Source of the DNA: Armatimonadota bacterium | GTDB lineage: Bacteria; Sysuimicrobiota; Sysuimicrobiia; Sysuimicrobiales; Sysuimicrobiaceae | Direction: 5' to 3' | DNA length: 48,482 bases | Assembly: GCA_031460175.1 (NCBI GenBank) | Contig: JAVKGW010000011.1 | Span: 1 to 48,482, forward strand | In this document: piece by piece, positions 1-48,482 of the stretch | Position numbering within the stretch: the first letter of the stretch is position 1 | Layout of the letters: each line of letters starts with the position of its first letter | Notes under the pieces: generated by a model | What the model was told of the DNA's origin: nothing | The model's input: the letters and a program-made list of their open reading frames with translations, nothing else | Database searches by the model: none | Position numbers and translations under genes: made by a program

Positions 1-124
1 GATATCCCGCCTGGGCGAGCAGCTCCTTCGCCCGCGCAGGGTTATACGAGGGTCCTGGGTAGTCCTGAAGGGCTGCAGGACTGAACGGGTGCGCAATCTG
101 ATTCCACGGGCGCCAGTTCCCGCG
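1..124. repeat. Exact 124-bp repeat (first copy, at the window edge)
   Basis: Bases 1-124 are identical to 7137-7260; the first mismatch is at 125 against 7261. Both copies lie inside the paralogous binding-protein genes. Identity falls sharply after about position 168, so this looks like a recent gene-conversion or recombination tract, or a repeat at which the assembly broke. The repeat may continue to the left of the window. Confidence 0.95.
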
Positions 125-1054
125 GCCGAGCGCCCGGGCGATGGCATCCCGATCCACCGCGTACGCGAGTGCCTCCCGAACCCGGCGATCGGCAAACGGC
201 GAATCCGAGTTCACACTGTCCGGGATGATCATGAGGATCCCCGCACCCGGAGGCCCCGTGATGAGCCGGAACCTCCCGGTATCCCGGAGCTCCGCGATGA
301 TGGCGGGATCCCCGAAGCCCGCGATGTCCAGCTGATGGGCCAACAGGGCCGCCTTCCGGGTTTGCTCATCCTGGATGAACCGCATCTCCAGGCGATCCAA
401 ATAGGGCTTTCCGCGATCCCAGTACTGGGCAAACCGCACGTAGTCCGCGTACGAGCTCGGATCGTACCGCACGATCCGGAAGGGCCCCGTGCCCACCGGC
501 TGCCACTGGGCCCGCTCCTGTCCCAGCCGCTGGATGGTGGCAGGAGAAGCGATGAGGGCCGCGGATCCTCCCAGAGCAAGGAACACCCCGTTGTCCCACT
601 TCTCCAGGTTCACCCGCACCGTGTACCGGTCCAGCACGTCCACGGACTTGATGTAGGCCGGCAGCCGCCGGACCTTGATGCTCTCCTCCAGGCTGAACTT
701 CACCGCCTCCCCGGTCAGCTCCGTGCCGTCGTGGAACTTGACCCCCCGGCGAAGCCGCAGGACGATGGCCTTCCGGTCCGGGGCCACCTCCCACCGCTCC
801 GCGAGTCTGGGGGAGACCCGCCCGTACGCATCGACCCACACCAGGGTCTCGTACACGGGCATGGCGGCGATGATGCCGAACACGGGCATGATCCACGGGA
901 CCCCGAAGGGGCCTCCGGGAGGTTCGTCCGCCACCCGCAGGACCCCTCCCCGTTGGGGCTGCTCCGCAGGACCCGCCAGGCCTACCCCGATCCCTCGGGC
1001 GGCCAAGACAACCGCCAGGATCACGCCCAAAGCCAGTCCTCCCATCCTCCGCAT
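1..1054 (-). CDS. Peptide/solute ABC transporter substrate-binding protein, copy A (partial, C-terminus off the left edge)
   Basis: This is the N-terminal 351 residues of a family 5 (DppA/OppA-like) extracellular solute-binding protein. It starts at ATG 1052-1054 behind a GGGAGGTGA ribosome-binding site. The product begins with a hydrophobic signal-like stretch (MRRMGGLALGVILAVVLAA) followed by the GGVLRVADEPPGGPFGVPW region. It is a close paralogue of the complete protein at 6655-8181, which predicts about 508 residues, so roughly 155 residues are missing beyond the window. Its reading frame was followed by hand because it has no stop inside the window. It lies 36 bases downstream of the UGSC partner gene, in the same orientation, and is probably the last visible gene of the operon that starts at 10850. 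It would bind a substrate outside the membrane, but no matching dipeptide permease genes are present nearby. Confidence 0.88.
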   Translation of the reverse strand, partial: MRRMGGLALGVILAVVLAARGIGVGLAGPAEQPQRGGVLRVADEPPGGPFGVPWIMPVFGIIAAMPVYETLVWVDAYGRVSPRLAERWEVAPDRKAIVLRLRRGVKFHDGTELTGEAVKFSLEESIKVRRLPAYIKSVDVLDRYTVRVNLEKWDNGVFLALGGSAALIASPATIQRLGQERAQWQPVGTGPFRIVRYDPSSYADYVRFAQYWDRGKPYLDRLEMRFIQDEQTRKAALLAHQLDIAGFGDPAIIAELRDTGRFRLITGPPGAGILMIIPDSVNSDSPFADRRVREALAYAVDRDAIARALGRGNWRPWNQIAHPFSPAALQDYPGPSYNPARAKELLAQAGY

Positions 1055-1090
1055 CCTAGCTCACCTCCCGTTTCATAACGTTACACCCGA

Positions 1091-2137
1091 TCACATGCGC
1101 CTCGCGGGGATTCGGCGGGTAACGGTCTGCCAGACGAAGGTGGGACAGACGGTGGATACTCCCGCGTTCCGCGCTCCCGCCACGATCAACGTAATCGCCT
1201 CCGGGGCATGCGCGAACCGCACGAACGCCTCGTCCGGAAGGTCTGGATCCAGCCCCCCTGCCTTCGCAAGGCGCCGCAACTCCCCCGCCCGACGCCCGAA
1301 GTGCTCCCACAGGAACGCCCGCACTCGATGCTTGCTCCACCCCGCCTCCGCGATGAGCTGCGCGTGCTCCGGCCCCATCACCACGATGGACCCGTGGCCT
1401 CGGGGGGAGGGGAAATATCCTCCTCCGTATGACATGGAGTCCGCGATGTTGAGGAGGATGTGTTCCGGCTGCTTGGAGTCCCGCTGTTCCACGGGCATGG
1501 TCCCCCTCGCCCAGGCCACGGTCACCGTGCTCTCGTCCTCCCGAAATCCCCGCTCCACGTGCAACGGTTCCCAGGGGCTCTCCTCCTCGTTCTCCGCGAT
1601 GCAGAAGCTGTACTTGGCCGGGGTCCCCTGGGTGCTCTGATCGAAGGTGTGGGGCCGGATCCCGAAGGCGTTCATGACCACCAGCCGCAGGGCCCGGCCC
1701 ACGGTGGCGTTCGCCCGGTCTCCGGGACTGAACACGTTGTCCGTGCCGTTAAAGCCCAGCTCCTGGCGCACGGGACCGTTGATCACCACCAGCACCGCCT
1801 GGCCGGTGGTGCTCTGGAACAACCCGCGGCTCACCGGCAGGTCCCGAACAGCCTCCAGCATGGCCAGGACCACGGGGAAGTGCTCCGGCCGACACCCCGC
1901 CATGACCGCGTTCGCGGCCGCAAGGCGCACGGTGCACTTCCGCCCCAGGTGCTCCTGCGCGAAGATCACCTCCTCTGGGTCCCGGTCCACCTGCGCGAGG
2001 AACTCCTCCACGAACTCCTCCGCGGGAGGCACCACCGGCAACCCGTCCGTCCACCCCTGCTCGTAACAGTACTCGATGGCCGCCCGGGCCTCCCGCACCG
2101 CCTCCCGGGTCGGTTCCGTCCGCACTCCTTGACTCAT
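1091..2137 (-). CDS. UGSC-associated partner protein (stand-alone form), function unknown
   Basis: A 348-residue soluble protein of unknown function. It is homologous from about residue 20 to its end to the C-terminal domain of the fused selenoprotein at 8201-9808. Conserved blocks shared by the two copies include EQGWTDGLPVVPP, VRLAAANAVMAGCRPEHFPV, GDRANATVGRA, STQGTPAKYSFCIAENEEES and GWSKHRVR. Five cysteines are conserved (C24, C68, C82, the Cys of SFCIAENEE and the Cys near STVCPTF), which would fit redox or metal chemistry but proves nothing. The start ATG overlaps the stop of the selenoprotein gene as ATGA, so the two are translationally coupled. Fusion of the same two parts in the second copy strongly suggests a physical complex. 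No signal peptide or membrane segment is visible. It was probably annotated elsewhere only as hypothetical or UGSC-linked. Confidence 0.85.
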   Translation of the reverse strand: MSQGVRTEPTREAVREARAAIEYCYEQGWTDGLPVVPPAEEFVEEFLAQVDRDPEEVIFAQEHLGRKCTVRLAAANAVMAGCRPEHFPVVLAMLEAVRDLPVSRGLFQSTTGQAVLVVINGPVRQELGFNGTDNVFSPGDRANATVGRALRLVVMNAFGIRPHTFDQSTQGTPAKYSFCIAENEEESPWEPLHVERGFREDESTVTVAWARGTMPVEQRDSKQPEHILLNIADSMSYGGGYFPSPRGHGSIVVMGPEHAQLIAEAGWSKHRVRAFLWEHFGRRAGELRRLAKAGGLDPDLPDEAFVRFAHAPEAITLIVAGARNAGVSTVCPTFVWQTVTRRIPARRM

Positions 2138-2670
2138 CCTGCCACCTCCTCCTGCAGCAGCCGCACCACTTCCGGAAGGGCCTGCTCCGCCCGGACTCTC
2201 AACTCCTCCGGGGAGAGACTGCTGATGGGGTGCGGAATGGCCACATACGGATACCCTTCCAATCCCTGGGTCCGAGCCATGGCGTCCGCGGTGCGGCGGA
2301 AGGCATCCGTGATCACCGCGGCAGCCGGAATCCCCCGTTCCTCGAACAGGATGCCGTCGGCCACACTGGCCGCGCTGCAGGACCCTCAGTCCCCGACCCC
2401 GGGGATCACGAAATCACACTGCGTCCCGAGCTCCTCCACCAGTTCCGGAGGAACGGGGACCGCGAAGTGCGGCTTGCGCCGCAGCACCACCTCCCGCACC
2501 CCGTACCTCTCCCGGAGGAGATCCCCCAGGGCCCTGAGGAAGACATCCGCGTTCCGCTTGCCGTTGTCCACGAGCCCCACCCGGGCCCCCCGCAGGGACC
2601 GACCGCCCCTTGGGGCCATGCGCCGCCTGATCTCCTGCACCCCTCCTGTGGGATCCACCAGCACCGCCAT
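2134..2670 (-). CDS. UGSC family selenoprotein (in-frame TGA decoded as selenocysteine)
   Basis: A 178-residue protein read through an in-frame TGA at 2386-2388 (codon 95). The start ATG is at 2668-2670 behind GGAGGTGAGGGG. Before the TGA comes a conserved N-terminal half (RGARVGLVDNGKRNAD, then GVGD); after it the frame continues GSCSAASVADGILFEERGIP and AIPHPISSL to the stop. The motif is therefore U95-G-S-C98, the hallmark of the family listed in databases as UGSC family (seleno)protein. The paralogue at 8201-9808 has the TGA at the same codon, with homologous protein on both sides, so a nonsense mutation is unlikely. A SECIS-like hairpin follows directly. A U-x-x-C pair suggests thiol/selenol redox chemistry; the reaction is unknown. 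It starts 5 bases after the ABC ATPase gene and overlaps the partner gene by 4. SelA/B/C/D must be encoded elsewhere. Confidence 0.9.
2349..2388 (-). promoter_or_regulatory. Predicted bacterial SECIS element of UGSC selenoprotein A
   Basis: The mRNA from the UGA (2388-2386) folds by eye into an outer GGGU/AUCC stem and an apical stem CGCGGCC/GGCCG(A)CG with one bulged A, closing the five-base loop AGUGU (2367-2363). A G lies at loop position 2, 20 nt after the UGA, which fits the usual spacing for SelB-dependent bacterial SECIS elements. The apical hairpin is the same in the second selenoprotein gene. No folding program was run. Confidence 0.72.
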
Positions 2671-2675
2671 TCCCC

Positions 2676-3809
2676 TCACCTCCCTCCGTTGGAATGATGT
2701 GCGATGGCCTCCGAGGGAGACTGCCGGAGAAGGAGGATCCGCCGCGGGTCCAGCCGGAGGTAGACCGCCTCCCCGATCCGCCAAACCGGCGGACCGTAGG
2801 CCATCAGGGTCCCCCTTCCCTCGGCCAGGGCGATCCGGTACCGCATCACCGTCCCCTCGAACAGGGCGGAGAGGACCCTCCCTCCCACCACGTTCACGTC
2901 CCCCGTGGGTTCCGGCTCCATCACCACGTGCTCGGGCCGGATTCCCACCCACACCCGCTCGCCCCGCGGCACATCGCCTTCCTCCAACCGCACCTGCAGC
3001 CGCCCCCAGTCCGTCTCCACCACGGCCACTTGCCCGTTCATCGCCACCAGGCGCCCGGTGAACAGGTTCGTGGTCCCCACGAACTCCGCCACGAACCGGG
3101 TCCGGGGCCGCTCGTACAGTTGCTGGGGGGTCCCGACTTCCTCCACCCGTCCCTCCCGCATTACCGCCACCACGTCTGACAGGGACAGCGCCTCCACCTG
3201 GTCGTGCGTCACGTAGACCGTGGTAATGCCCAGCTTCCGCTGCAATCCCCGCAGTTCCTCCCGAACCTGCTCCCGCACCTTCGCATCCAGGTTGCTGAGG
3301 GGCTCATCCAGGAGCAGAACCTGAGGCTCGTACACCAGGGCCCGGGCCAGGGCCACCCGCTGCTGTTGGCCTCCGCTCAGCAACGGCGCGGGCCGGTCCC
3401 CCAACCCTCCCAGTCCCACCAGCTCCAGCGCCGCCTCCACCCGCCTCCGGATCTCCCCGGGGGGCAGGCGCCGCACCCTCAAGGGATACGCCACGTTCTC
3501 GAACACCGTCAGGTGCGGCCAGATGGCATAGGACTGGAAGACCATCCCGATGTTCCGGCGCTCCGGAGGGAGATAGATCCCCTGCGCCCGGCTGAAAACC
3601 ACCTGCTCCCCGAACCGGATCTCCCCGTCATCGGGCCGCTCCAACCCGGCGATGCACCGCAGCACCGTGGTCTTCCCGCACCCGCTGGGGCCCAGCAGGG
3701 TCAGGATCTTCCCCTCCGGGGCCTCCAGGGTCACCCCGTCCACGGCCCGGACCCGCTGGCCCTGGAAGGTGAACACCTTCCGGAGGGAGATCAACCGGAT
3801 GGAGGCCAC
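2676..3809 (-). CDS. ABC transporter ATP-binding protein (iron(III)/spermidine type, FbpC/PotA-like)
   Basis: A 377-residue ATPase that would power the permease encoded immediately upstream. Visible motifs are Walker A GPSGCGKT (40-47), Q-loop Q92, signature LSGGQ (144-148), Walker B LLLDEP (165-170) and H-loop H202, followed by a C-terminal TOBE-type regulatory domain (about 235-365, including VGIRPEHV). The start is GTG at 3807-3809 with AGGTGAT upstream. Length and C-terminal domain match the FbpC/PotA class rather than peptide transporters. It is the third gene of the binding protein-permease-ATPase set and lies 5 bases before the UGSC selenoprotein gene. The 42-base gap to the permease gene contains a weak TATGCT-like -10 sequence, not convincing as a separate promoter. 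Confidence 0.93.
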   Translation of the reverse strand: MASIRLISLRKVFTFQGQRVRAVDGVTLEAPEGKILTLLGPSGCGKTTVLRCIAGLERPDDGEIRFGEQVVFSRAQGIYLPPERRNIGMVFQSYAIWPHLTVFENVAYPLRVRRLPPGEIRRRVEAALELVGLGGLGDRPAPLLSGGQQQRVALARALVYEPQVLLLDEPLSNLDAKVREQVREELRGLQRKLGITTVYVTHDQVEALSLSDVVAVMREGRVEEVGTPQQLYERPRTRFVAEFVGTTNLFTGRLVAMNGQVAVVETDWGRLQVRLEEGDVPRGERVWVGIRPEHVVMEPEPTGDVNVVGGRVLSALFEGTVMRYRIALAEGRGTLMAYGPPVWRIGEAVYLRLDPRRILLLRQSPSEAIAHHSNGGR

Positions 3810-3851
3810 GACCGATCACCTAAATCTAGCATACCTTGTGCTCTCACGGAT

Positions 3852-5570
3852 CTAGAGCGCGGCGGCCGGCCCGCGCATCCACCGGCGTGCCGCGGCGACC
3901 ACGACCACACACAGGGCGCTCACGAGCACGCCCAGGGCCGCCATGTCCCCGACCTGCCCGTCCTCCCACAGGTGGAACAGCAGGGGACCCACGGGCTCCG
4001 AGCGGGGAGTATACAGGAGGACGGAGGTGCTGAACTCCTGGATGTAGATGGTAAAGAGGATGGCCCAACCCGCGAGGAACCCGGGCCGAACGAGCGGCAG
4101 GAGGACCTTCCGGAACGTGCTCCCAAACCCCGCCCCGCAAACCCTCGAGGATTCCTCCAGCTCCCGGTGCACCTGCACCATGGTGGAGGTCATGGCCCTC
4201 AGGCCGTAGGGCAGAAACCGCGTGACGTAGCTGATGAGGAGGATCCATAGGGTCCCGTAGATGGGCAGGGGGAGCTGCGCGTAGGCCCAAAGCAGCCCCA
4301 CCGCGAGGGCCGTCCCGGGAAAGGCCCAGGGCACGAAGGATAGCCCCTCCAGGATCCCGCTGAACCGAGTCCTCCGATGAACGGTGAAGTACGCCACCAG
4401 GGAGGCGAGGAGCATGGCCACGGTGGCCCCGCCCAGTGCCAGGGTGAGGCTCACCTGGAGGGCCCGCCCCACCCGACCACTCTGGAGAAGGAACTCGTAG
4501 TGCCGGAGCGTGAGCTGGCTCAGCATCTCCCGGCTCGGCACCTGGTAGTAGGGCGTCAAGGAGACGTACACGAGCACCGCCAGGGGGACGATCACGAGCA
4601 GCCCGAGGATCCCCAGCGCCACCCCGGAGGCCAGATACCGCCACCGACCCAGGTTGATCACCCGGGGTCGGTATCCCCGTCCCGTGATGGTGGCGTAGCG
4701 CTCCGAAAGTGCGGTCAGCCTCCGGTAGATCCCCACCAGGGTGAGGGTGATGGCCAGCTGGCCCACCGCATACGTGGCCGCGAGGTTGTGGTTGGGAGGG
4801 AGGGTCGCCAGGGCCTCCCGGAAGATCCTCGTGCTCAGGACCTCGATCCCCACGGGCATCCCCAGGACCACGGGGATATCGAGGCTCTCGATGGCCCGGG
4901 CGAAGTTCAGGGTGGCCGTGCCGATGACCGCGGGCGCCATGACGGGGATGGTCACCCGCCGGGTCACATCCAGCACGCCGGACCCCGCCATCCGTCCGGC
5001 CTCCTCCAGGGCCGGGTCCATGGCCCGCAGGGCCGCGGAGAGGATGAGGAAGGCGAGGGGCGTGAGCACCAACCCCTCCACGAACATCATCCCGCCCAGG
5101 GAGTACCCGTTCAGGACGGGAAGTCCGAGAGGCTGCAACACCCCTCGATTGAGCAGCCCGATGCGGGGGCTCAGCACCAGGCTCCACGAGGTGGCCACGA
5201 GGAACCGGGGGATCACGTTGGGCGCCAGACCGATGAGCTCAAACAGGCCCCTGCCCGGTGCATCGGTGCGTACCGTAATCCACGCGAGGACCGTCGCCAG
5301 AAGCATGGAAAATGCGGTGGCCCCCGCGGCGAAGAGCAGGGAGTTCACCAGGATCCGGTAGGTCCTCGGATCCGTGTAGGCCTCCCGATAGTGCGCGGTG
5401 GTCCAGCGCCCGGGGAGTCCCAGGGGCGCATCGCTGACGCTCCCGTAAAAGAGCATCACCGTGGGGTACAGGGCGAGGAAGCCCACGAGAAGGCCTGTGG
5501 CCACCGCCACCCACGTGCCCGTCTCCACCGAGAGCCAGGGGCGCGGGCCTGCCAGTACCCGCCCGTTCAT
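3852..5570 (-). CDS. ABC transporter permease, two fused permease domains (FbpB-like)
   Basis: A 572-residue integral membrane protein made of two binding-protein-dependent permease domains in tandem, as in ferric iron FbpB/SfuB-type transporters. Each half carries an EAA-like cytoplasmic loop: LEEAGRMAGSG with the following IPVMAP in the first half, and LEESSRVCGAGFGS with VLLPLVRP in the second. About twelve hydrophobic segments alternate with short loops. The start ATG is at 5568-5570 with only a weak ribosome-binding site. It sits between the binding-protein gene (36-base gap) and the ATPase gene (42-base gap). The substrate cannot be read from sequence: proteins of this class carry iron(III), but related ones carry phosphonates, thiamine or organic anions. 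The neighbours make a catabolic substrate a fair alternative to iron. Confidence 0.92.
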   Translation of the reverse strand: MNGRVLAGPRPWLSVETGTWVAVATGLLVGFLALYPTVMLFYGSVSDAPLGLPGRWTTAHYREAYTDPRTYRILVNSLLFAAGATAFSMLLATVLAWITVRTDAPGRGLFELIGLAPNVIPRFLVATSWSLVLSPRIGLLNRGVLQPLGLPVLNGYSLGGMMFVEGLVLTPLAFLILSAALRAMDPALEEAGRMAGSGVLDVTRRVTIPVMAPAVIGTATLNFARAIESLDIPVVLGMPVGIEVLSTRIFREALATLPPNHNLAATYAVGQLAITLTLVGIYRRLTALSERYATITGRGYRPRVINLGRWRYLASGVALGILGLLVIVPLAVLVYVSLTPYYQVPSREMLSQLTLRHYEFLLQSGRVGRALQVSLTLALGGATVAMLLASLVAYFTVHRRTRFSGILEGLSFVPWAFPGTALAVGLLWAYAQLPLPIYGTLWILLISYVTRFLPYGLRAMTSTMVQVHRELEESSRVCGAGFGSTFRKVLLPLVRPGFLAGWAILFTIYIQEFSTSVLLYTPRSEPVGPLLFHLWEDGQVGDMAALGVLVSALCVVVVAAARRWMRGPAAAL

Positions 5571-5606
5571 GCCGGTGCCTTGTACCGCGAGGCCACCGTC
5601 GCTCGA

Positions 5607-6617
5607 CTATCGCCGCGCAAACACCCTCTCCAGCTCGCGCCGCCACTCCTGCAGCCTTTCGGCTCCCAGGGGCTGCGCCACCTGGAATCGGATCTGCTCC
5701 AAGCCTGGGATGGGCGACTTCACCCCCCGCACCAGGACCACCTCCCCTTCCTGCGCGAGGGCCAAAAGGGTGGCCCGGGAGTGGAGGGTCTCCATGAGGA
5801 GCCGCGCCGCGTTGGGGTGCGGAGGCCGAGCGCTCACCGCGAAGTGGGCACCCACGGCCATCATGGGATTGATCCGCGCGTAATCGATGGGGGCTCCCTG
5901 CGCCCGGAAGAGGGGAACGTAGTGCAGGAGCGTGATCCCGATGGGGTATTCCCCGCTGATCACCTTTGGGGGGACCAGGGGATCCTGCCCCACGAAGGCC
6001 GGGTTCTGTTCCGCGAAGCCCCGGAGGAACCGGTCATAATCCCTTCCCAACACGTTGCGGAGCCAGTGCAACCAGAGGGCGATGGTTACGTTCCGCTGGG
6101 GATCCGCCATCACGATCTTCCCCCGCCACTTCGGGTCGATGAGATCCAGGTACGACCGGGGGACCTCCGCCGCGGGGACCAGCCGCGGGTTGTAGATCAC
6201 CGCGTCCGCGATCACCCGGTAGGGGGGAGGGAGGGTGGGATCCCGCCACGTTACCGTGAGTCCCTCGATGGGAGGCCACGGACCCCGACCGATGGCTCCC
6301 GCGTCCCGGAGCACCTGCATGGTCTCCGTGGTGCCCTCCGCCACGTCAAAGAGCCACCGGCCCACCCGGGTCTCCGTGAGTGCCCGGTCCAGGATCCCGC
6401 TCGCGGAGCTCCTCCACTCCTCCACCGGCACCCCGTATCGTCCCTCATAGATCTTCTTCACCACGTTGAAGATGGGCTCCCGCATGGCCACGTACACGAC
6501 CACCTTTCCCTCCCGCCGGGCCGCCTGCACCACATCCGGCTGCGCCATCAGCACAGGCGCCCCTGCCAGGCCGAGGAGGGTCAGGACCATCCCCGCCACA
6601 TGCCATCGGTACCTCAT
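5607..6617 (-). CDS. ABC transporter substrate-binding protein, iron(III)/spermidine type (FbpA-like)
   Basis: A secreted periplasmic-type binding protein of family 1/FbpA class, 336 residues. A signal sequence is visible (RYRWHVAGMVLTLLGLAGA with an A-x-A-like site near PVLMAQ). The body starts ARREGKVVVYVAM, typical of the family. ATG 6615-6617 is preferred because GGAGGAGACC lies directly upstream; an ATG at 6641 would add eight residues without a ribosome-binding site. The paired tyrosines that bind Fe(III) in FbpA are not obvious, so the ligand may not be iron. It stands between the family 5 binding protein (37-base gap) and its permease, within a single-direction gene string. Confidence 0.85.
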   Translation of the reverse strand: MRYRWHVAGMVLTLLGLAGAPVLMAQPDVVQAARREGKVVVYVAMREPIFNVVKKIYEGRYGVPVEEWRSSASGILDRALTETRVGRWLFDVAEGTTETMQVLRDAGAIGRGPWPPIEGLTVTWRDPTLPPPYRVIADAVIYNPRLVPAAEVPRSYLDLIDPKWRGKIVMADPQRNVTIALWLHWLRNVLGRDYDRFLRGFAEQNPAFVGQDPLVPPKVISGEYPIGITLLHYVPLFRAQGAPIDYARINPMMAVGAHFAVSARPPHPNAARLLMETLHSRATLLALAQEGEVVLVRGVKSPIPGLEQIRFQVAQPLGAERLQEWRRELERVFARR

Positions 6618-6654
6618 GGTCTCCTCCTGCGTGTTCTGCAAACCTTACTTATGC

Positions 6655-8181
6655 TTATGGCCGTGCTTTCCATGCGTTCGCGGGCTCCCACCAAGGCCAG
6701 GTAGATTTGGTGAGGTGGGCCGTTCCCCGCACCTCGGGCCATGCCACGTAGGTCCGCATGGCCATGAACACCGGAATGACCGTGTAATCCTGCATCAGCA
6801 GCCGATGAACTTGTTGGAGCTTGTGCCGCTGGGGCGTAAGGGTCGCCGCAGACTCCTCCACCAGCCGTTCCAGCCCCTCCGGACGCTTCAGGCTGACAAA
6901 CCCTTCCGGGGAGTTCGTGAAGTAGAACCGGATGTAGTTGTTGAAGTTCGGGAAGTAGCCGTAGAAGTGAAGGAGGACGCCCCGCCATCCGTTCCGCTGG
7001 TACTCCACGTACCGCCCGATCTCCGGCGTCTCCAGCTCCGCCCGGATCCCGACTTCCTGGAGATACCGCTGGACCGCCAGGGCAATGTCCCGCTCCAGGT
7101 AGAAGGCCTTGATGACCCGGGTGCTGAACCCATTGGGATATCCCGCCTGGGCGAGCAGCTCCTTCGCCCGCGCAGGGTTATACGAGGGTCCTGGGTAGTC
7201 CTGAAGGGCTGCAGGACTGAACGGGTGCGCAATCTGATTCCACGGGCGCCAGTTCCCGCGACCGAGCGCCCGGGCGATGGCATCCCGGTCCACCGCGTAC
7301 GCGACCGCTTCCCGAACCCTCCGGTCCGCGAAGGGAGAATCGGAATTCGCACTGTCCGGAATGATCATCAGGATCCCTGCTCCCGGAGGCCCGGTGATGA
7401 GCTGGAACCTCCCTGTATCCCGAAGCTCTGCGATGATGGCAGGGTCTCCGAACCCGGCGATGTCCAGTTGGCGCGCCAGGAGAGCAGCTTTGCGCGTCTG
7501 CTCGTCCCGGATGAACCGCAGCTCGAGGCGGTCCAGGTAGGGCTTCCCGCGATCCCAGTATTGATTAAACCGGACATAATCCGCGTACGCGTTCGGGTCA
7601 TATCGCACGATCCGGAACGGCCCCGTGCCCACCGGCTGCCACTGGGCCCGCTCCTGCCCCAATCGCTGGACGGTGGCAGGGGAAGTAATGAGAACCGCGC
7701 TCAGCGAGATGTAGATCCCGTTGTCCCACTTCTCCAGGTTCACCCGCACCGTGTACCGGTCCAGCACGTCCGCGGACTTGATGTAGGCAGGCACCCGCCG
7801 GGCCTGGATGTACCCTTCCAAGCTGAACTTCACCGCCTCCGCCGTCATCTCCGTGCCGTCGTGGAAGAGGACTCCCCGCCGCAGCCGGAGGATGAGGGCT
7901 TTCCTGTCCGGAGCCACCTCCCATCGCTCCGCGAGCCTCGGCAGGACCCGGTTATACGCGTCCACCCACACCGGGGCCTCGTAGACGGGCATGGCGGCGA
8001 TGATGCCGAACACGGGCATGATCCACGGCACCCCGAAGGGGCCTCCCGCGGGTTCGTCCGCCACCCGAAGCACCCCTCCCCGCTGGGGCCGCTCCGCAGG
8101 ACCCGCCAGACCCACCACTCCCTGGATGGACAGGACCACCGCCAGGGCCACGCCAACGGCCAACGCGACCATCTTCCGCAT
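6655..8181 (-). CDS. Peptide/solute ABC transporter substrate-binding protein, copy B
   Basis: A complete 508-residue family 5 (DppA/OppA-like) extracellular binding protein. The start ATG at 8179-8181 follows GGGGTGAG. A signal peptide is visible (KMVALAVGVALAVVLSIQG), then GGVLRVADEP, FHDGTEMTAEAVKFSLE (a family hallmark), QYWDRGKPYLDRLELRFI and the YNPARAKELLAQAGYPNG region. It is a close paralogue of the partial gene at 1-1054 and a more distant one of the gene at 44988-46505. The three share the unusual VADEP/VVDEP...PFGVPW N-terminal block, so they form a local subfamily. It begins 19 bases after the stop of the fused selenoprotein gene. No dedicated family 5 permeases are near, so it may act with a remote permease, or act as a stand-alone solute scavenger. 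Confidence 0.93.
   Translation of the reverse strand: MRKMVALAVGVALAVVLSIQGVVGLAGPAERPQRGGVLRVADEPAGGPFGVPWIMPVFGIIAAMPVYEAPVWVDAYNRVLPRLAERWEVAPDRKALILRLRRGVLFHDGTEMTAEAVKFSLEGYIQARRVPAYIKSADVLDRYTVRVNLEKWDNGIYISLSAVLITSPATVQRLGQERAQWQPVGTGPFRIVRYDPNAYADYVRFNQYWDRGKPYLDRLELRFIRDEQTRKAALLARQLDIAGFGDPAIIAELRDTGRFQLITGPPGAGILMIIPDSANSDSPFADRRVREAVAYAVDRDAIARALGRGNWRPWNQIAHPFSPAALQDYPGPSYNPARAKELLAQAGYPNGFSTRVIKAFYLERDIALAVQRYLQEVGIRAELETPEIGRYVEYQRNGWRGVLLHFYGYFPNFNNYIRFYFTNSPEGFVSLKRPEGLERLVEESAATLTPQRHKLQQVHRLLMQDYTVIPVFMAMRTYVAWPEVRGTAHLTKSTWPWWEPANAWKARP
7137..7260. repeat. Exact 124-bp repeat (second copy)
   Basis: Identical to window bases 1-124, and located at the equivalent place in the paralogous binding-protein gene. 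Adjacent stretches of the two genes are clearly more diverged, so the identity is local rather than the general level of the duplication. Confidence 0.95.
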
Positions 8182-8200
8182 GGCTCTCACCCCCTGCGGG

Positions 8201-9808
8201 TTATTCGTGCACCCTTGCCTCCGGAACGCCCCGCGTCGCCGTCTGCCAGGCGAAGGTGGGACACACGGTAGACACTCCCGCGTTCCTCGCCCCCGCGATG
8301 ACCAAGGTAATGGCTTCCGGGCCCGGCGCGAACCGCACGAACGCCTCGTCCGGAAGGTCCGGATCCAGCCCCCCTGCCTTCGCAAGGCGCCGCAACTCCC
8401 CCGCCCGACGCCCGAAGTGCTCCCACAGAAACTCCCGCACCCGATGCTTGCTCCACCCCGCCTCCGCGATGAGCTGCGCGTGCTCCGGCCCCATCACCAC
8501 GATGGACCCGTGCCCGAACCGCCAGGGGAAGTAGGCACCTGCGTAGGACATGGAGTCCGCAATGCTGAGGAGGATGTGCTCCGGCCGCTTGGAGTCCCGC
8601 TGCTCCACGTGTAGGGTGCTCTGGGCCAGGGCCACGGTCACTGTGCTTTCCTCCCGGGCAAATCCTCGCTCCACGTGCAACGGCTCCCAGGGGCTCTCCT
8701 CCTCGTTCTCCGCGATGCAGAAGCTGTACTTGGCCGGGGTCCCCTGGGTGCTCAGGTCGTACACGTGCGGCCGGATCCCCAAGGCGTTTTGGATCACCAG
8801 CCGGATCGCCCGGCCCACGGTGGCGTTCGCCCGGTCCCCGGGGCCCAGGACGTTGTCCTTGCAGTTGAACGCCAGCCGGTTCCGGATCGGGCCGTTCACG
8901 ATCAGCAAGACCGCCTGGCCATGCTGGGGCATGAGCACCGCTCGGTTTTCGACAAGGGCCTGCAGGGCTTCCAAGGCCGCCAGGACCACGGGGAAGTGCT
9001 CCGGCCGACACCCCGCCATGACCGCGTTCGCGGCCGCAAGGCGCACGGTGCAGCTCCTGCCTAAGTGCTCCTGGCTCAGGACCACCTCATCTGGATCCCG
9101 TTGTACCTGGGCCAGGAACCTTTGGACGAGCTCCTCCGTGGGAGGTACCACGGGCAATCCGTCCGTCCACCCCTGCTCGTAGCAGAACTCGATCAGGGAA
9201 GGAACCGCATCGCCCCTCGGGAGGAACGCTTCCTCCTCCGGGCGCGCAGGACGCTCCCACCCTCTCCCCACGTCCCGGGCTTCTCCCACGCCCAACACAC
9301 GCAGTACCTCGGGAAGCACCTGTTCTGCCCGGGCCCGAAGCTCCGCGGAGGTGAGGCTACTGAGGGGGTGCGGGATCGCCACATAGGGGTATCCTGGTAC
9401 TCCCAGGTCCCGGGCTCGGGTATCTGCCATCCCGCGGAAGGCCTCCGTGACCACCACCGCGGTCGGGATCCCTTGCTCCTCCAACGCGATCCCGTCGGCC
9501 ACACTGGCCGCGGCACAGGCCCCTCAATCTCCCACGGCATGTACCACGAACGTACACGCCTCGGAGAGCTCCCGGAGCATCTCCCGGGGGGCCGGGAGGG
9601 TGGGGTTGGGTTTCCGGCGGATGAGGACCTCTCCGACTCCGAAGCGCTCCCGGAGCAGCTCCCCCAACGCCTGTACGAACCGATCCGCATTGCGCTTCCC
9701 GCTGTCCACGAGCCCCACCCGGGCTCCCCGGAGCTCGGCCTGACCTCTGGGCGCCAGGGTGCGCGAAATCCGCTCTACCCGCCCGATGGGGGCCACGAGT
9801 CCCGGCAT
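8201..9808 (-). CDS. Fused UGSC selenoprotein plus partner domain (in-frame TGA decoded as selenocysteine)
   Basis: A predicted 535-residue fusion. Start ATG 9806-9808 follows GGGGGAGGG. Residues 1 to about 175 match the small UGSC selenoprotein of 2134-2670: RGARVGLVDSGKRNAD, AVGD, then TGA at 9524-9526 (codon 95), then GACAAASVADGIALEEQGIP and AIPHPLSSL. The motif is U95-G-A-C98, Ser replaced by Ala. After a linker of some 35 residues (about 175-210) comes the partner domain (EQGWTDGLPVVPP through STVCPTF) matching the separate gene at 1091-2137. There is no stop codon or frameshift between the two domains. The identical TGA position and shared SECIS hairpin support selenocysteine. It lies 49 bases after the dioxygenase gene and 19 before binding protein B. 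The reaction is not known; the fusion argues that both domains act in one enzyme. Confidence 0.9.
9492..9526 (-). promoter_or_regulatory. Predicted bacterial SECIS element of the fused UGSC selenoprotein
   Basis: Downstream of UGA 9526-9524 the mRNA has the apical stem CCGCGGCC/GGCCG(A)CGG closing loop AGUGU (9505-9501). The second loop base is G and lies 20 nt after the UGA, exactly as in the first gene. The 20-base core GCGGCCAGUGUGGCCGACGG is identical in both genes although other nearby codons differ. Confidence 0.72.
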
Positions 9809-9857
9809 GCCGATCCCTCCCCCTGGGACTTCCCGCAGATCCGCGATCCACGCTCCA

Positions 9858-10850
9858 TCAGCGCACCGCCACCTCCACGGGAGGCGTCCCGTAGGTGTGG
9901 AAGGTGGCCACGGTGGGCATCCCCCAAGCCTGTCCTCTCTTGCGCTCCGCCTCGCTCCACACGATGGGCCTCCAGTCCGGAGCCAGGATCAGGCGGGCAC
10001 CCGGACACCCGATCTCCACCCGGTTGCCGCCGGGCTCGTACACGTAGAGGAAGAACGTCTGCTGGACCGCGTGCTTGTAGGGCCCGTACTCGATGAAGAT
10101 CCCGTGCTCCAGGCAGATGTCCGCGGCCCGCAGGACCTCCTCCCGACTGTCCACCGCATAGCACACGTGGTGGAACCGCCCGCGCGCTCCCGTCTGGTCC
10201 TCCGTGATGGCCACCTCATAGCCCTTGTTGTTCGTGGTCACCCACGCGCCCTTCTCCGAGCCGTCGTCGAAGATGATGATCTCCGTGAGCCGGCAGCCCA
10301 GGGCCTCCTGCATCAAGATCCGGGTGGCACGCACGTCCGCGGCGAACAGGTTGATGTGATCCAGCCGTCGGAGATTGGCACCTCGCGCGGGAAATCGGGA
10401 GGCCTGGTTCTTCAACGCGGGCCTCGTCTCCTCCGTGGGCCGGTACCACTCCACCTCGTAGAAGATCTCCCCCAGGTGGCCGTCCGGGGTCCGGAACTGA
10501 TAGGCGGGGCCGTGCCCCCGATCCCCCTCGATCCACCCCACGCCGTAGCCCGACCGCTCCAGAGCCTGGACCCGACGGTTGAGGGCCTCCGGGCTTGCGG
10601 CGCGGAAGGCGAAGTGGCCCATCCCAGGCAGCCTCGCGGCCGTGAGCTTCAGGGTGTGATGGGCATAGTCGTCCCACCCGCGCAGGTACACGGAGTCCCC
10701 GGACTGTTCGGTGATGGTCATCCCCATGACGTCCACGAAGAACCGGAGACTTTCCTCCAGCTTGGGGGTGAGGAGCTCCAGGTGGGCGAGGTGGGCGAGA
10801 TCACAACTCGGGGGGCTCGGGGGAATCGTCGGGCCCATGAGCTCACTCAT
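9858..10850 (-). CDS. VOC-family extradiol ring-cleavage dioxygenase (type I, catechol 2,3-dioxygenase-like)
   Basis: A 330-residue two-domain vicinal-oxygen-chelate protein. The N-terminal domain starts near LAHLELLTPKLEESLRFF and the catalytic C-terminal domain near LDHINLFAADV. The Fe(II) ligands expected for type I extradiol dioxygenases are present: H165 (DHIN), H227/H228 (RFHHVCYAV) and E279 (NRVEIG). The length is typical of catechol or 2,3-dihydroxybiphenyl dioxygenases, so cleavage of a catechol-like ring with O2 is the best guess, though the natural substrate is open. ATG 10848-10850 is chosen over the upstream in-frame start because AAGGAGGTAGCC precedes it. It is the first gene of the minus-strand operon, behind the promoter at 10906-10935, and divergent from the hydrolase/FCD operon. 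Confidence 0.88.
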   Translation of the reverse strand: MSELMGPTIPPSPPSCDLAHLAHLELLTPKLEESLRFFVDVMGMTITEQSGDSVYLRGWDDYAHHTLKLTAARLPGMGHFAFRAASPEALNRRVQALERSGYGVGWIEGDRGHGPAYQFRTPDGHLGEIFYEVEWYRPTEETRPALKNQASRFPARGANLRRLDHINLFAADVRATRILMQEALGCRLTEIIIFDDGSEKGAWVTTNNKGYEVAITEDQTGARGRFHHVCYAVDSREEVLRAADICLEHGIFIEYGPYKHAVQQTFFLYVYEPGGNRVEIGCPGARLILAPDWRPIVWSEAERKRGQAWGMPTVATFHTYGTPPVEVAVR

Positions 10851-10905
10851 GGCTACCTCCTTCGCCACAGGATGCGGAAATCCTCGGCGTGCCTTACGCA
10901 GTTTC

Positions 10906-10935
10906 ACTCTAGGAGGATGCCTACGAATCTGTCAA
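10906..10935 (-). promoter_or_regulatory. Predicted sigma-70 promoter of the dioxygenase/selenoprotein operon
   Basis: Read on the minus strand: -35 TTGACA (10935-10930), 18-base spacer, -10 TAGAGT (10911-10906). The -35 box is a perfect match and overlaps the palindrome at 10931-10948, an arrangement typical of repression. Confidence 0.6.
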
Positions 10936-10948
10936 CACGCCTGTTGAC
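10931..10948. promoter_or_regulatory. Palindromic operator candidate for the FCD/GntR regulator
   Basis: GTCAACA-CGCC-TGTTGAC: perfect 7-base arms around a 4-base spacer, in the 169-base region between the divergent dioxygenase and hydrolase genes. It covers the minus-strand -35 box, and its right arm also supplies a TTGACC (10944-10949) that could be a plus-strand -35 (weak -10 TACCTT at 10968-10973). FCD-type GntR regulators bind short palindromes of this kind, and one is encoded 1 kb away at 11949. Confidence 0.62.
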
Positions 10949-11019
10949 CGGGTCCATCCGTGTCGTGTACCTTTAGTCAAAGAACGCTCCTGCGGTGTGG
11001 GAGCAGAAAAGGGGGACCC

Positions 11020-11946
11020 ATGGGCGAGGAGATCCGGGCGCCCTCGGAGCGGGCGCAGGCGGTGGTTCGCGGCGCGTACGACCTTCACGTGCATACCGGC
11101 CCGGACGCCCTCCCCCGCCGTTGTCACGATATCGAGGCGGCGCGGGGATTTCTCCATCGCGGGCTGGCGGGATTTGCCATCAAGTCCCACTACACCTCCA
11201 CCGCGGCCCGGGCGCGCCTGGTGAACCTCCTGGTGCCCGGCATTCGGGCATTCGGTGCCCTCTGCCTGAACGCCGCCGTGGGCGGCATGAACCCCGTGGC
11301 GGTGGAGATCGCGGCGCGGGAGGGCGCCCGGATCATCTGGATGCCCACGGTGGACGCGGAGAACGAGGCCCGGGCCCTCCGGGAGGGGCGCACATCTGAA
11401 AAGGCTCCCTACTGGGCCCGCCTCCAGGAGGAGCTGCGTCAGAAGGGGGTCTCCTATGATCCCGTGCGGGTGGTGGACGGATCCGGGAGGGTGCGGCCCG
11501 AAACCCGCGAGGTCCTGCGGGCCATCGCGCGGCACGACCTCGTCCTCGCCACGGGACACCTGAGCCGCGACGAGATCTTCGCGGTGGTGGAAGCCGCCAA
11601 GCAGGAGGGCATCCGTCGCTTGGTCATCACCCACCCGGACTTTCCCACGCAGGACCTCCCCATGGAGGACCAGCGCCTCCTGGCCCGGGAAGGAGCCCTG
11701 CTGGAACGGTGCTTTGCGACCGCGCATACAGGGAAAATATCGTGGGCGGAGCTGTGCACCAGGATCCGGGAGGTGGGGGTGGAGCACTCCCTCCTCAGCA
11801 GCGACCTCGGACAACCCACCGCTCCCCCGCCCGAGGACGGCCTCGCCTTGATGGCAGACCGGCTCCTGGAAGCCGGATTTTCTGAGGAAGAGATCCGCAT
11901 CATGGCGGTGCGCAATCCACAGCGGCTCGTGGACGGTGAGTCCTAA
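11020..11946 (+). CDS. DUF6282-like metal-dependent hydrolase (amidohydrolase/PHP-like)
   Basis: A 308-residue cytosolic protein with an N-terminal DLHVHTGPD metal-binding motif and later metal-ligand-type histidines (KSHYTS, ATGHLS, THPDFP), typical of TIM-barrel metal hydrolases. The overall pattern resembles proteins grouped as DUF6282. The start ATG 11020-11022 follows GGGGG; a GTG at 10960 would add 20 residues but would lie over the promoter region. It heads the plus-strand operon and ends two bases before the regulator gene. Such enzymes often hydrolyse a C-N, C-O or C-C bond of a pathway intermediate; here a lactone or ring-cleavage product is possible but not shown. It is not recognisably LigI (pyrone dicarboxylate lactonase). 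Confidence 0.78.
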   Translation: MGEEIRAPSERAQAVVRGAYDLHVHTGPDALPRRCHDIEAARGFLHRGLAGFAIKSHYTSTAARARLVNLLVPGIRAFGALCLNAAVGGMNPVAVEIAAREGARIIWMPTVDAENEARALREGRTSEKAPYWARLQEELRQKGVSYDPVRVVDGSGRVRPETREVLRAIARHDLVLATGHLSRDEIFAVVEAAKQEGIRRLVITHPDFPTQDLPMEDQRLLAREGALLERCFATAHTGKISWAELCTRIREVGVEHSLLSSDLGQPTAPPPEDGLALMADRLLEAGFSEEEIRIMAVRNPQRLVDGES

Positions 11947-11948
11947 CC

Positions 11949-12641
11949 ATGGAAGAGGGAAAGGTCTCCGTCCGACCGCAACGGACAGAGGACTACTGCT
12001 ACGAGGCCCTACGCCGCGCCATCCTAGAGGGACGGCTGCTCCCCAACCAGCGGCTCGTGGAGGTGGAGCTGGCCCGGACGTTCGGCGTCGGCCGCGCGGC
12101 GGTGCGCACCGCGCTGGTACGGCTGGAGCAGGAAGGGATCGTCCAACGGGAGCCCAACCGGGGAGCACGGGTGCGGTTGGTGACCGAGTCGGAGGCCGTG
12201 GAGATCCTAGAAGCCCGGGCGGCGCTGGAGTGCCTGACCGTACGATACGCGGCCCGTCGGGCGACCCCCGAGGACATCGGAGAGCTCCAGAAGGTCCTGC
12301 GCCGTATGGAGGTTTGCCGGGAGCGGGGCGACCCGCTGGGCTACTCGGAGATGAACCACGAACTTCACCGGATCCTTCTCCGCATCGCCGGGCACGCGAC
12401 CGCGGCCCGGCTGATCGATGTCCTGCAGGTCCAGAACGTGCGGTATCGCTACCGGACCGTGTTGATCCCCGGCCGGCTCGCCCGATCCCTGGAGGAACAC
12501 CGGGCCATCGTGGAAGCGGTGGCAAGGGGCGATCCGGACGGTGCGGAAGCCGCCATGCGCCATCACCTCCAGCAGGTGATCGAGGCCATGCGTCAGGCGG
12601 CCCAGATGGATCACCTTCGGCGGGTTTGGAATCTGGACTGA
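11949..12641 (+). CDS. GntR-family transcriptional regulator with FCD ligand-binding domain
   Basis: A 230-residue regulator. The N-terminal winged helix (about 14-75: YEALRRAILEGRLLPNQRLVE, then RTALVRLEQEGIV) is typical GntR. The C-terminal all-helical FCD domain (about 88-220) keeps the usual histidine positions (NHELHR, EEHRAIV, AMRHHL) that hold a metal and help bind small organic acids. It is the second gene of the plus-strand operon, two bases after the hydrolase gene. FCD regulators commonly repress neighbouring catabolic genes until a carboxylate intermediate binds. The palindrome at 10931-10948 in the divergent promoter is the likely target, so it would control both arms of the island. 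Confidence 0.93.
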   Translation: MEEGKVSVRPQRTEDYCYEALRRAILEGRLLPNQRLVEVELARTFGVGRAAVRTALVRLEQEGIVQREPNRGARVRLVTESEAVEILEARAALECLTVRYAARRATPEDIGELQKVLRRMEVCRERGDPLGYSEMNHELHRILLRIAGHATAARLIDVLQVQNVRYRYRTVLIPGRLARSLEEHRAIVEAVARGDPDGAEAAMRHHLQQVIEAMRQAAQMDHLRRVWNLD

Positions 12642-12659
12642 AGTTAAGGAGGGAACGCC

Positions 12660-13379
12660 GTGGAACCCAGCCGCAGGCTTCTTGTGGTCAGTGCCCACGC
12701 CGCGGATTTTGTGTGGCGCGCAGGCGGGGCCATCGCCACCGTGACCACCCGAGGCGGAAGCGCCCTGGTGGTGGCCCTCTCCTACGGCGAACGCGGGGAA
12801 TCCGGGGAGCTTTGGCGGGAACCGGGGCAGACCATCGAGCGGGTGAAGGCCATCCGGCACGAGGAGGCGAGCCGGGCCGCGGAGATCCTGGGGGCCCGGT
12901 TCCAGAGCCTCGACCTGGGCGATTACCCCCTCGAGGTGGACCGGAACGCCCTGGAGAAGCTTGCAGAGATCTTCCGGGAGTTCGAGCCGGACTGTGTCCT
13001 CACCCACGCGGAACGGGATCCCCTGAACCCAGACCACGCGGTGGCCTTCCAGGCCACGGAACGCGCCCGGCAGCTCGCGGCGGGCGCGGGGGTGGCCAGC
13101 GCCTTCCGCACCGTTCTGCCTCCCCGGGTGTTCGCCTTCGAACCGCACCAGCCGGAGCTCTGCGGGTTCGTCCCGGACACCTTCCTGGACATCACGCCCG
13201 TGTACGAGCTCAAACAAAAGGCCATGGAGGCCATGGCCTCCCAGAAGTACCTGCAGGAGTACTATGGAGCCATGGCGATCCGCCGGGCCAACCACGCGCG
13301 GCGACTCTCAGGCAATTCCCGCATCCGGTACGCGGAAGCCTTCCAGCGCATCCTGCCCATCGTGGTGGAGGCCCTATGA
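12660..13379 (+). CDS. PIG-L fold protein, 4-oxalomesaconate hydratase (GalB)-like
   Basis: A 239-residue PIG-L/LmbE-fold protein starting at GTG 12660 behind AAGGAGGGAAC. The usual zinc motif AHPDD is changed to SAHAADFVWRAGG (H13, D16), followed by LSYGERGESGELW and a late His region (HAERDPLNPDHAVAF). To my knowledge this variant block is characteristic of GalB, the 4-oxalomesaconate hydratase of gallate and protocatechuate 4,5-cleavage pathways, rather than of N-acetylglucosamine deacetylases. GalB turns 4-oxalomesaconate into 4-carboxy-4-hydroxy-2-oxoadipate. The next gene, overlapping by ATGA, is a GalC-like aldolase for exactly that product, which supports the call. A plain deacetylase remains possible. 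Confidence 0.78.
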   Translation: MEPSRRLLVVSAHAADFVWRAGGAIATVTTRGGSALVVALSYGERGESGELWREPGQTIERVKAIRHEEASRAAEILGARFQSLDLGDYPLEVDRNALEKLAEIFREFEPDCVLTHAERDPLNPDHAVAFQATERARQLAAGAGVASAFRTVLPPRVFAFEPHQPELCGFVPDTFLDITPVYELKQKAMEAMASQKYLQEYYGAMAIRRANHARRLSGNSRIRYAEAFQRILPIVVEAL

Positions 13380-14035
13380 GCTCCCTCTCTCCGGTGGACC
13401 CGAAGGAACTGGCAGCGCTCGGCGTGGCCACGCTCTACGAGGCGAGCGGCCGGGCGGGTCTCGTGGAGGGTCCTCTGATCCAGGTGGTTCCTGGGAGTCG
13501 GGCCGCGGGGCCGGCCCGCACGGTCCTGTGCGGCCAGGACGACAACCTCATGGTCCACGCGGTCATGGATCAGGTGCGGCCGCAGGAGGTCCTCGTGCTC
13601 ACCATGCCCAGGCCCGCACCGGTTGCCCTCGTGGGGGAGCTGCTGGCCATCCAGGCCAAGAGGCGGGGGGCTGCGGCACTCCTGGTGGACGCCGCGGTCC
13701 GGGACGTGGAAGCCCTCCGCGACCTGGGCCTCCCCATCTGGACACGGTACGTGAGCGTCCGGGGCGCCACGAAGGATGTGGTGGGGGCCATCAACGTGCC
13801 GGTGACCGTGGGGGGTGCGGAGATCCGCCCCGGAGACTGGGTGGTCCTGGACGCGGACGGGGCGGTGGTCATCGCCGCGGAGCGCCTCCCGGAGGTCGTG
13901 CAGGCCGCCCGGGCCCGTGCGGTGCGCGAACAGGATCTGCGGCGAAAGCTCGAGGCGGGACAGCTCACCTACGACCTCCACGGCCTGCGCGCCAAGGTGG
14001 AAGGGACCGCGGCCCCCCGATCCCCGAGGCCGTAA
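13376..14035 (+). CDS. RraA-fold aldolase, 4-carboxy-4-hydroxy-2-oxoadipate aldolase (GalC/LigK)-like
   Basis: A 219-residue RraA-like protein. Family features are GVATLYEASGRAG (16-28), DNLMVHA (56-62), VGELLAIQAKRRG (86-98), the DAAVRD block with R109 and D110, and the C-terminal TYDLHGLR. This matches class II pyruvate aldolases that split 4-carboxy-4-hydroxy-2-oxoadipate to pyruvate and oxaloacetate, and 4-hydroxy-4-methyl-2-oxoglutarate. True RraA RNase E inhibitors are shorter and lack this tail. The gene overlaps the GalB-like gene and closes the plus-strand operon. A weak AACCC/GGGTT hairpin (14035-14050) follows. Together with the dioxygenase it suggests breakdown of an aromatic acid to central metabolites. 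Confidence 0.85.
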   Translation: MSSLSPVDPKELAALGVATLYEASGRAGLVEGPLIQVVPGSRAAGPARTVLCGQDDNLMVHAVMDQVRPQEVLVLTMPRPAPVALVGELLAIQAKRRGAAALLVDAAVRDVEALRDLGLPIWTRYVSVRGATKDVVGAINVPVTVGGAEIRPGDWVVLDADGAVVIAAERLPEVVQAARARAVREQDLRRKLEAGQLTYDLHGLRAKVEGTAAPRSPRP

Positions 14036-14082
14036 ACCCGATCCGGGGTTCTTGGCGACCGCGATCTCCGAGGGGGTTCGTT

Positions 14083-15468
14083 TCAGGGAACCCGCCCGGG
14101 TGTCGCCGCTCCCAGGGCCTGCCACCGGTGGATCAGGTCCTGGAGCAGGCGGGTGTGCACCCGGCCTTCCTGGAACTCCGGGGTGGAGACCACAAACCGC
14201 AGGAAGGGAATGGTGGTGGCGATCCCCTCCACCCGGAAGGCCCCCAGCGCTTCCTGCATCCGCCGGACGGCCTCCTCCCGATCCTGGCCGTACGCGATGA
14301 GCTTGCCGAGGAGGGAGTCGTAGTAGACGGGGACCTCATACCCCGCAAAACAGTGGGTGTCCAACCGGATCCCCGGCCCCTGGGGGGCATTCCAGACGGT
14401 GATCCTCCCCGGGGAAGGTTGGAAGGCCCTCGTCGCGTCCTCCGCGGTTAGGCGGCACTCGATGGCGTGCCCCGCGAACCGGACCTCCTCCTGACGCCAG
14501 CGGAGGGGTTCCCCTGCCGCGATGCGGAACTGCTCCTGGACGATGTCGATGCCGGTTACGGCCTCCGTGACGGGGTGTTCCACCTGGATGCGGGTGTTCA
14601 TCTCCAGGAAGTAGAACCGTTCCGCCTCCACGTCCACCAGGAACTCCAGAGTCCCCGCGTTCAGGTACCCCATGGATCGAGCAAGGGTCACCGCCGCGCT
14701 CCAGAGGGAAGTCCGCAGGGAGTCGGAGAGATTTGGGGCGAGGGCTTCCTCGACCACCTTCTGGTGCCGCCGCTGGAGGGAGCAGTCCCGATCTCCCAGG
14801 TGAAGCACGGTGCCATGGGCATCCGCGAGGATCTGGACCTCCACGTGCCGGGCGTGCGGGACGTACCGCTCCAGGTACAGGGTGTCATCCCCGAAGGCCG
14901 CCCGGGCCTCCCCCGCGGCCGCCGCGAAGTGCGCCTCCAGCTCCCGGGGGGTATGCGCCACCTTCATCCCCCGCCCCCCGCCCCCCGCGGCTGCCTTGAG
15001 CATCACCGGGAAGCCGATTTCCTCCGCCTTCCGCACCGCCTCTCCCGCAGACCGGACCGGCTCGGAACCCGGGAGCACCGGCACCCCGCACCGCTCCGCC
15101 AGCCGCCGGGCCTCCAGCTTGTTGCCCATGAGCCGGATCTGCTCGGGCCTGGGCCCGACGAACACGAGCCCGTACTCCGCGCACGCCTCCGCCAGCTCCG
15201 GGGACTCCGCCAAAAACCCATATCCCGGGTGTACGGCATCCGCTCCGGTCCCGAGGGCGGCCGCGACGATGGCCCCGATGTTGAGGTAGCTGTGCTGGGC
15301 ACTGGCGGGACCGATGCACACCACCCGGTCCGCCATCCGGGCCGGGAGGCTCTCCCGATCCGCCTCCGAGACGGCGAGTACGGCCTCCAGCCCCAGCGCC
15401 CGGCACGCCCGGATGATCCGGACCGCGATCTCTCCCCGGTTGGCGATGAGGACCCGGGAAACGCCCAC
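14083..15468 (-). CDS. accC: Acetyl-CoA carboxylase biotin carboxylase subunit
   Basis: A 461-residue ATP-grasp enzyme that carboxylates biotin on the carrier protein, the first half-reaction of acetyl-CoA carboxylase. The start is GTG 15466-15468 behind GGGGAGGAAA. Visible blocks are LIANRGEIAVRIIRACR (N-terminal biotin carboxylase domain), HPGYGFLAE, the glycine-rich AAAGGGGRGMK of the ATP-grasp domain, ERYVPHARHVEVQI, EFLVDVEAERFYFLEMNTR and IQVEHPVTE with the catalytic Glu/Arg region. Length is close to the family norm of about 445-450, with a slightly longer C-terminus. It follows accB after a 15-base gap; accA/accD are not in the window. It is convergent with the aldolase operon. Confidence 0.95.
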   Translation of the reverse strand: MGVSRVLIANRGEIAVRIIRACRALGLEAVLAVSEADRESLPARMADRVVCIGPASAQHSYLNIGAIVAAALGTGADAVHPGYGFLAESPELAEACAEYGLVFVGPRPEQIRLMGNKLEARRLAERCGVPVLPGSEPVRSAGEAVRKAEEIGFPVMLKAAAGGGGRGMKVAHTPRELEAHFAAAAGEARAAFGDDTLYLERYVPHARHVEVQILADAHGTVLHLGDRDCSLQRRHQKVVEEALAPNLSDSLRTSLWSAAVTLARSMGYLNAGTLEFLVDVEAERFYFLEMNTRIQVEHPVTEAVTGIDIVQEQFRIAAGEPLRWRQEEVRFAGHAIECRLTAEDATRAFQPSPGRITVWNAPQGPGIRLDTHCFAGYEVPVYYDSLLGKLIAYGQDREEAVRRMQEALGAFRVEGIATTIPFLRFVVSTPEFQEGRVHTRLLQDLIHRWQALGAATPGRVP

Positions 15469-15483
15469 TTTCCTCCCCTCGGA

Positions 15484-16065
15484 TCAGGCGGGACGGACCC
15501 GGAAGAGGGGCTGACCGAACTCCACGAACTGACCGTCCTGAACCAGGATTTCCGTGATGACCCCCCGCACGCCCGCCCGCACCGCGTTGAACACCTTCAT
15601 CACCTCGATGAGGCCCACGGTGGTGTCCTCCTCCACGAAGGTGCCCACCGTCACAAAAGGCGGGGCCCCCGGTTCGGGTTGGGCGTAAAATCGGCCCACG
15701 ATGGGGGCTCGGATGAACACCGCCTCCTCCACCGCGGTCGCCGTGGGAGAGGTCGCGGAGCCGTCCTGTTCCCGTTTGGGGGAGGGCTCCTCTCCTCCGG
15801 GCCCACTGCGGGGGGTCTCCCTTACCCCTACCGGGGAGGGGGGAATCGCGGCGGATTCCTGGGTCCGGGGCAGAGAGGATCGCTCGTCCTCCTTCCGGGA
15901 CGGGCCCCCCTCCCGCTCCTCTCCCCTTCCGCCCTTGCTGATGGTGAGCTTCAGATCCCCGACTTCCAGCTGCAGGAAGTCAAAGGAGGATCGCTCCAGG
16001 ACCTCCACCAGTTTGACGATCTGCTCGATCTCCGCCTCGGAGAGAAAGCCGATCCGGTCCTCCAC
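15484..16065 (-). CDS. accB: Biotin carboxyl carrier protein of acetyl-CoA carboxylase
   Basis: A predicted 193-residue carrier with an N-terminal helical segment, a charged, proline/serine-rich linker (about 50-115) and a C-terminal biotinyl domain (about 117-193). The biotin acceptor is K157 in EVMKVFN, a variant of the usual EAMKMMN. The start GTG 16063-16065 behind GGGGGGAGACAG is preferred; a TTG at 16104 would begin only three bases from the tRNA-Trp and has no ribosome-binding site. It transfers carboxyl groups from AccC to the carboxyltransferase. The gene lies directly downstream of tRNA-Trp in the same orientation. Confidence 0.92.
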   Translation of the reverse strand: MEDRIGFLSEAEIEQIVKLVEVLERSSFDFLQLEVGDLKLTISKGGRGEEREGGPSRKEDERSSLPRTQESAAIPPSPVGVRETPRSGPGGEEPSPKREQDGSATSPTATAVEEAVFIRAPIVGRFYAQPEPGAPPFVTVGTFVEEDTTVGLIEVMKVFNAVRAGVRGVITEILVQDGQFVEFGQPLFRVRPA

Positions 16066-16106
16066 CTGTCTCCCCCCGCGTGAGACGCAAAACTCGAACA
16101 GCAACC

Positions 16107-16184
16107 TGGCAGGGGCGCCGGGACTCGAACCCGGAACCTCCGGTTTTGGAGACCGGCGCTCTGGCCAGTTCGAGCTACGCCCCT
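16107..16184 (-). tRNA. tRNA-Trp (CCA anticodon)
   Basis: Acceptor stem AGGGGCG/CGCCCCT, T-arm with GTTCGAGTC, anticodon stem-loop CCGGT-CTCCAAA-ACCGG giving anticodon CCA, discriminator G and an encoded 3' CCA (16109-16107). It lies between the small basic protein gene and accB. In many bacteria secE and nusG follow here; they do not in this window. Confidence 0.96.
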
Positions 16185-16202
16185 GTGGCCGACCCTATGA
16201 TA

Positions 16203-16388
16203 TCATGAGGAGTGGAGGAGGGCCAGGAACTCCTGGTACCGCCAGGGAGCCCGCTTGATCATCTTCTGGACCAGCTGCTCCCTTTCCTCCCGGCTCTGGG
16301 CCCTCTGGAGGCGCTCCCGGAGTTTCCGGATCCGTTCCCGCCGGTGACGCCGACGTCGAAGCTCCCGGTCCCGTTCCCGGAGGGGCAT
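16203..16388 (-). CDS. Small, highly basic protein (61 aa), possibly DUF6800-like
   Basis: A 61-residue protein, almost one continuous helix by composition, extremely rich in Arg/Lys and Glu (MPLRERDRELRRRRHRRERI at its start) and ending APWRYQEFLALLHSS. It has GAGG upstream and begins four bases after the rpmG stop, between ribosomal protein L33 and tRNA-Trp, so it is probably cotranscribed with the translation genes. The start motif recalls short database families such as DUF6800, but I am not certain. An RNA- or ribosome-associated role is suggested only by charge and position. It could also be a non-coding artefact of arginine-rich GC sequence, although the strong position and ribosome-binding site speak for a gene. 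Confidence 0.62.
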   Translation of the reverse strand: MPLRERDRELRRRRHRRERIRKLRERLQRAQSREEREQLVQKMIKRAPWRYQEFLALLHSS

Positions 16389-16392
16389 GACC

Positions 16393-16545
16393 CTACCTCG
16401 TCTCCCGGTGTGGGGTGTGCTTGCGGCACCACCGGCAGTACTTCCGCAATTCCAGCCGATCGGGATCGTTCTTCTTATTCTTCTGGGTCACGTAGTTCCG
16501 CCGCTTGCACACCGTACACGCCAGCGTGATGATCTCCCGGGCCAT
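16393..16545 (-). CDS. rpmG: 50S ribosomal protein L33 (zinc-binding form)
   Basis: A 50-residue ribosomal protein (start [10 protein letters not shown]). The two CxxC pairs (CTVC at 10-13 and CRWC at 37-40) mark the zinc-binding C+ form, and [18 protein letters not shown] is the usual L33 core. It lies six bases downstream of tuf and four bases upstream of the small basic protein gene. It is too short for many ORF callers. The tuf-rpmG order is conserved in many bacteria. Confidence 0.97.
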
Positions 16546-16551
16546 GCGGCA

Positions 16552-17769
16552 TCACTCCAGGATCTTGGTCACAACCCCTGCCCCCACGGTCCTCCCCCCT
16601 TCCCGGATGGCGAACCGCAGCCCCTCTTCCAGGGCGATGGGGGCGATGAGCTCCACCTCCAGGTTCACGTTGTCGCCCGGCATGACCATCTCCACCCCGC
16701 TGGGGAGCTTGATGGTCCCCGTGACGTCCGTGGTCCGGAAGTAGAACTGGGGCCGGTATCCGCTGAAGAAGGGGGTATGCCGACCCCCCTCCTCCTTGGT
16801 GAGCACGTACACCTCCGCCAGGAACTTCGTGTGGGGCTTGATGGTGCCCGGTTTGGCGATGACCATGCCCCGCTCCACGTCGTCCCGCTCCACCCCGCGC
16901 AGCAGGATCCCGATGTTGTCCCCTGCCACGGCCTCGTCCAGGACCTTCCGGAACATCTCCAGCCCCGTCACCACCGTCTTCCGGGGCTCCGCCCGGAATC
17001 CCACGATCTCCACTTCCTCGCCCAGCTTGATGCGGCCCCGTTCCACCCGACCCGTGGCCACGGTTCCCCGCCCCGTGATGGAGAACACATCCTCCACGCT
17101 CATGAGGAAGGGCTTGTCCACGTCCCGAACGGGCAGCGGGATGTAGTTGTCCACCGCATCCATGAGCTCGTAGATCTTGTCCACCCAGGGGTCGTCCCCC
17201 CGCCGGATGTTGGGGTTGCCCTCCAGGGCCTCCAAGGCCTTGAGGGCGGACCCTTTCACCACCGGCACCTCGTCCCCGGGGAACCCGTATCGGCTCAACA
17301 GCTCCCGGACCTCGACCTCCACGAGCTCCAGGAGCTCCGGGTCATCCACCATGTCCACCTTGTTGAGGAAGACCACGATGGCGGGGACGTTGACCTGCCG
17401 CGCCAGGAGGATGTGCTCCCGGGTCTGGGGCATGGGGCCGTCCGCGGCACTCACCACCAGGATGGCCCCGTCCATCTGCGCGGCACCCGTGATCATGTTC
17501 TTGATGTAGTCCGCGTGCCCCGGGCAGTCCACGTGCGCGTAGTGCCGCTTCTCGGTCTCATACTCCACGTGGCTGATGTTGATGGTGAGTCCTCGGGCCC
17601 GCTCCTCGGGGGCGTTGTCGATGTCGTAGTACCCCTTGGGCTGCGCCAAGCCATAGTGGGCCATGGCGTGGGTGATGGCCGCGGTTAGGGTGGTCTTGCC
17701 ATGGTCCACGTGCCCAATGGTCCCGATGTTCACGTGAGGCTTCTTCCGCTCGAACTTCGGCTTCGCCAT
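16552..17769 (-). CDS. tuf: Translation elongation factor Tu
   Basis: A 405-residue EF-Tu that carries aminoacyl-tRNA to the ribosome. G-domain motifs are GHVDHGKT (19-26), the switch I region [22 protein letters not shown] and NKVDM; domains 2 and 3 are complete ([13 protein letters not shown], then [12 protein letters not shown]). Length is normal for bacteria with the 10-residue insertion seen in Thermus-like proteins ([12 protein letters not shown] region). It lies between tRNA-Thr and rpmG, all in one direction behind a perfect consensus promoter, as in thrT-tufB operons. This protein is a good marker for placing the organism. Confidence 0.98.
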
Positions 17770-17798
17770 ACAGATCCTCCCTTACCGGAAATCCTGGC

Positions 17799-17874
<76 letters not shown>

Positions 17875-17944
17875 ACACTCCCGCAACGCGCCTCAGGGCA
17901 CAAACCGCTTCGGCCCGGGGGTCCGTGGGCCCAAACCCCCGACG

Positions 17945-17972
17945 ATTATAGCAACGCCCCCCCGGGTGTCAA
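17945..17972 (-). promoter_or_regulatory. Strong consensus promoter of the tRNA-Thr/tuf/rpmG operon
   Basis: On the minus strand: -35 TTGACA (17972-17967), 16-base spacer of mostly G/C, -10 TATAAT (17950-17945). Both hexamers match the housekeeping sigma consensus perfectly. This is one of very few AT-containing spots in the region, and it stands 71 bases upstream of the tRNA-Thr 5' end, as expected for a highly expressed operon. Confidence 0.85.
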
Positions 17973-18008
17973 GGAAATGCGGGACCCCCGGCCCCCGGTA
18001 CGAATCCC

Positions 18009-18037
18009 TTGCACCTCCGGGAGGGGCTCCCTAGGAT
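18009..18037 (+). promoter_or_regulatory. Possible promoter of the polyamine operon
   Basis: TTGCAC (18009-18014), 17-base spacer, TAGGAT (18032-18037), 44 bases upstream of the arginine decarboxylase start. The match to consensus is only moderate (3/6 and 4/6), so this is tentative. Confidence 0.35.
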
Positions 18038-18081
18038 AGGGGGTGCTGTAACCCAGGTCGGGATCGGCGAGGAGGGAGCGC

Positions 18082-18543
18082 ATGTGGTCGGTGCCGAAGG
18101 CCATCACCCTGACCTCGGGGTCCGGGGAGGGGAGCACGGAGATCAACGCGTTTGACCGGGCCCTCCTCAACGCCGGGATTGCGAACCTGAACTTCCTCCG
18201 GGTCACCAGCATCCTGCCCGCCGGCTGCCGGATCGTTCCCATGCGGAGGATCCCCGCGGGGACCCTCATGCCCGCGGTGTACGCACGGATCACCAGCCAC
18301 GTCCCCGGGGAACGGATCGCGGCCGCCATCGGCGTGGGCTTCAGCGAGGACTCGTACGGGGTGATCATGGAGTACTCCCACCGGGGGACCGCGGAGAACG
18401 CGGAGCAGATCGTCCGCCGGATGGTGCGGGAAGCCTTTGAGAGCCGTGATCTGCGGTTGCGGGAGGTGGTGGTGGAGTCCACGGAGCACGTGGTGGAGCG
18501 CATCGGGTGCTCCGTGGCCGCCGTCCTCTTCTGGCCCGAGTGA
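18082..18543 (+). CDS. Pyruvoyl-dependent arginine decarboxylase
   Basis: A 153-residue proenzyme that converts arginine to agmatine and CO2. The family cleaves itself to make a pyruvoyl cofactor from a serine; the T42-S43 pair in RVTSILPAGCR fits the cleavage site, giving a beta chain of about 42 residues and an alpha chain starting with the pyruvoyl group. Other conserved blocks are LTSGSGEGSTEINAFDRAL, IPAGTLMPAVYA and GVGFSEDSYGVIMEYSH. The length matches archaeal and bacterial enzymes. The ATG follows GGAGGGAGCGC. It is the first gene of an operon with speE and speB that makes polyamines from arginine. Confidence 0.93.
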   Translation: MWSVPKAITLTSGSGEGSTEINAFDRALLNAGIANLNFLRVTSILPAGCRIVPMRRIPAGTLMPAVYARITSHVPGERIAAAIGVGFSEDSYGVIMEYSHRGTAENAEQIVRRMVREAFESRDLRLREVVVESTEHVVERIGCSVAAVLFWPE

Positions 18544-18599
18544 GCGGCCGTGCGAAGGGCTTCCCCCGCGCCCCGGTCCAGGCACAGGAGGAAGGAGCG

Positions 18600-19442
18600 A
18601 TGGAGGAGTGGTTTCGGGACACCGGTGCGGAAGGGTTCGCCAACGCGTATCGCATTGAGGAAGTGCTCTTCGACGGACGTTCCCGGTACCAGCACGTGCA
18701 GGTGGTGCGCAACGCGTTCTTCGGCCGGATGCTCTTGCTGGACGAGGCGGTGCAGACCACGGAGGCGGACGAGTTCATCTACCACGAGATGCTGGCCCAT
18801 CTCCCCCTCGTCACGCACCCCGCCCCCACCTCCCTCCTCATCATCGGAGGAGGGGATGGTGGACTCCTGGAGGAAGCCCTCAAGCATCCCCTGAGGCGGG
18901 CGGTCATGGTGGAGATCGACGAGCTGGTGGTGGAGGTCATCCGACGGTACATCCCGGAGATCCCGAAGGGCGCCTTCGAGGACCCCCGGGTGGAGCTCCG
19001 ATTCGAGGATGGATTCACCTACGTCCGCCGCACGGAGAGCCGGTTCGACGTGGCCCTGGTGGATTCCACGGACCCCCAGGGCCCCTCCGTGCCCTTGTTC
19101 AGCGCGGAGTTCTACGGGGATCTTTACCGCGTCCTCACGGAGGAGGGCGTGCTGGCCGTGCAGAGCGGTTCCCCCCTCTACCAGCGCGATCTCATCCTCC
19201 AGGTCCGGCGGAACCTGAAGCAGCACTTCCCCATCGTCCGCACCTTCCTGGTCTCCATCCCTACCTACCCGGGGGCCTTTTGGTCCTTCACCCTGGGCTC
19301 CAAGGGACCAGATCCGCTGGCGATCTCCCCCGGGGTGATCGAGGACCGGATCGCGGGGATGAACCTCCAGTACTACACCGCGGCCCGCCACCACGAATCC
19401 CTCACGGCCCCGCCCTTCCTGCGCGAGGTGCTTGAGGCGTAG
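18600..19442 (+). CDS. speE: Spermidine synthase / aminopropyltransferase
   Basis: A 280-residue enzyme that moves an aminopropyl group from decarboxylated S-adenosylmethionine to putrescine or agmatine. Key features are YHEM (61-64), the nucleotide-binding GGGDGG (83-88), the acidic VEID (104-107) and the active-site DSTDP (155-159). ATG 18600 with GAGGAAGGAG upstream is chosen over upstream in-frame starts. It overlaps the next gene as TAGTG. Because the arginine decarboxylase comes before and the ureohydrolase after it, the enzyme may work on agmatine, as the thermophile enzymes that make N1-aminopropylagmatine do. This choice cannot be made from sequence alone. Confidence 0.95.
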   Translation: MEEWFRDTGAEGFANAYRIEEVLFDGRSRYQHVQVVRNAFFGRMLLLDEAVQTTEADEFIYHEMLAHLPLVTHPAPTSLLIIGGGDGGLLEEALKHPLRRAVMVEIDELVVEVIRRYIPEIPKGAFEDPRVELRFEDGFTYVRRTESRFDVALVDSTDPQGPSVPLFSAEFYGDLYRVLTEEGVLAVQSGSPLYQRDLILQVRRNLKQHFPIVRTFLVSIPTYPGAFWSFTLGSKGPDPLAISPGVIEDRIAGMNLQYYTAARHHESLTAPPFLREVLEA

Positions 19443-20278
19443 TGCGGTTCCTGGGTACCCAGGGGATCCCCCACCCCCGTGCGGCGATCATCGGAGTCCC
19501 GTACGATGCCACCCAGTCCTACCGCCGCGGGGCGGCGCAGGGACCGGAGGCCATCCGGGCCGCCTCCTGGAGTCTGGAGACCTATAGCCCCGCGCTGGAC
19601 CGGGATCTCGAGGCGCACCTGGCGGTGGCGGATCTCGGGGATCTCCCCGTGGTGGGGCTCGACCCTCCCGACATGGTGGAGGCGGTGACCCGGGCGGTGG
19701 CCTCCCTGGACGCGGGTACGGCTCCGGTACTGCTGGGGGGCGATCACACCCTCACCCTGGGCGCGGTGCGGGCCCTACATGCCCGCCATCCGGATCTTAT
19801 GGTGGTCCAGGTGGACGCCCACGCGGATCTGCGGGACGTCTACGAGGGGAACCCCCTGTCCCACGCCTGCGTGATGCGGCGGGTGTGGGAGGTGGTGGGT
19901 GACCGCCGGATCGTGCAGATGGGGGTACGGTCAGGGATCCGGGAGGAATTCGAATTCGCGCGGGCACACTGCCGGTGGAGCCTGGGGGCCCTCGCCCTCC
20001 CGGACACGGTGAGGCACGAGCTCCGGCAGGTCCCCGTCTACCTCACCCTGGATCTGGACGTGCTGGACCCAGCCTTCGCGCCCGGGGTCGGGAATCCGGA
20101 ACCGGGAGGGCCCTCCTTCCAGGACCTCTGGGGGGCCCTGCGGGCCCTCGGGCACCTGAGGGTGGTGGGGCTGGACCTCGTGGAGCTGGCACCCTCCCTG
20201 GACCCCTCCGGGGTCAGCGCGGTGGTGGCTGCGAAACTCCTCCGGGAGATCCTCCTGCTGTTCTTCACCGCCGGGTGA
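19442..20278 (+). CDS. speB: Agmatinase / aminopropylagmatine ureohydrolase (arginase family)
   Basis: A 278-residue binuclear manganese ureohydrolase. Metal ligands fit GGDHT (H102), DAHADLRD (D125, H127, D129) and the later DLDVLDPAFAPG pair of aspartates. It removes urea from agmatine or from N1-aminopropylagmatine, giving putrescine or spermidine. The start is GTG 19442, which overlaps the speE stop (TAGTG), so translation is coupled. The end overlaps the convergent MucB-like gene by 14 bases. Downstream of argDC and speE it completes an arginine-to-spermidine route. Confidence 0.94.
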   Translation: MRFLGTQGIPHPRAAIIGVPYDATQSYRRGAAQGPEAIRAASWSLETYSPALDRDLEAHLAVADLGDLPVVGLDPPDMVEAVTRAVASLDAGTAPVLLGGDHTLTLGAVRALHARHPDLMVVQVDAHADLRDVYEGNPLSHACVMRRVWEVVGDRRIVQMGVRSGIREEFEFARAHCRWSLGALALPDTVRHELRQVPVYLTLDLDVLDPAFAPGVGNPEPGGPSFQDLWGALRALGHLRVVGLDLVELAPSLDPSGVSAVVAAKLLREILLLFFTAG

Positions 20279-21485
20279 GCTCGAAGCGTACCTGCTCGTG
20301 GAACCCTTCCAAGAGGTCCAGGAATTCCCGGCGGGGAGCGCCGGCGCTTGCCGCCGGGAAGGAACCGGGGGCCAGGAGTGCGCGGATCTCGGAGAAGGTC
20401 ATTCCGCGGTCCCGGAGGTCCTCGATTCGATCCAGGGGCGCCCCCGTGGCCCGGTGGAGGGCGAGGATCCGATCGGTCTCTCCTCCCGGATCCGTCCCCT
20501 GCGCGAAGGCCAGCAGGACCGCGGTGGGAACGTTGCCCACCGCGGCGAACCGGAGCCCCGCCCGCTCCCACACCAGGACCCGGAAGGGACCGGAAGTGTA
20601 CAGGCGCGCCTCCAGGTCCTCGAGGCGTAGCGGGATCCCGCCGACCGGGAAGCCCAAGCGACGGGCAGGAACCTGGAACAGGGAGACCGCGGTCACCCCG
20701 TCCCCGTACCGGAGGACCACGGCTTCCACGCCGCCCAGACGGGAAACCCCGACACCCAGGTACCGGAATCCCGCGGGCAGCTCCGCGGGCGCCACCGGGA
20801 GGAATCCCACGTGCGCGGCCAGGACGGAGAGGCGGCTGGCCCGCGATCCTTCCGGTCGGAGGTCCACCACCCGGGCCCGGGCAGGGGGCCGGAACCGGAA
20901 GAGGGCCGGGGGGAGGTCTCCCCCGATGCTGATCCGGGTGAAGGTTGAGGCGAAGAACACCCCGCGCTCCGGGTCCGACTCCTGCCAGGCAAGGATCAAC
21001 CCCGTGGCCCGGTCAACCCAGATCCTCCGGTGAATCCCCTGGCCCTTCGGCACCACCTCCACGAGGTAGGCAGGGCGGGTGACGACCCGGGTGATGCCCA
21101 GGAGCCGCACGTGGTAACGCTCCGCCAGCGCGTCCAGCTCCTGGGGAACACGACGGCTGAGGGATGGACCCCGCACCACCAGGTGCACGGAAGGCTCATA
21201 GTGCCAGCTCTCCTGACCGGTGTCCACGAAGATCCGCCCCGCAACCCTCTCGGGAGAGAGGAACTCCATGCGGTAAGCGTCCGGACGGCGGTGTATCTCC
21301 AGGAGGGTGACGGATTCCACCCTCCCCTCCCGGCGGACCGCGAGGACCTTCGTCCCCTCGTAGTTCGCCGTCCGGGGTGCGGACATCGCCCATCGGAGGA
21401 CGGTGAGGGGGGAGGTGACCCACCTGCCCGCACTTCCTCCCGCCGCCAGCACCACCGCGGTCAACACCGCGCCCAGGCGGCTCAC
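20265..21485 (-). CDS. MucB/RseB-like sigma-factor regulatory protein
   Basis: A 406-residue exported protein: a short hydrophobic N-terminus (GAVLTAVVLAAGGSAG), then a LolA/RseB-like beta domain (about 30-230, including NYEGTKVLAVRREGR and the IWVDRATGLILAWQESDPERG block) and a C-terminal domain with sigma-E regulator resemblance (about 240-330). The start is GTG 21485, overlapping the anti-sigma stop as GTGA, with GGAGGAGGG upstream. In the RseB scheme it would bind the anti-sigma factor outside the membrane and sense lipids or misfolded proteins. The C-terminal tail (about 340-406) is not recognised. It is the third gene of the sigma/anti-sigma operon. Confidence 0.8.
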   Translation of the reverse strand: MSRLGAVLTAVVLAAGGSAGRWVTSPLTVLRWAMSAPRTANYEGTKVLAVRREGRVESVTLLEIHRRPDAYRMEFLSPERVAGRIFVDTGQESWHYEPSVHLVVRGPSLSRRVPQELDALAERYHVRLLGITRVVTRPAYLVEVVPKGQGIHRRIWVDRATGLILAWQESDPERGVFFASTFTRISIGGDLPPALFRFRPPARARVVDLRPEGSRASRLSVLAAHVGFLPVAPAELPAGFRYLGVGVSRLGGVEAVVLRYGDGVTAVSLFQVPARRLGFPVGGIPLRLEDLEARLYTSGPFRVLVWERAGLRFAAVGNVPTAVLLAFAQGTDPGGETDRILALHRATGAPLDRIEDLRDRGMTFSEIRALLAPGSFPAASAGAPRREFLDLLEGFHEQVRFELTRR

Positions 21486-22000
21486 CGACCCTCCTCCGGG
21501 AGACGCTCTCCCGCAAGGGAGAGGTGGGCATCCGTAAGGGTGATGCCCAGGTAGGCCCGATCCACCAGGGGATCCGCGGAGACCTGGAGGGCGTGCTCCC
21601 GCACGAGGAATTCCACCTCCGCCTTCGCATCGAGGATGCCCTCCGGCCCCGGACGGAGGAGAGGGACTGCGCCGAGGAGCGCGACCGCCGCGAGGCAGGC
21701 CGCCGCGAGCACGAAGCGGGTCAGGGCGTTCGCGAACAGCCCGCGGATCGCGGGCACCTGACCCGTCCACCCTCTGATCCTCCCCGCTCCCCGCACGGCC
21801 TGGAGGAGGTCCGCGGTGAGATCCCCGGGGAGGGGCCGATCCGGGAGGGCCCGGAGGGCCTCGCGCACCCGACGGAGATCCTCCAGGAACGCCCGGGCTT
21901 CCGGATCCGTACGCAGGAGGCGCTCCACCTCCGCCCGCTCCTGGGGAGTCACCTCCTCGTCCAGAAAACAGGAGAGCAGCCGTTCCAAGCGGCGGTTCAC
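21482..22000 (-). CDS. Membrane anti-sigma factor (RseA/zf-HC2-like)
   Basis: A 172-residue protein with a cytosolic N-terminal anti-sigma domain (RLERLLSCFLDEEVTPQERA; a single Cys, so the zinc HxxxCxxC motif is degenerate), one membrane segment (about 95-115, FVLAAACLAAVALLGAVPLL) and an outer C-terminal part. It would hold the sigma factor inactive at the membrane. The start ATG overlaps the sigma gene stop as ATGA and its own stop overlaps the MucB-like gene, so the three are made together. Recognition rests mainly on gene order and topology. Confidence 0.82.
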   Translation of the reverse strand: MNRRLERLLSCFLDEEVTPQERAEVERLLRTDPEARAFLEDLRRVREALRALPDRPLPGDLTADLLQAVRGAGRIRGWTGQVPAIRGLFANALTRFVLAAACLAAVALLGAVPLLRPGPEGILDAKAEVEFLVREHALQVSADPLVDRAYLGITLTDAHLSLAGERLPEEGR

Positions 22001-22644
22001 GGTCCTTCCTCCTCCGCCCCGGTGCGACCAATCCCCGACGGACGGTAAAAGGGAGCCAGGCGGTCCCGCAGGAAGCGCCTGGCCCGGTGCAGGCGCGACT
22101 TCACCGTCCCGATGGGAACCCGCAGGATACTGGCCACCTCCTCGTAGGAAAACCCCTGGATGTCCACCAGGACCACCACCGCCCGGAGGTCCGGAGCCAG
22201 GGCCCCCAGGGCGTTCTGGATCTCGGCGTCCATCACGGGACTCACCACCTGCTCCTCAGGGTTGCTGGACTCGTCCGGCACCGCCCGCTCCACCTCGTCC
22301 CCTCGGGGTGTGGTAACGGGGACGTCCAGGGACTCCGTCCGCATCCTGCCCCGCTTCCGGAGATGGTCGATGAAGAGGTTCAGGACGATCCGGTACAGCC
22401 ATCCCTCGAGCGGTACCCCGGGTTCCACCCGGGGCAGTGCCCGGTAGACCCTCAGGAAGGCCTCCTGGGTCAGGTCCTTCGCGTCCGCCTCGTTCCCGCT
22501 GAGGCGGTACGCGATGTTGTACACGTGCCGGCCGTAGCGGTGAACGATGGCCTCGAAGTGCAGGGCTTCCTCCCCGACGACGGCCGGGCGGCCCGCCGGG
22601 GAATCCGGCACCAGGGCACCCTCAAAGAGGTCCGTCACGCCCAT
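21997..22644 (-). CDS. ECF-type RNA polymerase sigma factor (SigE/RpoE-like)
   Basis: A predicted 215-residue extracytoplasmic-function sigma factor. Region 2 is AIVHRYGRHVYNIAYRLSG with DLTQEAFLRVYRAL and WLYRIVLNLFIDHLRKR; region 4 is VVVLVDIQGFSYEEVASIL and PIGTVKSRLHRARRFLRDRL. The start ATG 22642-22644 lacks a clear ribosome-binding site, and the GTG six bases later is an alternative. A 30-bp-spaced direct repeat upstream may be its own recognition site. It heads the operon with its anti-sigma factor and MucB-like protein, probably an envelope stress system. Confidence 0.92.
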   Translation of the reverse strand: MGVTDLFEGALVPDSPAGRPAVVGEEALHFEAIVHRYGRHVYNIAYRLSGNEADAKDLTQEAFLRVYRALPRVEPGVPLEGWLYRIVLNLFIDHLRKRGRMRTESLDVPVTTPRGDEVERAVPDESSNPEEQVVSPVMDAEIQNALGALAPDLRAVVVLVDIQGFSYEEVASILRVPIGTVKSRLHRARRFLRDRLAPFYRPSGIGRTGAEEEGP

Positions 22645-22680
22645 GCCTACGGAGGAGGAGGAGGAGCGGTTCCGTCCCAA

Positions 22681-22720
22681 CGTTGATTCCCTCAACGCGG
22701 CTTTCCGGTGCGTTGATTCC
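22681..22720. promoter_or_regulatory. Paired direct repeats upstream of the ECF sigma gene
   Basis: The decamer CGTTGATTCC occurs at 22681-22690 and 22711-22720, exactly 30 bases apart, in the 81-base gap between the divergent sigma and comEA genes. On the minus strand it reads GGAATCAACG, like an ECF -35 element (GGAAT); a CGTTGA lies downstream of the distal copy at -10 distance. Auto-regulation is plausible but inferred. Confidence 0.42.
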
Positions 22721-22725
22721 ACGGA

Positions 22726-23103
22726 ATGCCGGAGTTCACCTCCCGGGAGACCCTGCTCATCGCCCTGGCGGCCGCGCTGGCCATGGGGGCCCTGCTGGCC
22801 CGGGCCCTGGCTCCCCTCCCCCCGCCGGTGGTGATCCAAGCCCCGGAGCAGCCTTCCCCATCTCCCCCAGGGGTGACTCCTCGGACCCTCCCGCTTCCCG
22901 AGTTCACCGGGCCCATCTCCCTCAACACGGCAACCCGGGAGGAGCTGGAACAGCTGCCGGGCATCGGGCCGAAGCTCGCGGAGCGGATCGTACGGGATCG
23001 GACCCTGGGAGGGCCTTACGCCCGGCTGGAGGATCTCCAACGGGTGAAGGGCGTGGGACCGAAGCTCATCGAACGGATCCGTCCCTACGTCCGGGTTCCC
23101 TGA
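22726..23103 (+). CDS. comEA: ComEA-like helix-hairpin-helix DNA-binding protein
   Basis: A 125-residue protein with an N-terminal membrane anchor (LLIALAAALAMGALLARALA), a proline-rich linker (about 32-60) and a C-terminal double helix-hairpin-helix domain (SLNTATREELEQLPGIGPKL, then LEDLQRVKGVGPKLIERI). ComEA binds incoming double-stranded DNA at the cell surface in natural transformation; stand-alone HhH proteins of this kind can have other roles. No comEB/comEC gene is adjacent. The gene is divergent from the sigma operon and overlaps leuS tail-to-tail by 19 bases. Confidence 0.86.
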   Translation: MPEFTSRETLLIALAAALAMGALLARALAPLPPPVVIQAPEQPSPSPPGVTPRTLPLPEFTGPISLNTATREELEQLPGIGPKLAERIVRDRTLGGPYARLEDLQRVKGVGPKLIERIRPYVRVP

Positions 23104-25589
23104 CCCCTCGCCTCCTCGGGCACCGGCTCGGTAACGAGGTTGAGAACCCTCCCCGGTACGTAGACCACGTCCTTCACCCGGCGGCCGTTGAGGATCTGCT
23201 GGACCTTGGAACTCTCGAGGGCCAGCTCCCGCGCCCGGTCCGGAGGGATATCCGCGGGGACGACGATCCGATCCCGCACCCGGCCGTCCACCTGCACCAC
23301 CAGGGTGATCTCCGGAGCCCGGGCCAGCTCCGGGTCGTAGGTGGGCCAGCTCTGGGTGTGCACGCTGTATGCCCCGCCGATGCGCTCCCACAGCTCCTCC
23401 GCCAGGTGCGGGGTGATGGGGGCCAGCAGGAGCACGAGGGTGCGGATGGCCTCCGCCCAGGCCTCCGTACCCCGCAGCTGGCCGCGGACCCGGCCCAGAT
23501 GGTTGGTGAACTCCATGAGGGCCGCGATGGCGGTGTTGAAGCCGAACTGCTCGAAGTCCTCCGTCACACGCTTGGTGGTCCGATGGGTCCACCGCCGCAG
23601 CTCCAGCTCGGCCTTGGGATCCCCGCTCCGGCTCGGGCGGCGCACGTCCTCCGCGCTGCCCGTGACGAGGTCCCACACCCGCCGCAGGAACCGCGCCACC
23701 CCCTCGATGTCCCGGCTGCTCCACGGCCCGCCTTCTGCCCAGGGCCGCATGAACATGAGGTAGGCCCGTACGGTGTCCGCCCCGTACTTCGCGACCTGCT
23801 CATCGGGGTCCACCACGTTGCCCCGGGATTTGCTCATCTTCTCGCCGTCTTCTCCCAGGATCACGCCCTGATTGAAGAGGCGCAGCATGGGCTCCCGGAA
23901 CCGGAGAAGCCCCAGGTCCGCCAGAGCCTTGGTGAAGAACCGGGTGTACAGGAGGTGCATCACCGCGTGCTCGGCCCCGCCCGTGTACTGGTCCACGGGG
24001 CACCAGTAGTGCACCTCCTCCACGTCGAAGGGGCCCTGATCGTAATGCGGGGAGACGTACCGGTACTGGTACCAGGAGGAGTCCACGAAGGTGTCCATGG
24101 TGTCCGTCTCCCGCTGGGCCTCCCCGCCGCACCGGGGGCACCGGGTCCGACGGAACCCCTCGTGGTACTTCAGGGGGGACTCTCCCGTGGGCATGAAGTC
24201 CACGTCCTCGGGCAGCAGCACCGGCAGGTCCTCGTACGGCACGGGCACGGTCCCGCACCGCGGGCAGTAGATGATCGGGATCGGGGTCCCCCAGTACCGC
24301 TGGCGGCTGATGAGCCAGTCCCGCAGCCGGTAGCGCACCGCGGCCTTCCCCCTGCCCTGGCCCTCGAGCCACCGGATGACCTGTGGGATCCCCTCGGGGA
24401 CCCGCGTCCCGTCAAAGGGGCCGGAGTGCACCATGCGGCCCGGGCCCTCATAGGCGCGCTCCAGGGGCTCTTGCAGGGGCTCGCCTTCGGGCTGGACCAC
24501 CACCCGGATGGGGAGGCCGAACTTCCGGGCGAACTCGAAGTCCCGCTGGTCGTGGGCAGGAACCCCCATGATGGCGCCCGTGCCGTAGCCCATGAGGACG
24601 TAGTCCGCGATCCACACGGGGATGCGCTCCCCGGTCACGGGGTTCTCCGCGTACGCGCCCAGGAACACCCCGGTCTTCTCCCGCTCCGTGCTCATCCGCT
24701 CGATCTCGCTCTGCCGCCGGGCCTGGTAGATGTACGCCTCCACCGCCTCCCGGCGGTCCGGGGCCGTGAGGACTTCCACGAGCGGGTGCTCGGGCGCCAG
24801 GACGAGGAAGGTGGCGCCCCACAAGGTGTCCGGCCGGGTGGTGAAGACCGGGACCTCATGCGCGGAGCCGTCCGGAGCAATGGCCCGGAAATTCACCTCC
24901 GCCCCCTCGCTCCGGCCGATCCAGTTGCGCTGCATGGTGACGATGCGTTCGGGCCACTGGATCCCGGAGAAGTCCAGGAGCTCATCCGCGTACTTCGTGA
25001 TCCGGAAGAACCACTGCTCCAGATCCCGCTTGATGACGGGGGTATCACACCGCTCACACCGACGGTCCGGTCCCACCACCTGTTCCCGGGCCAGGGTGGT
25101 GTTGCAGTGGGGGCACCAGTCCACGGGGGCTTTGGCGCGGTAGGCGAGCCCCGCCTCGTAGAACTTTAAAAAGAACCACTGGTTCCACTTGTAGTACTCG
25201 GGCTCGCAGGTGACGACCTCCCGTGACCAGTCCCACATGGCGCCCATAGACCGCAGCTGAGCCCGCATGCGCTCGATGTTCTGCAGGGTCCAGGTCTTGG
25301 GGTGGATGCCGTGCTTGATGGCCGCGTTCTCCGCGGGAAGCCCGAAGGCATCGAACCCGATGGGGAAGAGCACGTTGTAGCCCTGCATGCGCCGGAAGCG
25401 GGCCGCGGCGTCGCTCGGGGCCATGGCGTACCAGTGGCCGATGTGGAGATCCCCGCTGGGGTAGGGGTACATGGTGAGGAAGTAGAACTTGGGCCGGTCG
25501 CTGCGCTGGGGCGTGCGGTAGAGCCCATCCTGCTCCCACCGGGCCTGCCACTTCGCCTCGATGGCTTTGGGATCGTACCGGGGAGGCAT
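23085..25589 (-). CDS. leuS: Leucyl-tRNA synthetase
   Basis: An 834-residue class I synthetase of normal length that charges tRNA-Leu. The HIGH motif is HIGH at 49-52 in SGDLHIGHWYAMA and the KMSKS motif is at 584-588. The CP1 editing domain (about 225-415) contains the T-rich TTRPDTLWGATF and GTGAIMGVPAHDQRDFEF. Zinc-type CxxC pairs (CPHC, CERC, CPRC twice) are seen. It begins four bases after the ilvE stop. Both genes concern branched-chain amino acids, so joint control is possible, but no leader or T-box is visible upstream of ilvE. Confidence 0.98.
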   Translation of the reverse strand: MPPRYDPKAIEAKWQARWEQDGLYRTPQRSDRPKFYFLTMYPYPSGDLHIGHWYAMAPSDAAARFRRMQGYNVLFPIGFDAFGLPAENAAIKHGIHPKTWTLQNIERMRAQLRSMGAMWDWSREVVTCEPEYYKWNQWFFLKFYEAGLAYRAKAPVDWCPHCNTTLAREQVVGPDRRCERCDTPVIKRDLEQWFFRITKYADELLDFSGIQWPERIVTMQRNWIGRSEGAEVNFRAIAPDGSAHEVPVFTTRPDTLWGATFLVLAPEHPLVEVLTAPDRREAVEAYIYQARRQSEIERMSTEREKTGVFLGAYAENPVTGERIPVWIADYVLMGYGTGAIMGVPAHDQRDFEFARKFGLPIRVVVQPEGEPLQEPLERAYEGPGRMVHSGPFDGTRVPEGIPQVIRWLEGQGRGKAAVRYRLRDWLISRQRYWGTPIPIIYCPRCGTVPVPYEDLPVLLPEDVDFMPTGESPLKYHEGFRRTRCPRCGGEAQRETDTMDTFVDSSWYQYRYVSPHYDQGPFDVEEVHYWCPVDQYTGGAEHAVMHLLYTRFFTKALADLGLLRFREPMLRLFNQGVILGEDGEKMSKSRGNVVDPDEQVAKYGADTVRAYLMFMRPWAEGGPWSSRDIEGVARFLRRVWDLVTGSAEDVRRPSRSGDPKAELELRRWTHRTTKRVTEDFEQFGFNTAIAALMEFTNHLGRVRGQLRGTEAWAEAIRTLVLLLAPITPHLAEELWERIGGAYSVHTQSWPTYDPELARAPEITLVVQVDGRVRDRIVVPADIPPDRARELALESSKVQQILNGRRVKDVVYVPGRVLNLVTEPVPEEARGQGTRT

Positions 25590-25593
25590 CGCC

Positions 25594-26517
25594 TCACGCT
25601 CCTTCCACGTGGGTGAGCCAGCCGTGCCGGTCGGGGACCTCCCCCCGCACGATGGCGAAGAAGGCGTCCTGGATCCTCCGGGTCACGGGCCCGGGCTGAC
25701 CCTGCCCGATGGTCTGCCGGTCCACGGATCGCACGGGGGTGATCTCCGCCGCGGTCCCCGTGAGGAAGACCTCGTCCGCCACGTACAGCATCTCCCGGGG
25801 GATGGGGACTTCCCGTACCTCGTACCCCAGCTCCCGGGCCAGGGTGATGGCCACCTGCCGGGTGATGCCGGGGAGGATGGACTGGGCGAGGGGGGGCGTG
25901 TAGAGGATCCCGGAACGCACCAGGAAGAGGTTCTCCCCGCTGCCCTCGCTCACGTATCCCTGGACGTCCAGCATGATGGCCTCCGCGTACCCGTTGTCCA
26001 CGGCCTCCATGGTGGCGAGCTGGGAGTTCACGTAGTTGCCCGCGATCTTGCCCATGGCGGGGTGGGTGGAGGGGGCCATCCGCCGCCACGAGGAGATCAT
26101 CACGTCCACGCCCTTCTCGAGGGCTTCTCCCCCCAGGTAAGCTCCCCACTCCAGGGTCAGGATGGCCACCTCCACGGGCGACTTCCGGGGGTCCAGGCCT
26201 AAGGCCCCGGCGCCCCGGTACACCAGGGGCCGGATGTAGCAGGAAGCGTGTCCGTTGGCCCGGACCACCTCCAGGATGGCCCGGCGGAGGGTCTCCTTGG
26301 GGTACGGCACCGCCATGCGGAAGATCCGGCAGGAATCGTACAGGCGGTCGAGGTGACCGTCCAGGCAGAACACCGCGGGCCCGCGGGGCGTGGGGTACGC
26401 CCGGATCCCCTCGAAGACGCTGCTCCCGTAGTGTAGGCTGTGGGCCGCCACGTGAACGACCGCGTCCTCCCAGGCCACGAGCCGCCCGTTGTGCCAGATG
26501 TACCGTCCTCGCTCCAT
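25594..26517 (-). CDS. ilvE: Branched-chain amino acid aminotransferase
   Basis: A 307-residue fold-type IV PLP enzyme that converts branched-chain keto acids to valine, leucine and isoleucine with glutamate. The PLP lysine is K157 (MGKIAGNYVNS). Other hallmarks are HYGSSVFEGIRAY, YIRPLVYRG, ISSWRRMAPSTHPAMGK, EGSGENLFLV and FLTGTAAEITPV. ATG 26515-26517 is the family-typical start (MERGRYIWHNG); the longer open frame upstream crosses the tRNA-Ala gene and is not used. The gene is directly followed by leuS. Confidence 0.97.
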   Translation of the reverse strand: MERGRYIWHNGRLVAWEDAVVHVAAHSLHYGSSVFEGIRAYPTPRGPAVFCLDGHLDRLYDSCRIFRMAVPYPKETLRRAILEVVRANGHASCYIRPLVYRGAGALGLDPRKSPVEVAILTLEWGAYLGGEALEKGVDVMISSWRRMAPSTHPAMGKIAGNYVNSQLATMEAVDNGYAEAIMLDVQGYVSEGSGENLFLVRSGILYTPPLAQSILPGITRQVAITLARELGYEVREVPIPREMLYVADEVFLTGTAAEITPVRSVDRQTIGQGQPGPVTRRIQDAFFAIVRGEVPDRHGWLTHVEGA

Positions 26518-26607
26518 CCCCGCACCCCGCTCCGGCTTCGCGAATTCAAAAACCTCCGGCCCCAAGGTGGGTCGGAGGCTTCGCGGGAACCGCGTCCCAA
26601 CCGTTTC

Positions 26608-26683
26608 TGGTGGAGCCAAGGGGACTCGAACCCCTGACCTCGTGCATGCCATGCACGCGCTCTCCCAACTGAGCTATGGCCCC
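26608..26683 (-). tRNA. tRNA-Ala (GGC anticodon)
   Basis: Acceptor GGGGCCA/TGGCTCC with a G-T type pair, D-arm TAGCTCAGTTGGGAGAGC, anticodon stem-loop CGTGC-ATGGCAT-GCACG with anticodon GGC, T-arm GGTTCGAGTCC, discriminator A and encoded CCA. It lies 90 bases upstream of the ilvE start and is probably transcribed from the promoter at 26739-26768. Confidence 0.96.
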
Positions 26684-26738
26684 ACCACTTCTCTTCTTCC
26701 CGGGCGCCCCGCCCGGATCCGGACCTGCCCAGGTCCTT

Positions 26739-26768
26739 AGTATAGGGGAGGGAACGCGGGCACGTCAA
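26739..26768 (-). promoter_or_regulatory. Predicted promoter of tRNA-Ala (and probably ilvE-leuS)
   Basis: Minus strand: TTGACG (26768-26763), 18-base spacer, TATACT (26744-26739). Each hexamer matches consensus at 5 of 6 positions. It stands 56 bases upstream of the tRNA 5' end. The intervening stretch holds a GGACCTGGGCAGGTCC-type inverted repeat that may be a leader hairpin. Confidence 0.7.
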
Positions 26769-26785
26769 AAGCCTCTCTCCCCCGG

Positions 26786-27223
26786 CTACGGGCCCGCGGA
26801 CGCTCCGGGGGGGAGGACGGCGAAGGCTCCGGTCATGCCCTGGGCTGCGTGCTGGCCCACGCTGCAGATGAAGCTGTACTGGCCCCGCCCCCGAACCACG
26901 AACTCCACCTCCGCCTGCTTGCCGGGCTCCAGGAAGATGAAGGGGCGTCCGTCCGAGGTGGTGCCCCGGCGGAACTCTCCCCGAACCGTTAGCTCCACCT
27001 GCTCGAAGTATGCCGAGGCGATGTTGTGGGGACGCTGGGGGTCCTCGTTCACCAGCTGCAGCACCACCCGTTCTCCCTCGTTGAGCCGGATGATGTTGGG
27101 ATCGAACCGGAAAGAGGTCATGGAGATCCGGATCACCCTTCGGGACGGGGCGGGCGCCGCGAAAAGGCCCACGGCCGCCGCCACCACGGCCAGCAGGGAC
27201 AGAAGGACCAGGCGCGACTTCAT
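26786..27223 (-). CDS. Secreted cupredoxin-domain protein
   Basis: A 145-residue exported copper protein. It has a signal/anchor segment (LVLLSLLAVVAAAVGLFAA) and a single cupredoxin domain. The type 1 copper ligands fit H66 (RPHNIAS), C120 and H125 (FICSVGQH) and M130. Only one Cys is in the copper loop, so it is a blue-copper type site and not CuA. It would carry electrons or copper outside the membrane; partner genes such as oxidase subunits are not adjacent. It follows the liv operon after a 70-base gap in the same orientation and may or may not belong to it. Confidence 0.86.
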   Translation of the reverse strand: MKSRLVLLSLLAVVAAAVGLFAAPAPSRRVIRISMTSFRFDPNIIRLNEGERVVLQLVNEDPQRPHNIASAYFEQVELTVRGEFRRGTTSDGRPFIFLEPGKQAEVEFVVRGRGQYSFICSVGQHAAQGMTGAFAVLPPGASAGP

Positions 27224-27293
27224 CGCTTCACCTCCGGGTGGGATGGGATCGCCACCATCCCGCCATGCCCATGTAACGGGCGCTTCACGGGGT

Positions 27294-28004
27294 CTAGCCG
27301 CCCAGGTAGGCCCGCTTCACCTCGGGGTTCTCCCGGAGCTCCGCTGACGGGCCCTCCAGCACCATGGTGCCCGTCTCCAGCACGTACCCCCGATGTGCGG
27401 TCTCCAAGGCCATGAAGGCGTTCTGCTCCACGAGGAGGATGGTGGTCCCCTGCTGGTTGATCTCCCGGATGGCGTCGAAGATCTGTTCCACCAGCATGGG
27501 CGCAAGCCCCATGGAGGGCTCGTCCATGAGGAGCAACCGGGGGCGAGCCATCAGGCCCCGGGCGATGGCCAGCATCTGCTGCTCCCCTCCGGAAAGGGTG
27601 CCCGCCACCTGGTGGAGACGTTCCCGGAGCCGTGGGAAGAGGGCGAGGACCCGCTCGAGATCCTCCCGGACTCCCTGCGAGTCCGTCCGGGTGAAGGCTC
27701 CCAGCTCCAGGTTCTCCAGGACGGTGAGCTGGCCGAAAACGCGGCGCCCCTCCGGCACCTGCACCACGCCCCTCCGGACGATCTCGTGGGCCGGAAGCCG
27801 GCTCAGCTCCTCCCCCGCAAACCACACGGAGCCGCTCCGCGGCCGCAGCAGACCGCTGATGGTCCGCAGGGTGGTGGTCTTGCCCGCGCCGTTGGCCCCG
27901 ATGAGGGTGACGATCTCCCCGGCCTCCACGCGGAGGGAAATGCCCTTGAGGGCATGGATCTGGCCGTAGTACACGTGCAGGTCCCGGATCTCCAGGAGCG
28001 CCAT
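27294..28004 (-). CDS. livF: Branched-chain amino acid-type ABC transporter ATPase LivF
   Basis: A 236-residue ATPase. Walker A GANGAGKTT (36-44), signature LSGGEQQ, Walker B LLLMDEPS and the LivF-typical VPEGRRVFGQLTVLENL region are complete. ATG 28002-28004 is used; the much longer open frame upstream lies over livG in another frame. It is the last gene of the liv cluster (livK-livH-livM-livG-livF) and is two bases after livG. With LivG it drives uptake of branched-chain amino acids or a related carboxylate or amide; this family has many substrates. Confidence 0.96.
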   Translation of the reverse strand: MALLEIRDLHVYYGQIHALKGISLRVEAGEIVTLIGANGAGKTTTLRTISGLLRPRSGSVWFAGEELSRLPAHEIVRRGVVQVPEGRRVFGQLTVLENLELGAFTRTDSQGVREDLERVLALFPRLRERLHQVAGTLSGGEQQMLAIARGLMARPRLLLMDEPSMGLAPMLVEQIFDAIREINQQGTTILLVEQNAFMALETAHRGYVLETGTMVLEGPSAELRENPEVKRAYLGG

Positions 28005-28006
28005 GG

Positions 28007-28789
28007 TTAGCCCGCGGCGATCCCCAGCCGCCGACGCCCCAGGTACGCCTCGATGACCCGGGGGTCGTTCTGCACCTCCGTCGGGGTGCCCTCGGCGATC
28101 TTCTCCCCGTAGTCCAGCACCGTCACCCGGTCCGAGATGGTCATCACCACCCGCATCTGGTGCTCGATGAGGAGGATGGTGATCCCCAGCTCGTCCCGCA
28201 GCCTGCGGATGAACTGGATCATCTCCTGGGTCTCCGCGGGGTTCATGCCTGCGGTGGGCTCGTCCAGCAGCAGCAGCCTGGGGCGCGTGGCGAGGGCTCG
28301 GGCCAGCTCCAGCTTGCGCTGCTCCCCATAGGGCAGGTTGCGGGCGAGCAGGTCCCCGCGGCCGGCCAGGCCCACGAACTCCAGCAGACGCCGCGCCTCC
28401 GCGTGGGCCCACCGCTCCTCCCGGCGCACCGCGGGGCTCGCGAGGACCGCTCCGACCCACGTGGAATGCAGGTGCATGTGCAGCCCCACCAGCACGTTCT
28501 CCAGGGCGGTCATGTTGGCGAACAGCCGGATGTTCTGGTAGGTGCGGGCCACCCCGAGGTGAGCGATCTCGTCCGGCCGCAGGCCGTCGATGCGCTGTCC
28601 CAATAGCCAGATCTCCCCCTCGTCCGGCCGGTAGAACCCCGTGATGCAGTTAAACAGCGTGGTCTTCCCTGCCCCGTTGGGCCCGATGACGCTGTGGATG
28701 GACCGTTCCTCCACCTCCAGATCCAGGGACCGGATGGCCACCAGGCCCCCGAAGCGCTTGGTCATGCGCCGGGTGGCGAGGATGGGCAC
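28007..28789 (-). CDS. livG: Branched-chain amino acid-type ABC transporter ATPase LivG
   Basis: A 260-residue ATPase with Walker A GPNGAGKTT (36-44), Q-loop TYQNIRLFANMTALENV, a signature NLPYGEQRKLELARAL (LPYGEQ is the usual LivG form), Walker B LLLLDEPTAGMNP and the H-loop LLIEHQM. It starts one base after the livM stop region and is followed by livF. Length and motifs are standard. Confidence 0.97.
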   Translation of the reverse strand: MPILATRRMTKRFGGLVAIRSLDLEVEERSIHSVIGPNGAGKTTLFNCITGFYRPDEGEIWLLGQRIDGLRPDEIAHLGVARTYQNIRLFANMTALENVLVGLHMHLHSTWVGAVLASPAVRREERWAHAEARRLLEFVGLAGRGDLLARNLPYGEQRKLELARALATRPRLLLLDEPTAGMNPAETQEMIQFIRRLRDELGITILLIEHQMRVVMTISDRVTVLDYGEKIAEGTPTEVQNDPRVIEAYLGRRRLGIAAG

Positions 28790-28790
28790 C

Positions 28791-30455
28791 TCACGAACCC
28801 CCTTCCGCAGCCGCGTCCCGGCCCGCCACCAGCGCCGGCTCCGCCTGCTCCTCCAGAACGTGCAGCTCGCGGCGCTGGACCGCCGCGGGCAACAACCCCT
28901 CCGGCCGCAGGAGCATCATGGCCACCAGGGCCGCCCCGTACACCAGGAACCGGAACTCGCCGAACTCCCGGAGCAGCTCCGGAAGGCCGATGAGGACCAC
29001 CGACCCCACGATCACCCCGGGGATGCTGCCCATCCCGCCCACGATGATGAGGGCCAGCACCTGGATGGAGATCAGCAACTGGAAACTGTGGGGGAAGACC
29101 GATCCCACCATCACCGCGAAGATGGCGCCTCCCACCCCCGCGAACGCCGCACCCAGTCCGTACGCCAGGAGCTTCACGCTCACCAGGTTGATCCCCAGCG
29201 CCTCCGCCACGTCCTCGTCTTCCCGGATGGCCATCCACGCGCGGCCCAGGCGCGAGTCCTGCAGCCGCCACGCCACGTACGCCACCACCGCGGACGCCAC
29301 CACGGTGAGGTAGTACAGGTGCTGGGGGCCGGATAGCTCGAAGCCGGCCAGGACGGGCTTGGGGATGGCCAGCACCCCCTGCGACCCTCCCAGCCACGGC
29401 CGCAAGGCGTCGGAGAGGACCAGCAGCCGGACGATCTCCCCGAAGCCCAGGGTGGCGATGGCCAGGTAGTCTCCCCGGATCCCCAGGACCGGGATGCCCA
29501 GGATCACCCCCGCAATGAGCGACACCAGAACCGCCACGGGGACCGCGGCCCAGAAGGACCAGTGGGCGATCCCGTGCTCGCCGGTGGACGTGAGCAGACC
29601 CACCGTGTACGCCCCGATGGCGAAGAAGGCCACGAACCCCAGGTCCAGCAGCCCCGCGAGACCCACCTCCAGGTTGAGCCCAAGACCCATGAGGGTATAA
29701 AGGCCCACGATCACCAGCACCTGGGCCACGAACGGGCCTCCCGCGAGGGGCAGAGCGGCCAGCAGCGCGATCCCCACCAGGCTCCAAAAAACCCGCCGCA
29801 CCCTCGGGGACAGGCGGAGCACCCGTGTCGGCCTCGCCCGCAGCGCGGGGTGCACCGCCGCCAGGACCGCGGAGATCACGAACAGGACGGCGGCCCCCCG
29901 GGCGGTCGGGCCTCCTCCCGCCACGAACAGCCAGTCCCGCACGGGGGCGAACCCTTCCGGCTGGAGGATGAGCAGGATCAGGTCCTGAAACAGCCCGAGC
30001 CCAACGGCCGCTCCCAGTCCTACCAGGACCGGGCGGATCAACCCGGAGGGCGCCACCTGTCCCAGGGCTCCCACCAGCCCCAGCGCACCTCCGGCCAGCA
30101 CGGCCCCTACCCACGCCTCCCCGGGCGGGCGGCCGCCGGACAGCAGCGCGAACAGGGCCGGGGAGGCATTGATGAACATGGTCCTCAGGTTCACGTGGGC
30201 TGCCAGCCACACCAGCAGTCCCACGCAGAAGCCCGTCGTAGCCCCGGAACCCACCCCCGCCCCCAGCCGGCCCGCGGGGGTCCAGCCGGACCGTTCAGCG
30301 GCGGTCCACCCGCTGGCCACGAACACCGCCAGCACCAGCACCTGCCCCGCCGACAGGACCCCGTCCACCACCCAGCGGGCGTGGAGCGCCTCCACCAAGC
30401 CCGCCAGGCTCAGGAAGCAGGCCACCGCTCCGAACACCAACCCCACGCGCCACAC
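28791..30455 (-). CDS. livM: Branched-chain amino acid-type ABC transporter permease LivM, with extended N-terminus
   Basis: A 554-residue membrane protein. The C-terminal part (about 250-530) is a standard LivM permease: LEVGLAGLLDLGFVAFFAIGAYT, the cytoplasmic EAA-like loop SRLGRAWMAIREDEDVAEALGI and LIIVGGMGSIPGVIVG. The first 245 residues add about six or seven further hydrophobic segments and are longer than in common LivM proteins (E. coli LivM is 425 residues). GTG 30453-30455, two bases after the livH stop, is the start; ribosome-binding sequence is weak. The extra domain is uncharacterised by me and might be a degenerate permease half. Confidence 0.9.
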   Translation of the reverse strand: MWRVGLVFGAVACFLSLAGLVEALHARWVVDGVLSAGQVLVLAVFVASGWTAAERSGWTPAGRLGAGVGSGATTGFCVGLLVWLAAHVNLRTMFINASPALFALLSGGRPPGEAWVGAVLAGGALGLVGALGQVAPSGLIRPVLVGLGAAVGLGLFQDLILLILQPEGFAPVRDWLFVAGGGPTARGAAVLFVISAVLAAVHPALRARPTRVLRLSPRVRRVFWSLVGIALLAALPLAGGPFVAQVLVIVGLYTLMGLGLNLEVGLAGLLDLGFVAFFAIGAYTVGLLTSTGEHGIAHWSFWAAVPVAVLVSLIAGVILGIPVLGIRGDYLAIATLGFGEIVRLLVLSDALRPWLGGSQGVLAIPKPVLAGFELSGPQHLYYLTVVASAVVAYVAWRLQDSRLGRAWMAIREDEDVAEALGINLVSVKLLAYGLGAAFAGVGGAIFAVMVGSVFPHSFQLLISIQVLALIIVGGMGSIPGVIVGSVVLIGLPELLREFGEFRFLVYGAALVAMMLLRPEGLLPAAVQRRELHVLEEQAEPALVAGRDAAAEGGS

Positions 30456-30457
30456 CG

Positions 30458-31555
30458 CTACGCCCTCTTGGCCGCCAGCCGCTCGCCCAGGATCCCCTGC
30501 GGCCGGAAGATGAGGACCATGACCAGCATGGTGAAGGCGATCACGTCCTTCAGCTGGTAGGGCGCCACGATCCCCAGCCCGTCCAGGAACAGGGCCGGCC
30601 CCACGGACTCCACCACGCCCAGGAACAGCCCGCCCAGCATGGCGCCGGGGATGTTCCCGATGCCGCCCAGCACCGCGGCGGTGAAGGCCTTGATGCCGGG
30701 CACGAACCCCATGAAGAAGTGCACCTGCTTGAACACCAGAGCGTACAGGACGCCCGCGGCGCCCGCGGCCGCGCCCCCGATGGCGAAGGTGAGCACGATG
30801 ATGCGGTCCACGTCGATCCCCATGAGGGCCGCAACATCCTTGTCCTCCGAGACCGCCCGCATGGCCTTGCCCACCTTCGTCCGCATGACGAACTGGTACA
30901 AGGCGGACATGAGGACCGCGGCGCCCACCAGCACCACCGCCTGGGTCCGCAGGATCCCCACCCCCAGCACCTGCCACTCGCCCTTGAACAGCTCGAACTC
31001 CGGGTACGCCTTGAACCCGGACCCGTACAGGCCCCGGAAGGCGTACTGCAGGAAGAACGAAGCGCCGATGGCGGTGATCAGGGGGACCAGCCGCGGGGCC
31101 CGGCGCAGGGGGCGGTACGCCACCCGCTCCACCAGCACCGCGACCCCCGTGGACACCGCCGCGGCCACCGCCATCAGGAGCAGCAGGCTCAGGATGGGAT
31201 GCTGGTTCAGGAAACCGGAGGCAGCCAGGGGGGCTGCTGCGAAGTAGGCGGTGTACGCCCCGCTCATGAACACCTCGCCGTGGGCGAAGTTGATCATCCG
31301 GAGGATCCCGTACACCATGGTGTAGCCGAGGGCGATGAGGGCGTAGATGCCTCCCTGGGCGAGGCCGAAGACCACGAAGTCCACCCATTGCTCGCCCGTG
31401 TACCGGCCCAGCCGCAGGGTCCCCACCGTGCCCCACACCACCACGAGGATGACCGCCAGGCGGAACGCCCAAAGGAAGGCGTCCACGAAGTTCAGACGCC
31501 GCAGCGCCGGCCTGCGCAACGCCCCCGCCGCCAAGCTGCCGACCCCCTCCGTCAT
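30458..31555 (-). CDS. livH: Branched-chain amino acid-type ABC transporter permease LivH
   Basis: A 365-residue permease. The family core begins VVFGLAQGGIYALIALGYTM and continues with ILRMINFAHGEVFMSGAYTA, the EAA-like TKVGKAMRAVSEDKDVAALMGI and AVLGGIGNIPGAMLGGL. The N-terminal 50 residues add one extra membrane segment. It pairs with LivM to form the channel. It lies 61 bases after livK, with a strong hairpin in the gap that could lower expression of the membrane genes relative to the binding protein. Confidence 0.96.
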   Translation of the reverse strand: MTEGVGSLAAGALRRPALRRLNFVDAFLWAFRLAVILVVVWGTVGTLRLGRYTGEQWVDFVVFGLAQGGIYALIALGYTMVYGILRMINFAHGEVFMSGAYTAYFAAAPLAASGFLNQHPILSLLLLMAVAAAVSTGVAVLVERVAYRPLRRAPRLVPLITAIGASFFLQYAFRGLYGSGFKAYPEFELFKGEWQVLGVGILRTQAVVLVGAAVLMSALYQFVMRTKVGKAMRAVSEDKDVAALMGIDVDRIIVLTFAIGGAAAGAAGVLYALVFKQVHFFMGFVPGIKAFTAAVLGGIGNIPGAMLGGLFLGVVESVGPALFLDGLGIVAPYQLKDVIAFTMLVMVLIFRPQGILGERLAAKRA

Positions 31556-31562
31556 GGGAACC

Positions 31563-31603
31563 GCGGGCGGGAGGAGCCCCCTTCCGGGCTCACCCCCGCC
31601 CGC
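31563..31603 (-). terminator. Strong intergenic hairpin between livK and livH
   Basis: Nine-base outer arms (GCGGGCGGG at 31563-31571 with 31595-31603) enclose a second inner stem GAGCCC/GGGCTC (31574-31579 with 31586-31591). It starts 14 bases past the livK stop. No T-run follows, so it looks more like an mRNA-stabilising or partial-terminator hairpin than a full terminator. Confidence 0.6.
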
Positions 31604-31616
31604 AGGATGTCCCGCT

Positions 31617-32897
31617 TCAGCGCTTCATGGACCAGACCTTCTTGGGGTCCACTCCCGGGTTCCACTTGGCCGGGTCCGCGGAGATGGTCTGGTAGACGGC
31701 GATCTTCGGGTCCGCGCAGTCGCCGTACGGGTTGCAGGTGAGGGTCCCGGTGATGCCGGGGAAGTTCCGGGTGGCGAACAGCGCGTCCCGCAGCGCCTTG
31801 CGGCCGATGTAGGTGTTGCCCTGCGCGTCCTTGCGGGCCACCTTCTCGATGGCCGCGAAGATCATCATGGCCGCGTCGTAGGCGTGGGCGTGGAAGGCCG
31901 AAAGCGGCTTTTCGCCGTACTTGCGCTGGTGCTTCTCCAGGAACTGCTGGTACTTCGGCCCCAGCGCCTCCACGGAGAGGTCGGGGCTGGAGTGGTACAT
32001 GCCCCGGGCCGCCTCCCCCGCCGCCTTCCAGAAGTCGGGGGAGAAGGTGCCGTCCGCGCTCATCAGCTTGACGTTCTCCAGGCCCGCCACCTCCTTCGCC
32101 TGGCGGGTGATGTGGCCGCCCGCGGCGATGAAGATGGGGTAGTAGAGGAGCTGCGGCCTGCCGGCGGCGATGCGGGTCAGAACCGGCCGCATGTCGGTGT
32201 CCGTGGGCGAGATGGCCTCCTGGGAGGTGATGGTTCCGCCCAGCCGCTTGAACACATCCGCGAACACGTTCGCCAGCCCCTCCGCGTACGGGCTACCGTC
32301 GTGGATGGTGGCGGCCCGCCGGACCCCCAGGACGTGGTAGGCGAACTGCGCCGCGGCCCGCCCCTGCACCAGGTCGTTGTGGGCGGTGCGCAGGTAGCAC
32401 GCGTACTCCGGGCCCCGCTTGGGGTCCGTTAGCCGCGGGGCGGTGTTGGAGGGCGAGACGGTCACGATCCCGGCCTTGCACAGGATGGGTGCTCCCGGTA
32501 CGGCCTCGCTGGAGCAGCTGCTCCCGATGGCCGCCACGATCTGCCGGTTCGCCGCGAGCTTCGTGGCCGCGGTGGTGCCTCCTTCCGCGTTGCACCCGCT
32601 GTCCTCCCCAATGAGCCGGATCGGGTGGCCCGCCACGGTCTTCTTGTCGTCGATGGCGAGCTCGATCCCACGGCGGCTATCGATCCCCAGGCTGGCGTCC
32701 GGGCCCGCCACCACGAGCCAGTACGCGATCACGATGGGCTGCCCCCGGGCCACGCGGACCACGCCCCACTCGTCGGTCACCGGCCCCACCCGGACCGGGG
32801 CCGCAGGGGCCACGAGGGATCCGCTCCCCAGAACGAAGGCCAGGACCGACACCAAGAGCAACGTCCGGGAAAGGCGAGCAGGGAACATTCCGAACAT
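31617..32897 (-). CDS. livK: Branched-chain amino acid-type ABC transporter substrate-binding protein
   Basis: A 426-residue exported binding protein of the LivK/type 1 periplasmic fold. A signal peptide is clear (RTLLLVSVLAFVLGSGSLVAP). The body contains IVIAYWLVVAGPDASLGIDSRRGIELAIDD, AAIGSSCSSEA, AVTV-like VSPSNTAPRLTD and HDGSPYAEGLANVFAD. Several cysteines (C101-type GEDSGCNAEGG, SSCSS, ILCKAG, TCNPYGDC) may form disulfides outside the cell. The ligand could be a branched-chain amino acid or an aromatic or amide compound. It is first of the liv genes, behind a run of G that can serve as ribosome-binding site. Confidence 0.94.
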   Translation of the reverse strand: MFGMFPARLSRTLLLVSVLAFVLGSGSLVAPAAPVRVGPVTDEWGVVRVARGQPIVIAYWLVVAGPDASLGIDSRRGIELAIDDKKTVAGHPIRLIGEDSGCNAEGGTTAATKLAANRQIVAAIGSSCSSEAVPGAPILCKAGIVTVSPSNTAPRLTDPKRGPEYACYLRTAHNDLVQGRAAAQFAYHVLGVRRAATIHDGSPYAEGLANVFADVFKRLGGTITSQEAISPTDTDMRPVLTRIAAGRPQLLYYPIFIAAGGHITRQAKEVAGLENVKLMSADGTFSPDFWKAAGEAARGMYHSSPDLSVEALGPKYQQFLEKHQRKYGEKPLSAFHAHAYDAAMMIFAAIEKVARKDAQGNTYIGRKALRDALFATRNFPGITGTLTCNPYGDCADPKIAVYQTISADPAKWNPGVDPKKVWSMKR

Positions 32898-32935
32898 CCC
32901 CCCTTCGCAAAGAGTCTCGTGGATCTACACCGCCC

Positions 32936-33913
32936 CTATTCTACGCCGGAGCAACGCCCAAACCCTTCAGGGACCCATCCCTCCCGCACCAGGCTCCGGA
33001 GGAGGAAGGCCACGTTGGCGGGCCGCTCACCCAGGCGCCGCATGAAGTAGGGAAACCAGTCCGGTCCATAGGGCACGTACACCCGGAGGCGATGGCCTTC
33101 CCGGACGACCCAGGCCTGCAGGTCGCGGCGGACCCCGTACAGCATCTGGAACTCGAACCGGTCCGGCAGGATCCCGTGCGCCTTTGCGAAGCGAAGGGCA
33201 TGGGCGAGGATCCGCTCGTCGTGGGTGGCGATGGCAGGCTCATGGCCCTCCTGGAGCAGGCGTTCCATGAGCCGCACGTAGGCTCCATCTACCTCCGCCT
33301 TGCGCGGGTAGGCGACGGCGGGGGACTCCGCATACGCTCCCTTGACCAGGCGCACCCGGGCCCCAAGCCGCAGGAGATCCTCCAGGTCCTGCTCCGAGCG
33401 GTAAAGGTAGGCTTGGAGGGCGACACCCACCACCTCCGGACCGGAGCCGGAAGCCCGGAGGCTCCGGTACAGGCTCAAGGTGGGCTCCACATAACGGCTT
33501 GCCTCCATGTCGATCCAGACAAACCCTCCCAGGTGCTGGGCGTGCGCGCAGATCTCCCGCAGGGACTCCTCCACGAGCTCCCGGGAGAGATCCAGGCCGA
33601 GCTGGGTGACCTTGACGGCGATGTCTGCCCGAAGCTGGCGGCGCCGGATCTCACTCAGAAGCTCCCGGTAGGCCGCCGCGGCTGCCCGGGCCTCCTCCGC
33701 CCGGGTTGTGCGCTCGCCCAGCAAGTTCAGGGTGGCTGCCACCCCCTGCGCGTTGAGGCGCGCGGCCACCGCGCACGCCTCCTCCCACGTCTCCCCCGCC
33801 ACGAACCGTCGGGCAGTCCTCCGCAACCACCCGTTCCGGGTCACCCGCTCCTTCAGACCGCGCTGCTCGGAGAGGAAGACGAAAAACCGGCGCAGGACGC
33901 CTTCCAGATCCAC
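32936..33913 (-). CDS. Proline dehydrogenase (monofunctional)
   Basis: A 325-residue FAD enzyme that oxidises proline to pyrroline-5-carboxylate. Family features are IAVKVTQLGLDLSRELVEE, FVWIDMEASRYVEPTL, VGVALQAYLYRSEQDL, ARVRLVKGAYAE and ATHDERILAHALRFAK, ending with the FEFQMLYGVR and YVPYG blocks. The length fits the short bacterial PRODH type found in Gram-positives and Thermus, without the P5C dehydrogenase domain of PutA. The start is GTG 33911-33913. It begins eight bases after the polysaccharide deacetylase gene. No P5C dehydrogenase gene is in the window. Confidence 0.93.
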   Translation of the reverse strand: MDLEGVLRRFFVFLSEQRGLKERVTRNGWLRRTARRFVAGETWEEACAVAARLNAQGVAATLNLLGERTTRAEEARAAAAAYRELLSEIRRRQLRADIAVKVTQLGLDLSRELVEESLREICAHAQHLGGFVWIDMEASRYVEPTLSLYRSLRASGSGPEVVGVALQAYLYRSEQDLEDLLRLGARVRLVKGAYAESPAVAYPRKAEVDGAYVRLMERLLQEGHEPAIATHDERILAHALRFAKAHGILPDRFEFQMLYGVRRDLQAWVVREGHRLRVYVPYGPDWFPYFMRRLGERPANVAFLLRSLVREGWVPEGFGRCSGVE

Positions 33914-33921
33914 GGCGCTTC

Positions 33922-35145
33922 CTACGGTTTGCGGACGAGGGCGCGAACGGGGACGATCTCCACCCCCTCCCCCTCGATCTCCCGCACCATCTCCCGAAGC
34001 ACCTCCGCGGTATGCGGCCGGTTGATGTGGCCGATGGCCAGGGCACTCCCCCGCCTGCGGGCGAGGACCACAAGTCGCCCCAACTCCCTCCGGATGGCCT
34101 CCGGGGCCGGATCGTTGTCCAGGAAGACGGACCGGACGACGATGGGGACCTTCAGGTCCTCCGCCACCTGCTCGGCCACGCTCCCGGGAGAGGTCCGGGA
34201 GTCTACGAAAAAGAGCCCCCGTTCCCGAACCACCCCCAGCACCGCCCGCATCACCCGGGGATCGGAAGTTCCCCGGGATCCCATGTGGTTGTTGATCCCC
34301 ACCACCCCCGGAAGCTGGTCGAGGTTGGACCGGACTACCCGGGCGATCTCCTCCTCCGACATCTCCCCGTACACGCCCCCGGGTCCCATGGCTCGTGCTT
34401 TCCCGGGGTCCAGGGGCTCCATGGGGAGGTGCAGGAGGACCTCAAGACCCGCCTCCGAAGCTCGCCGGGCGAGTTCCGTGCTGTACGGGAGTCCCGGGAG
34501 GATCGCCAGGGCCACGGGCCGTCCGATCTGAAGCGCCCGATCCAGCTCCTCCGGGCGTCCTCCCGCATCGTCGAGGAGGAAGGCCACCCGCGGCCGGAGG
34601 AGCGGCGAGGAGGGTTCGGAGGGGATGAGGGAGACGCGGAGCACGGGGAGCAGGCGACCGCGGTACTCGATCCCGAACTCCGCCACCTGCCCCGATCCCT
34701 CAGGTCGGCTCCCGAGCAACACGCCGCCGCCCTGCTCCACCTCCTGGACCATCCGGCCCAGCACCGCCTTCACGTTTTGCCCCGGCGCGAGGGTAATCCG
34801 GTATCGCATCCAGGTCCAGCGGGCCTCTCCGTCCGTCCGTGTCCGTTGGGTCTCCCCGCGGACCCGGGTGTCCGGGGGGAGGGCCCGCAGGGCCGAGCTG
34901 CGGACTGCCTCCGCCTCCCTCGCCAGATCCACGGTCCTCCACGTAGGCTCGGGGGACGGTTTGACCGCGGGGGTGGGGACGGGTGGGGATGGACGGACGG
35001 AGCGCACCGGCTCCCTCCGGGAAGCCGGTTTGGAGAGGTACGCCCCCACGGCCAGGGCAGCCCCCAGCAGGACAACCCACATCCACAGCCGGACCTGGGA
35101 GGACCGGCGGCGCCTGTGGGAGGGACGGGGAGCAGTGGACCGCAC
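33922..35145 (-). CDS. Divergent polysaccharide deacetylase family protein (YibQ/DUF610-like)
   Basis: A 407-residue membrane-anchored protein: basic N-terminus, one membrane segment (WMWVVLLGAALAVGAYL), a proline-rich linker and a LytM-free extracellular region ending in a divergent deacetylase domain (about 190-405). Motifs are VAFLLDDAGG, LLHLPMEP, GINNHMGSRGTSD, LFFVDSRTS and IGHINRPHT. Such proteins act on the cell wall or its polysaccharides, but activity has rarely been shown. The start is GTG 35143-35145, overlapping the ctpA stop as TAGTG. The pairing with a C-terminal processing protease is common and suggests envelope work. Confidence 0.86.
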   Translation of the reverse strand: MRSTAPRPSHRRRRSSQVRLWMWVVLLGAALAVGAYLSKPASRREPVRSVRPSPPVPTPAVKPSPEPTWRTVDLAREAEAVRSSALRALPPDTRVRGETQRTRTDGEARWTWMRYRITLAPGQNVKAVLGRMVQEVEQGGGVLLGSRPEGSGQVAEFGIEYRGRLLPVLRVSLIPSEPSSPLLRPRVAFLLDDAGGRPEELDRALQIGRPVALAILPGLPYSTELARRASEAGLEVLLHLPMEPLDPGKARAMGPGGVYGEMSEEEIARVVRSNLDQLPGVVGINNHMGSRGTSDPRVMRAVLGVVRERGLFFVDSRTSPGSVAEQVAEDLKVPIVVRSVFLDNDPAPEAIRRELGRLVVLARRRGSALAIGHINRPHTAEVLREMVREIEGEGVEIVPVRALVRKP

Positions 35146-36350
35146 TACCGGCGACGGAGGGCATCCACCGCCTTTCGGAGCTGCTCGAACCGGATGGCCT
35201 CCAGCTCCTGCGGGGTCTTGCCCTCGATGCGGTCTCCCGCCACGATGTCCGGCTGGATCCCCTTTCGGTGGATGTCCCGCTTCTTCGGTGTGAGGTACTT
35301 GGCGGTGGTGATGGTGGCACCACGGCCCCCGGGCAGGTCCACCACGGAGGTGATGACGCCCTTTCCGAAGGTGCGCTGCCCCACGAGGACCGCGGTCCCG
35401 GTATCCTGGAGGGCTCCCGCGAGGATCTCACTGCAGGAGGCGGTCCCCTCGTTCACCAGGACCGCCACGGGTTTGCGGTACTTCTCCCGGGCCGTGGCGT
35501 AGATGGTGCGCATCCGGCCGTCCCGGTCTACCTCATACAGGATGGGACCGGAAGGCACGAAGAAGTCCGCCACCCGGGTGCACTGGTCCACGAGCCCCCC
35601 GGGATTGCTGCGGAGATCGAGCACCAGGCCCTCCGTCCGCGCCTGCTGGACCCGTCGCATCTGGCGGGCGAACCGGTCGGAGGTGTCCTGGTTGAAGGCC
35701 AGGATCCGGATGTAGGAGAGACCCGCCGCCTGCAGCAGTCCGCGCTCCCGGTCCGAGAGGGCCTCCTCGCCCTGGACGCTGGTGATCTCGATGCGATCCC
35801 GAACGATGGTCACCTCGAAGGCCCGTTCTCCTCTCTGGATGCGAAGCCGCACCTGCGTACCCCGGGGTCCCCGGATCCGGGCCACGGCTTCCTCGATGGG
35901 CATCTCCGCGGTTGGGGTTCCATCGATGTGGGTGATGTGATCCCCGGGCCGTAGGCCCGCCCGCCACGCGGGCGTGTTCTCGATGGGTGCCACCACCAGC
36001 AGGCGCCGATCCTGCTTCTCGATGAAGATCCCGATGCCGAAGAAGTAGCCGCGGAAGTCCTCCTGGAACCGACGGAACCCCTGGGCATCGAAGAAGGCGG
36101 TATAGGGATCGTCCAGGGCCTGGAGCATGCCCCGGGCCGCGCCGTCGTAGAGGGCCCGCCAGTCCAGGTCCTTCCGGATATACTGGCGCTCCAGAGCTTC
36201 CGAGAGCGCCTGCAGCATCCGGAGACCCTCGTTCCGGGGATCCGCCGCCGCCACGCCGGTGCGGCTGCCCAGGGCATAGCCCGCGGAGAACGCCAACAGG
36301 AGGGCCACAAGACCCGCCATCCACAGGATCGCCGCCCGGTTCCTTCTCAT
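35145..36350 (-). CDS. ctpA: C-terminal processing peptidase (S41 family, CtpA-like)
   Basis: A 401-residue exported serine protease. N-terminal membrane anchor (AAILWMAGLVALLLAFSAGYALG), a helical domain, a PDZ domain (about 105-185, including NTPAWRAGLRPGDHITHIDG) and the S41 catalytic domain. The serine/lysine dyad fits S305 (EGTASCSE) and K330 (GKG), exactly 25 residues apart as in known enzymes. LDLRSNPGGLVDQ is the expected substrate-site block. ATG 36348-36350 follows GGGAGGAACC and overlaps the GGCT-like gene as ATGA. It trims or degrades envelope proteins. Confidence 0.96.
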   Translation of the reverse strand: MRRNRAAILWMAGLVALLLAFSAGYALGSRTGVAAADPRNEGLRMLQALSEALERQYIRKDLDWRALYDGAARGMLQALDDPYTAFFDAQGFRRFQEDFRGYFFGIGIFIEKQDRRLLVVAPIENTPAWRAGLRPGDHITHIDGTPTAEMPIEEAVARIRGPRGTQVRLRIQRGERAFEVTIVRDRIEITSVQGEEALSDRERGLLQAAGLSYIRILAFNQDTSDRFARQMRRVQQARTEGLVLDLRSNPGGLVDQCTRVADFFVPSGPILYEVDRDGRMRTIYATAREKYRKPVAVLVNEGTASCSEILAGALQDTGTAVLVGQRTFGKGVITSVVDLPGGRGATITTAKYLTPKKRDIHRKGIQPDIVAGDRIEGKTPQELEAIRFEQLRKAVDALRRR

Positions 36351-36736
36351 GGTTCCTCCCGCTCTGCTCCGGGATCCCTTGCCCCGCGCCTGGGTCCATG
36401 ATAGCGGGATGCGGGATCTCCGCCTAGCACATAGGAAGGCACGTACACCTCCGCCTCCTCTTGCCCCCTCTCCGTGCGCACCCGAACCCTCCGGCGCACG
36501 TACCCTTCTTCGTAGGCGTCCAGCCGACGCAGGGAAACGGGATCCACGTCGTGCAGCACCAACCCCGAAACGCACCCCCCCAGATCCGGCACGATCTCCG
36601 GGTATCCGGAGCGGGACCGCCCGGGGGGCAGCAGCCGCCACCCGGGCAGGGAGGCAGGCTCCGTGGGAAAGGTACGGCCCGTGAGCTGGCGCACGAGCTC
36701 TGGGTCCCGGAGGGTGCCGTACACGAAGAGGCGCAT
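36347..36736 (-). CDS. Gamma-glutamylcyclotransferase-fold (AIG2-like) protein
   Basis: A 129-residue protein with the family start RLFVYGTLRDPELVRQLTG (the YGTL loop that binds substrate) and the acidic catalytic position in LDAYEEGY (E76 or E77). AIG2/GGCT-like proteins cleave gamma-glutamyl amines or peptides to 5-oxoproline; many are uncharacterised. The C-terminal tail (DPASRYHGPRRGARDPG) is longer than the minimal fold. It overlaps ctpA by four bases and follows rsmI by eight, so it is part of an operon of unrelated functions. Confidence 0.85.
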   Translation of the reverse strand: MRLFVYGTLRDPELVRQLTGRTFPTEPASLPGWRLLPPGRSRSGYPEIVPDLGGCVSGLVLHDVDPVSLRRLDAYEEGYVRRRVRVRTERGQEEAEVYVPSYVLGGDPASRYHGPRRGARDPGAEREEP

Positions 36737-36744
36737 GCGCTCCG

Positions 36745-37590
36745 TTACGCCCTACCCTCCCCCCGGATCCGAAGCGCCCGCCGGTACGCCTCCCGCCGGG
36801 AGATCCCGTACGCCCGCGCCACCACCTCCGCCGCGTCCCGGACGGATTCCCCCTGCGCCAGCAGCCGCCGCAGATCCTCGTCCGTCTTCTCGTCCTCGGG
36901 GGATCTGGGAGAAGCGCCCTCCACCACCAAGGTGATCTCGCCCCGGGGAGGGTGTGCTCCCAGGTGCGCGATGGCATCGCTGATCCGACCCCGGAAGACC
37001 TCCTCGTGCACCTTCGTGAGCTCCCGGCAGACCGCGACCCTCCGGTCACCCATCACCGCCTGCAGGTCCCGCAGGCTCTCCAGAATCCGCTCCGGGGACT
37101 CGAACAGGATGAGCGTCCCCCGCTCCTCCTTCAGCTCCTCGAAGAACCGATGGCGCTCGGAGGACTTCCTGGGCACAAATCCCGCGAACAGGAACCGGTC
37201 CGTGGCGAGTCCGCTTGCCGCGAGAGCCGCGAGGACGGCACTGGGGCCGGGTACGGGCACCACGGGAATCCCCTCCTCCACGCACGCCCGGATGAGTTGA
37301 TAGCCGGGGTCCGAGATCCCCGGGGTCCCCGCGTCGCTCACCAGGGCCACGGACCGGCCGGCGCGTAGCTGGGCCAGCAATTCCTCCGTACGCCGCCGTT
37401 CGTTGTGCTCGTGGTAGCTCAGCAGGAACTTCCGGATGCCGTAGTGCTGCAGGAGCTTGGTGGTCTGCCGTGTGTCCTCCGCGGCGATGAGGTCCACCTC
37501 CCGCAGGATCCGCAGGGCCCGGAGGGTGATGTCCTCCAGGTTCCCGATGGGGGTAGCGACCACGTACAGGGTTCCCGTCTTCCTGGACAT
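36745..37590 (-). CDS. rsmI: 16S rRNA (cytidine(1402)-2'-O)-methyltransferase
   Basis: A 281-residue SAM-dependent methyltransferase of the tetrapyrrole-methylase fold. Hallmarks are LYVVATPIGNLEDITLRAL, AEDTRQTTKLLQHYGI, YHEHNE, SDAGTPGISDPGYQLI, PVPGPSAVLAALAASGL and the CRELTKVHEEVFRG block. It modifies C1402 in the ribosomal decoding centre. The length is normal. It is the first of the rsmI-GGCT-ctpA-deacetylase-PRODH string. Confidence 0.97.
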   Translation of the reverse strand: MSRKTGTLYVVATPIGNLEDITLRALRILREVDLIAAEDTRQTTKLLQHYGIRKFLLSYHEHNERRRTEELLAQLRAGRSVALVSDAGTPGISDPGYQLIRACVEEGIPVVPVPGPSAVLAALAASGLATDRFLFAGFVPRKSSERHRFFEELKEERGTLILFESPERILESLRDLQAVMGDRRVAVCRELTKVHEEVFRGRISDAIAHLGAHPPRGEITLVVEGASPRSPEDEKTDEDLRRLLAQGESVRDAAEVVARAYGISRREAYRRALRIRGEGRA

Positions 37591-37614
37591 GCCGGCCTCC
37601 GCTCCCTGAAACGC

Positions 37615-39888
37615 TCAAGGGGACCAGTCGGATCCCCGGCCCCCCTCGGGCCGCAGAAGGGCCTCCAGCAGGAGGACGGCCGCGGCCTTATCCAGGGGCT
37701 GGTTGCCGTTCCCGCACTTGGGCGATTGGACGCAGGAGGGGCATCCCTCCCCGCAGGGACAGGCCCGGATGGCCTCCAGGGTGGCCCCCAGCCACTCCTC
37801 CACCACCTGGTAGGCGCGCTCCGCAAACCCCATCCCGCCCGGGTACCCGTCATACACGAAGATCGAGGCACGGCCCGTCTGCGGATGCAGGGGATCGCTC
37901 ACGCCTCCGATGTCCCACCGGTCGCACATGCTGAACAGCGGCAGCAGCCCGATGGCCGCGTGCTCTACCGCGTGGATCCCCCCTGCAAAGTCCCGCCCCG
38001 CCCGCCGCACGCGATCCGCGAGGTCGTCCGGGAGCTCAAGACCCACCGCCACCGTGCGCAGCCGCTGCGGGGGCAGATCCACCGGGAACACTCCCAATAC
38101 CTGATCCGTCTCCAGCCGCTTGCAGGCATACTCCACCACCTGGGTGGTCACCTCCACCTCACAGAGGAAGGCCTCCGCGGGGCCGAGAGGTCTGCGGGAG
38201 AGCGTCCGGTGGATGAGGAGATCGGTGGTGGTGCGGGCCTCCGTGTAGTGATCCGCGGCGGTCCACCGCACCCGGGCAACTCCTTGTTGGAGGTCCAATG
38301 CCTGCACCTCATACGTCTCGCCCCGATGCAGGTAGATGGCCCCCGGGTGCACCTGCGGAAAGGCGCGGGCTTCCTCCACGGTGCCCAACAGCTCCCCACG
38401 GTCGTCCACAATCCGGATCACGGCCCCGCCCCCGGACCGGAGGTTCACCGCCGCGGCCGGGTACCGCCCGCCGCGCCAGTACAGGCGGCCCCCACGGCGT
38501 GCGAATTCCCCCCGCTCCACCAGCCACTCCGCCACCTCCCGAGCGGGATCCCCGAAGAGGGCGAAGTCCTCCTCCGTGAGGGGAAGCTCCGCGGCGGCGC
38601 ACCGCAGGTGGTCCGCCAGCAGGTAGGGGTTCTGAGGGTCCACCACCGCCGCCTCCACGGGCCGACCGAAGAGGAATCGGGGGTTGCGCATGAGGTACTG
38701 ATCCAGGGCGTCCGCGAGCGCGACGAGGACCACGAGCCCCTCCCTCGCCCGTCCCGCCCGTCCCGCCCGCTGCTCAAGGCTTGCCAGGGTTCCCGGAAAT
38801 CCCACCAGCACCACGGCGTCCAGGACGCCCACGTCAATCCCCAGCTCCAGGGCACTCGTGGAGACGACCCCCAGCAACTCCCCAGCGAACAGGCGCCGCT
38901 CGATCTCCCGCCGATCCTCCGGGAGGTACCCGGCCCGGTAGGGCTGGACGCGGGAGGCCAGCTCGGGGGGGAGGCGATCCGCGGCATACCGGTAGATCAA
39001 CTCCGCGACCCTGCGGGCCTGAGCGAACACGAGGGTGCGCACCCCGTGCTGGATCAGGGTGCAGAAGAGCTCCGTAGCCTCCCGGTAGGGGCTGCGGCGA
39101 AAGACGCCGGAAGCGTCCAGAGGCGGGTTCCACAGGAGGAAGTGCCGGGCGTGTCGCGGGGCCCCGTCCTCCGAGATCACCCGCACGGGCCGCCCAAGCA
39201 GGCGCTGCGCGAGCTCCCCGGGGTTCGCGAGGGTGGCGGACGTACAGATGAACTGGACCTGGGTGCCGTGTGCCCGGCAGATGCGTTCCAGCCGGCGCAG
39301 CACCAGGGCCATGTGGCTTCCGAACACCCCCCGGTATACGTGCAGGTCGTCGAGGACCACATACCGGAGGGTTCCGAACACGTGGGCCCACCGACGGTGC
39401 TGGGGAAGGATCCCCATGTGCAGCATGTCGGGGTTTGTCAGGAGGATCTGGGCGGTGTCCCGGATGTAGGGCCGGTCCCTGGGCGGGGTATCCCCGTCGT
39501 AGATCCCGGCCCACACGCGCAATCCCAGGGATCGCAGCGCATCCAGCTGATCCTGGGCAAGGGCCTTGGTGGGGTACACGTACAGGGCTCGGGTGCGGGG
39601 ATCCTGAAGGATCCGCTCCAGGACGGGGAGGGTGTAGCAGAGGGTTTTCCCGCTCGCGGTGGAGGTGGTGACCACCACGGACTCCCCCGCCCGCACCGCG
39701 TCCACGGCCAGGGCTTGGTGGAGGTACAGGCGCCCGACGCCCTTGCGCTCCAGGGCCTCCCTCAGGGGAGGAGGGAGAGGGCGGGCGGGATCCGCATACC
39801 GCGGGGCCCGGGGGGGGAGGTGCTCCACATGCACCACCCGGTCCCCGTAGCGATCGCGCAGGAAGCGGAGAAGGGAGGAGAGGGACAT
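37615..39888 (-). CDS. DEAD/DEAH-box helicase with DUF1998 domain (MrfA/YprA-like)
   Basis: A 757-residue ATP-dependent helicase. Motif I is TTSTASGKT (74-82), motif Ia YPTKALAQDQ, motif II the unusual DDLH in VVLDDLHVYRG, motif III TSATLANP, then the second RecA domain (ALELGIDVG, FPGTLASLEQRAGRAGR). A DUF1998 region follows, and the C-terminus has four cysteines in CPCGEGCPSCVQSPKC that match the metal cluster of MrfA, the Bacillus mitomycin repair factor. ATG 39886-39888 (MSLSSLLRF) is family-like; an upstream in-frame region crosses the tRNA-Leu gene. It may repair bulky DNA lesions. Confidence 0.92.
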   Translation of the reverse strand: MSLSSLLRFLRDRYGDRVVHVEHLPPRAPRYADPARPLPPPLREALERKGVGRLYLHQALAVDAVRAGESVVVTTSTASGKTLCYTLPVLERILQDPRTRALYVYPTKALAQDQLDALRSLGLRVWAGIYDGDTPPRDRPYIRDTAQILLTNPDMLHMGILPQHRRWAHVFGTLRYVVLDDLHVYRGVFGSHMALVLRRLERICRAHGTQVQFICTSATLANPGELAQRLLGRPVRVISEDGAPRHARHFLLWNPPLDASGVFRRSPYREATELFCTLIQHGVRTLVFAQARRVAELIYRYAADRLPPELASRVQPYRAGYLPEDRREIERRLFAGELLGVVSTSALELGIDVGVLDAVVLVGFPGTLASLEQRAGRAGRAREGLVVLVALADALDQYLMRNPRFLFGRPVEAAVVDPQNPYLLADHLRCAAAELPLTEEDFALFGDPAREVAEWLVERGEFARRGGRLYWRGGRYPAAAVNLRSGGGAVIRIVDDRGELLGTVEEARAFPQVHPGAIYLHRGETYEVQALDLQQGVARVRWTAADHYTEARTTTDLLIHRTLSRRPLGPAEAFLCEVEVTTQVVEYACKRLETDQVLGVFPVDLPPQRLRTVAVGLELPDDLADRVRRAGRDFAGGIHAVEHAAIGLLPLFSMCDRWDIGGVSDPLHPQTGRASIFVYDGYPGGMGFAERAYQVVEEWLGATLEAIRACPCGEGCPSCVQSPKCGNGNQPLDKAAAVLLLEALLRPEGGRGSDWSP

Positions 39889-39932
39889 CTTGACGGGCCT
39901 TTCTGGTTTCCCTACGATGGAATGCTGCCCGG

Positions 39933-40019
39933 GCCGGAGTGGCGGAACGGCAGACGCGCTACGTTCAGGGCGTAGTGGGCGCACAGCCCGTGGGGGTTCA
40001 AATCCCTCCTCCGGCACCA
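39933..40019 (+). tRNA. tRNA-Leu (CAG anticodon)
   Basis: A long-variable-arm tRNA of 87 bases: acceptor GCCGGAG/CTCCGGC, anticodon stem-loop CTACG-TTCAGGG-CGTAG with anticodon CAG, class II variable arm (TGGGCGCACAGCCCG), T-arm GGTTCAAATCC, discriminator A and encoded CCA. It is divergent from the helicase gene and directly upstream of the small-protein cluster. Confidence 0.96.
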
Positions 40020-40051
40020 CCCTTTCGGCCCTGCGCCGGGAGCGGAAGCGT

Positions 40052-40405
40052 ATGCCCCAGGCCTATCCGCTTTCTCCCTCACGGGACCTGGAGGTCCTCC
40101 CGCACCTGCGCGGATTCGCGGAGGAGCTCGCAAGGTTCAGCAACCTCCTCAAGCAGGCCCACCCCCGGGGCAGATCCGCCATCGGCTTGATCATACACCG
40201 ACCCGGGCCGGACCGGTTCCTGCGGAGGGTGTGTGAGGCGGTCGCTCGGGGGGAGACCATCCTCACCACCTACGAGGCGGCCGACCTCCTGGGCCTCTCC
40301 GCGGAGGAGCTCGTGCGCCGGCTGGAGGCGGGCGAGCTCCCGGAGCCCGTGTACCGGGAGGGCCGGAAGATCATCTGGCGCCGGGAGCAGCTCCAGGGGG
40401 GGTAG
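40052..40405 (+). CDS. Small helix-turn-helix (excisionase/MerR-type) protein
   Basis: A 117-residue protein. The C-terminal half is a compact winged helix-turn-helix (about 72-117: TTYEAADLLGLSAEELVRRL, then REGRKIIWRREQ), as in excisionase or MerR-like DNA binders. The N-terminal half (LRGFAEELARFSNLLKQ) is predicted helical and not recognised. ATG 40052 follows GGGAGCGGAAG. It is one base upstream of the zinc-ribbon frame and 33 bases after tRNA-Leu. No integrase or phage gene is near, so it is more likely a local regulator than a true excisionase. Confidence 0.72.
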   Translation: MPQAYPLSPSRDLEVLPHLRGFAEELARFSNLLKQAHPRGRSAIGLIIHRPGPDRFLRRVCEAVARGETILTTYEAADLLGLSAEELVRRLEAGELPEPVYREGRKIIWRREQLQGG

Positions 40406-40406
40406 G

Positions 40407-40682
40407 GTGGCCCGCATTGCCCTCCACGTGGTGTGCAAGGTCTGCGGGCACCTGTTCGACACGCGGATCCGGACGGATCCGGCGTCCTTCCGGAAGGGGA
40501 CCTTCGCGGCCAACTACCACACCTGTCCGCACTGCGGAGCCACGGAGACCTACCGGAAGGCGGAGTACGTGCCACGGGACGTCCCCTCCGGGACGCCCGC
40601 GGGGCGTCCCGGAGGGGAAGGTGGTATACTGGACCCAAGTCAACACAGCGCGGGAATCTCCCCGGGAAAGGAGGGTAAGGGG
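40407..40682 (+). CDS. Zinc-ribbon protein, reading frame open into the superoxide dismutase gene
   Basis: A GTG-started frame (MARIALHVVCKVCGHLFDTR) with two cysteine pairs, CKVC (10-13) and CPHC, forming a zinc ribbon in about 55 residues. After VPRDVPSGTPAGRPGG the frame has no stop; it runs through the 16-base-arm palindrome and a promoter-like site and joins the superoxide dismutase gene in frame at 40683. Either the product is a 300-residue ribbon-dismutase fusion, or the ribbon protein ends through an unrecognised event, or the coding sense of the tail is accidental. The end given here is only the start of the dismutase. Neighbours are two more short zinc ribbons at 41437 and 41622. 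Confidence 0.6.
40583..40617. terminator. Perfect 16-bp inverted repeat with 3-base loop
   Basis: The arms at 40583-40598 and 40602-40617 are perfect reverse complements of 16 bases (start CCCCTCCGGGACGCCC) with loop GCG. It lies between the zinc-ribbon core and the dismutase start and would form a very stable hairpin. There is no T-run after it on either strand, so it may end transcription without a classical U-tract, or protect or regulate the dismutase mRNA. Confidence 0.7.
40622..40630 (+). promoter_or_regulatory. Extended -10 promoter candidate for the superoxide dismutase gene
   Basis: TGGTATACT (40622-40630) is an extended -10 element (TGn plus TATACT) 52 bases before the dismutase ATG. 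No -35 hexamer is visible because the palindrome occupies that region, which fits an extended -10 promoter whose use depends on the hairpin or a bound factor. Confidence 0.5.
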
Positions 40683-41309
40683 ATGGTCAAGTACGAGGCC
40701 AAGAAGTTCCCTTCCTTCGAGGTGGAGCTGGACGGCATCAGCAAGCGTACCATGGAGGAACACTACAAGCTCTACCAGGGTTATGTGAACAAGGCCAACG
40801 AGATCCTGGAGAAGCTCGCGGCCCTGGACAAGGACCCCGCCAAGGCCAACCCCACCTACTCCGAGATCCGGGAGCTGAAGGTGGAGCTCACCCGGGCCAT
40901 CGGAGGCGTGAAGAACCACGAGATCTACTTCGACCACCTGGGGGGGAGCGGGGGAAAGCCCCAGGGAGCCCTGCTGCAGCTCCTGGAGCGGGACTTCGGC
41001 TCCTTCGAAGAGTGGCAGAAGGACCTGAAGGCCACGGGGATCGCGGCCCGGGGTTGGGCGTGGCTCGCCTACGACTGGGATGTGGGGCGGCTCTTCAACT
41101 ACATCGGAGACGAACAGAACACCTATCCCGTCTGGAACTGCACGCCGCTGGTGGCCCTGGACGTCTTCGAACACGCTTACTTCATCGACTTCGGGACCAA
41201 CAAGGGCGCGTACATCGACGCCTTCTTCCGCAACTTGGACTGGGGAGCGGTGACCCGCCGGGCGGAGCGGTTCGGCATCTTCCGGCACGCGGGCGTGACA
41301 GGATCCTGA
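40683..41309 (+). CDS. Iron/manganese superoxide dismutase
   Basis: A 208-residue enzyme that turns superoxide into oxygen and hydrogen peroxide. The metal ligands fit H27 (EEHYKLYQGYV), H79 (KNHEIYFDHL), D160 and H164 (LDVFEHAY). The usual DVWEHAY has Phe in place of Trp. The ATG follows GGAGGGTAAGG. The sequence between H79 and D160 (GWAWLAYD, EQNTYPVWNCTPL) is typical, though Fe or Mn cannot be assigned by eye. It has its own extended -10 element and is followed by a terminator. No signal peptide, so cytosolic. Confidence 0.94.
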   Translation: MVKYEAKKFPSFEVELDGISKRTMEEHYKLYQGYVNKANEILEKLAALDKDPAKANPTYSEIRELKVELTRAIGGVKNHEIYFDHLGGSGGKPQGALLQLLERDFGSFEEWQKDLKATGIAARGWAWLAYDWDVGRLFNYIGDEQNTYPVWNCTPLVALDVFEHAYFIDFGTNKGAYIDAFFRNLDWGAVTRRAERFGIFRHAGVTGS

Positions 41310-41328
41310 GGGCTTCAGGGCCCGGGGA

Positions 41329-41359
41329 AGGGGGGGCAACAAAGCCCCCCTGATTTCTT
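41329..41359 (+). terminator. Rho-independent terminator after superoxide dismutase
   Basis: A G-run/C-run stem (GGGGGGC at 41331-41337 with GCCCCCC at 41344-41350) closing loop AACAAA is followed by TGATTTCTTT. It lies 20 bases after the dismutase stop and is the clearest intrinsic terminator in the window. Confidence 0.8.
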
Positions 41360-41436
41360 TCCTGAGCCGGCCAGGCAGGAATTTCTCCCGCCGCAAAGAA
41401 TGTTCACCGCACCCACCGGAAGAGGGGGCGAGGGGG

Positions 41437-41613
41437 ATGCGGGAACAGCGGCTCTGCTGCCCGTACTGCGAAACCGTGATGGAGCTCCGGTTCGAACCCC
41501 GGGCCCGGGAAGCCTCATGGTACGAGTGCCCCATCTGCGGGCATCGGGTGGAGCCTGAGGGTCTCCGTTCCCTGGACGATGAGATGCCCCCGCGCCGCTT
41601 CTCCTTCCAGTGA
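41437..41613 (+). CDS. Small zinc-ribbon protein (58 aa)
   Basis: A 58-residue protein (MREQRLCCPYCETVMELRFE at the start) with two CxxC pairs: CPYC (8-11) and CPIC (31-34). It fits a minimal zinc ribbon with an acidic and Arg-rich C-terminal tail. ATG 41437 follows GAGGGGG. Its stop overlaps a GTG start option of the next zinc-ribbon gene (GTGA). It was too short for the usual length cut-off. Function is unknown. Confidence 0.68.
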   Translation: MREQRLCCPYCETVMELRFEPRAREASWYECPICGHRVEPEGLRSLDDEMPPRRFSFQ

Positions 41614-41621
41614 GGCCCCTC

Positions 41622-41825
41622 ATGGCCCTCCCCCTCACCCGCCCCTGCCCCGTGTGCGGCGCGGAGATGGAGCTCGTGATCTCGGACGAGCTCCGTTCCG
41701 TGTACGTCTATGAGTGCACGGAGTGCGGCTTCCAGACCCGGGAGGTCGCGGAGGGCCTTGAGGAGTTCCCGGAAGAGGAGTGGGGGCCAGAAGAGCTGGA
41801 GGAGTCTGAAGACGAGGAGATCTAG
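41622..41825 (+). CDS. Small zinc-ribbon protein with acidic tail (67 aa)
   Basis: A 67-residue protein with CPVC and CTEC pairs about 24 residues apart (LTRPCPVCGAEMELVI, then YVYECTECGFQTREV) and a strongly acidic C-terminus (EEFPEEEWGPEELEESEDEE). ATG 41622 is chosen; GTG 41610 would add four residues and overlap the previous stop. It is five bases upstream of the alkyltransferase gene. Such ribbon-plus-acid-tail proteins are common hypothetical partners of transcription or translation factors, but nothing specific can be claimed. Confidence 0.68.
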   Translation: MALPLTRPCPVCGAEMELVISDELRSVYVYECTECGFQTREVAEGLEEFPEEEWGPEELEESEDEEI

Positions 41826-41829
41826 GGAG

Positions 41830-42393
41830 ATGAAGATCGTCTACACCGTGGTCCCCTCCGCCCTCGGGCGGATGCTCGTGGCCATCACCTCCCGAGGGGT
41901 GTGCGCGGTCATGTGGGGGCAGGAGACGGCGCTGGAGCGCCGTCTCCGCAAGAAGAGCCCAGGGGCGCAGCGGGAGGAGACGGATCCGGAGCTGGAGGTG
42001 TTCGCCTCGTCCCTGCAGGCCTACCTGGCCGGTACCTCGACGGCGCTGGATTTGCCCGTGGACCTCCGGGGAACCCCGTTCCAGCGGACCGTGTGGCGAG
42101 CCTTGCGGGACATCCCCCGGGGCGAGGTCCGGTCCTATGCGGATGTGGCCCGGGCCATCGGGCGTCCCGACGCGGCCCGGGCCGTGGGACGGGCATGCGC
42201 GGCCAACCCCGTGGCCGTCCTCGTCCCCTGCCACCGGGTGGTCCGCAGCGACGGCGGGTTAGGCGGGTACGGATGGGGGGTGCACCGGAAGCGGGCGCTG
42301 CTGGAGCTGGAAGGAGCGCTCAGGGGGAATCCCTCACTCCGAGAAGACCACTTCCCCGCCCAGGACCGTCATGCGAACACGGGCTTCCCGTAA
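41830..42393 (+). CDS. ogt: Methylated-DNA-[protein]-cysteine S-methyltransferase
   Basis: A 187-residue DNA repair protein that moves alkyl groups from O6-alkylguanine to its own cysteine. The acceptor is C134 in PCHRVV; RGEVRSYADVARAIG is the DNA-binding helix-turn-helix with the arginine finger, and GGYGWGVHRKRALLELE is the usual C-terminal block. ATG 41830 follows GAGGAG and is chosen over a GTG-type longer frame. The C-terminus (about 20 residues after LELEGAL) overlaps the convergent amidohydrolase gene by 60 bases, an unusually long overlap; a shorter true end cannot be excluded. Confidence 0.94.
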   Translation: MKIVYTVVPSALGRMLVAITSRGVCAVMWGQETALERRLRKKSPGAQREETDPELEVFASSLQAYLAGTSTALDLPVDLRGTPFQRTVWRALRDIPRGEVRSYADVARAIGRPDAARAVGRACAANPVAVLVPCHRVVRSDGGLGGYGWGVHRKRALLELEGALRGNPSLREDHFPAQDRHANTGFP

Positions 42394-43914
42394 GGTCTCC
42401 GGCTGCCGGAGCACGTCCCGATCCACCGCCACGAAGTCGGCCACCTTTCCCACCTCGAGACTCCCCTTGAGGTGCTCCTCCCCCGCGGCGTACGCGGGGC
42501 CCAGGGTGTAGGCCCGGAGGGCTTCCCGGACGGAAAGGGCCTCTTCCGGCCCCGGAAGCTCACGGCCGTCTTCCGGGTGGCGGCGGAAGACGGCCACGTA
42601 CATTCCCCGCAGCACGTCCGGGACCTCCACGGGTGCATCGGACCCGAAGGCGAGCACGGCTCCGCTACGCAGCAGGGACCGCCATGCATAGGCATATCCG
42701 GAGCGGGGGCCCCAGTACCGGCGCGCGATCGCCTCATCGCTCGCGCAGTGGATGGGCTGCATGGAGGCGACCAACCGGAGCTGCCCGAACCGGGGCAGGT
42801 CCGTCGGATGGACCAGCTGCGCGTGCTCCACCCGATGCCGAAGCCCGTATTGGCGGCTGGCATCCTGAGCGGCTTCGAAGGCATCCAGTGTCCAGCGGTT
42901 CGCGCGGTCGCCGATGGCGTGCACCGCGCAGGACCATCCGGCCCGGGCGGCCCGGGTCACCAACTCCACGAGTTCCTCCCGTTCATACGCGGGGATTCCC
43001 ATGTTCTGCTGGCCTTCGTAGGGTTCCAGCATGGCCGCGGTCTGGGAGCCGAGGGTCCCGTCCGCGAAGATCTTCACGAAGCCCACCCGCAGCCACTCGT
43101 CCCCCAGACCCGACTTCAACCCGAGACGCCGGGCCTCTTCCAGGCGCTGTGCGGGAATCGCGGCCACCACCCGAAGCCGCAGACTACCCGTCTGGTGCAG
43201 GCGTTGCAAAACCGCGAGCACCGACCGGTCCTCCCCGGGTCCCGCCATGTGGTGGACCCCGGTGATCCCGTGTCGGTGGAGATGGCGGACGGCCTCCAGA
43301 ACCGCGGATTCCACCTCCGACTCCGGAGGTGGGGGAACGGCCCGGGCCACGAGGGCCGTGGCAGCCTCCCTGAGCACCCCCGTGGGCGTTCCTCCCACCC
43401 GCTCGATGACTCCGCCGGGCGGGTCCGGGGTCCCCGGACCCACGCCCGACCGCGCCAGGGCCTGGGAGTTGCACCAGAGGAGGTGCCCGTCCCGGCTCCA
43501 CAGGACCACGGGGCTCTCCGGGGCGACGGCGTCGAGGTCCTCCCGACTGGGCACCTCCCCCTCCGGCCACCGACTCGGCTCCCACCCCCGCCCCAGGATC
43601 CAGGTGCCGGGAGTCGTCCGCCGCACCGCTTCCGCCACCCGCAAGACCGCTTCCCGCAGGGAACGCGCACCTTCCAGGTCCACCTGGCGACGGGAAAGGC
43701 CGAGGGCCACCAGGTGCAGGTGCGCGTCCGTGAAGGCCGGGAGGACCACAAGTCCTCCCAGGTCCACCTCCGGAAACTCCGGAAACCGGCTCCGCACTTC
43801 CGCATCCGTTCCCAGGGCCACGATCCGGCCCTGCCAGCAGGCCAGGGCCTGAGCCACGGTATCCCCGCGATCCAGGGTGTAGATCCTGCCGTTGTGGAAC
43901 CGAATGCCCCGCAC
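42334..43914 (-). CDS. Amidohydrolase family 3 protein (YtcJ-like)
   Basis: A 526-residue metal-dependent hydrolase. The family start GIRFHNGRIYTLD, the DAHLHLVALG metal motif (about 64-67), LGRGWEPSRWPEG, KIFADGTLGSQTAAM, CAVHAIGDRANRW and AFGSDAPVEVPDVL are all present. YtcJ-type proteins cleave amide or related bonds of unknown substrates; some act on N-acyl or formyl compounds. The start is GTG 43912-43914, one base overlapping the aldo-keto reductase stop (TAGTG), so the two are cotranscribed. The 3' end overlaps ogt. Confidence 0.9.
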   Translation of the reverse strand: MRGIRFHNGRIYTLDRGDTVAQALACWQGRIVALGTDAEVRSRFPEFPEVDLGGLVVLPAFTDAHLHLVALGLSRRQVDLEGARSLREAVLRVAEAVRRTTPGTWILGRGWEPSRWPEGEVPSREDLDAVAPESPVVLWSRDGHLLWCNSQALARSGVGPGTPDPPGGVIERVGGTPTGVLREAATALVARAVPPPPESEVESAVLEAVRHLHRHGITGVHHMAGPGEDRSVLAVLQRLHQTGSLRLRVVAAIPAQRLEEARRLGLKSGLGDEWLRVGFVKIFADGTLGSQTAAMLEPYEGQQNMGIPAYEREELVELVTRAARAGWSCAVHAIGDRANRWTLDAFEAAQDASRQYGLRHRVEHAQLVHPTDLPRFGQLRLVASMQPIHCASDEAIARRYWGPRSGYAYAWRSLLRSGAVLAFGSDAPVEVPDVLRGMYVAVFRRHPEDGRELPGPEEALSVREALRAYTLGPAYAAGEEHLKGSLEVGKVADFVAVDRDVLRQPETLREARVRMTVLGGEVVFSE

Positions 43915-44861
43915 TACGGGCTCTCCGGCGCGGCCAGAGCGGACAGCTCCTCCACCTCCTCCGGGGTGAGCTGGACCTCCGCGGCCCGGGCGTTTGCCGC
44001 CACCTGTTCGGGTCTGGTGGCCCCCGCGATCACCGTGCAAACCGCGGGCCGGTGGAGGAGCCACGCGAGGGCGATCTGCGCGAGTTCATGTCCCCGTTTG
44101 CGGGCCCACTCCTCCAGCCGTCGCACCACGGCGAAGTTCCGCGGAGTGGCGAACCGGTTCCGCATGTGTTCCAGCTGCGCGAACCGGGTCCCGGGAGGGG
44201 CTGGCTCCCCTTCCCGGTACTTCCCCGTGAGCAGCCCCCCGGCCAGAGGGAAGTACGGGATCACGCCTACCCCCAGGGCGGCGCAGGCGGGCAACAGCTC
44301 CCGCTCGATCGCGCGGTTCAGGAGGCTGTATTCCGGCTGCACCGTGGCGAATCGTGCCCATCCGTTCCGGTCTGAGATCCACAGGGACCACACCAACTGC
44401 CAAGCGGCGAAGTTGGAGCACCCGATGTAGCGCACCTTACCCTGTCGCACGAGGTCGTTGAGGGCCTCCAGGGTCTCCTCCAGAGGGGTTTCCGGATCCC
44501 ATCGGTGGATCTGGTAGAGGTCCACGTAGTCCGTCTGCAGCCTCCGCAGGCTGCGCTCGATGCCGCCCAGGATGCGGGCCCGGGAGGCCCCCCGTTGGTT
44601 GGGGCCCGGGCCCAGCTCCCACCCCACCTTGGTCGCGATGACCGCCTCCTCCCGATGCCCCCGAAGGGCTCGGCCCAGGAACTCCTCCGATTGCCCGCCC
44701 CCGTAGCTGTCCGCGGTGTCGAAGAAGTTGATCCCGCAGTCCAGGGCCGCGTGCACCACCCGGGCGGTCTGCTCCGCGTCGCACACCCGTCCGAAGTTGT
44801 TCCCGCCCAAGCCCACCACGGAGACCTTCAGCCCCGTGGAACCCAAGCGCCGGTATCGCAC
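43914..44861 (-). CDS. Aldo/keto reductase
   Basis: A 315-residue NADPH-type oxidoreductase with a TIM-barrel fold. The catalytic tetrad fits D and Y in FFDTADSYGGG, K in IATKVGWELG and H in YQIHRWDPETP. The coenzyme block near the C-terminus is VCTVIAGATRPEQVAANARA. The start GTG 44859-44861 with GGAGGTGGG upstream gives the family-typical RYRRLGSTGLKVS start; the very long open frame upstream is an antisense shadow of two plus-strand genes. It is coupled to the amidohydrolase gene. Substrate unknown. Confidence 0.95.
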   Translation of the reverse strand: MRYRRLGSTGLKVSVVGLGGNNFGRVCDAEQTARVVHAALDCGINFFDTADSYGGGQSEEFLGRALRGHREEAVIATKVGWELGPGPNQRGASRARILGGIERSLRRLQTDYVDLYQIHRWDPETPLEETLEALNDLVRQGKVRYIGCSNFAAWQLVWSLWISDRNGWARFATVQPEYSLLNRAIERELLPACAALGVGVIPYFPLAGGLLTGKYREGEPAPPGTRFAQLEHMRNRFATPRNFAVVRRLEEWARKRGHELAQIALAWLLHRPAVCTVIAGATRPEQVAANARAAEVQLTPEEVEELSALAAPESP

Positions 44862-44987
44862 GTCCCACCTCCGACGTCCGCTTCCTTCTCCCATTGTGAA
44901 TGGCGGAAACCACGGACAGGAGGGGTTTCTCATGGATCCGTCGTAATAACCCTTTCCAAAGGCCGTTCGCCAAAGGGGGTGGTGGAG

Positions 44988-46505
44988 GTGCGGAGAAGGC
45001 CCGGGCTGTTCCTGGTCGGGATCCTGGGGGTGATGGGATCCCTGATCCTTGGGGGAATTGCTCGTTCGAGCCCCACGGGGCCCTATGGGGGGATCCTGCG
45101 GGTGGTGGACGAACCGCCGGGGGAGCCGTTCGGGGTTCCCTGGGAGATCACGGCGTTCGGCACCATCCCCGCCATCCCCTCCCTGGAACCGCCCATCTGG
45201 ATGGACCGGGACGGGACCCCGAAGCCCCTCCTGGCTCGGCGATGGGAGCTCTCCTCGGACCGCCGGCAGCTCACCCTGTTGCTCCGGAGGGGCGTCCGGT
45301 TTCACGACGGCTCCACGTTCGACGCCCGGGCGGTGCAGTTTGCCCTGGAAAACCAGAAGAAGGTGGGGCGCTTCCCGGACCTGGTCCGGGTGGAGGTCCT
45401 GGGACCGGACCGGGTGCGGCTTGTGTACCGGCGGTGGGACAACCGGATCCTGGTGGGGTTGGCAGGGACCTTCGCCATGGTGGTCTCTCCCCAGGCCATC
45501 TCGCGGATGGGACTGGAGCGCGCGCGGTGGCACCCCGTGGGAACGGGGCCGTTCCAGTTCGTCCGGTACGAGCGGGACAGCTACGTCCGATACCGGAAGT
45601 TCCCCCAGTACTGGGACCGCGGCAAACCCTATCTGGATGAGCTGGAGCTGCGGTTCATCCGTGACCTCCAGACCCTCAAGGCCGCCCTGCTGGCCCGGCA
45701 GGTGGACGTGGCGGGCATCCAGGATCCCCGGGTGATCCGGGAGCTCGCGGCGGCGGGTTTCCGGCTCGTGGGTGCACCCAACTACATCGTGATGCTGGTG
45801 CCGGACAGCGCGAACGCCAATTCCCCCCTTGCGAAGCGGGAGGTCCGGGAGGCCGTCTCGTACGCCATCGATCGGCAGGCCATCGTGCAGGCCCTGGGCC
45901 CCGGCGTCCTCCAGGTCACCCATCAGATCGCCTTCCCGGAGCACAACGCCTATCTGCGCGACCTCCCGCCCACGCCGTACAACCCGAACCGTGCCAAGGA
46001 GCTGCTCGCCCAGGCCGGGTATCCCAACGGATTCCGGACACGGCTCATCGCCCCGCCCTTCGTGGAGCGGGACGCGGTGGTGGCCATCCAGCGGTACCTT
46101 TCGGAGGCTGGCATCCAGGCGGATCTGGAGTTCCCGGAGATCGGGCGATACCGGGAGTACCAGACCAAGGGATGGACCGGGTTCCTGGTGCAGCTTTACG
46201 GGTTCTTCGCGAACTACAACAGCATGATCGGCTTCTACTACATCGAGGCCCCGGAGGTGTACGTGAGCCTGCGCCGGCCACCGCAGCTGCAGACGCTCTT
46301 CCAGCAGTCCATCGCCACCCTGCAGCCAGAAGCCGCGCGCACCCAGGCGGTCCACCGTCTGCTCCTGGAGGACCGCACGGTGATCCCCCTGTGGATGGGG
46401 CCCCGGGTATACGTGACCGCGCCCTATGTGCACAACACGTACCACATGCGGGGCGTGGCCTGGCCCTTCTGGAAGCCCGGGGAGGCGTGGGTGGAGCGGC
46501 GCTGA
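44988..46505 (+). CDS. Peptide/solute ABC transporter substrate-binding protein, third paralogue
   Basis: A 505-residue family 5 extracellular binding protein, clearly paralogous to those at 1-1054 and 6655-8181: GGILRVVDEPPGEPFGVPW, FHDGSTFDARAVQFALE, GTGPFQFVRYERDS, YWDRGKPYLDELELRFIRD and YNPNRAKELLAQAGYPNG. Signal sequence LFLVGILGVMGSLILGGIA. Three in-frame GTG codons (44979, 44982, 44988) are possible starts; 44988 is used without strong preference. Unlike the other two it is not next to a UGSC gene, but next to a PEP-utilising-domain protein 22 bases downstream. No permease genes are adjacent. Confidence 0.9.
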   Translation: MRRRPGLFLVGILGVMGSLILGGIARSSPTGPYGGILRVVDEPPGEPFGVPWEITAFGTIPAIPSLEPPIWMDRDGTPKPLLARRWELSSDRRQLTLLLRRGVRFHDGSTFDARAVQFALENQKKVGRFPDLVRVEVLGPDRVRLVYRRWDNRILVGLAGTFAMVVSPQAISRMGLERARWHPVGTGPFQFVRYERDSYVRYRKFPQYWDRGKPYLDELELRFIRDLQTLKAALLARQVDVAGIQDPRVIRELAAAGFRLVGAPNYIVMLVPDSANANSPLAKREVREAVSYAIDRQAIVQALGPGVLQVTHQIAFPEHNAYLRDLPPTPYNPNRAKELLAQAGYPNGFRTRLIAPPFVERDAVVAIQRYLSEAGIQADLEFPEIGRYREYQTKGWTGFLVQLYGFFANYNSMIGFYYIEAPEVYVSLRRPPQLQTLFQQSIATLQPEAARTQAVHRLLLEDRTVIPLWMGPRVYVTAPYVHNTYHMRGVAWPFWKPGEAWVERR

Positions 46506-46526
46506 GGACGCGATCCTTCCGAAACC

Positions 46527-48338
46527 ATGTCGGCCCCGCTCCACTTTCCCAGTCCCCGGGACGTTCCGACCCCGCCCGGCGCGGAGGGGTGGGAGGAGCT
46601 CTACCCCTACTACCTCCGATTCGGGGAGGAGTGGGAGGAGCAGAGCCTGTGGCTGTTCGGGACCATTCACTTCGCGGAAGTGCTCGCGCCCTTCGATGCC
46701 GTCATGGTGGAGGCGACCCACCTGGCTCTGGGACAGATGAACAGCCGCACCTTCGCGATCCCCCCCGCCATGGGCATCGCCGCCCGTCTCCTGAACGGAT
46801 ACCTCTACATCAGCCCGATTCCCGTAGCGGATCCGCAGAAGGTCCAGGAACGGGTCAAGCTGTTCCAGTCCCGGGCCGGGTATTACTACGCGAACTGGAA
46901 CCGCATCTATACAGAGTGGAAGGAGAAGGTTCGAGCGGAGATCGAGCGGCTGAAGGCCTTCTCCTTTGAGAACCTCCCCGAGGTGGAACCGGAATCCTTC
47001 ATCGTGGAGCGCCGAGGGTATGGCTCCTCCCTGGACCTCCTCGTCACGTACCACCGGCTCGTGGAGAGCGTTTTCCGGGTGTGGCAGTACCACATGGAGA
47101 TCGTGATCATCGGGTTCGCCGCCTACTTCACCTTCTACGAGTTCTGCAAGAAGGCGTTCCCGGAGATCTCCGACCAGGCCATTACCCAGATGGTGGGCGC
47201 CATCGATGTAACCACGTTTCGCCCCAACGAGGAGCTCAAGCGTCTGGCGCGGCGGGCGGTGGAGCTGGGGGTGGACGGCTCCTTCGACCCTGCGGCGGAC
47301 GTGAGGGGGGTCTTCCAGCTCCTGGAACAGACCGAAGCGGGCCGAGCTTGGCTGGAGGAGTGGCGCCGGACTTCCGACCCCTGGTTCTACATGAACACGG
47401 GGGACGGACTCCAGCATCACTTTCGGGCATGGGTAGACGATCCGGAGGCCATCTTCGGCATCCTGTGCGACTACGTGGCGAAGGTGAAGCAGGGAGAACC
47501 CCTGGAGCGGGACGTGGAGGGCCGCCGACGAGAACGGGATCAGGTCACGGAAGGGTACCGGGCTTTGCTGCAGACGGAGGAGGACCGGAAGGCCTTCGAT
47601 GAGCTCCTGAGGCTTGTGCGCGACGTGTATTACGCCATCGAGGACCACCAGTTTTACGTGGAGCACTGGTACCAGAGCACCTTCTGGAACAAGGTACGGG
47701 AGCTGGGACGGCTGCTGACGAGGCAGAGGATTCTGCAAAACGAGGAGGACATCTTTTACCTCCACTGGACGGAGGTCCACACGGCTCTGGTGGACATGCT
47801 TCTGGGGTGGGCCATCGGGGTTCCGGCGCGGGGTGGGCGCTACTGGCCACGGATCGTGGATCGAAGGCGGGCCGTCCTGGAACGGCTGCGGACGTGGACT
47901 CCCCTCCCGGCCCTGGGCCAGCTGCCGGAGGCCGTGGTGGATCCCGCGGTGGTGATGCTCGGCGGGATCACCCCGGAACGTCTCCGGGAGTGGGCGGAGG
48001 GGTTGAGGGAGGAAGGGAAGGTCCTCCGGGGGATCGGAGCCTCACCGGGCACCGCGGAGGGAACGGCGCGGGTGGTGCTCCGCACCGAGCAGCTGGAGGA
48101 GGTGCAGGAAGGGGAGATCCTGGTGTGCTATGCCACGCAGCCGAGCTGGACCCCGGTGCTCTCCAGGGTACGCGGGACGGTAACCGACGCGGGAGGCCTG
48201 ATGTCCCATGCGGCCATCGTGGCCCGGGAGTTCGGAATCCCCGCAGTCCTTGGAACCGGATCTGCCACGAAGCGGATCCGGACAGGACAGAGGATCCGGA
48301 TAGATGGAGATGCAGGGGTCGTCACGATCCTGGATTGA
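46527..48338 (+). CDS. PEP-utilising phosphohistidine-domain protein (phenylphosphate synthase-like subunit?)
   Basis: A 603-residue protein. The C-terminal part (about 495-603) is a PEP-utilising mobile domain with the phosphohistidine motif GGLMSHAAIVAREFG (H561), preceded by LRGIGASPGTAEGTARVV. The first 480 residues are a helical, aromatic-rich region (WLFGTIHFAEVLAPFDAVMV at about 42-61 and many Tyr/Trp) that I do not recognise by name. There is no ATP-grasp (PPDK_N) domain, so it is not a complete PEP synthase or rifampicin phosphotransferase. Phenylphosphate synthase of anaerobic phenol degradation has a similar split, with the ATP-grasp part as a separate subunit; no such partner is visible here. 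It is 21 bases after the third binding-protein gene. Confidence 0.82.
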   Translation: MSAPLHFPSPRDVPTPPGAEGWEELYPYYLRFGEEWEEQSLWLFGTIHFAEVLAPFDAVMVEATHLALGQMNSRTFAIPPAMGIAARLLNGYLYISPIPVADPQKVQERVKLFQSRAGYYYANWNRIYTEWKEKVRAEIERLKAFSFENLPEVEPESFIVERRGYGSSLDLLVTYHRLVESVFRVWQYHMEIVIIGFAAYFTFYEFCKKAFPEISDQAITQMVGAIDVTTFRPNEELKRLARRAVELGVDGSFDPAADVRGVFQLLEQTEAGRAWLEEWRRTSDPWFYMNTGDGLQHHFRAWVDDPEAIFGILCDYVAKVKQGEPLERDVEGRRRERDQVTEGYRALLQTEEDRKAFDELLRLVRDVYYAIEDHQFYVEHWYQSTFWNKVRELGRLLTRQRILQNEEDIFYLHWTEVHTALVDMLLGWAIGVPARGGRYWPRIVDRRRAVLERLRTWTPLPALGQLPEAVVDPAVVMLGGITPERLREWAEGLREEGKVLRGIGASPGTAEGTARVVLRTEQLEEVQEGEILVCYATQPSWTPVLSRVRGTVTDAGGLMSHAAIVAREFGIPAVLGTGSATKRIRTGQRIRIDGDAGVVTILD

Positions 48339-48482
48339 GGGTCCAGAGGGCGCGATGGGGAACGCACGGGCTGAGGCGCACCACCTCCCCCACCACCAGC
48401 GTGGCGGGCGGCTCGAGTCGTGCCTCCTCCACCTTCCGCACGATCTCCTCAAGCCGCCCCACCACCACCCGCTGGCCCGGAA
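48322..48482 (-). CDS. cobA: Uroporphyrinogen-III C-methyltransferase (C-terminal fragment)
   Basis: Only the last 52 residues are in the window; the gene runs off the right edge. The translated end GQRVVVGRLEEIVRKVEEAR followed by PPATLVVGEVVRL matches the conserved C-terminal block of CobA/SumT-type tetrapyrrole methylases (QxVVxGTLxEIV...PPAxxVVGEVVxLR), which methylate uroporphyrinogen III towards sirohaem and B12. It has a nonstandard tail of about 20 residues (SPCVPHRALWTLNPGS). It overlaps the plus-strand gene end by 17 bases. Other members of the same fold are a weaker alternative. Confidence 0.8.
   Translation of the reverse strand, partial: PGQRVVVGRLEEIVRKVEEARLEPPATLVVGEVVRLSPCVPHRALWTLNPGS

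Follow-up and report, generated by a model that had tools for sequence, protein, structure and literature searches.

A UGSC family gene with an in-frame TGA in an Armatimonadota bacterium, its conserved partner gene and a remote likeness to selenoprotein B

Among the closest described systems are the glycine and D-proline reductases, and the known Grd and Prd systems are anaerobic. For PrdB, the selenocysteine (Sec) is proposed to attack a carbon of the substrate, a Cys of PrdB to resolve the selenoether, and the resulting selenide-sulfide to be reduced (PMC3091704). PrdB/GrdB re-reduction is ascribed to thioredoxin/PrdC, and the reductants of glycine reductase are NADPH, thioredoxin reductase and thioredoxin (PMC3091704).

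The UGSC family has been on record since at least 2008, when a metagenome paper gave it a 'likely Trx-like fold' (PMC2398784). Its role is not established according to a 2026 review (PMC13188914), as an earlier note on this DNA had also said, and text searches of the open-licence literature returned no functional paper on the 'UGSC family'. We analysed a UGSC gene in a window of 48,482 nucleotides, i.e., the whole stretch of DNA presented here, and compared it with its homologues and with selenoprotein B (GrdB/F/H, PrdB).

The UGSC gene and its in-frame TGA

The gene and its paralogue have the following features in the window:

2134..2670, minus strand: UGSC family gene of 178 aa, almost certainly a selenoprotein, Sec at codon 95 (ORF and Pfam/NCBIfam matches)
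2386..2388, minus strand: in-frame TGA, almost certainly read as Sec, U95 of U-G-S-C (ORF; Cys codons here in 88 homologous genes)
2358..2372, minus strand: hairpin of the bacterial SECIS type at nt 16-30 counted from the T of UGA, with a stem of 5 bp and its AGUGU loop at 2363-2367 (folding and covariation)
8201..9808, minus strand: paralogue with motif U-G-A-C, its UGSC domain continuing in frame into a fused partner domain (ORF, NCBIfam)
9524..9526, minus strand: TGA at codon 95 of the paralogue, in frame and taken as its Sec codon (ORF, family alignment)
9496..9510, minus strand: corresponding SECIS hairpin in the paralogue, which shares both stem and loop with the one above (folding and covariation)

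The earlier note had placed an in-frame TGA at codon 95 of 2134-2670 within one continuous protein. Both statements hold, on the minus strand, which the note did not give: the frame opens at an ATG at 2670, preceded by a strong Shine-Dalgarno sequence (GGAGGGAGGTGAGGGGA-ATG), meets its single internal TGA at 2388-2386 (codon 95) and ends at a TGA at 2136-2134 (codon 179). Each half belongs to the UGSC family, as had been expected, and a single model of each database spans the TGA: Pfam UGSC (PF24696) covers residues 4 to 173 (E 3.5e-61; 206.8 bits against a cut-off of 25), and NCBIfam NF041046, 'UGSC family (seleno)protein', also runs across it (E 1.8e-49; 167.5 against a cut-off of 125). The protein carries the [U/C]-G-S-C motif, in the local sequence UGSCSAA. 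Hence, it is a member of the known UGSC family and nothing different in kind, since that family has long been on record. The paralogue announced about 7 kb away was also recovered, at 9808-8204 on the minus strand; it is conserved on both sides of its TGA, which again lies at codon 95.

The machinery for Sec insertion, which the earlier note had proposed to look for, is complete in the source genome (2.49 Mb, 98.9% complete). A tRNA-Sec (82.1 bits; called Sec by ARAGORN, anticodon tca) adjoins selB and selA in one cluster on contig C3, and selD lies elsewhere, on contig C1. This selD (C1:341633-342556) itself has an in-frame TGA. There are five UGSC genes in the source genome and six in a genome of the same genus, and every one of them has exactly one TGA. 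A sequencing error is excluded by its presence in all 11 copies of two genomes, which contradicts the sense codon or indel that had been named as the possible objection. Among 108 homologous genes, the majority of which were retrieved through a Cys pattern, 88 have Cys at this position, 19 have Sec and one has a different motif. Downstream of the TGA, purifying selection continues, with a pN/pS of 0.07 against the same-genus orthologue and of 0.28-0.39 against the paralogues.

We then come to the hairpin that follows the UGA, whose existence was another point raised beforehand. Counting the T of the TGA as 0, nucleotides 16-20 pair with 26-30 and enclose a loop, 21-25, which reads AGUGU. All five stem pairs and the unchanged loop are found in 14 of 17 distinct TGA genes, which come from the source phylum, an actinobacterium, Acidovorax and Paracoccus. 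Three positions of the stem show paired substitutions (G-C to U-A once, C-G to G-C twice), giving a covariation score of 0.565 against 0.158 for shuffles, none of 500 shuffles scoring as high; sliding one strand by one to three columns abolishes the covariation. The Ser codon lying in the loop is AGT in 14/14 hairpin genes and in 0/88 Cys genes, while AGT makes up 7.5% of the Ser codons in eight genes of the window. The Cys homologues lack the AGUGU hairpin, and the three remaining TGA genes, all of the fused type, carry a different one, CACCAA-GUAC-UUGGUG. Plain hairpin energies after the UGA do not separate Sec from Cys genes (means of -15.4 and -16.8 kcal/mol, P 0.13), and, given the higher GC content of the Cys genes, are uninformative; the two groups are told apart only when stem and loop are tested position by position.

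One could also read the TGA as a nonsense mutation or a sequencing error, or the two halves as separate proteins, since a standard six-frame listing divides the UGSC gene. The earlier note had indeed warned of such a division by gene callers, and the listing does split it; the C-terminal fragment that it named, beginning MADGILFEERG, would however start at a GTG, codon 103 (2364), which has no Shine-Dalgarno sequence. Against an error or a split stand the TGA at the same codon in 11 genes of two genomes and in other phyla, the selection on the downstream half and the covarying SECIS, and we give such readings practically no weight. The Sec machinery, the TGA in all five UGSC genes, the SECIS hairpin and the selection past the TGA together lead us to regard the gene, on sequence evidence, as almost certainly encoding a genuine selenoprotein in which TGA 2386-2388 is read as Sec.

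On the plasmid pFER4 of Paracoccus ferrooxidans, a TGA-containing UGSC gene lies between selA and selB and is annotated as two hypothetical proteins. This arrangement is a plasmid-borne selenocysteine kit with its client gene.

The partner gene and the genomic neighbourhood

The UGSC gene lies among transport genes and next to a partner gene:

2..1054, minus strand: solute-binding protein of ABC family 5, cut off by the edge of the window; codirectional, downstream (Pfam)
1091..2137, minus strand: partner gene, 348 aa, no Pfam/NCBIfam family, its ATG overlapping the UGSC stop (ATGA) (ORF, profile searches)
2676..3809, minus strand: ABC transporter ATPase (spermidine/2-aminoethylphosphonate-like), immediately upstream of UGSC (Pfam and NCBIfam)
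3852..5570, minus strand: ABC transporter permease (Pfam and NCBIfam)
5607..6641, minus strand: extracellular solute-binding protein, SBP_bac_6 (Pfam)
6658..8181, minus strand: ABC solute-binding protein family 5
9858..10907, minus strand: extradiol dioxygenase of the catechol 2,3-dioxygenase type; codirectional, upstream (Pfam and NCBIfam)

The partner matched no family of Pfam or NCBIfam. A partner gene lies within 400 nt of 95 of the 108 UGSC genes, downstream of 89 and upstream of 6, and 60 of these 95 neighbours overlap UGSC by 4 or 1 nt; the other UGSC genes include fused genes and contig ends. In the source genome, a partner sequence goes with each of the five UGSC genes, one or two of which are fused to theirs. 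This strict adjacency and the fusion argue for one complex, and we think it highly likely that UGSC and its partner form one. The 2008 metagenome paper describes a UGSC fusion with an unknown domain, 'Unknown_1' (PMC2398784), which very probably corresponds to the partner domain. Within the window, 1-2595 and 7137-9733 (79.6% DNA identity) make up a tandem duplicate of the UGSC-partner-SBP5 unit around the ABC transporter, and their comparison indicates that this duplicate is old and that UGSC and partner are fused in one copy.

The conserved features of the partner are DGLPV, N-x-x-MAGC82, NGP, N143-A-T and C179-x-x-E182-x-E184-x-x-SPW, with C82 in 42 and C179 in 37 of 43 sequences, and with conserved acidic residues. 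Its predicted fold (pLDDT 90) found no convincing match. The best one, the alpha subunit of class I fumarase, resembles it weakly in overall shape (Foldseek E 2.8e-4, Z 6.3 over 175 residues), no better than common chance levels, and differs in the rest: the TM-score is 0.27, identity is 8-13%, and the partner has no demonstrated Fe-S site.

Each UGSC copy of the source genome lies beside an ABC family 5 binding protein. Among the UGSC loci at large, the transporters nearby are of ABC family 5, sulfonate-type, TRAP and TTT kinds, and the nearby enzymes of small-acid catabolism are alcohol/aldehyde dehydrogenases, SDRs, amidohydrolases, CoA transferases, aconitase X (11 loci) and IlvD-type dehydratases (9 loci). 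No single common pathway emerged from these neighbourhoods; with its own transporter and catabolic enzymes for each copy, the substrates probably differ between UGSC copies. In the window, a gene for a DUF6282 protein (10960-11946) is divergent from the operon, and two haloarchaeal plasmids (L112, L117) likewise have DUF6282 genes close to UGSC.

Of about 104 UGSC loci, 8 have a thioredoxin reductase gene, trxB, nearby, four of them together with trxA; at an assumed density of 0.4 trxB per Mb, about 0.6 such loci would be expected. The eight belong to Roseovarius, Variovorax, Arthrobacter, Nonomuraea, Phytoactinopolyspora, Pimelobacter and Halostagnicola, with a weaker one in Neorhizobium, and thus span actinobacteria, alpha- and betaproteobacteria and a haloarchaeon. 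Neither trxA nor trxB is found near the UGSC copy of the window or at most UGSC loci; TrxB is present in the source genome.

The earlier note had read U-G-S-C as a likely redox pair, and U/C95 and C98 are both invariant in the UGSC family proper (46-member alignment). This putative pair is absent from some distant relatives. In Vibrio europaeus (L121:7218-8903) and Sporomusa termitida (L122:7215-8939), fused UGSC-partner homologues, which match the UGSC family with E of about 3e-6 to 6e-6 and lie beside aconitase X, have M-G-T-S in place of U/C-G-S-C, so that at least some relatives in the wider family work without the pair. In Arthrobacter, a UGSC protein (L114:7989-8801) carries a C-terminal NifU-like domain at residues 197-254, a weak NCBIfam match (E 0.022), and NifU is also among the Pfam matches of the UGSC alignment.

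A redox-neutral chemistry could be drawn from several of these observations. U/C95 would then be the nucleophile or a ligand in a UGSC-partner lyase, hydratase, isomerase or hydrolase acting with no net reduction, and this would suit the fumarase subunit (a class I, Fe-S enzyme) as best, weak, fold match of the partner, its two conserved Cys and its acidic residues, the aconitase X and IlvD-type genes near UGSC, and the two fused homologues devoid of the pair. On the contrary, the invariance of both U/C95 and C98 in the family proper, the rare use of Sec by redox-neutral enzymes, the trxB enrichment and the similarity to selenoprotein B described below speak against it, and we hold such chemistry to be rather unlikely.

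Predicted fold and relation to selenoprotein B

The predicted UGSC model (pLDDT 88) consists of five alternating strand-helix units, with U95 after strand 87-90 and just before helix 96-111. This layout would be flavodoxin/Rossmann-like and not clearly thioredoxin-like, and there is no thioredoxin among the best PDB fold matches of the model, which lends no support to the fold suggested in 2008 but, being a prediction, leaves some room for it. The top match, a chain of the methyl-coenzyme M reductase activation complex (Z 10.6), was set aside: it ties with a designed protein (10.5) and reflects a generic alpha/beta layout. In sequence searches of the PDB, no relative turned up for UGSC, the partner, GRDB or GrdE.

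The model bears on the role suspected in the 2008 metagenome paper, that of a thioredoxin-type protein serving as general thiol oxidoreductase or as antioxidant. The UxxC motif, the fold proposed in that paper and the trxB/trxA genes near some loci would agree with it. The predicted Rossmann-like topology does not, and the obligate partner and the dedicated transporters in catabolic clusters are better suited to a substrate enzyme, which makes this role improbable in our view.

A different relation appears at the level of profiles. When 46 UGSC proteins were scanned against NCBIfam, weak matches were obtained to PrdB in 20 (best E 1.9e-4), to GrdB in 19 (2e-4) and to GrdF in 13 (3.1e-4), the best members reaching about 12-20 bits, below all the curated GrdB/PrdB cut-offs of 65-800; the UGSC protein of the window matched none of the GrdB/PrdB models (PF07355, TIGR04483, TIGR01917). 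The profile-profile comparison of UGSC with GRDB (hhalign) gave P 9.8e-6 (prob 82.5) and placed U95 on the GRDB Sec (U346) and C98 on its next Cys. Among controls, 44 families gave at best 0.02 and reversed GRDB 0.28, and with the U-G-S-C motif masked GRDB still gave P 0.0023. The similarity is remote and limited to the C-terminal half. UGSC would thus be a remote relative of the Sec domain of selenoprotein B, as far as profiles can tell, and not a member of that family. The link is invisible in Pfam because the GRDB model PF07355 ends exactly at the Sec and leaves out the C-terminal Sec domain, apparently since its training sequences halted at the UGA.

GRDB genes occur with GrdE in other genomes of the source phylum, a TrxB-like gene or GrdA standing alongside in single loci, and several of these GRDB proteins read U-G-S-C or U-G-T-C; the source genome itself gave no GRDB match, though GRDB was detected elsewhere in the phylum. 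The partner was considered as a possible GrdE and as a relative of GRDB. The former was ruled out (prob 0.1 against the GrdE family, no PF09338 match), and so was the latter.

Proposed reaction and comparison with glycine and D-proline reductases

We consider it an even chance, or slightly better, that UGSC is the subunit carrying Sec in a reductase of two subunits, which thioredoxin would recharge and whose substrates would be small organic compounds imported by the cell. UGSC and its partner would make up one enzyme acting like selenoprotein B (GrdB/PrdB) of the glycine and D-proline reductases. U95, placed where a helix begins at one end of the parallel beta-sheet, would attack as a selenolate an electrophilic carbon or sulfur of the imported substrate, which the partner would hold. 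C98 would resolve the intermediate, leaving a U95-C98 selenenylsulfide that thioredoxin and thioredoxin reductase (NADPH) would re-reduce. The partner would stand in for the pyruvoyl subunit (GrdE/PrdA), with no sequence kinship to it. By analogy, U95, the invariant C98, the partner and the trx genes would fit the PrdB-type cycle. Counted against this reductase are the lack of trx genes at the window locus and at most loci, the remoteness of the GRDB link, the M-G-T-S relatives, the presence of UGSC in aerobes and a partner that is not GrdE.

The partner gene, the likely reductant and the link to known chemistry turn an 'unknown' family into a testable enzyme hypothesis, and the domain that displays the link is exactly the part missing from the Pfam GRDB model. 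As far as we found in the open-licence literature, the link between UGSC and GrdB/PrdB is new, and so is the finding that the partner is generally present.

In UGSC, Sec and resolving Cys are placed and spaced as in selenoprotein B and are followed, as there, by a helix and an 'E..GIP' strand, likenesses detectable at the profile level. Glycine reductase is fed by thioredoxin (PMC3091704), and likewise trxB/trxA lie near some UGSC loci. Unlike selenoprotein B, UGSC stands alone as a domain of about 180 aa, it lacks the third Cys of UxxCxxC (UGSCSAA against UGSCNRC in GRDB), and its partner is not the pyruvoyl-type GrdE/PrdA (PF09338). We tentatively raise the possibility that UGSC and partner form a selenol/thiol reductase class of their own, which would be the largely aerobic counterpart to the reductases of glycine and D-proline. 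If so, this class would combine a stand-alone, selenoprotein-B-like Sec domain with a new substrate-binding subunit in place of the pyruvoyl protein, and many catabolic pathways for small molecules, across bacteria and haloarchaea, would have recruited it together with differing transporters.

Follow-up and report, generated by a model that had tools for sequence, protein, structure and literature searches.

A covarying hairpin downstream of the in-frame UGA of UGSC-family genes as a predicted selenocysteine-insertion signal

Bacterial SECIS (bSECIS) elements, signals for the insertion of selenocysteine (Sec), are textbook biology. Here, we report on a hairpin that follows the in-frame UGA in the mRNAs of two UGSC-family selenoprotein genes, both found in one 48,482-nt stretch of an Armatimonadota genome (hereafter, the window). 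The hairpin exists and is under functional constraint, and it is almost certainly a bacterial SECIS element, through which, we infer, SelB binds and the UGA is read through. Because 144 relatives keep the hairpin by paired mutations and Cys-using relatives are without it, the comparison of sequences indicates a genuine but ordinary bacterial Sec-insertion signal, a canonical bSECIS in a known selenoprotein family. The evidence first offered for it, the identity of two copies and the fit to a loose model, is weak, whereas the comparative evidence is strong. The UGSC family itself was published, as a family of selenoproteins, in 2008 (PMC2398784).

Two UGSC genes and the hairpins in their mRNAs

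Both genes lie on the minus strand. Copy 1 (2134–2670) encodes 178 amino acids with its single in-frame TGA read as Sec, and scores 206.8 bits against PF24696 (cut-off 25) and 167.5 bits against NF041046 (cut-off 125). This TGA (2386–2388) lies in the motif GDUGSC and is aligned with Cys in 82 homologues. Copy 2 (8201–9808) is one continuous frame of 535 amino acids, scoring 175.7 bits against PF24696 over residues 4–173 and 145.4 bits against NF041046 (cut-offs 25 and 125); its TGA (9524–9526) lies in the motif GDUGAC, the active-site motif being UGAC here and UGSC in copy 1. The two copies share 66.7% of their nucleotides overall. The stop TGA of copy 1 (2136–2134) overlaps, as ATGA, the start codon of a partner gene of 348 amino acids (1091–2137, minus strand), which has no Pfam or NCBIfam match in the family scans and to which the second domain of copy 2, fused in frame, is clearly similar. 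This is probably the ‘Unknown_1’ fusion of the 2008 paper, in which Zhang and Gladyshev described the UGSC-containing selenoprotein family, including its fusion to a second domain (PMC2398784). By the curated cut-offs of PF24696 and NF041046, the window genes are direct members of that family, with which they share the Sec motif UGSC/UGAC and the second-domain fusion and from which they show no difference in kind. The source genome (2.49 Mb in 18 contigs, 98.9% complete) holds five UGSC genes, all five with TGA at the site, as have all six of a congeneric genome.

Judged by eye, the neighbours of both UGSC genes (window 1–14000) include an ABC ATPase, a permease and solute-binding proteins, as well as glyoxalase/dioxygenase-like and amidohydrolase-like proteins, a GntR-type regulator and a PIG-L-like deacetylase, an assortment that suggests a catabolic cluster. 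Two solute-binding-protein genes on the minus strand (roughly 1–1050 and 6700–8200), each downstream of one UGSC gene and its partner, appear by eye to be paralogues, which suggests a possible duplication of the UGSC cluster inside the window. A plasmid search found no plasmid with a similar gene, and none of the five stretches returned by a DNA pattern search of viral contigs matches the UGSC profile. Rfam at gathering thresholds returned, for the whole window, four tRNAs only and no SECIS family.

The original prediction described a GC-rich stem with a bulged A and the loop AGUGU in both mRNAs, and sequence and folding agree with it. Numbering from the T of each TGA (k = 0; window coordinate 2388 − k in copy 1 and 9526 − k in copy 2), the inner stem of both copies joins k 16–20 to 26–30 (CGGCC/GGCCG) around the loop at 21–25; A31 is bulged, and the pairs 15–32 and 14–33 follow, with 13–34 in addition in copy 2. 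The hairpin of copy 1 thus occupies 2355–2374 on the minus strand, with the stem at 2372–2368/2362–2358, the loop at 2367–2363, the bulged A at 2357 and outer pairs, placed by folding, at 2373–2356 and 2374–2355; covariation and a synonymous null, described below, support it. That of copy 2 occupies 9492–9513 on the same strand (stem 9510–9506/9500–9496, loop 9505–9501, bulged A 9495), with outer pairs, again from the fold, at 9511–9494, 9512–9493 and 9513–9492. Copy 2 had been said to pair differently outside the core, as CCGCGGCC/GGCCG(A)CGG, and this pairing is exact. In both genes, the hairpin starts 13 nt past the UGA and its loop lies 18 nt from the UGA, and the G at loop position 2 is the 20th nucleotide past the UGA, as had been claimed. 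Free folding recovers the stem in both copies, but with A21–U25 closed to leave a GUG loop.

The hairpin does follow both TGA codons, and it is found in more than these two genes: four of the five UGSC genes of the genome carry an AGUGU hairpin, and the fifth has a hairpin in a different register, CACCAAGUACUUGGUG. The bulged A holds for the window copies as a local variant, since in most family members this A pairs with a U; codon 5 is UCG in those members and offers that U, and the GCG of the window cannot pair in this way.

The identical core of the two copies measures 21 nt, one more than first counted. This identity proves nothing alone because the copies share another identical run, of 22 nt, for which no RNA role is proposed and which is upstream of the UGA by 198 nt, and the fold z-scores (+0.33 to −0.48 against dinucleotide shuffles; 44–54-nt segments, two copies) describe a stability that is not unusual for the base composition. 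The caution, voiced from the start, that sequence identity is not proof was well placed. Both observations are also what one would see if the identity merely reflected the shared coding of SVADG in recent GC-rich paralogues, with no RNA element at all, and in some Cys genes the same GGCC/GGCC stem does arise by chance from the coding sequence. The homologues decide between this account and a SECIS element.

Paired mutations and codon choice among homologues

After profile extraction and duplicate removal, the comparison set comprised 144 Sec-type (TGA) and 82 Cys-type UGSC genes, with homologues taken as single loci. Family searches turned up UGSC genes that carry a single TGA at the site in the source genome, the congeneric genome and many other phyla; across the domain (386 genomes), exactly one TGA is present in 55 of the 57 matches listed, the two exceptions being a weak match and a contig-end fragment. 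Dense homologue sets were drawn from three further phyla. The family is greatly expanded in one of these phyla (genomes G405–G497, the phylum of G126; G461, G488), where the gene occurs in 72 of 95 genomes, a single genome holds as many as 12 matches, and every match listed has TGA at the site. The scan for Cys homologues used a pattern containing a Cys codon and returned 80 loci, nearly all from Actinomycetota; because the pattern required that codon, the relative numbers of Sec and Cys genes in the set carry no meaning.

A covariance check across UGSC homologues, proposed along with the original prediction, revealed abundant compensatory change among the Sec genes. The six-pair helix, examined in 43 dereplicated in-register Sec sequences, has 93.8% of its pairs formed, compared with 75.7% after shuffling. 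Double-change cells number 33, compared with 8.5 in shuffled alignments, and the covariation score is 0.435, compared with 0.130; none of the 500 shuffles was as high on either measure, and the best slid register scores 0.138. Double changes are present in four of the six stem pairs, and RNAalifold finds the same 5-bp stem in the Sec genes. In 23 Cys sequences, by contrast, the same helix is 57.2% paired against 57.0% when shuffled, with no excess of covariation, and RNAalifold returns a different, three-pair structure. When the changes are mapped on a tree of the Sec genes made from the alignment minus the motif columns, the pair that closes the loop switches between C–G and G–C six times, its left and right letters each changing six times, and the third stem pair changes state eight times. 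These flips are separate compensatory changes and not one inherited change.

Part of the hairpin also encodes protein, and the original prediction had pointed to the conserved SVADG as a confounder. We redrew codons 0–14 among synonyms, using the gene’s own and the group’s codon usage, in 500 trials. All five inner pairs are present in 93.1% of the Sec genes (n = 144), compared with 15.6% under this null (s.d. 3.0, maximum 26.4%), and in 9.8% of the Cys genes (n = 82), compared with 9.5%. The concern over coding is answered because codon choice in the Sec genes is far from synonymous-random exactly where coding and hairpin overlap. Of 119 Sec genes with Ser at the loop codon, 117 spell it AGU, whereas AGU accounts for 73 of the 1,021 Ser codons at other positions of these genes. 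Cys homologues have Ala or Thr at the loop codon, their two Ser codons there being AGC and UCG, and none has an AGU loop. Cys-containing homologues had been expected to lose the hairpin, and across the 82 genes pairing is indeed at the level of the synonymous null and the AGU loop is gone. Neither of the outcomes named in advance as refuting the prediction, Sec stems devoid of compensatory change or a hairpin retained in Cys genes, was observed.

Shared coding in recent paralogues is therefore a very improbable account of the hairpin: the null that it implies is rejected in the Sec genes and holds in the Cys genes, the choice of AGU is near-absolute, and double-sided changes run across the family through stretches with different amino acids (AASVAD, SCSVHD, SWSVHD and SGSVLD).

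Fit to the bSECIS model and the Sec machinery of the genome

The bSECIS model describes a loop of 3–9 nt, a stem of 4–16 bp, a G in the first two loop positions and a distance of 16–37 nt from the UGA (PMC13188914). The UGSC hairpin has the loop AGUGU (or GUG), a stem of 5–6 bp plus the outer pairs and a distance of 18 nt, and it lies in the coding region right after the in-frame UGA, where the frame continues with family homology. It resembles the elements of the Escherichia coli formate dehydrogenase genes and the bSECISearch model in its position in the coding region after the UGA, its upper stem of 5–6 bp and its distance of 18 nt (PMC13188914). It differs from them in a loop that is mostly AGUNU, with AGU coding Ser or an equivalent, and in the use of another loop or register by some subfamilies. 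These Sec subfamilies are few (for example, L005, L250 and L124); their loops include UGUAU, CUUGU and GGUCU, and their shifted stems include CACCAAGUACUUGGUG in the fifth gene of the genome, CGUGGUU..AACCACG and GCCCGC..GCGGGC. In all of them, a hairpin still stands at about the usual spacing after the UGA. Agreement with the model is nevertheless weak evidence when taken alone because, under a loose rule (at least 5 bp, a G at loop position 1 or 2, register free), 67 of the 82 Cys genes pass along with all the Sec genes. The original claim that stem, loop and spacing suit a SelB-dependent element draws its support from the covariation, the synonymous null and the contrast between Sec and Cys genes, and binding by SelB would be the expected consequence.

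The host has all the parts for Sec decoding, since SelA, SelB, tRNA-Sec and SelD are all encoded in the same genome. SelA (570 bits) and SelB (353 bits) are adjacent and clustered with tRNA-Sec (82.1 bits; called SeC by ARAGORN, anticodon tca) on contig 3. SelD (373 bits; contig 1, 341633–342556, L264) has an in-frame TGA in the motif GUAS, followed, by reading of the sequence, by the hairpin GGUCC-GGA-GGACC, whose loop stands 17 nt away from the UGA. SelD is itself a predicted selenoprotein, unrelated to UGSC, and the spacing of its hairpin is nearly that of the UGSC hairpins. A 607-amino-acid protein near selA with weak similarity to SelD is not SelD; the true SelD is the one on contig 1.

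With the hairpin as a SECIS element, decoding would proceed as follows. The hairpin of each UGSC mRNA stands 18 nt (UGA to loop) downstream of the in-frame UGA; the C-terminal domain of the genome’s SelB would bind the AGU(G)U loop and the upper stem, SelB would carry Sec-tRNA-Sec, with its UCA anticodon, to the ribosome, and selenocysteine would be inserted at the UGA, within the active-site motif U-G-S/A-C, giving a protein with a presumed redox role. We give hardly any credence to the UGA being a real stop, or Trp or Cys by a changed code, with the hairpin doing another job such as that of a pause or an attenuator. We found no point in support of this, and against it stand the UGSC frame, which runs about 84 amino acids past the UGA with family homology, the alignment of the UGA with Cys in homologues, the complete Sec machinery including the TGA-containing SelD, and the use of TGA as the stop codon of copy 1 itself.

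Fold, kinship and the history of the UGA

A Trx-like fold has been suggested for UGSC (PMC2398784), whereas our AlphaFold2 model (pLDDT 93.4) has a (βα)5 Rossmann/flavodoxin-like order, an α/β/α arrangement in which the Sec residue, 95, lies just before the start of a helix. The best matches among PDB structures are generic (CheY-like, Rossmann and lumazine synthase chains, Z 8–10); the structure matches listed include no Trx-fold chain, though UGSC may still have that fold. A sequence search of solved structures gave no credible relative.

Profile–profile comparison matched UGSC to proteins of the GrdB/PrdB type, components of glycine, sarcosine, betaine and D-proline reductases (PF07355), read through their TGA (L269–L280). 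The match has a probability of 92.7% (E = 4e-7); the Sec sites fall opposite each other and the UGSC motif is set against UGTC-like motifs. A narrower, Actinomycetota-heavy profile reached 42% only. Comparison with the GRDB domain within its Pfam bounds gave nothing because the model ends just before the Sec codon: in nine of nine genes (L269–L280), full-length PF07355 matches break off immediately ahead of the in-frame TGA, and the model appears to be without the Sec active-site part of the protein. UGSC proteins have no PF07355 (GRDB) match in the Pfam scan. UGSC and GrdB/PrdB share the profile match over the Sec region, and GrdB-like genes have TGA-GGN-ACN with, by eye, a hairpin loop at the same distance. 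They differ in that UGSC proteins, at about 175 amino acids, are without the long N-terminal part, and in that GrdB-like loops look GGN-like and not AGU. The comparison suggests that UGSC is distantly akin to the Sec domain of the glycine and proline reductases, which we regard as a lead and not as a finding.

Two readings, a double origin of Cys and a regain of Sec by the window clade, were put to the tree. There, the five-gene Sec clade of the window lies between two actinobacterial Cys clades, an arrangement that needs two changes, but the AU test did not reject a single clade of all Cys sequences (P = 0.43). The Cys set is almost all from Actinomycetota, and the Sec/Cys contrast counts as one or two switches, not 82. 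It is conceivable, if unlikely, that the window clade descends from a Cys ancestor, regained its UGA and evolved a new AGU hairpin; were this true, a SECIS would have arisen in GC-rich coding sequence where the stem was already half formed. For other families, a 2006 study reported Cys homologues that retain remnants of SECIS structures (PMC1794560); the 82 Cys UGSC genes show no remnant above chance under the synonymous null.

In the searched papers that name UGSC, with most subscription papers outside the scope of the search, we found no covariation analysis of the UGSC element. The comparative evidence for a real SECIS in UGSC genes supports annotating them through the UGA. In genes as rich in GC as these, generic stability and fits to the bSECIS rule discriminate poorly, and a test for a positioned AGU loop works. 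The likely kinship with GrdB/PrdB would offer a testable lead on the role of UGSC, a widespread and uncharacterised selenoprotein.

Follow-up and report, generated by a model that had tools for sequence, protein, structure and literature searches.

Does an open reading frame that crosses a TGA codon and runs on into a second domain encode one selenium-dependent enzyme and, if so, of what kind? The question is posed by the window analysed here, the whole 48,482-nucleotide stretch of contig JAVKGW010000011.1 from an Armatimonadota bacterium, in which a fused gene of the UGSC selenoprotein family and a split copy of the same parts lie on one strand (Table 1). A sequence-only reading had placed the fused gene at 8201-9808, with a TGA at codon 95 in both copies and the partner protein encoded in the same frame, and reading the minus strand, the strand left unstated there, confirms all of this. 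The fused gene (9808..8201) has a single in-frame TGA, followed by Gly-Ala-Cys, and its product reads MPGLV...HAVGD-U-GACAAASVADG..., where U-G-A-C constitutes a CxxC-type redox pair. Its N-terminal part belongs to the UGSC family, with profile scores above both curated cut-offs (PF24696, 175.7 bits against a cut-off of 25; NF041046, 145.4 bits against 125) and a fitting U95-G-A-C98 motif, and the split UGSC protein also exceeds both (206.8 and 167.5 bits, respectively). The linker, checked for a stop or frameshift, has neither in the source genome or in a sister species. In the split copy, the ATG of the partner frame (2137..1091) shares 4 bases with the end of the UGSC frame (2670..2134); the partner parts of the two copies are 78% identical and the UGSC parts about 61-64%. 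At least three further UGSC/partner copies are present in this genome, including two split pairs on contig C12 (G000:C12; L143:4774-6318, 12031-13552) and, on contig C16, a partial fused copy cut by the contig end (L144:8806-9498).

Table 1. Features around the fused and split UGSC genes, in window positions.
Feature	Position	Strand	Remarks
Fused selenoprotein gene (UGSC domain, linker, partner domain)	8201..9808	-	535 codons, TAA stop
UGSC domain, residues 4-173	9290..9799	-	PF24696 and NF041046 matches; predicted five-stranded parallel alpha/beta
In-frame TGA, codon 95, selenocysteine	9524..9526	-	TGA also in sister species
Cys98 codon, second half of U-G-A-C pair	9515..9517	-	invariant in 53 aligned UGSC domains
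SECIS-like hairpin after UGA	9495..9511	-	apical loop begins GU (9504-9503)
Linker, residues 174-203	9200..9289	-	open frame here and in sister species; low model confidence at residues 181-184
Partner domain, residues 204-535	8204..9199	-	conserved motifs; without Pfam or NCBIfam model
Partner Cys267 codon (NAVMAGC)	9008..9010	-	invariant in 61-sequence alignment; Ala in a few remote members
Catechol 2,3-dioxygenase, first gene of same-strand row	9858..10907	-	TIGR03211 above cut-off
Substrate-binding protein SBP_bac_5, 20 bp past fused gene	6655..8181	-	profile match
ABC importer between fused and split copies	2676..6641	-	SBP_bac_6 5607-6641, permease 3852-5570, ATPase 2676-3809
Split-copy UGSC selenoprotein, 178 aa, TGA at codon 95, UGSC motif	2134..2670	-	ends in TGA
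Split-copy partner protein, 348 aa	1091..2137	-	start overlaps stop of UGSC gene
DUF6282 gene, divergent from row	10960-11946	+	
GntR regulator, divergent	11949-12641	+	
PIG-L gene, divergent	12660-13379	+	
RraA/CHA-aldolase-like gene, divergent	13379-14035	+	

The case for selenocysteine (Sec) begins with a sister genome of the same genus (G036), which carries an orthologous fusion, read to the contig end (L010/L146), with the TGA, the frame, the UGAC motif and the open linker all kept. Between this gene and that of the window dN/dS is 0.21 (by segment, 0.29 up to the TGA and 0.195 beyond it, with 0.39 for the linker and 0.11 for the partner part), and 46 of the 47 bases from the TGA onward are identical despite a synonymous divergence of about 0.7. 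These bases include a SECIS-like hairpin that, across 79 distinct UGSC sites, starts about 13 bases past the TGA, has a loop beginning with GU in every one of the 79, displays compensatory changes at three stem pairs, and pairs better than all 500 amino-acid-preserving permutations. The SECIS claim rests on this 79-site comparison because the single sequence by itself has an ordinary folding energy (z near 0). The genome contains selA, selB, selC and selD, with SelB adjoining tRNA-Sec and SelA nearby, and Cys replaces Sec in one homologue (L039) and in several plasmid-borne or other split ones. Its own SelD gene (G000:C1:341633-342556, L148) has an in-frame TGA too and therefore probably encodes a selenoprotein. 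On this comparative evidence the fused gene is a true selenoprotein gene, and the TGA kept in the sister, the hairpin, the Sec machinery and the Cys-replaced homologues uphold the claim that both copies are. Automatic annotation would instead take the TGA as an ordinary stop, making the region a disrupted gene followed by a partner frame of its own, and this has in fact befallen a relative in Acidovorax, annotated as a 97-aa hypothetical protein that ends at the TGA (CCX87_RS20235), with no gene listed for the remainder; given the dN/dS after the TGA, the hairpin, the complete Sec machinery and the TGA conserved in the sister species, such a reading is strongly disfavoured and scarcely credible.

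The kinship of the UGSC domain offers a first indication of its chemistry. In the AlphaFold2 model it has five parallel strands with helices between them, Sec95 starting the helix after strand 3, and its matches in the PDB are weak and of the flavodoxin/lumazine-synthase type, with no thioredoxin among the top 50. The predicted strand and helix order and this search contradict a thioredoxin fold, and with it the Trx-like fold proposed for UGSC in a 2008 report (PMC2398784). Profile comparison points elsewhere. Members of PF07355, the family of GrdB, were taken from genomes that also hold UGSC genes and carry their own TGA in VILTST-U-GTS/C...ELEKAGIP...HPLG; in hhalign, the UGSC profile matched their C-terminal region at 95.0% (E=4e-8) over 86 columns, Sec on Sec, and still reached 83% in that register once the motif and its 10 flanking columns on each side had been masked, while 23 unrelated profiles gave at most 6.2% and 60 column shuffles at most 4.1%. 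The score, the Sec-on-Sec register, the masking and the controls make a common ancestry of UGSC and the GrdB Sec domain very probable. The Pfam GRDB model found no match in the UGSC fusion (only UGSC matched Pfam at E<=0.1), and neither GrdB (PF07355) nor GrdE (PF09338) was found in this genome. That Pfam model ends just before the Sec, leaving the Sec end unmodelled. Stand-alone GrdB/PrdB-like proteins with U-P-x-C type motifs (L119-L128, L131-L134) share Chloroflexi, Binatia and proteobacterial genomes with UGSC.

Whether the two parts act as one unit was approached from the partner side, by scanning an alignment of the partner alone against 84,980 species genomes, which returned 79 loci in Chloroflexi/SAR202, Gamma- and Betaproteobacteria, Rokubacteria, Binatia, Bacillota and others. 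With the window included, a UGSC gene accompanies 80 of 88 partner genes on the same strand of the stretch examined, and in 67 of the 88 it lies at most 300 bp away, UGSC first in 20 and partner first in 47; that neighbours occur in both orders speaks against the mere inheritance of a single arrangement. The neighbouring clusters are diverse, and no third gene is conserved across the 79 genome loci. In-frame fusions recur in Rokubacteria (L047, L107), in Betaproteobacteria (L096) and, two in tandem, in G036 (L145), and extend to the cultured isolates Acidovorax sp. T1 (with Sec) and Variovorax boronicumulans (with Cys). The Acidovorax fusion resides on a conjugative IncP plasmid, p2-T1 (NZ_CP021650.1; L154:8640-10300). 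On a tree of 100 partner domains the fused state requires three changes, at least two of them forced by well-supported branches, which suggests that fusion arose about three times independently: the L047/L107/L096 fusions represent a separate event, and the window fusion and its sister nest within a clade of same-genus split pairs plus Bacterium HR28 and would therefore derive from a split pair.

Co-evolution and structure prediction point in the same direction. In a mirror-tree comparison, UGSC and partner distances correlate with r=0.858 over 84 pairs, a fit that swaps of paralogues within genomes never matched (0 of 5000 trials). The AlphaFold2 model of the fusion has a mean pLDDT of 92.5 and a pTM of 0.92, and since an undefined placement of 175- and 335-residue domains should cap pTM near 0.65, the two domains are predicted with confidence to be packed together. 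The proposal that the split and fused arrangements on one contig reflect joint action thus gains from adjacency in many phyla, from about three fusions, from co-evolving pairs and from a packed model, in which the high pTM speaks for physical contact between the parts rather than its absence. It could still be supposed that the UGSC domain alone is the enzyme and its partner a regulatory or chaperone-like subunit, in keeping with the existence of UGSC as a separate protein and with the few partner genes that have no UGSC gene in the stretch examined; that the partner is strongly conserved, with a dN/dS below that of the UGSC part, has many invariant polar residues and evolves in step with the UGSC paralogue that it is paired with makes this supposition quite improbable.

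The partner domain itself matched no family model in Pfam or NCBIfam, and a PDB sequence search with the alignment gave no match. Its conserved motifs are GxxDGLPxxPP, NAVMAGC, NGP, RAN-GR and ENEExSPWEP, and the near-invariance of Asp216, Cys267, Asn328, Arg333, Glu367 and Trp374 makes it the likely substrate site. In glycine and proline reductases a pyruvoyl subunit activates the amino group. The conserved Cys in NAVMAGC raised the possibility of a pyruvoyl proprotein of the GrdE/PrdA kind, and this was rejected when profile comparison with GrdE gave only 0.1%; the partner not being GrdE, substrate activation in UGSC proteins must differ from that in glycine reductase.

Within the motif, position 3 of U-G-x-C is Ser in 45, Ala in 5 and Gly in 3 of 53 aligned UGSC domains, and the U/C-x-x-C pair, with Cys98, is invariant in this main family. 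Split genes (L068, L079, L084) can carry UGAC as well, and UGSC is retained in most fusions; the Ser-to-Ala change, for which a tuning of activity had been suggested, is therefore ordinary family variation without a tie to the fusion. Two fused homologues, in Vibrio europaeus (L165:5218-6903) and Sporomusa termitida (L166:5215-6939), read DMGTS at the motif and so lack both Sec and Cys there, and for this reason the scaffold, judging by sequence, seems to have a form that works without the redox pair. Both adjoin aconitase X and DUF126 genes. Such fused relatives lend some colour to a non-redox lyase, isomerase or hydratase in which Sec or Cys would serve as acid-base group or nucleophile and the partner would carry most of the active site, as does the preponderance of Asn, Arg, Glu, Trp and Gly among the partner invariants and the fact that its sole structural matches in the PDB, too weak to be usable at a TM of about 0.2, are class I fumarate hydratases and cyclic amide hydrolases. 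The invariant pair of the main family, the homology to a reductase and the thioredoxin reductase (TrxB) genes at 7 of 15 plasmid loci run counter to a non-redox enzyme, which we regard as unlikely while granting it some weight.

Gene neighbourhoods bear on the substrate and on the electron donor. The minus-strand row from 10907 to 1091, dioxygenase through split pair, has gaps of at most about 50 bp and is probably one transcription unit; a promoter scan gave one match, upstream of the dioxygenase gene (10935-10906), where about 0.8 would be expected by chance. The divergent gene order DUF6282-GntR-PIG-L-RraA-like is kept in the sister genome, and haloarchaeal Cys-type pairs are also found near DUF6282, RraA, CoA-transferase and amidohydrolase genes. 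DUF6282 stands beside UGSC pairs here and in haloarchaea (L159, L160, L163), and its product may be a partner enzyme in one pathway with them. Most UGSC/partner copies in this genome and its sister are near an SBP_bac_5 or SBP_bac_6 protein, for which imported and degraded substrates, with one paralogue each, would be the simplest reading. As to the donor, a TrxB homologue occurs in the flanks of those 7 of 15 plasmid-borne UGSC/partner loci, and the Cys-type pair of Arthrobacter sp. ERGS1:01 follows directly on trxB and trxA. The Cys homologue of Variovorax sp. SRS16 likewise adjoins trxB. TrxB is absent within about 6 kb at all 79 genome loci, nearly all of them Sec-type, and for the window gene we therefore only infer a thioredoxin donor. 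The TrxB genes near some relatives, together with the resemblance of U-G-x-C to UxxC/CxxC, might suggest a thioredoxin-like thiol:disulphide oxidoreductase, the assumption of 2008, with a general antioxidant role and a partner that serves as client or for recycling; a predicted fold order that is not that of thioredoxin, the profile homology to GrdB, and neighbours that are transporters and catabolic enzymes leave little probability for such a role.

The explanation that we prefer, and rate at about an even chance, is that the fusion is a Sec-containing two-domain reductase, probably thioredoxin-fed, for an imported catabolic substrate. Both domains would form one enzyme, in which the Sec95 selenolate attacks an activated carbon, or another bond, of a substrate held by the partner domain; the selenium-bound intermediate would leave as a selenenyl sulphide with Cys98, or possibly with partner Cys267, to be reduced back by a thioredoxin-type donor. 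The substrate would enter via the adjacent transporters and the product pass to the neighbouring catabolic enzymes, and the fusion, having arisen in this genus from a split pair, would mainly keep the two subunits together. Against this reductase stand the lack of any pyruvoyl-subunit sign, the genome loci without TrxB, the DMGTS fusions and the replacement of Cys267 by Ala in some members. A broader and more tentative proposal, possible but distinctly short of probable, is that UGSC and its partner represent an unrecognised class of selenium-dependent reductases with the Sec ancestry of glycine and proline reductases, a non-pyruvoyl partner, use of thioredoxin and one paralogue per imported substrate, which would span Proteobacteria, SAR202-type Chloroflexi and, with Cys, haloarchaea. 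A near-constant partner, an ancestry shared with the GrdB Sec domain, and import and catabolic rows make of an "unknown redox protein" a two-component reductase that can be put to the test, for which the natural fusion is a handy single-chain construct in structure work and assays; in seawater, UGSC proteins rank with the commonest selenoproteins, at 8.2% of selenoprotein genes in one survey (PMC9402790).

How much of this departs from what has been described? The 2008 report (Zhang and Gladyshev, 2008; PMC2398784, Fig. S1A) presents, from the Global Ocean Sampling, a UGSC/"Unknown_1" fusion selenoprotein in which UGSC is joined to a conserved Cys-bearing domain and which, compared by description, fits the fusion here; it very probably has the same architecture, where we infer that Unknown_1 is the partner domain. 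On the strength of that report the fusion architecture itself is not new, and the sequence-only remark that no described enzyme has it stands, as far as the sources at hand go, for enzyme activity, of which none is described, and falls for the arrangement of the parts. The searchable literature gave no mention of the link to GrdB, the near-constancy of the pairing, the recurrence of fusion or the association with TrxB, which may be reported elsewhere; new here, as far as checked, are the homology of UGSC to the GrdB Sec domain, the predicted non-thioredoxin fold and the frequent location of relatives beside thioredoxin reductase. With the UGSC family at large (PF24696/NF041046) the window copy shares the U-G-x-C motif and a Sec with a downstream hairpin, and it differs in its fusion to a 330-residue partner and in Ala for Ser. 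The fusions of Acidovorax sp. T1 (p2-T1), L047/L107 and L096 likewise encode UGSC ahead of the partner in a single frame with one TGA, but are about 38-39% identical to the window protein and have UGSC, not UGAC. The selenolate of glycine reductase is believed to attack an activated carbon of the substrate, and thioredoxin feeds the enzyme (PMC10298544). GrdB, the Sec subunit of glycine/sarcosine/betaine reductase (PF07355), and PrdB-like proteins have a C-terminal Sec domain that is very probably homologous to UGSC, whereas UGSC lacks the GrdB N-terminal region, lies outside the Pfam model, and works with a partner other than GrdE.
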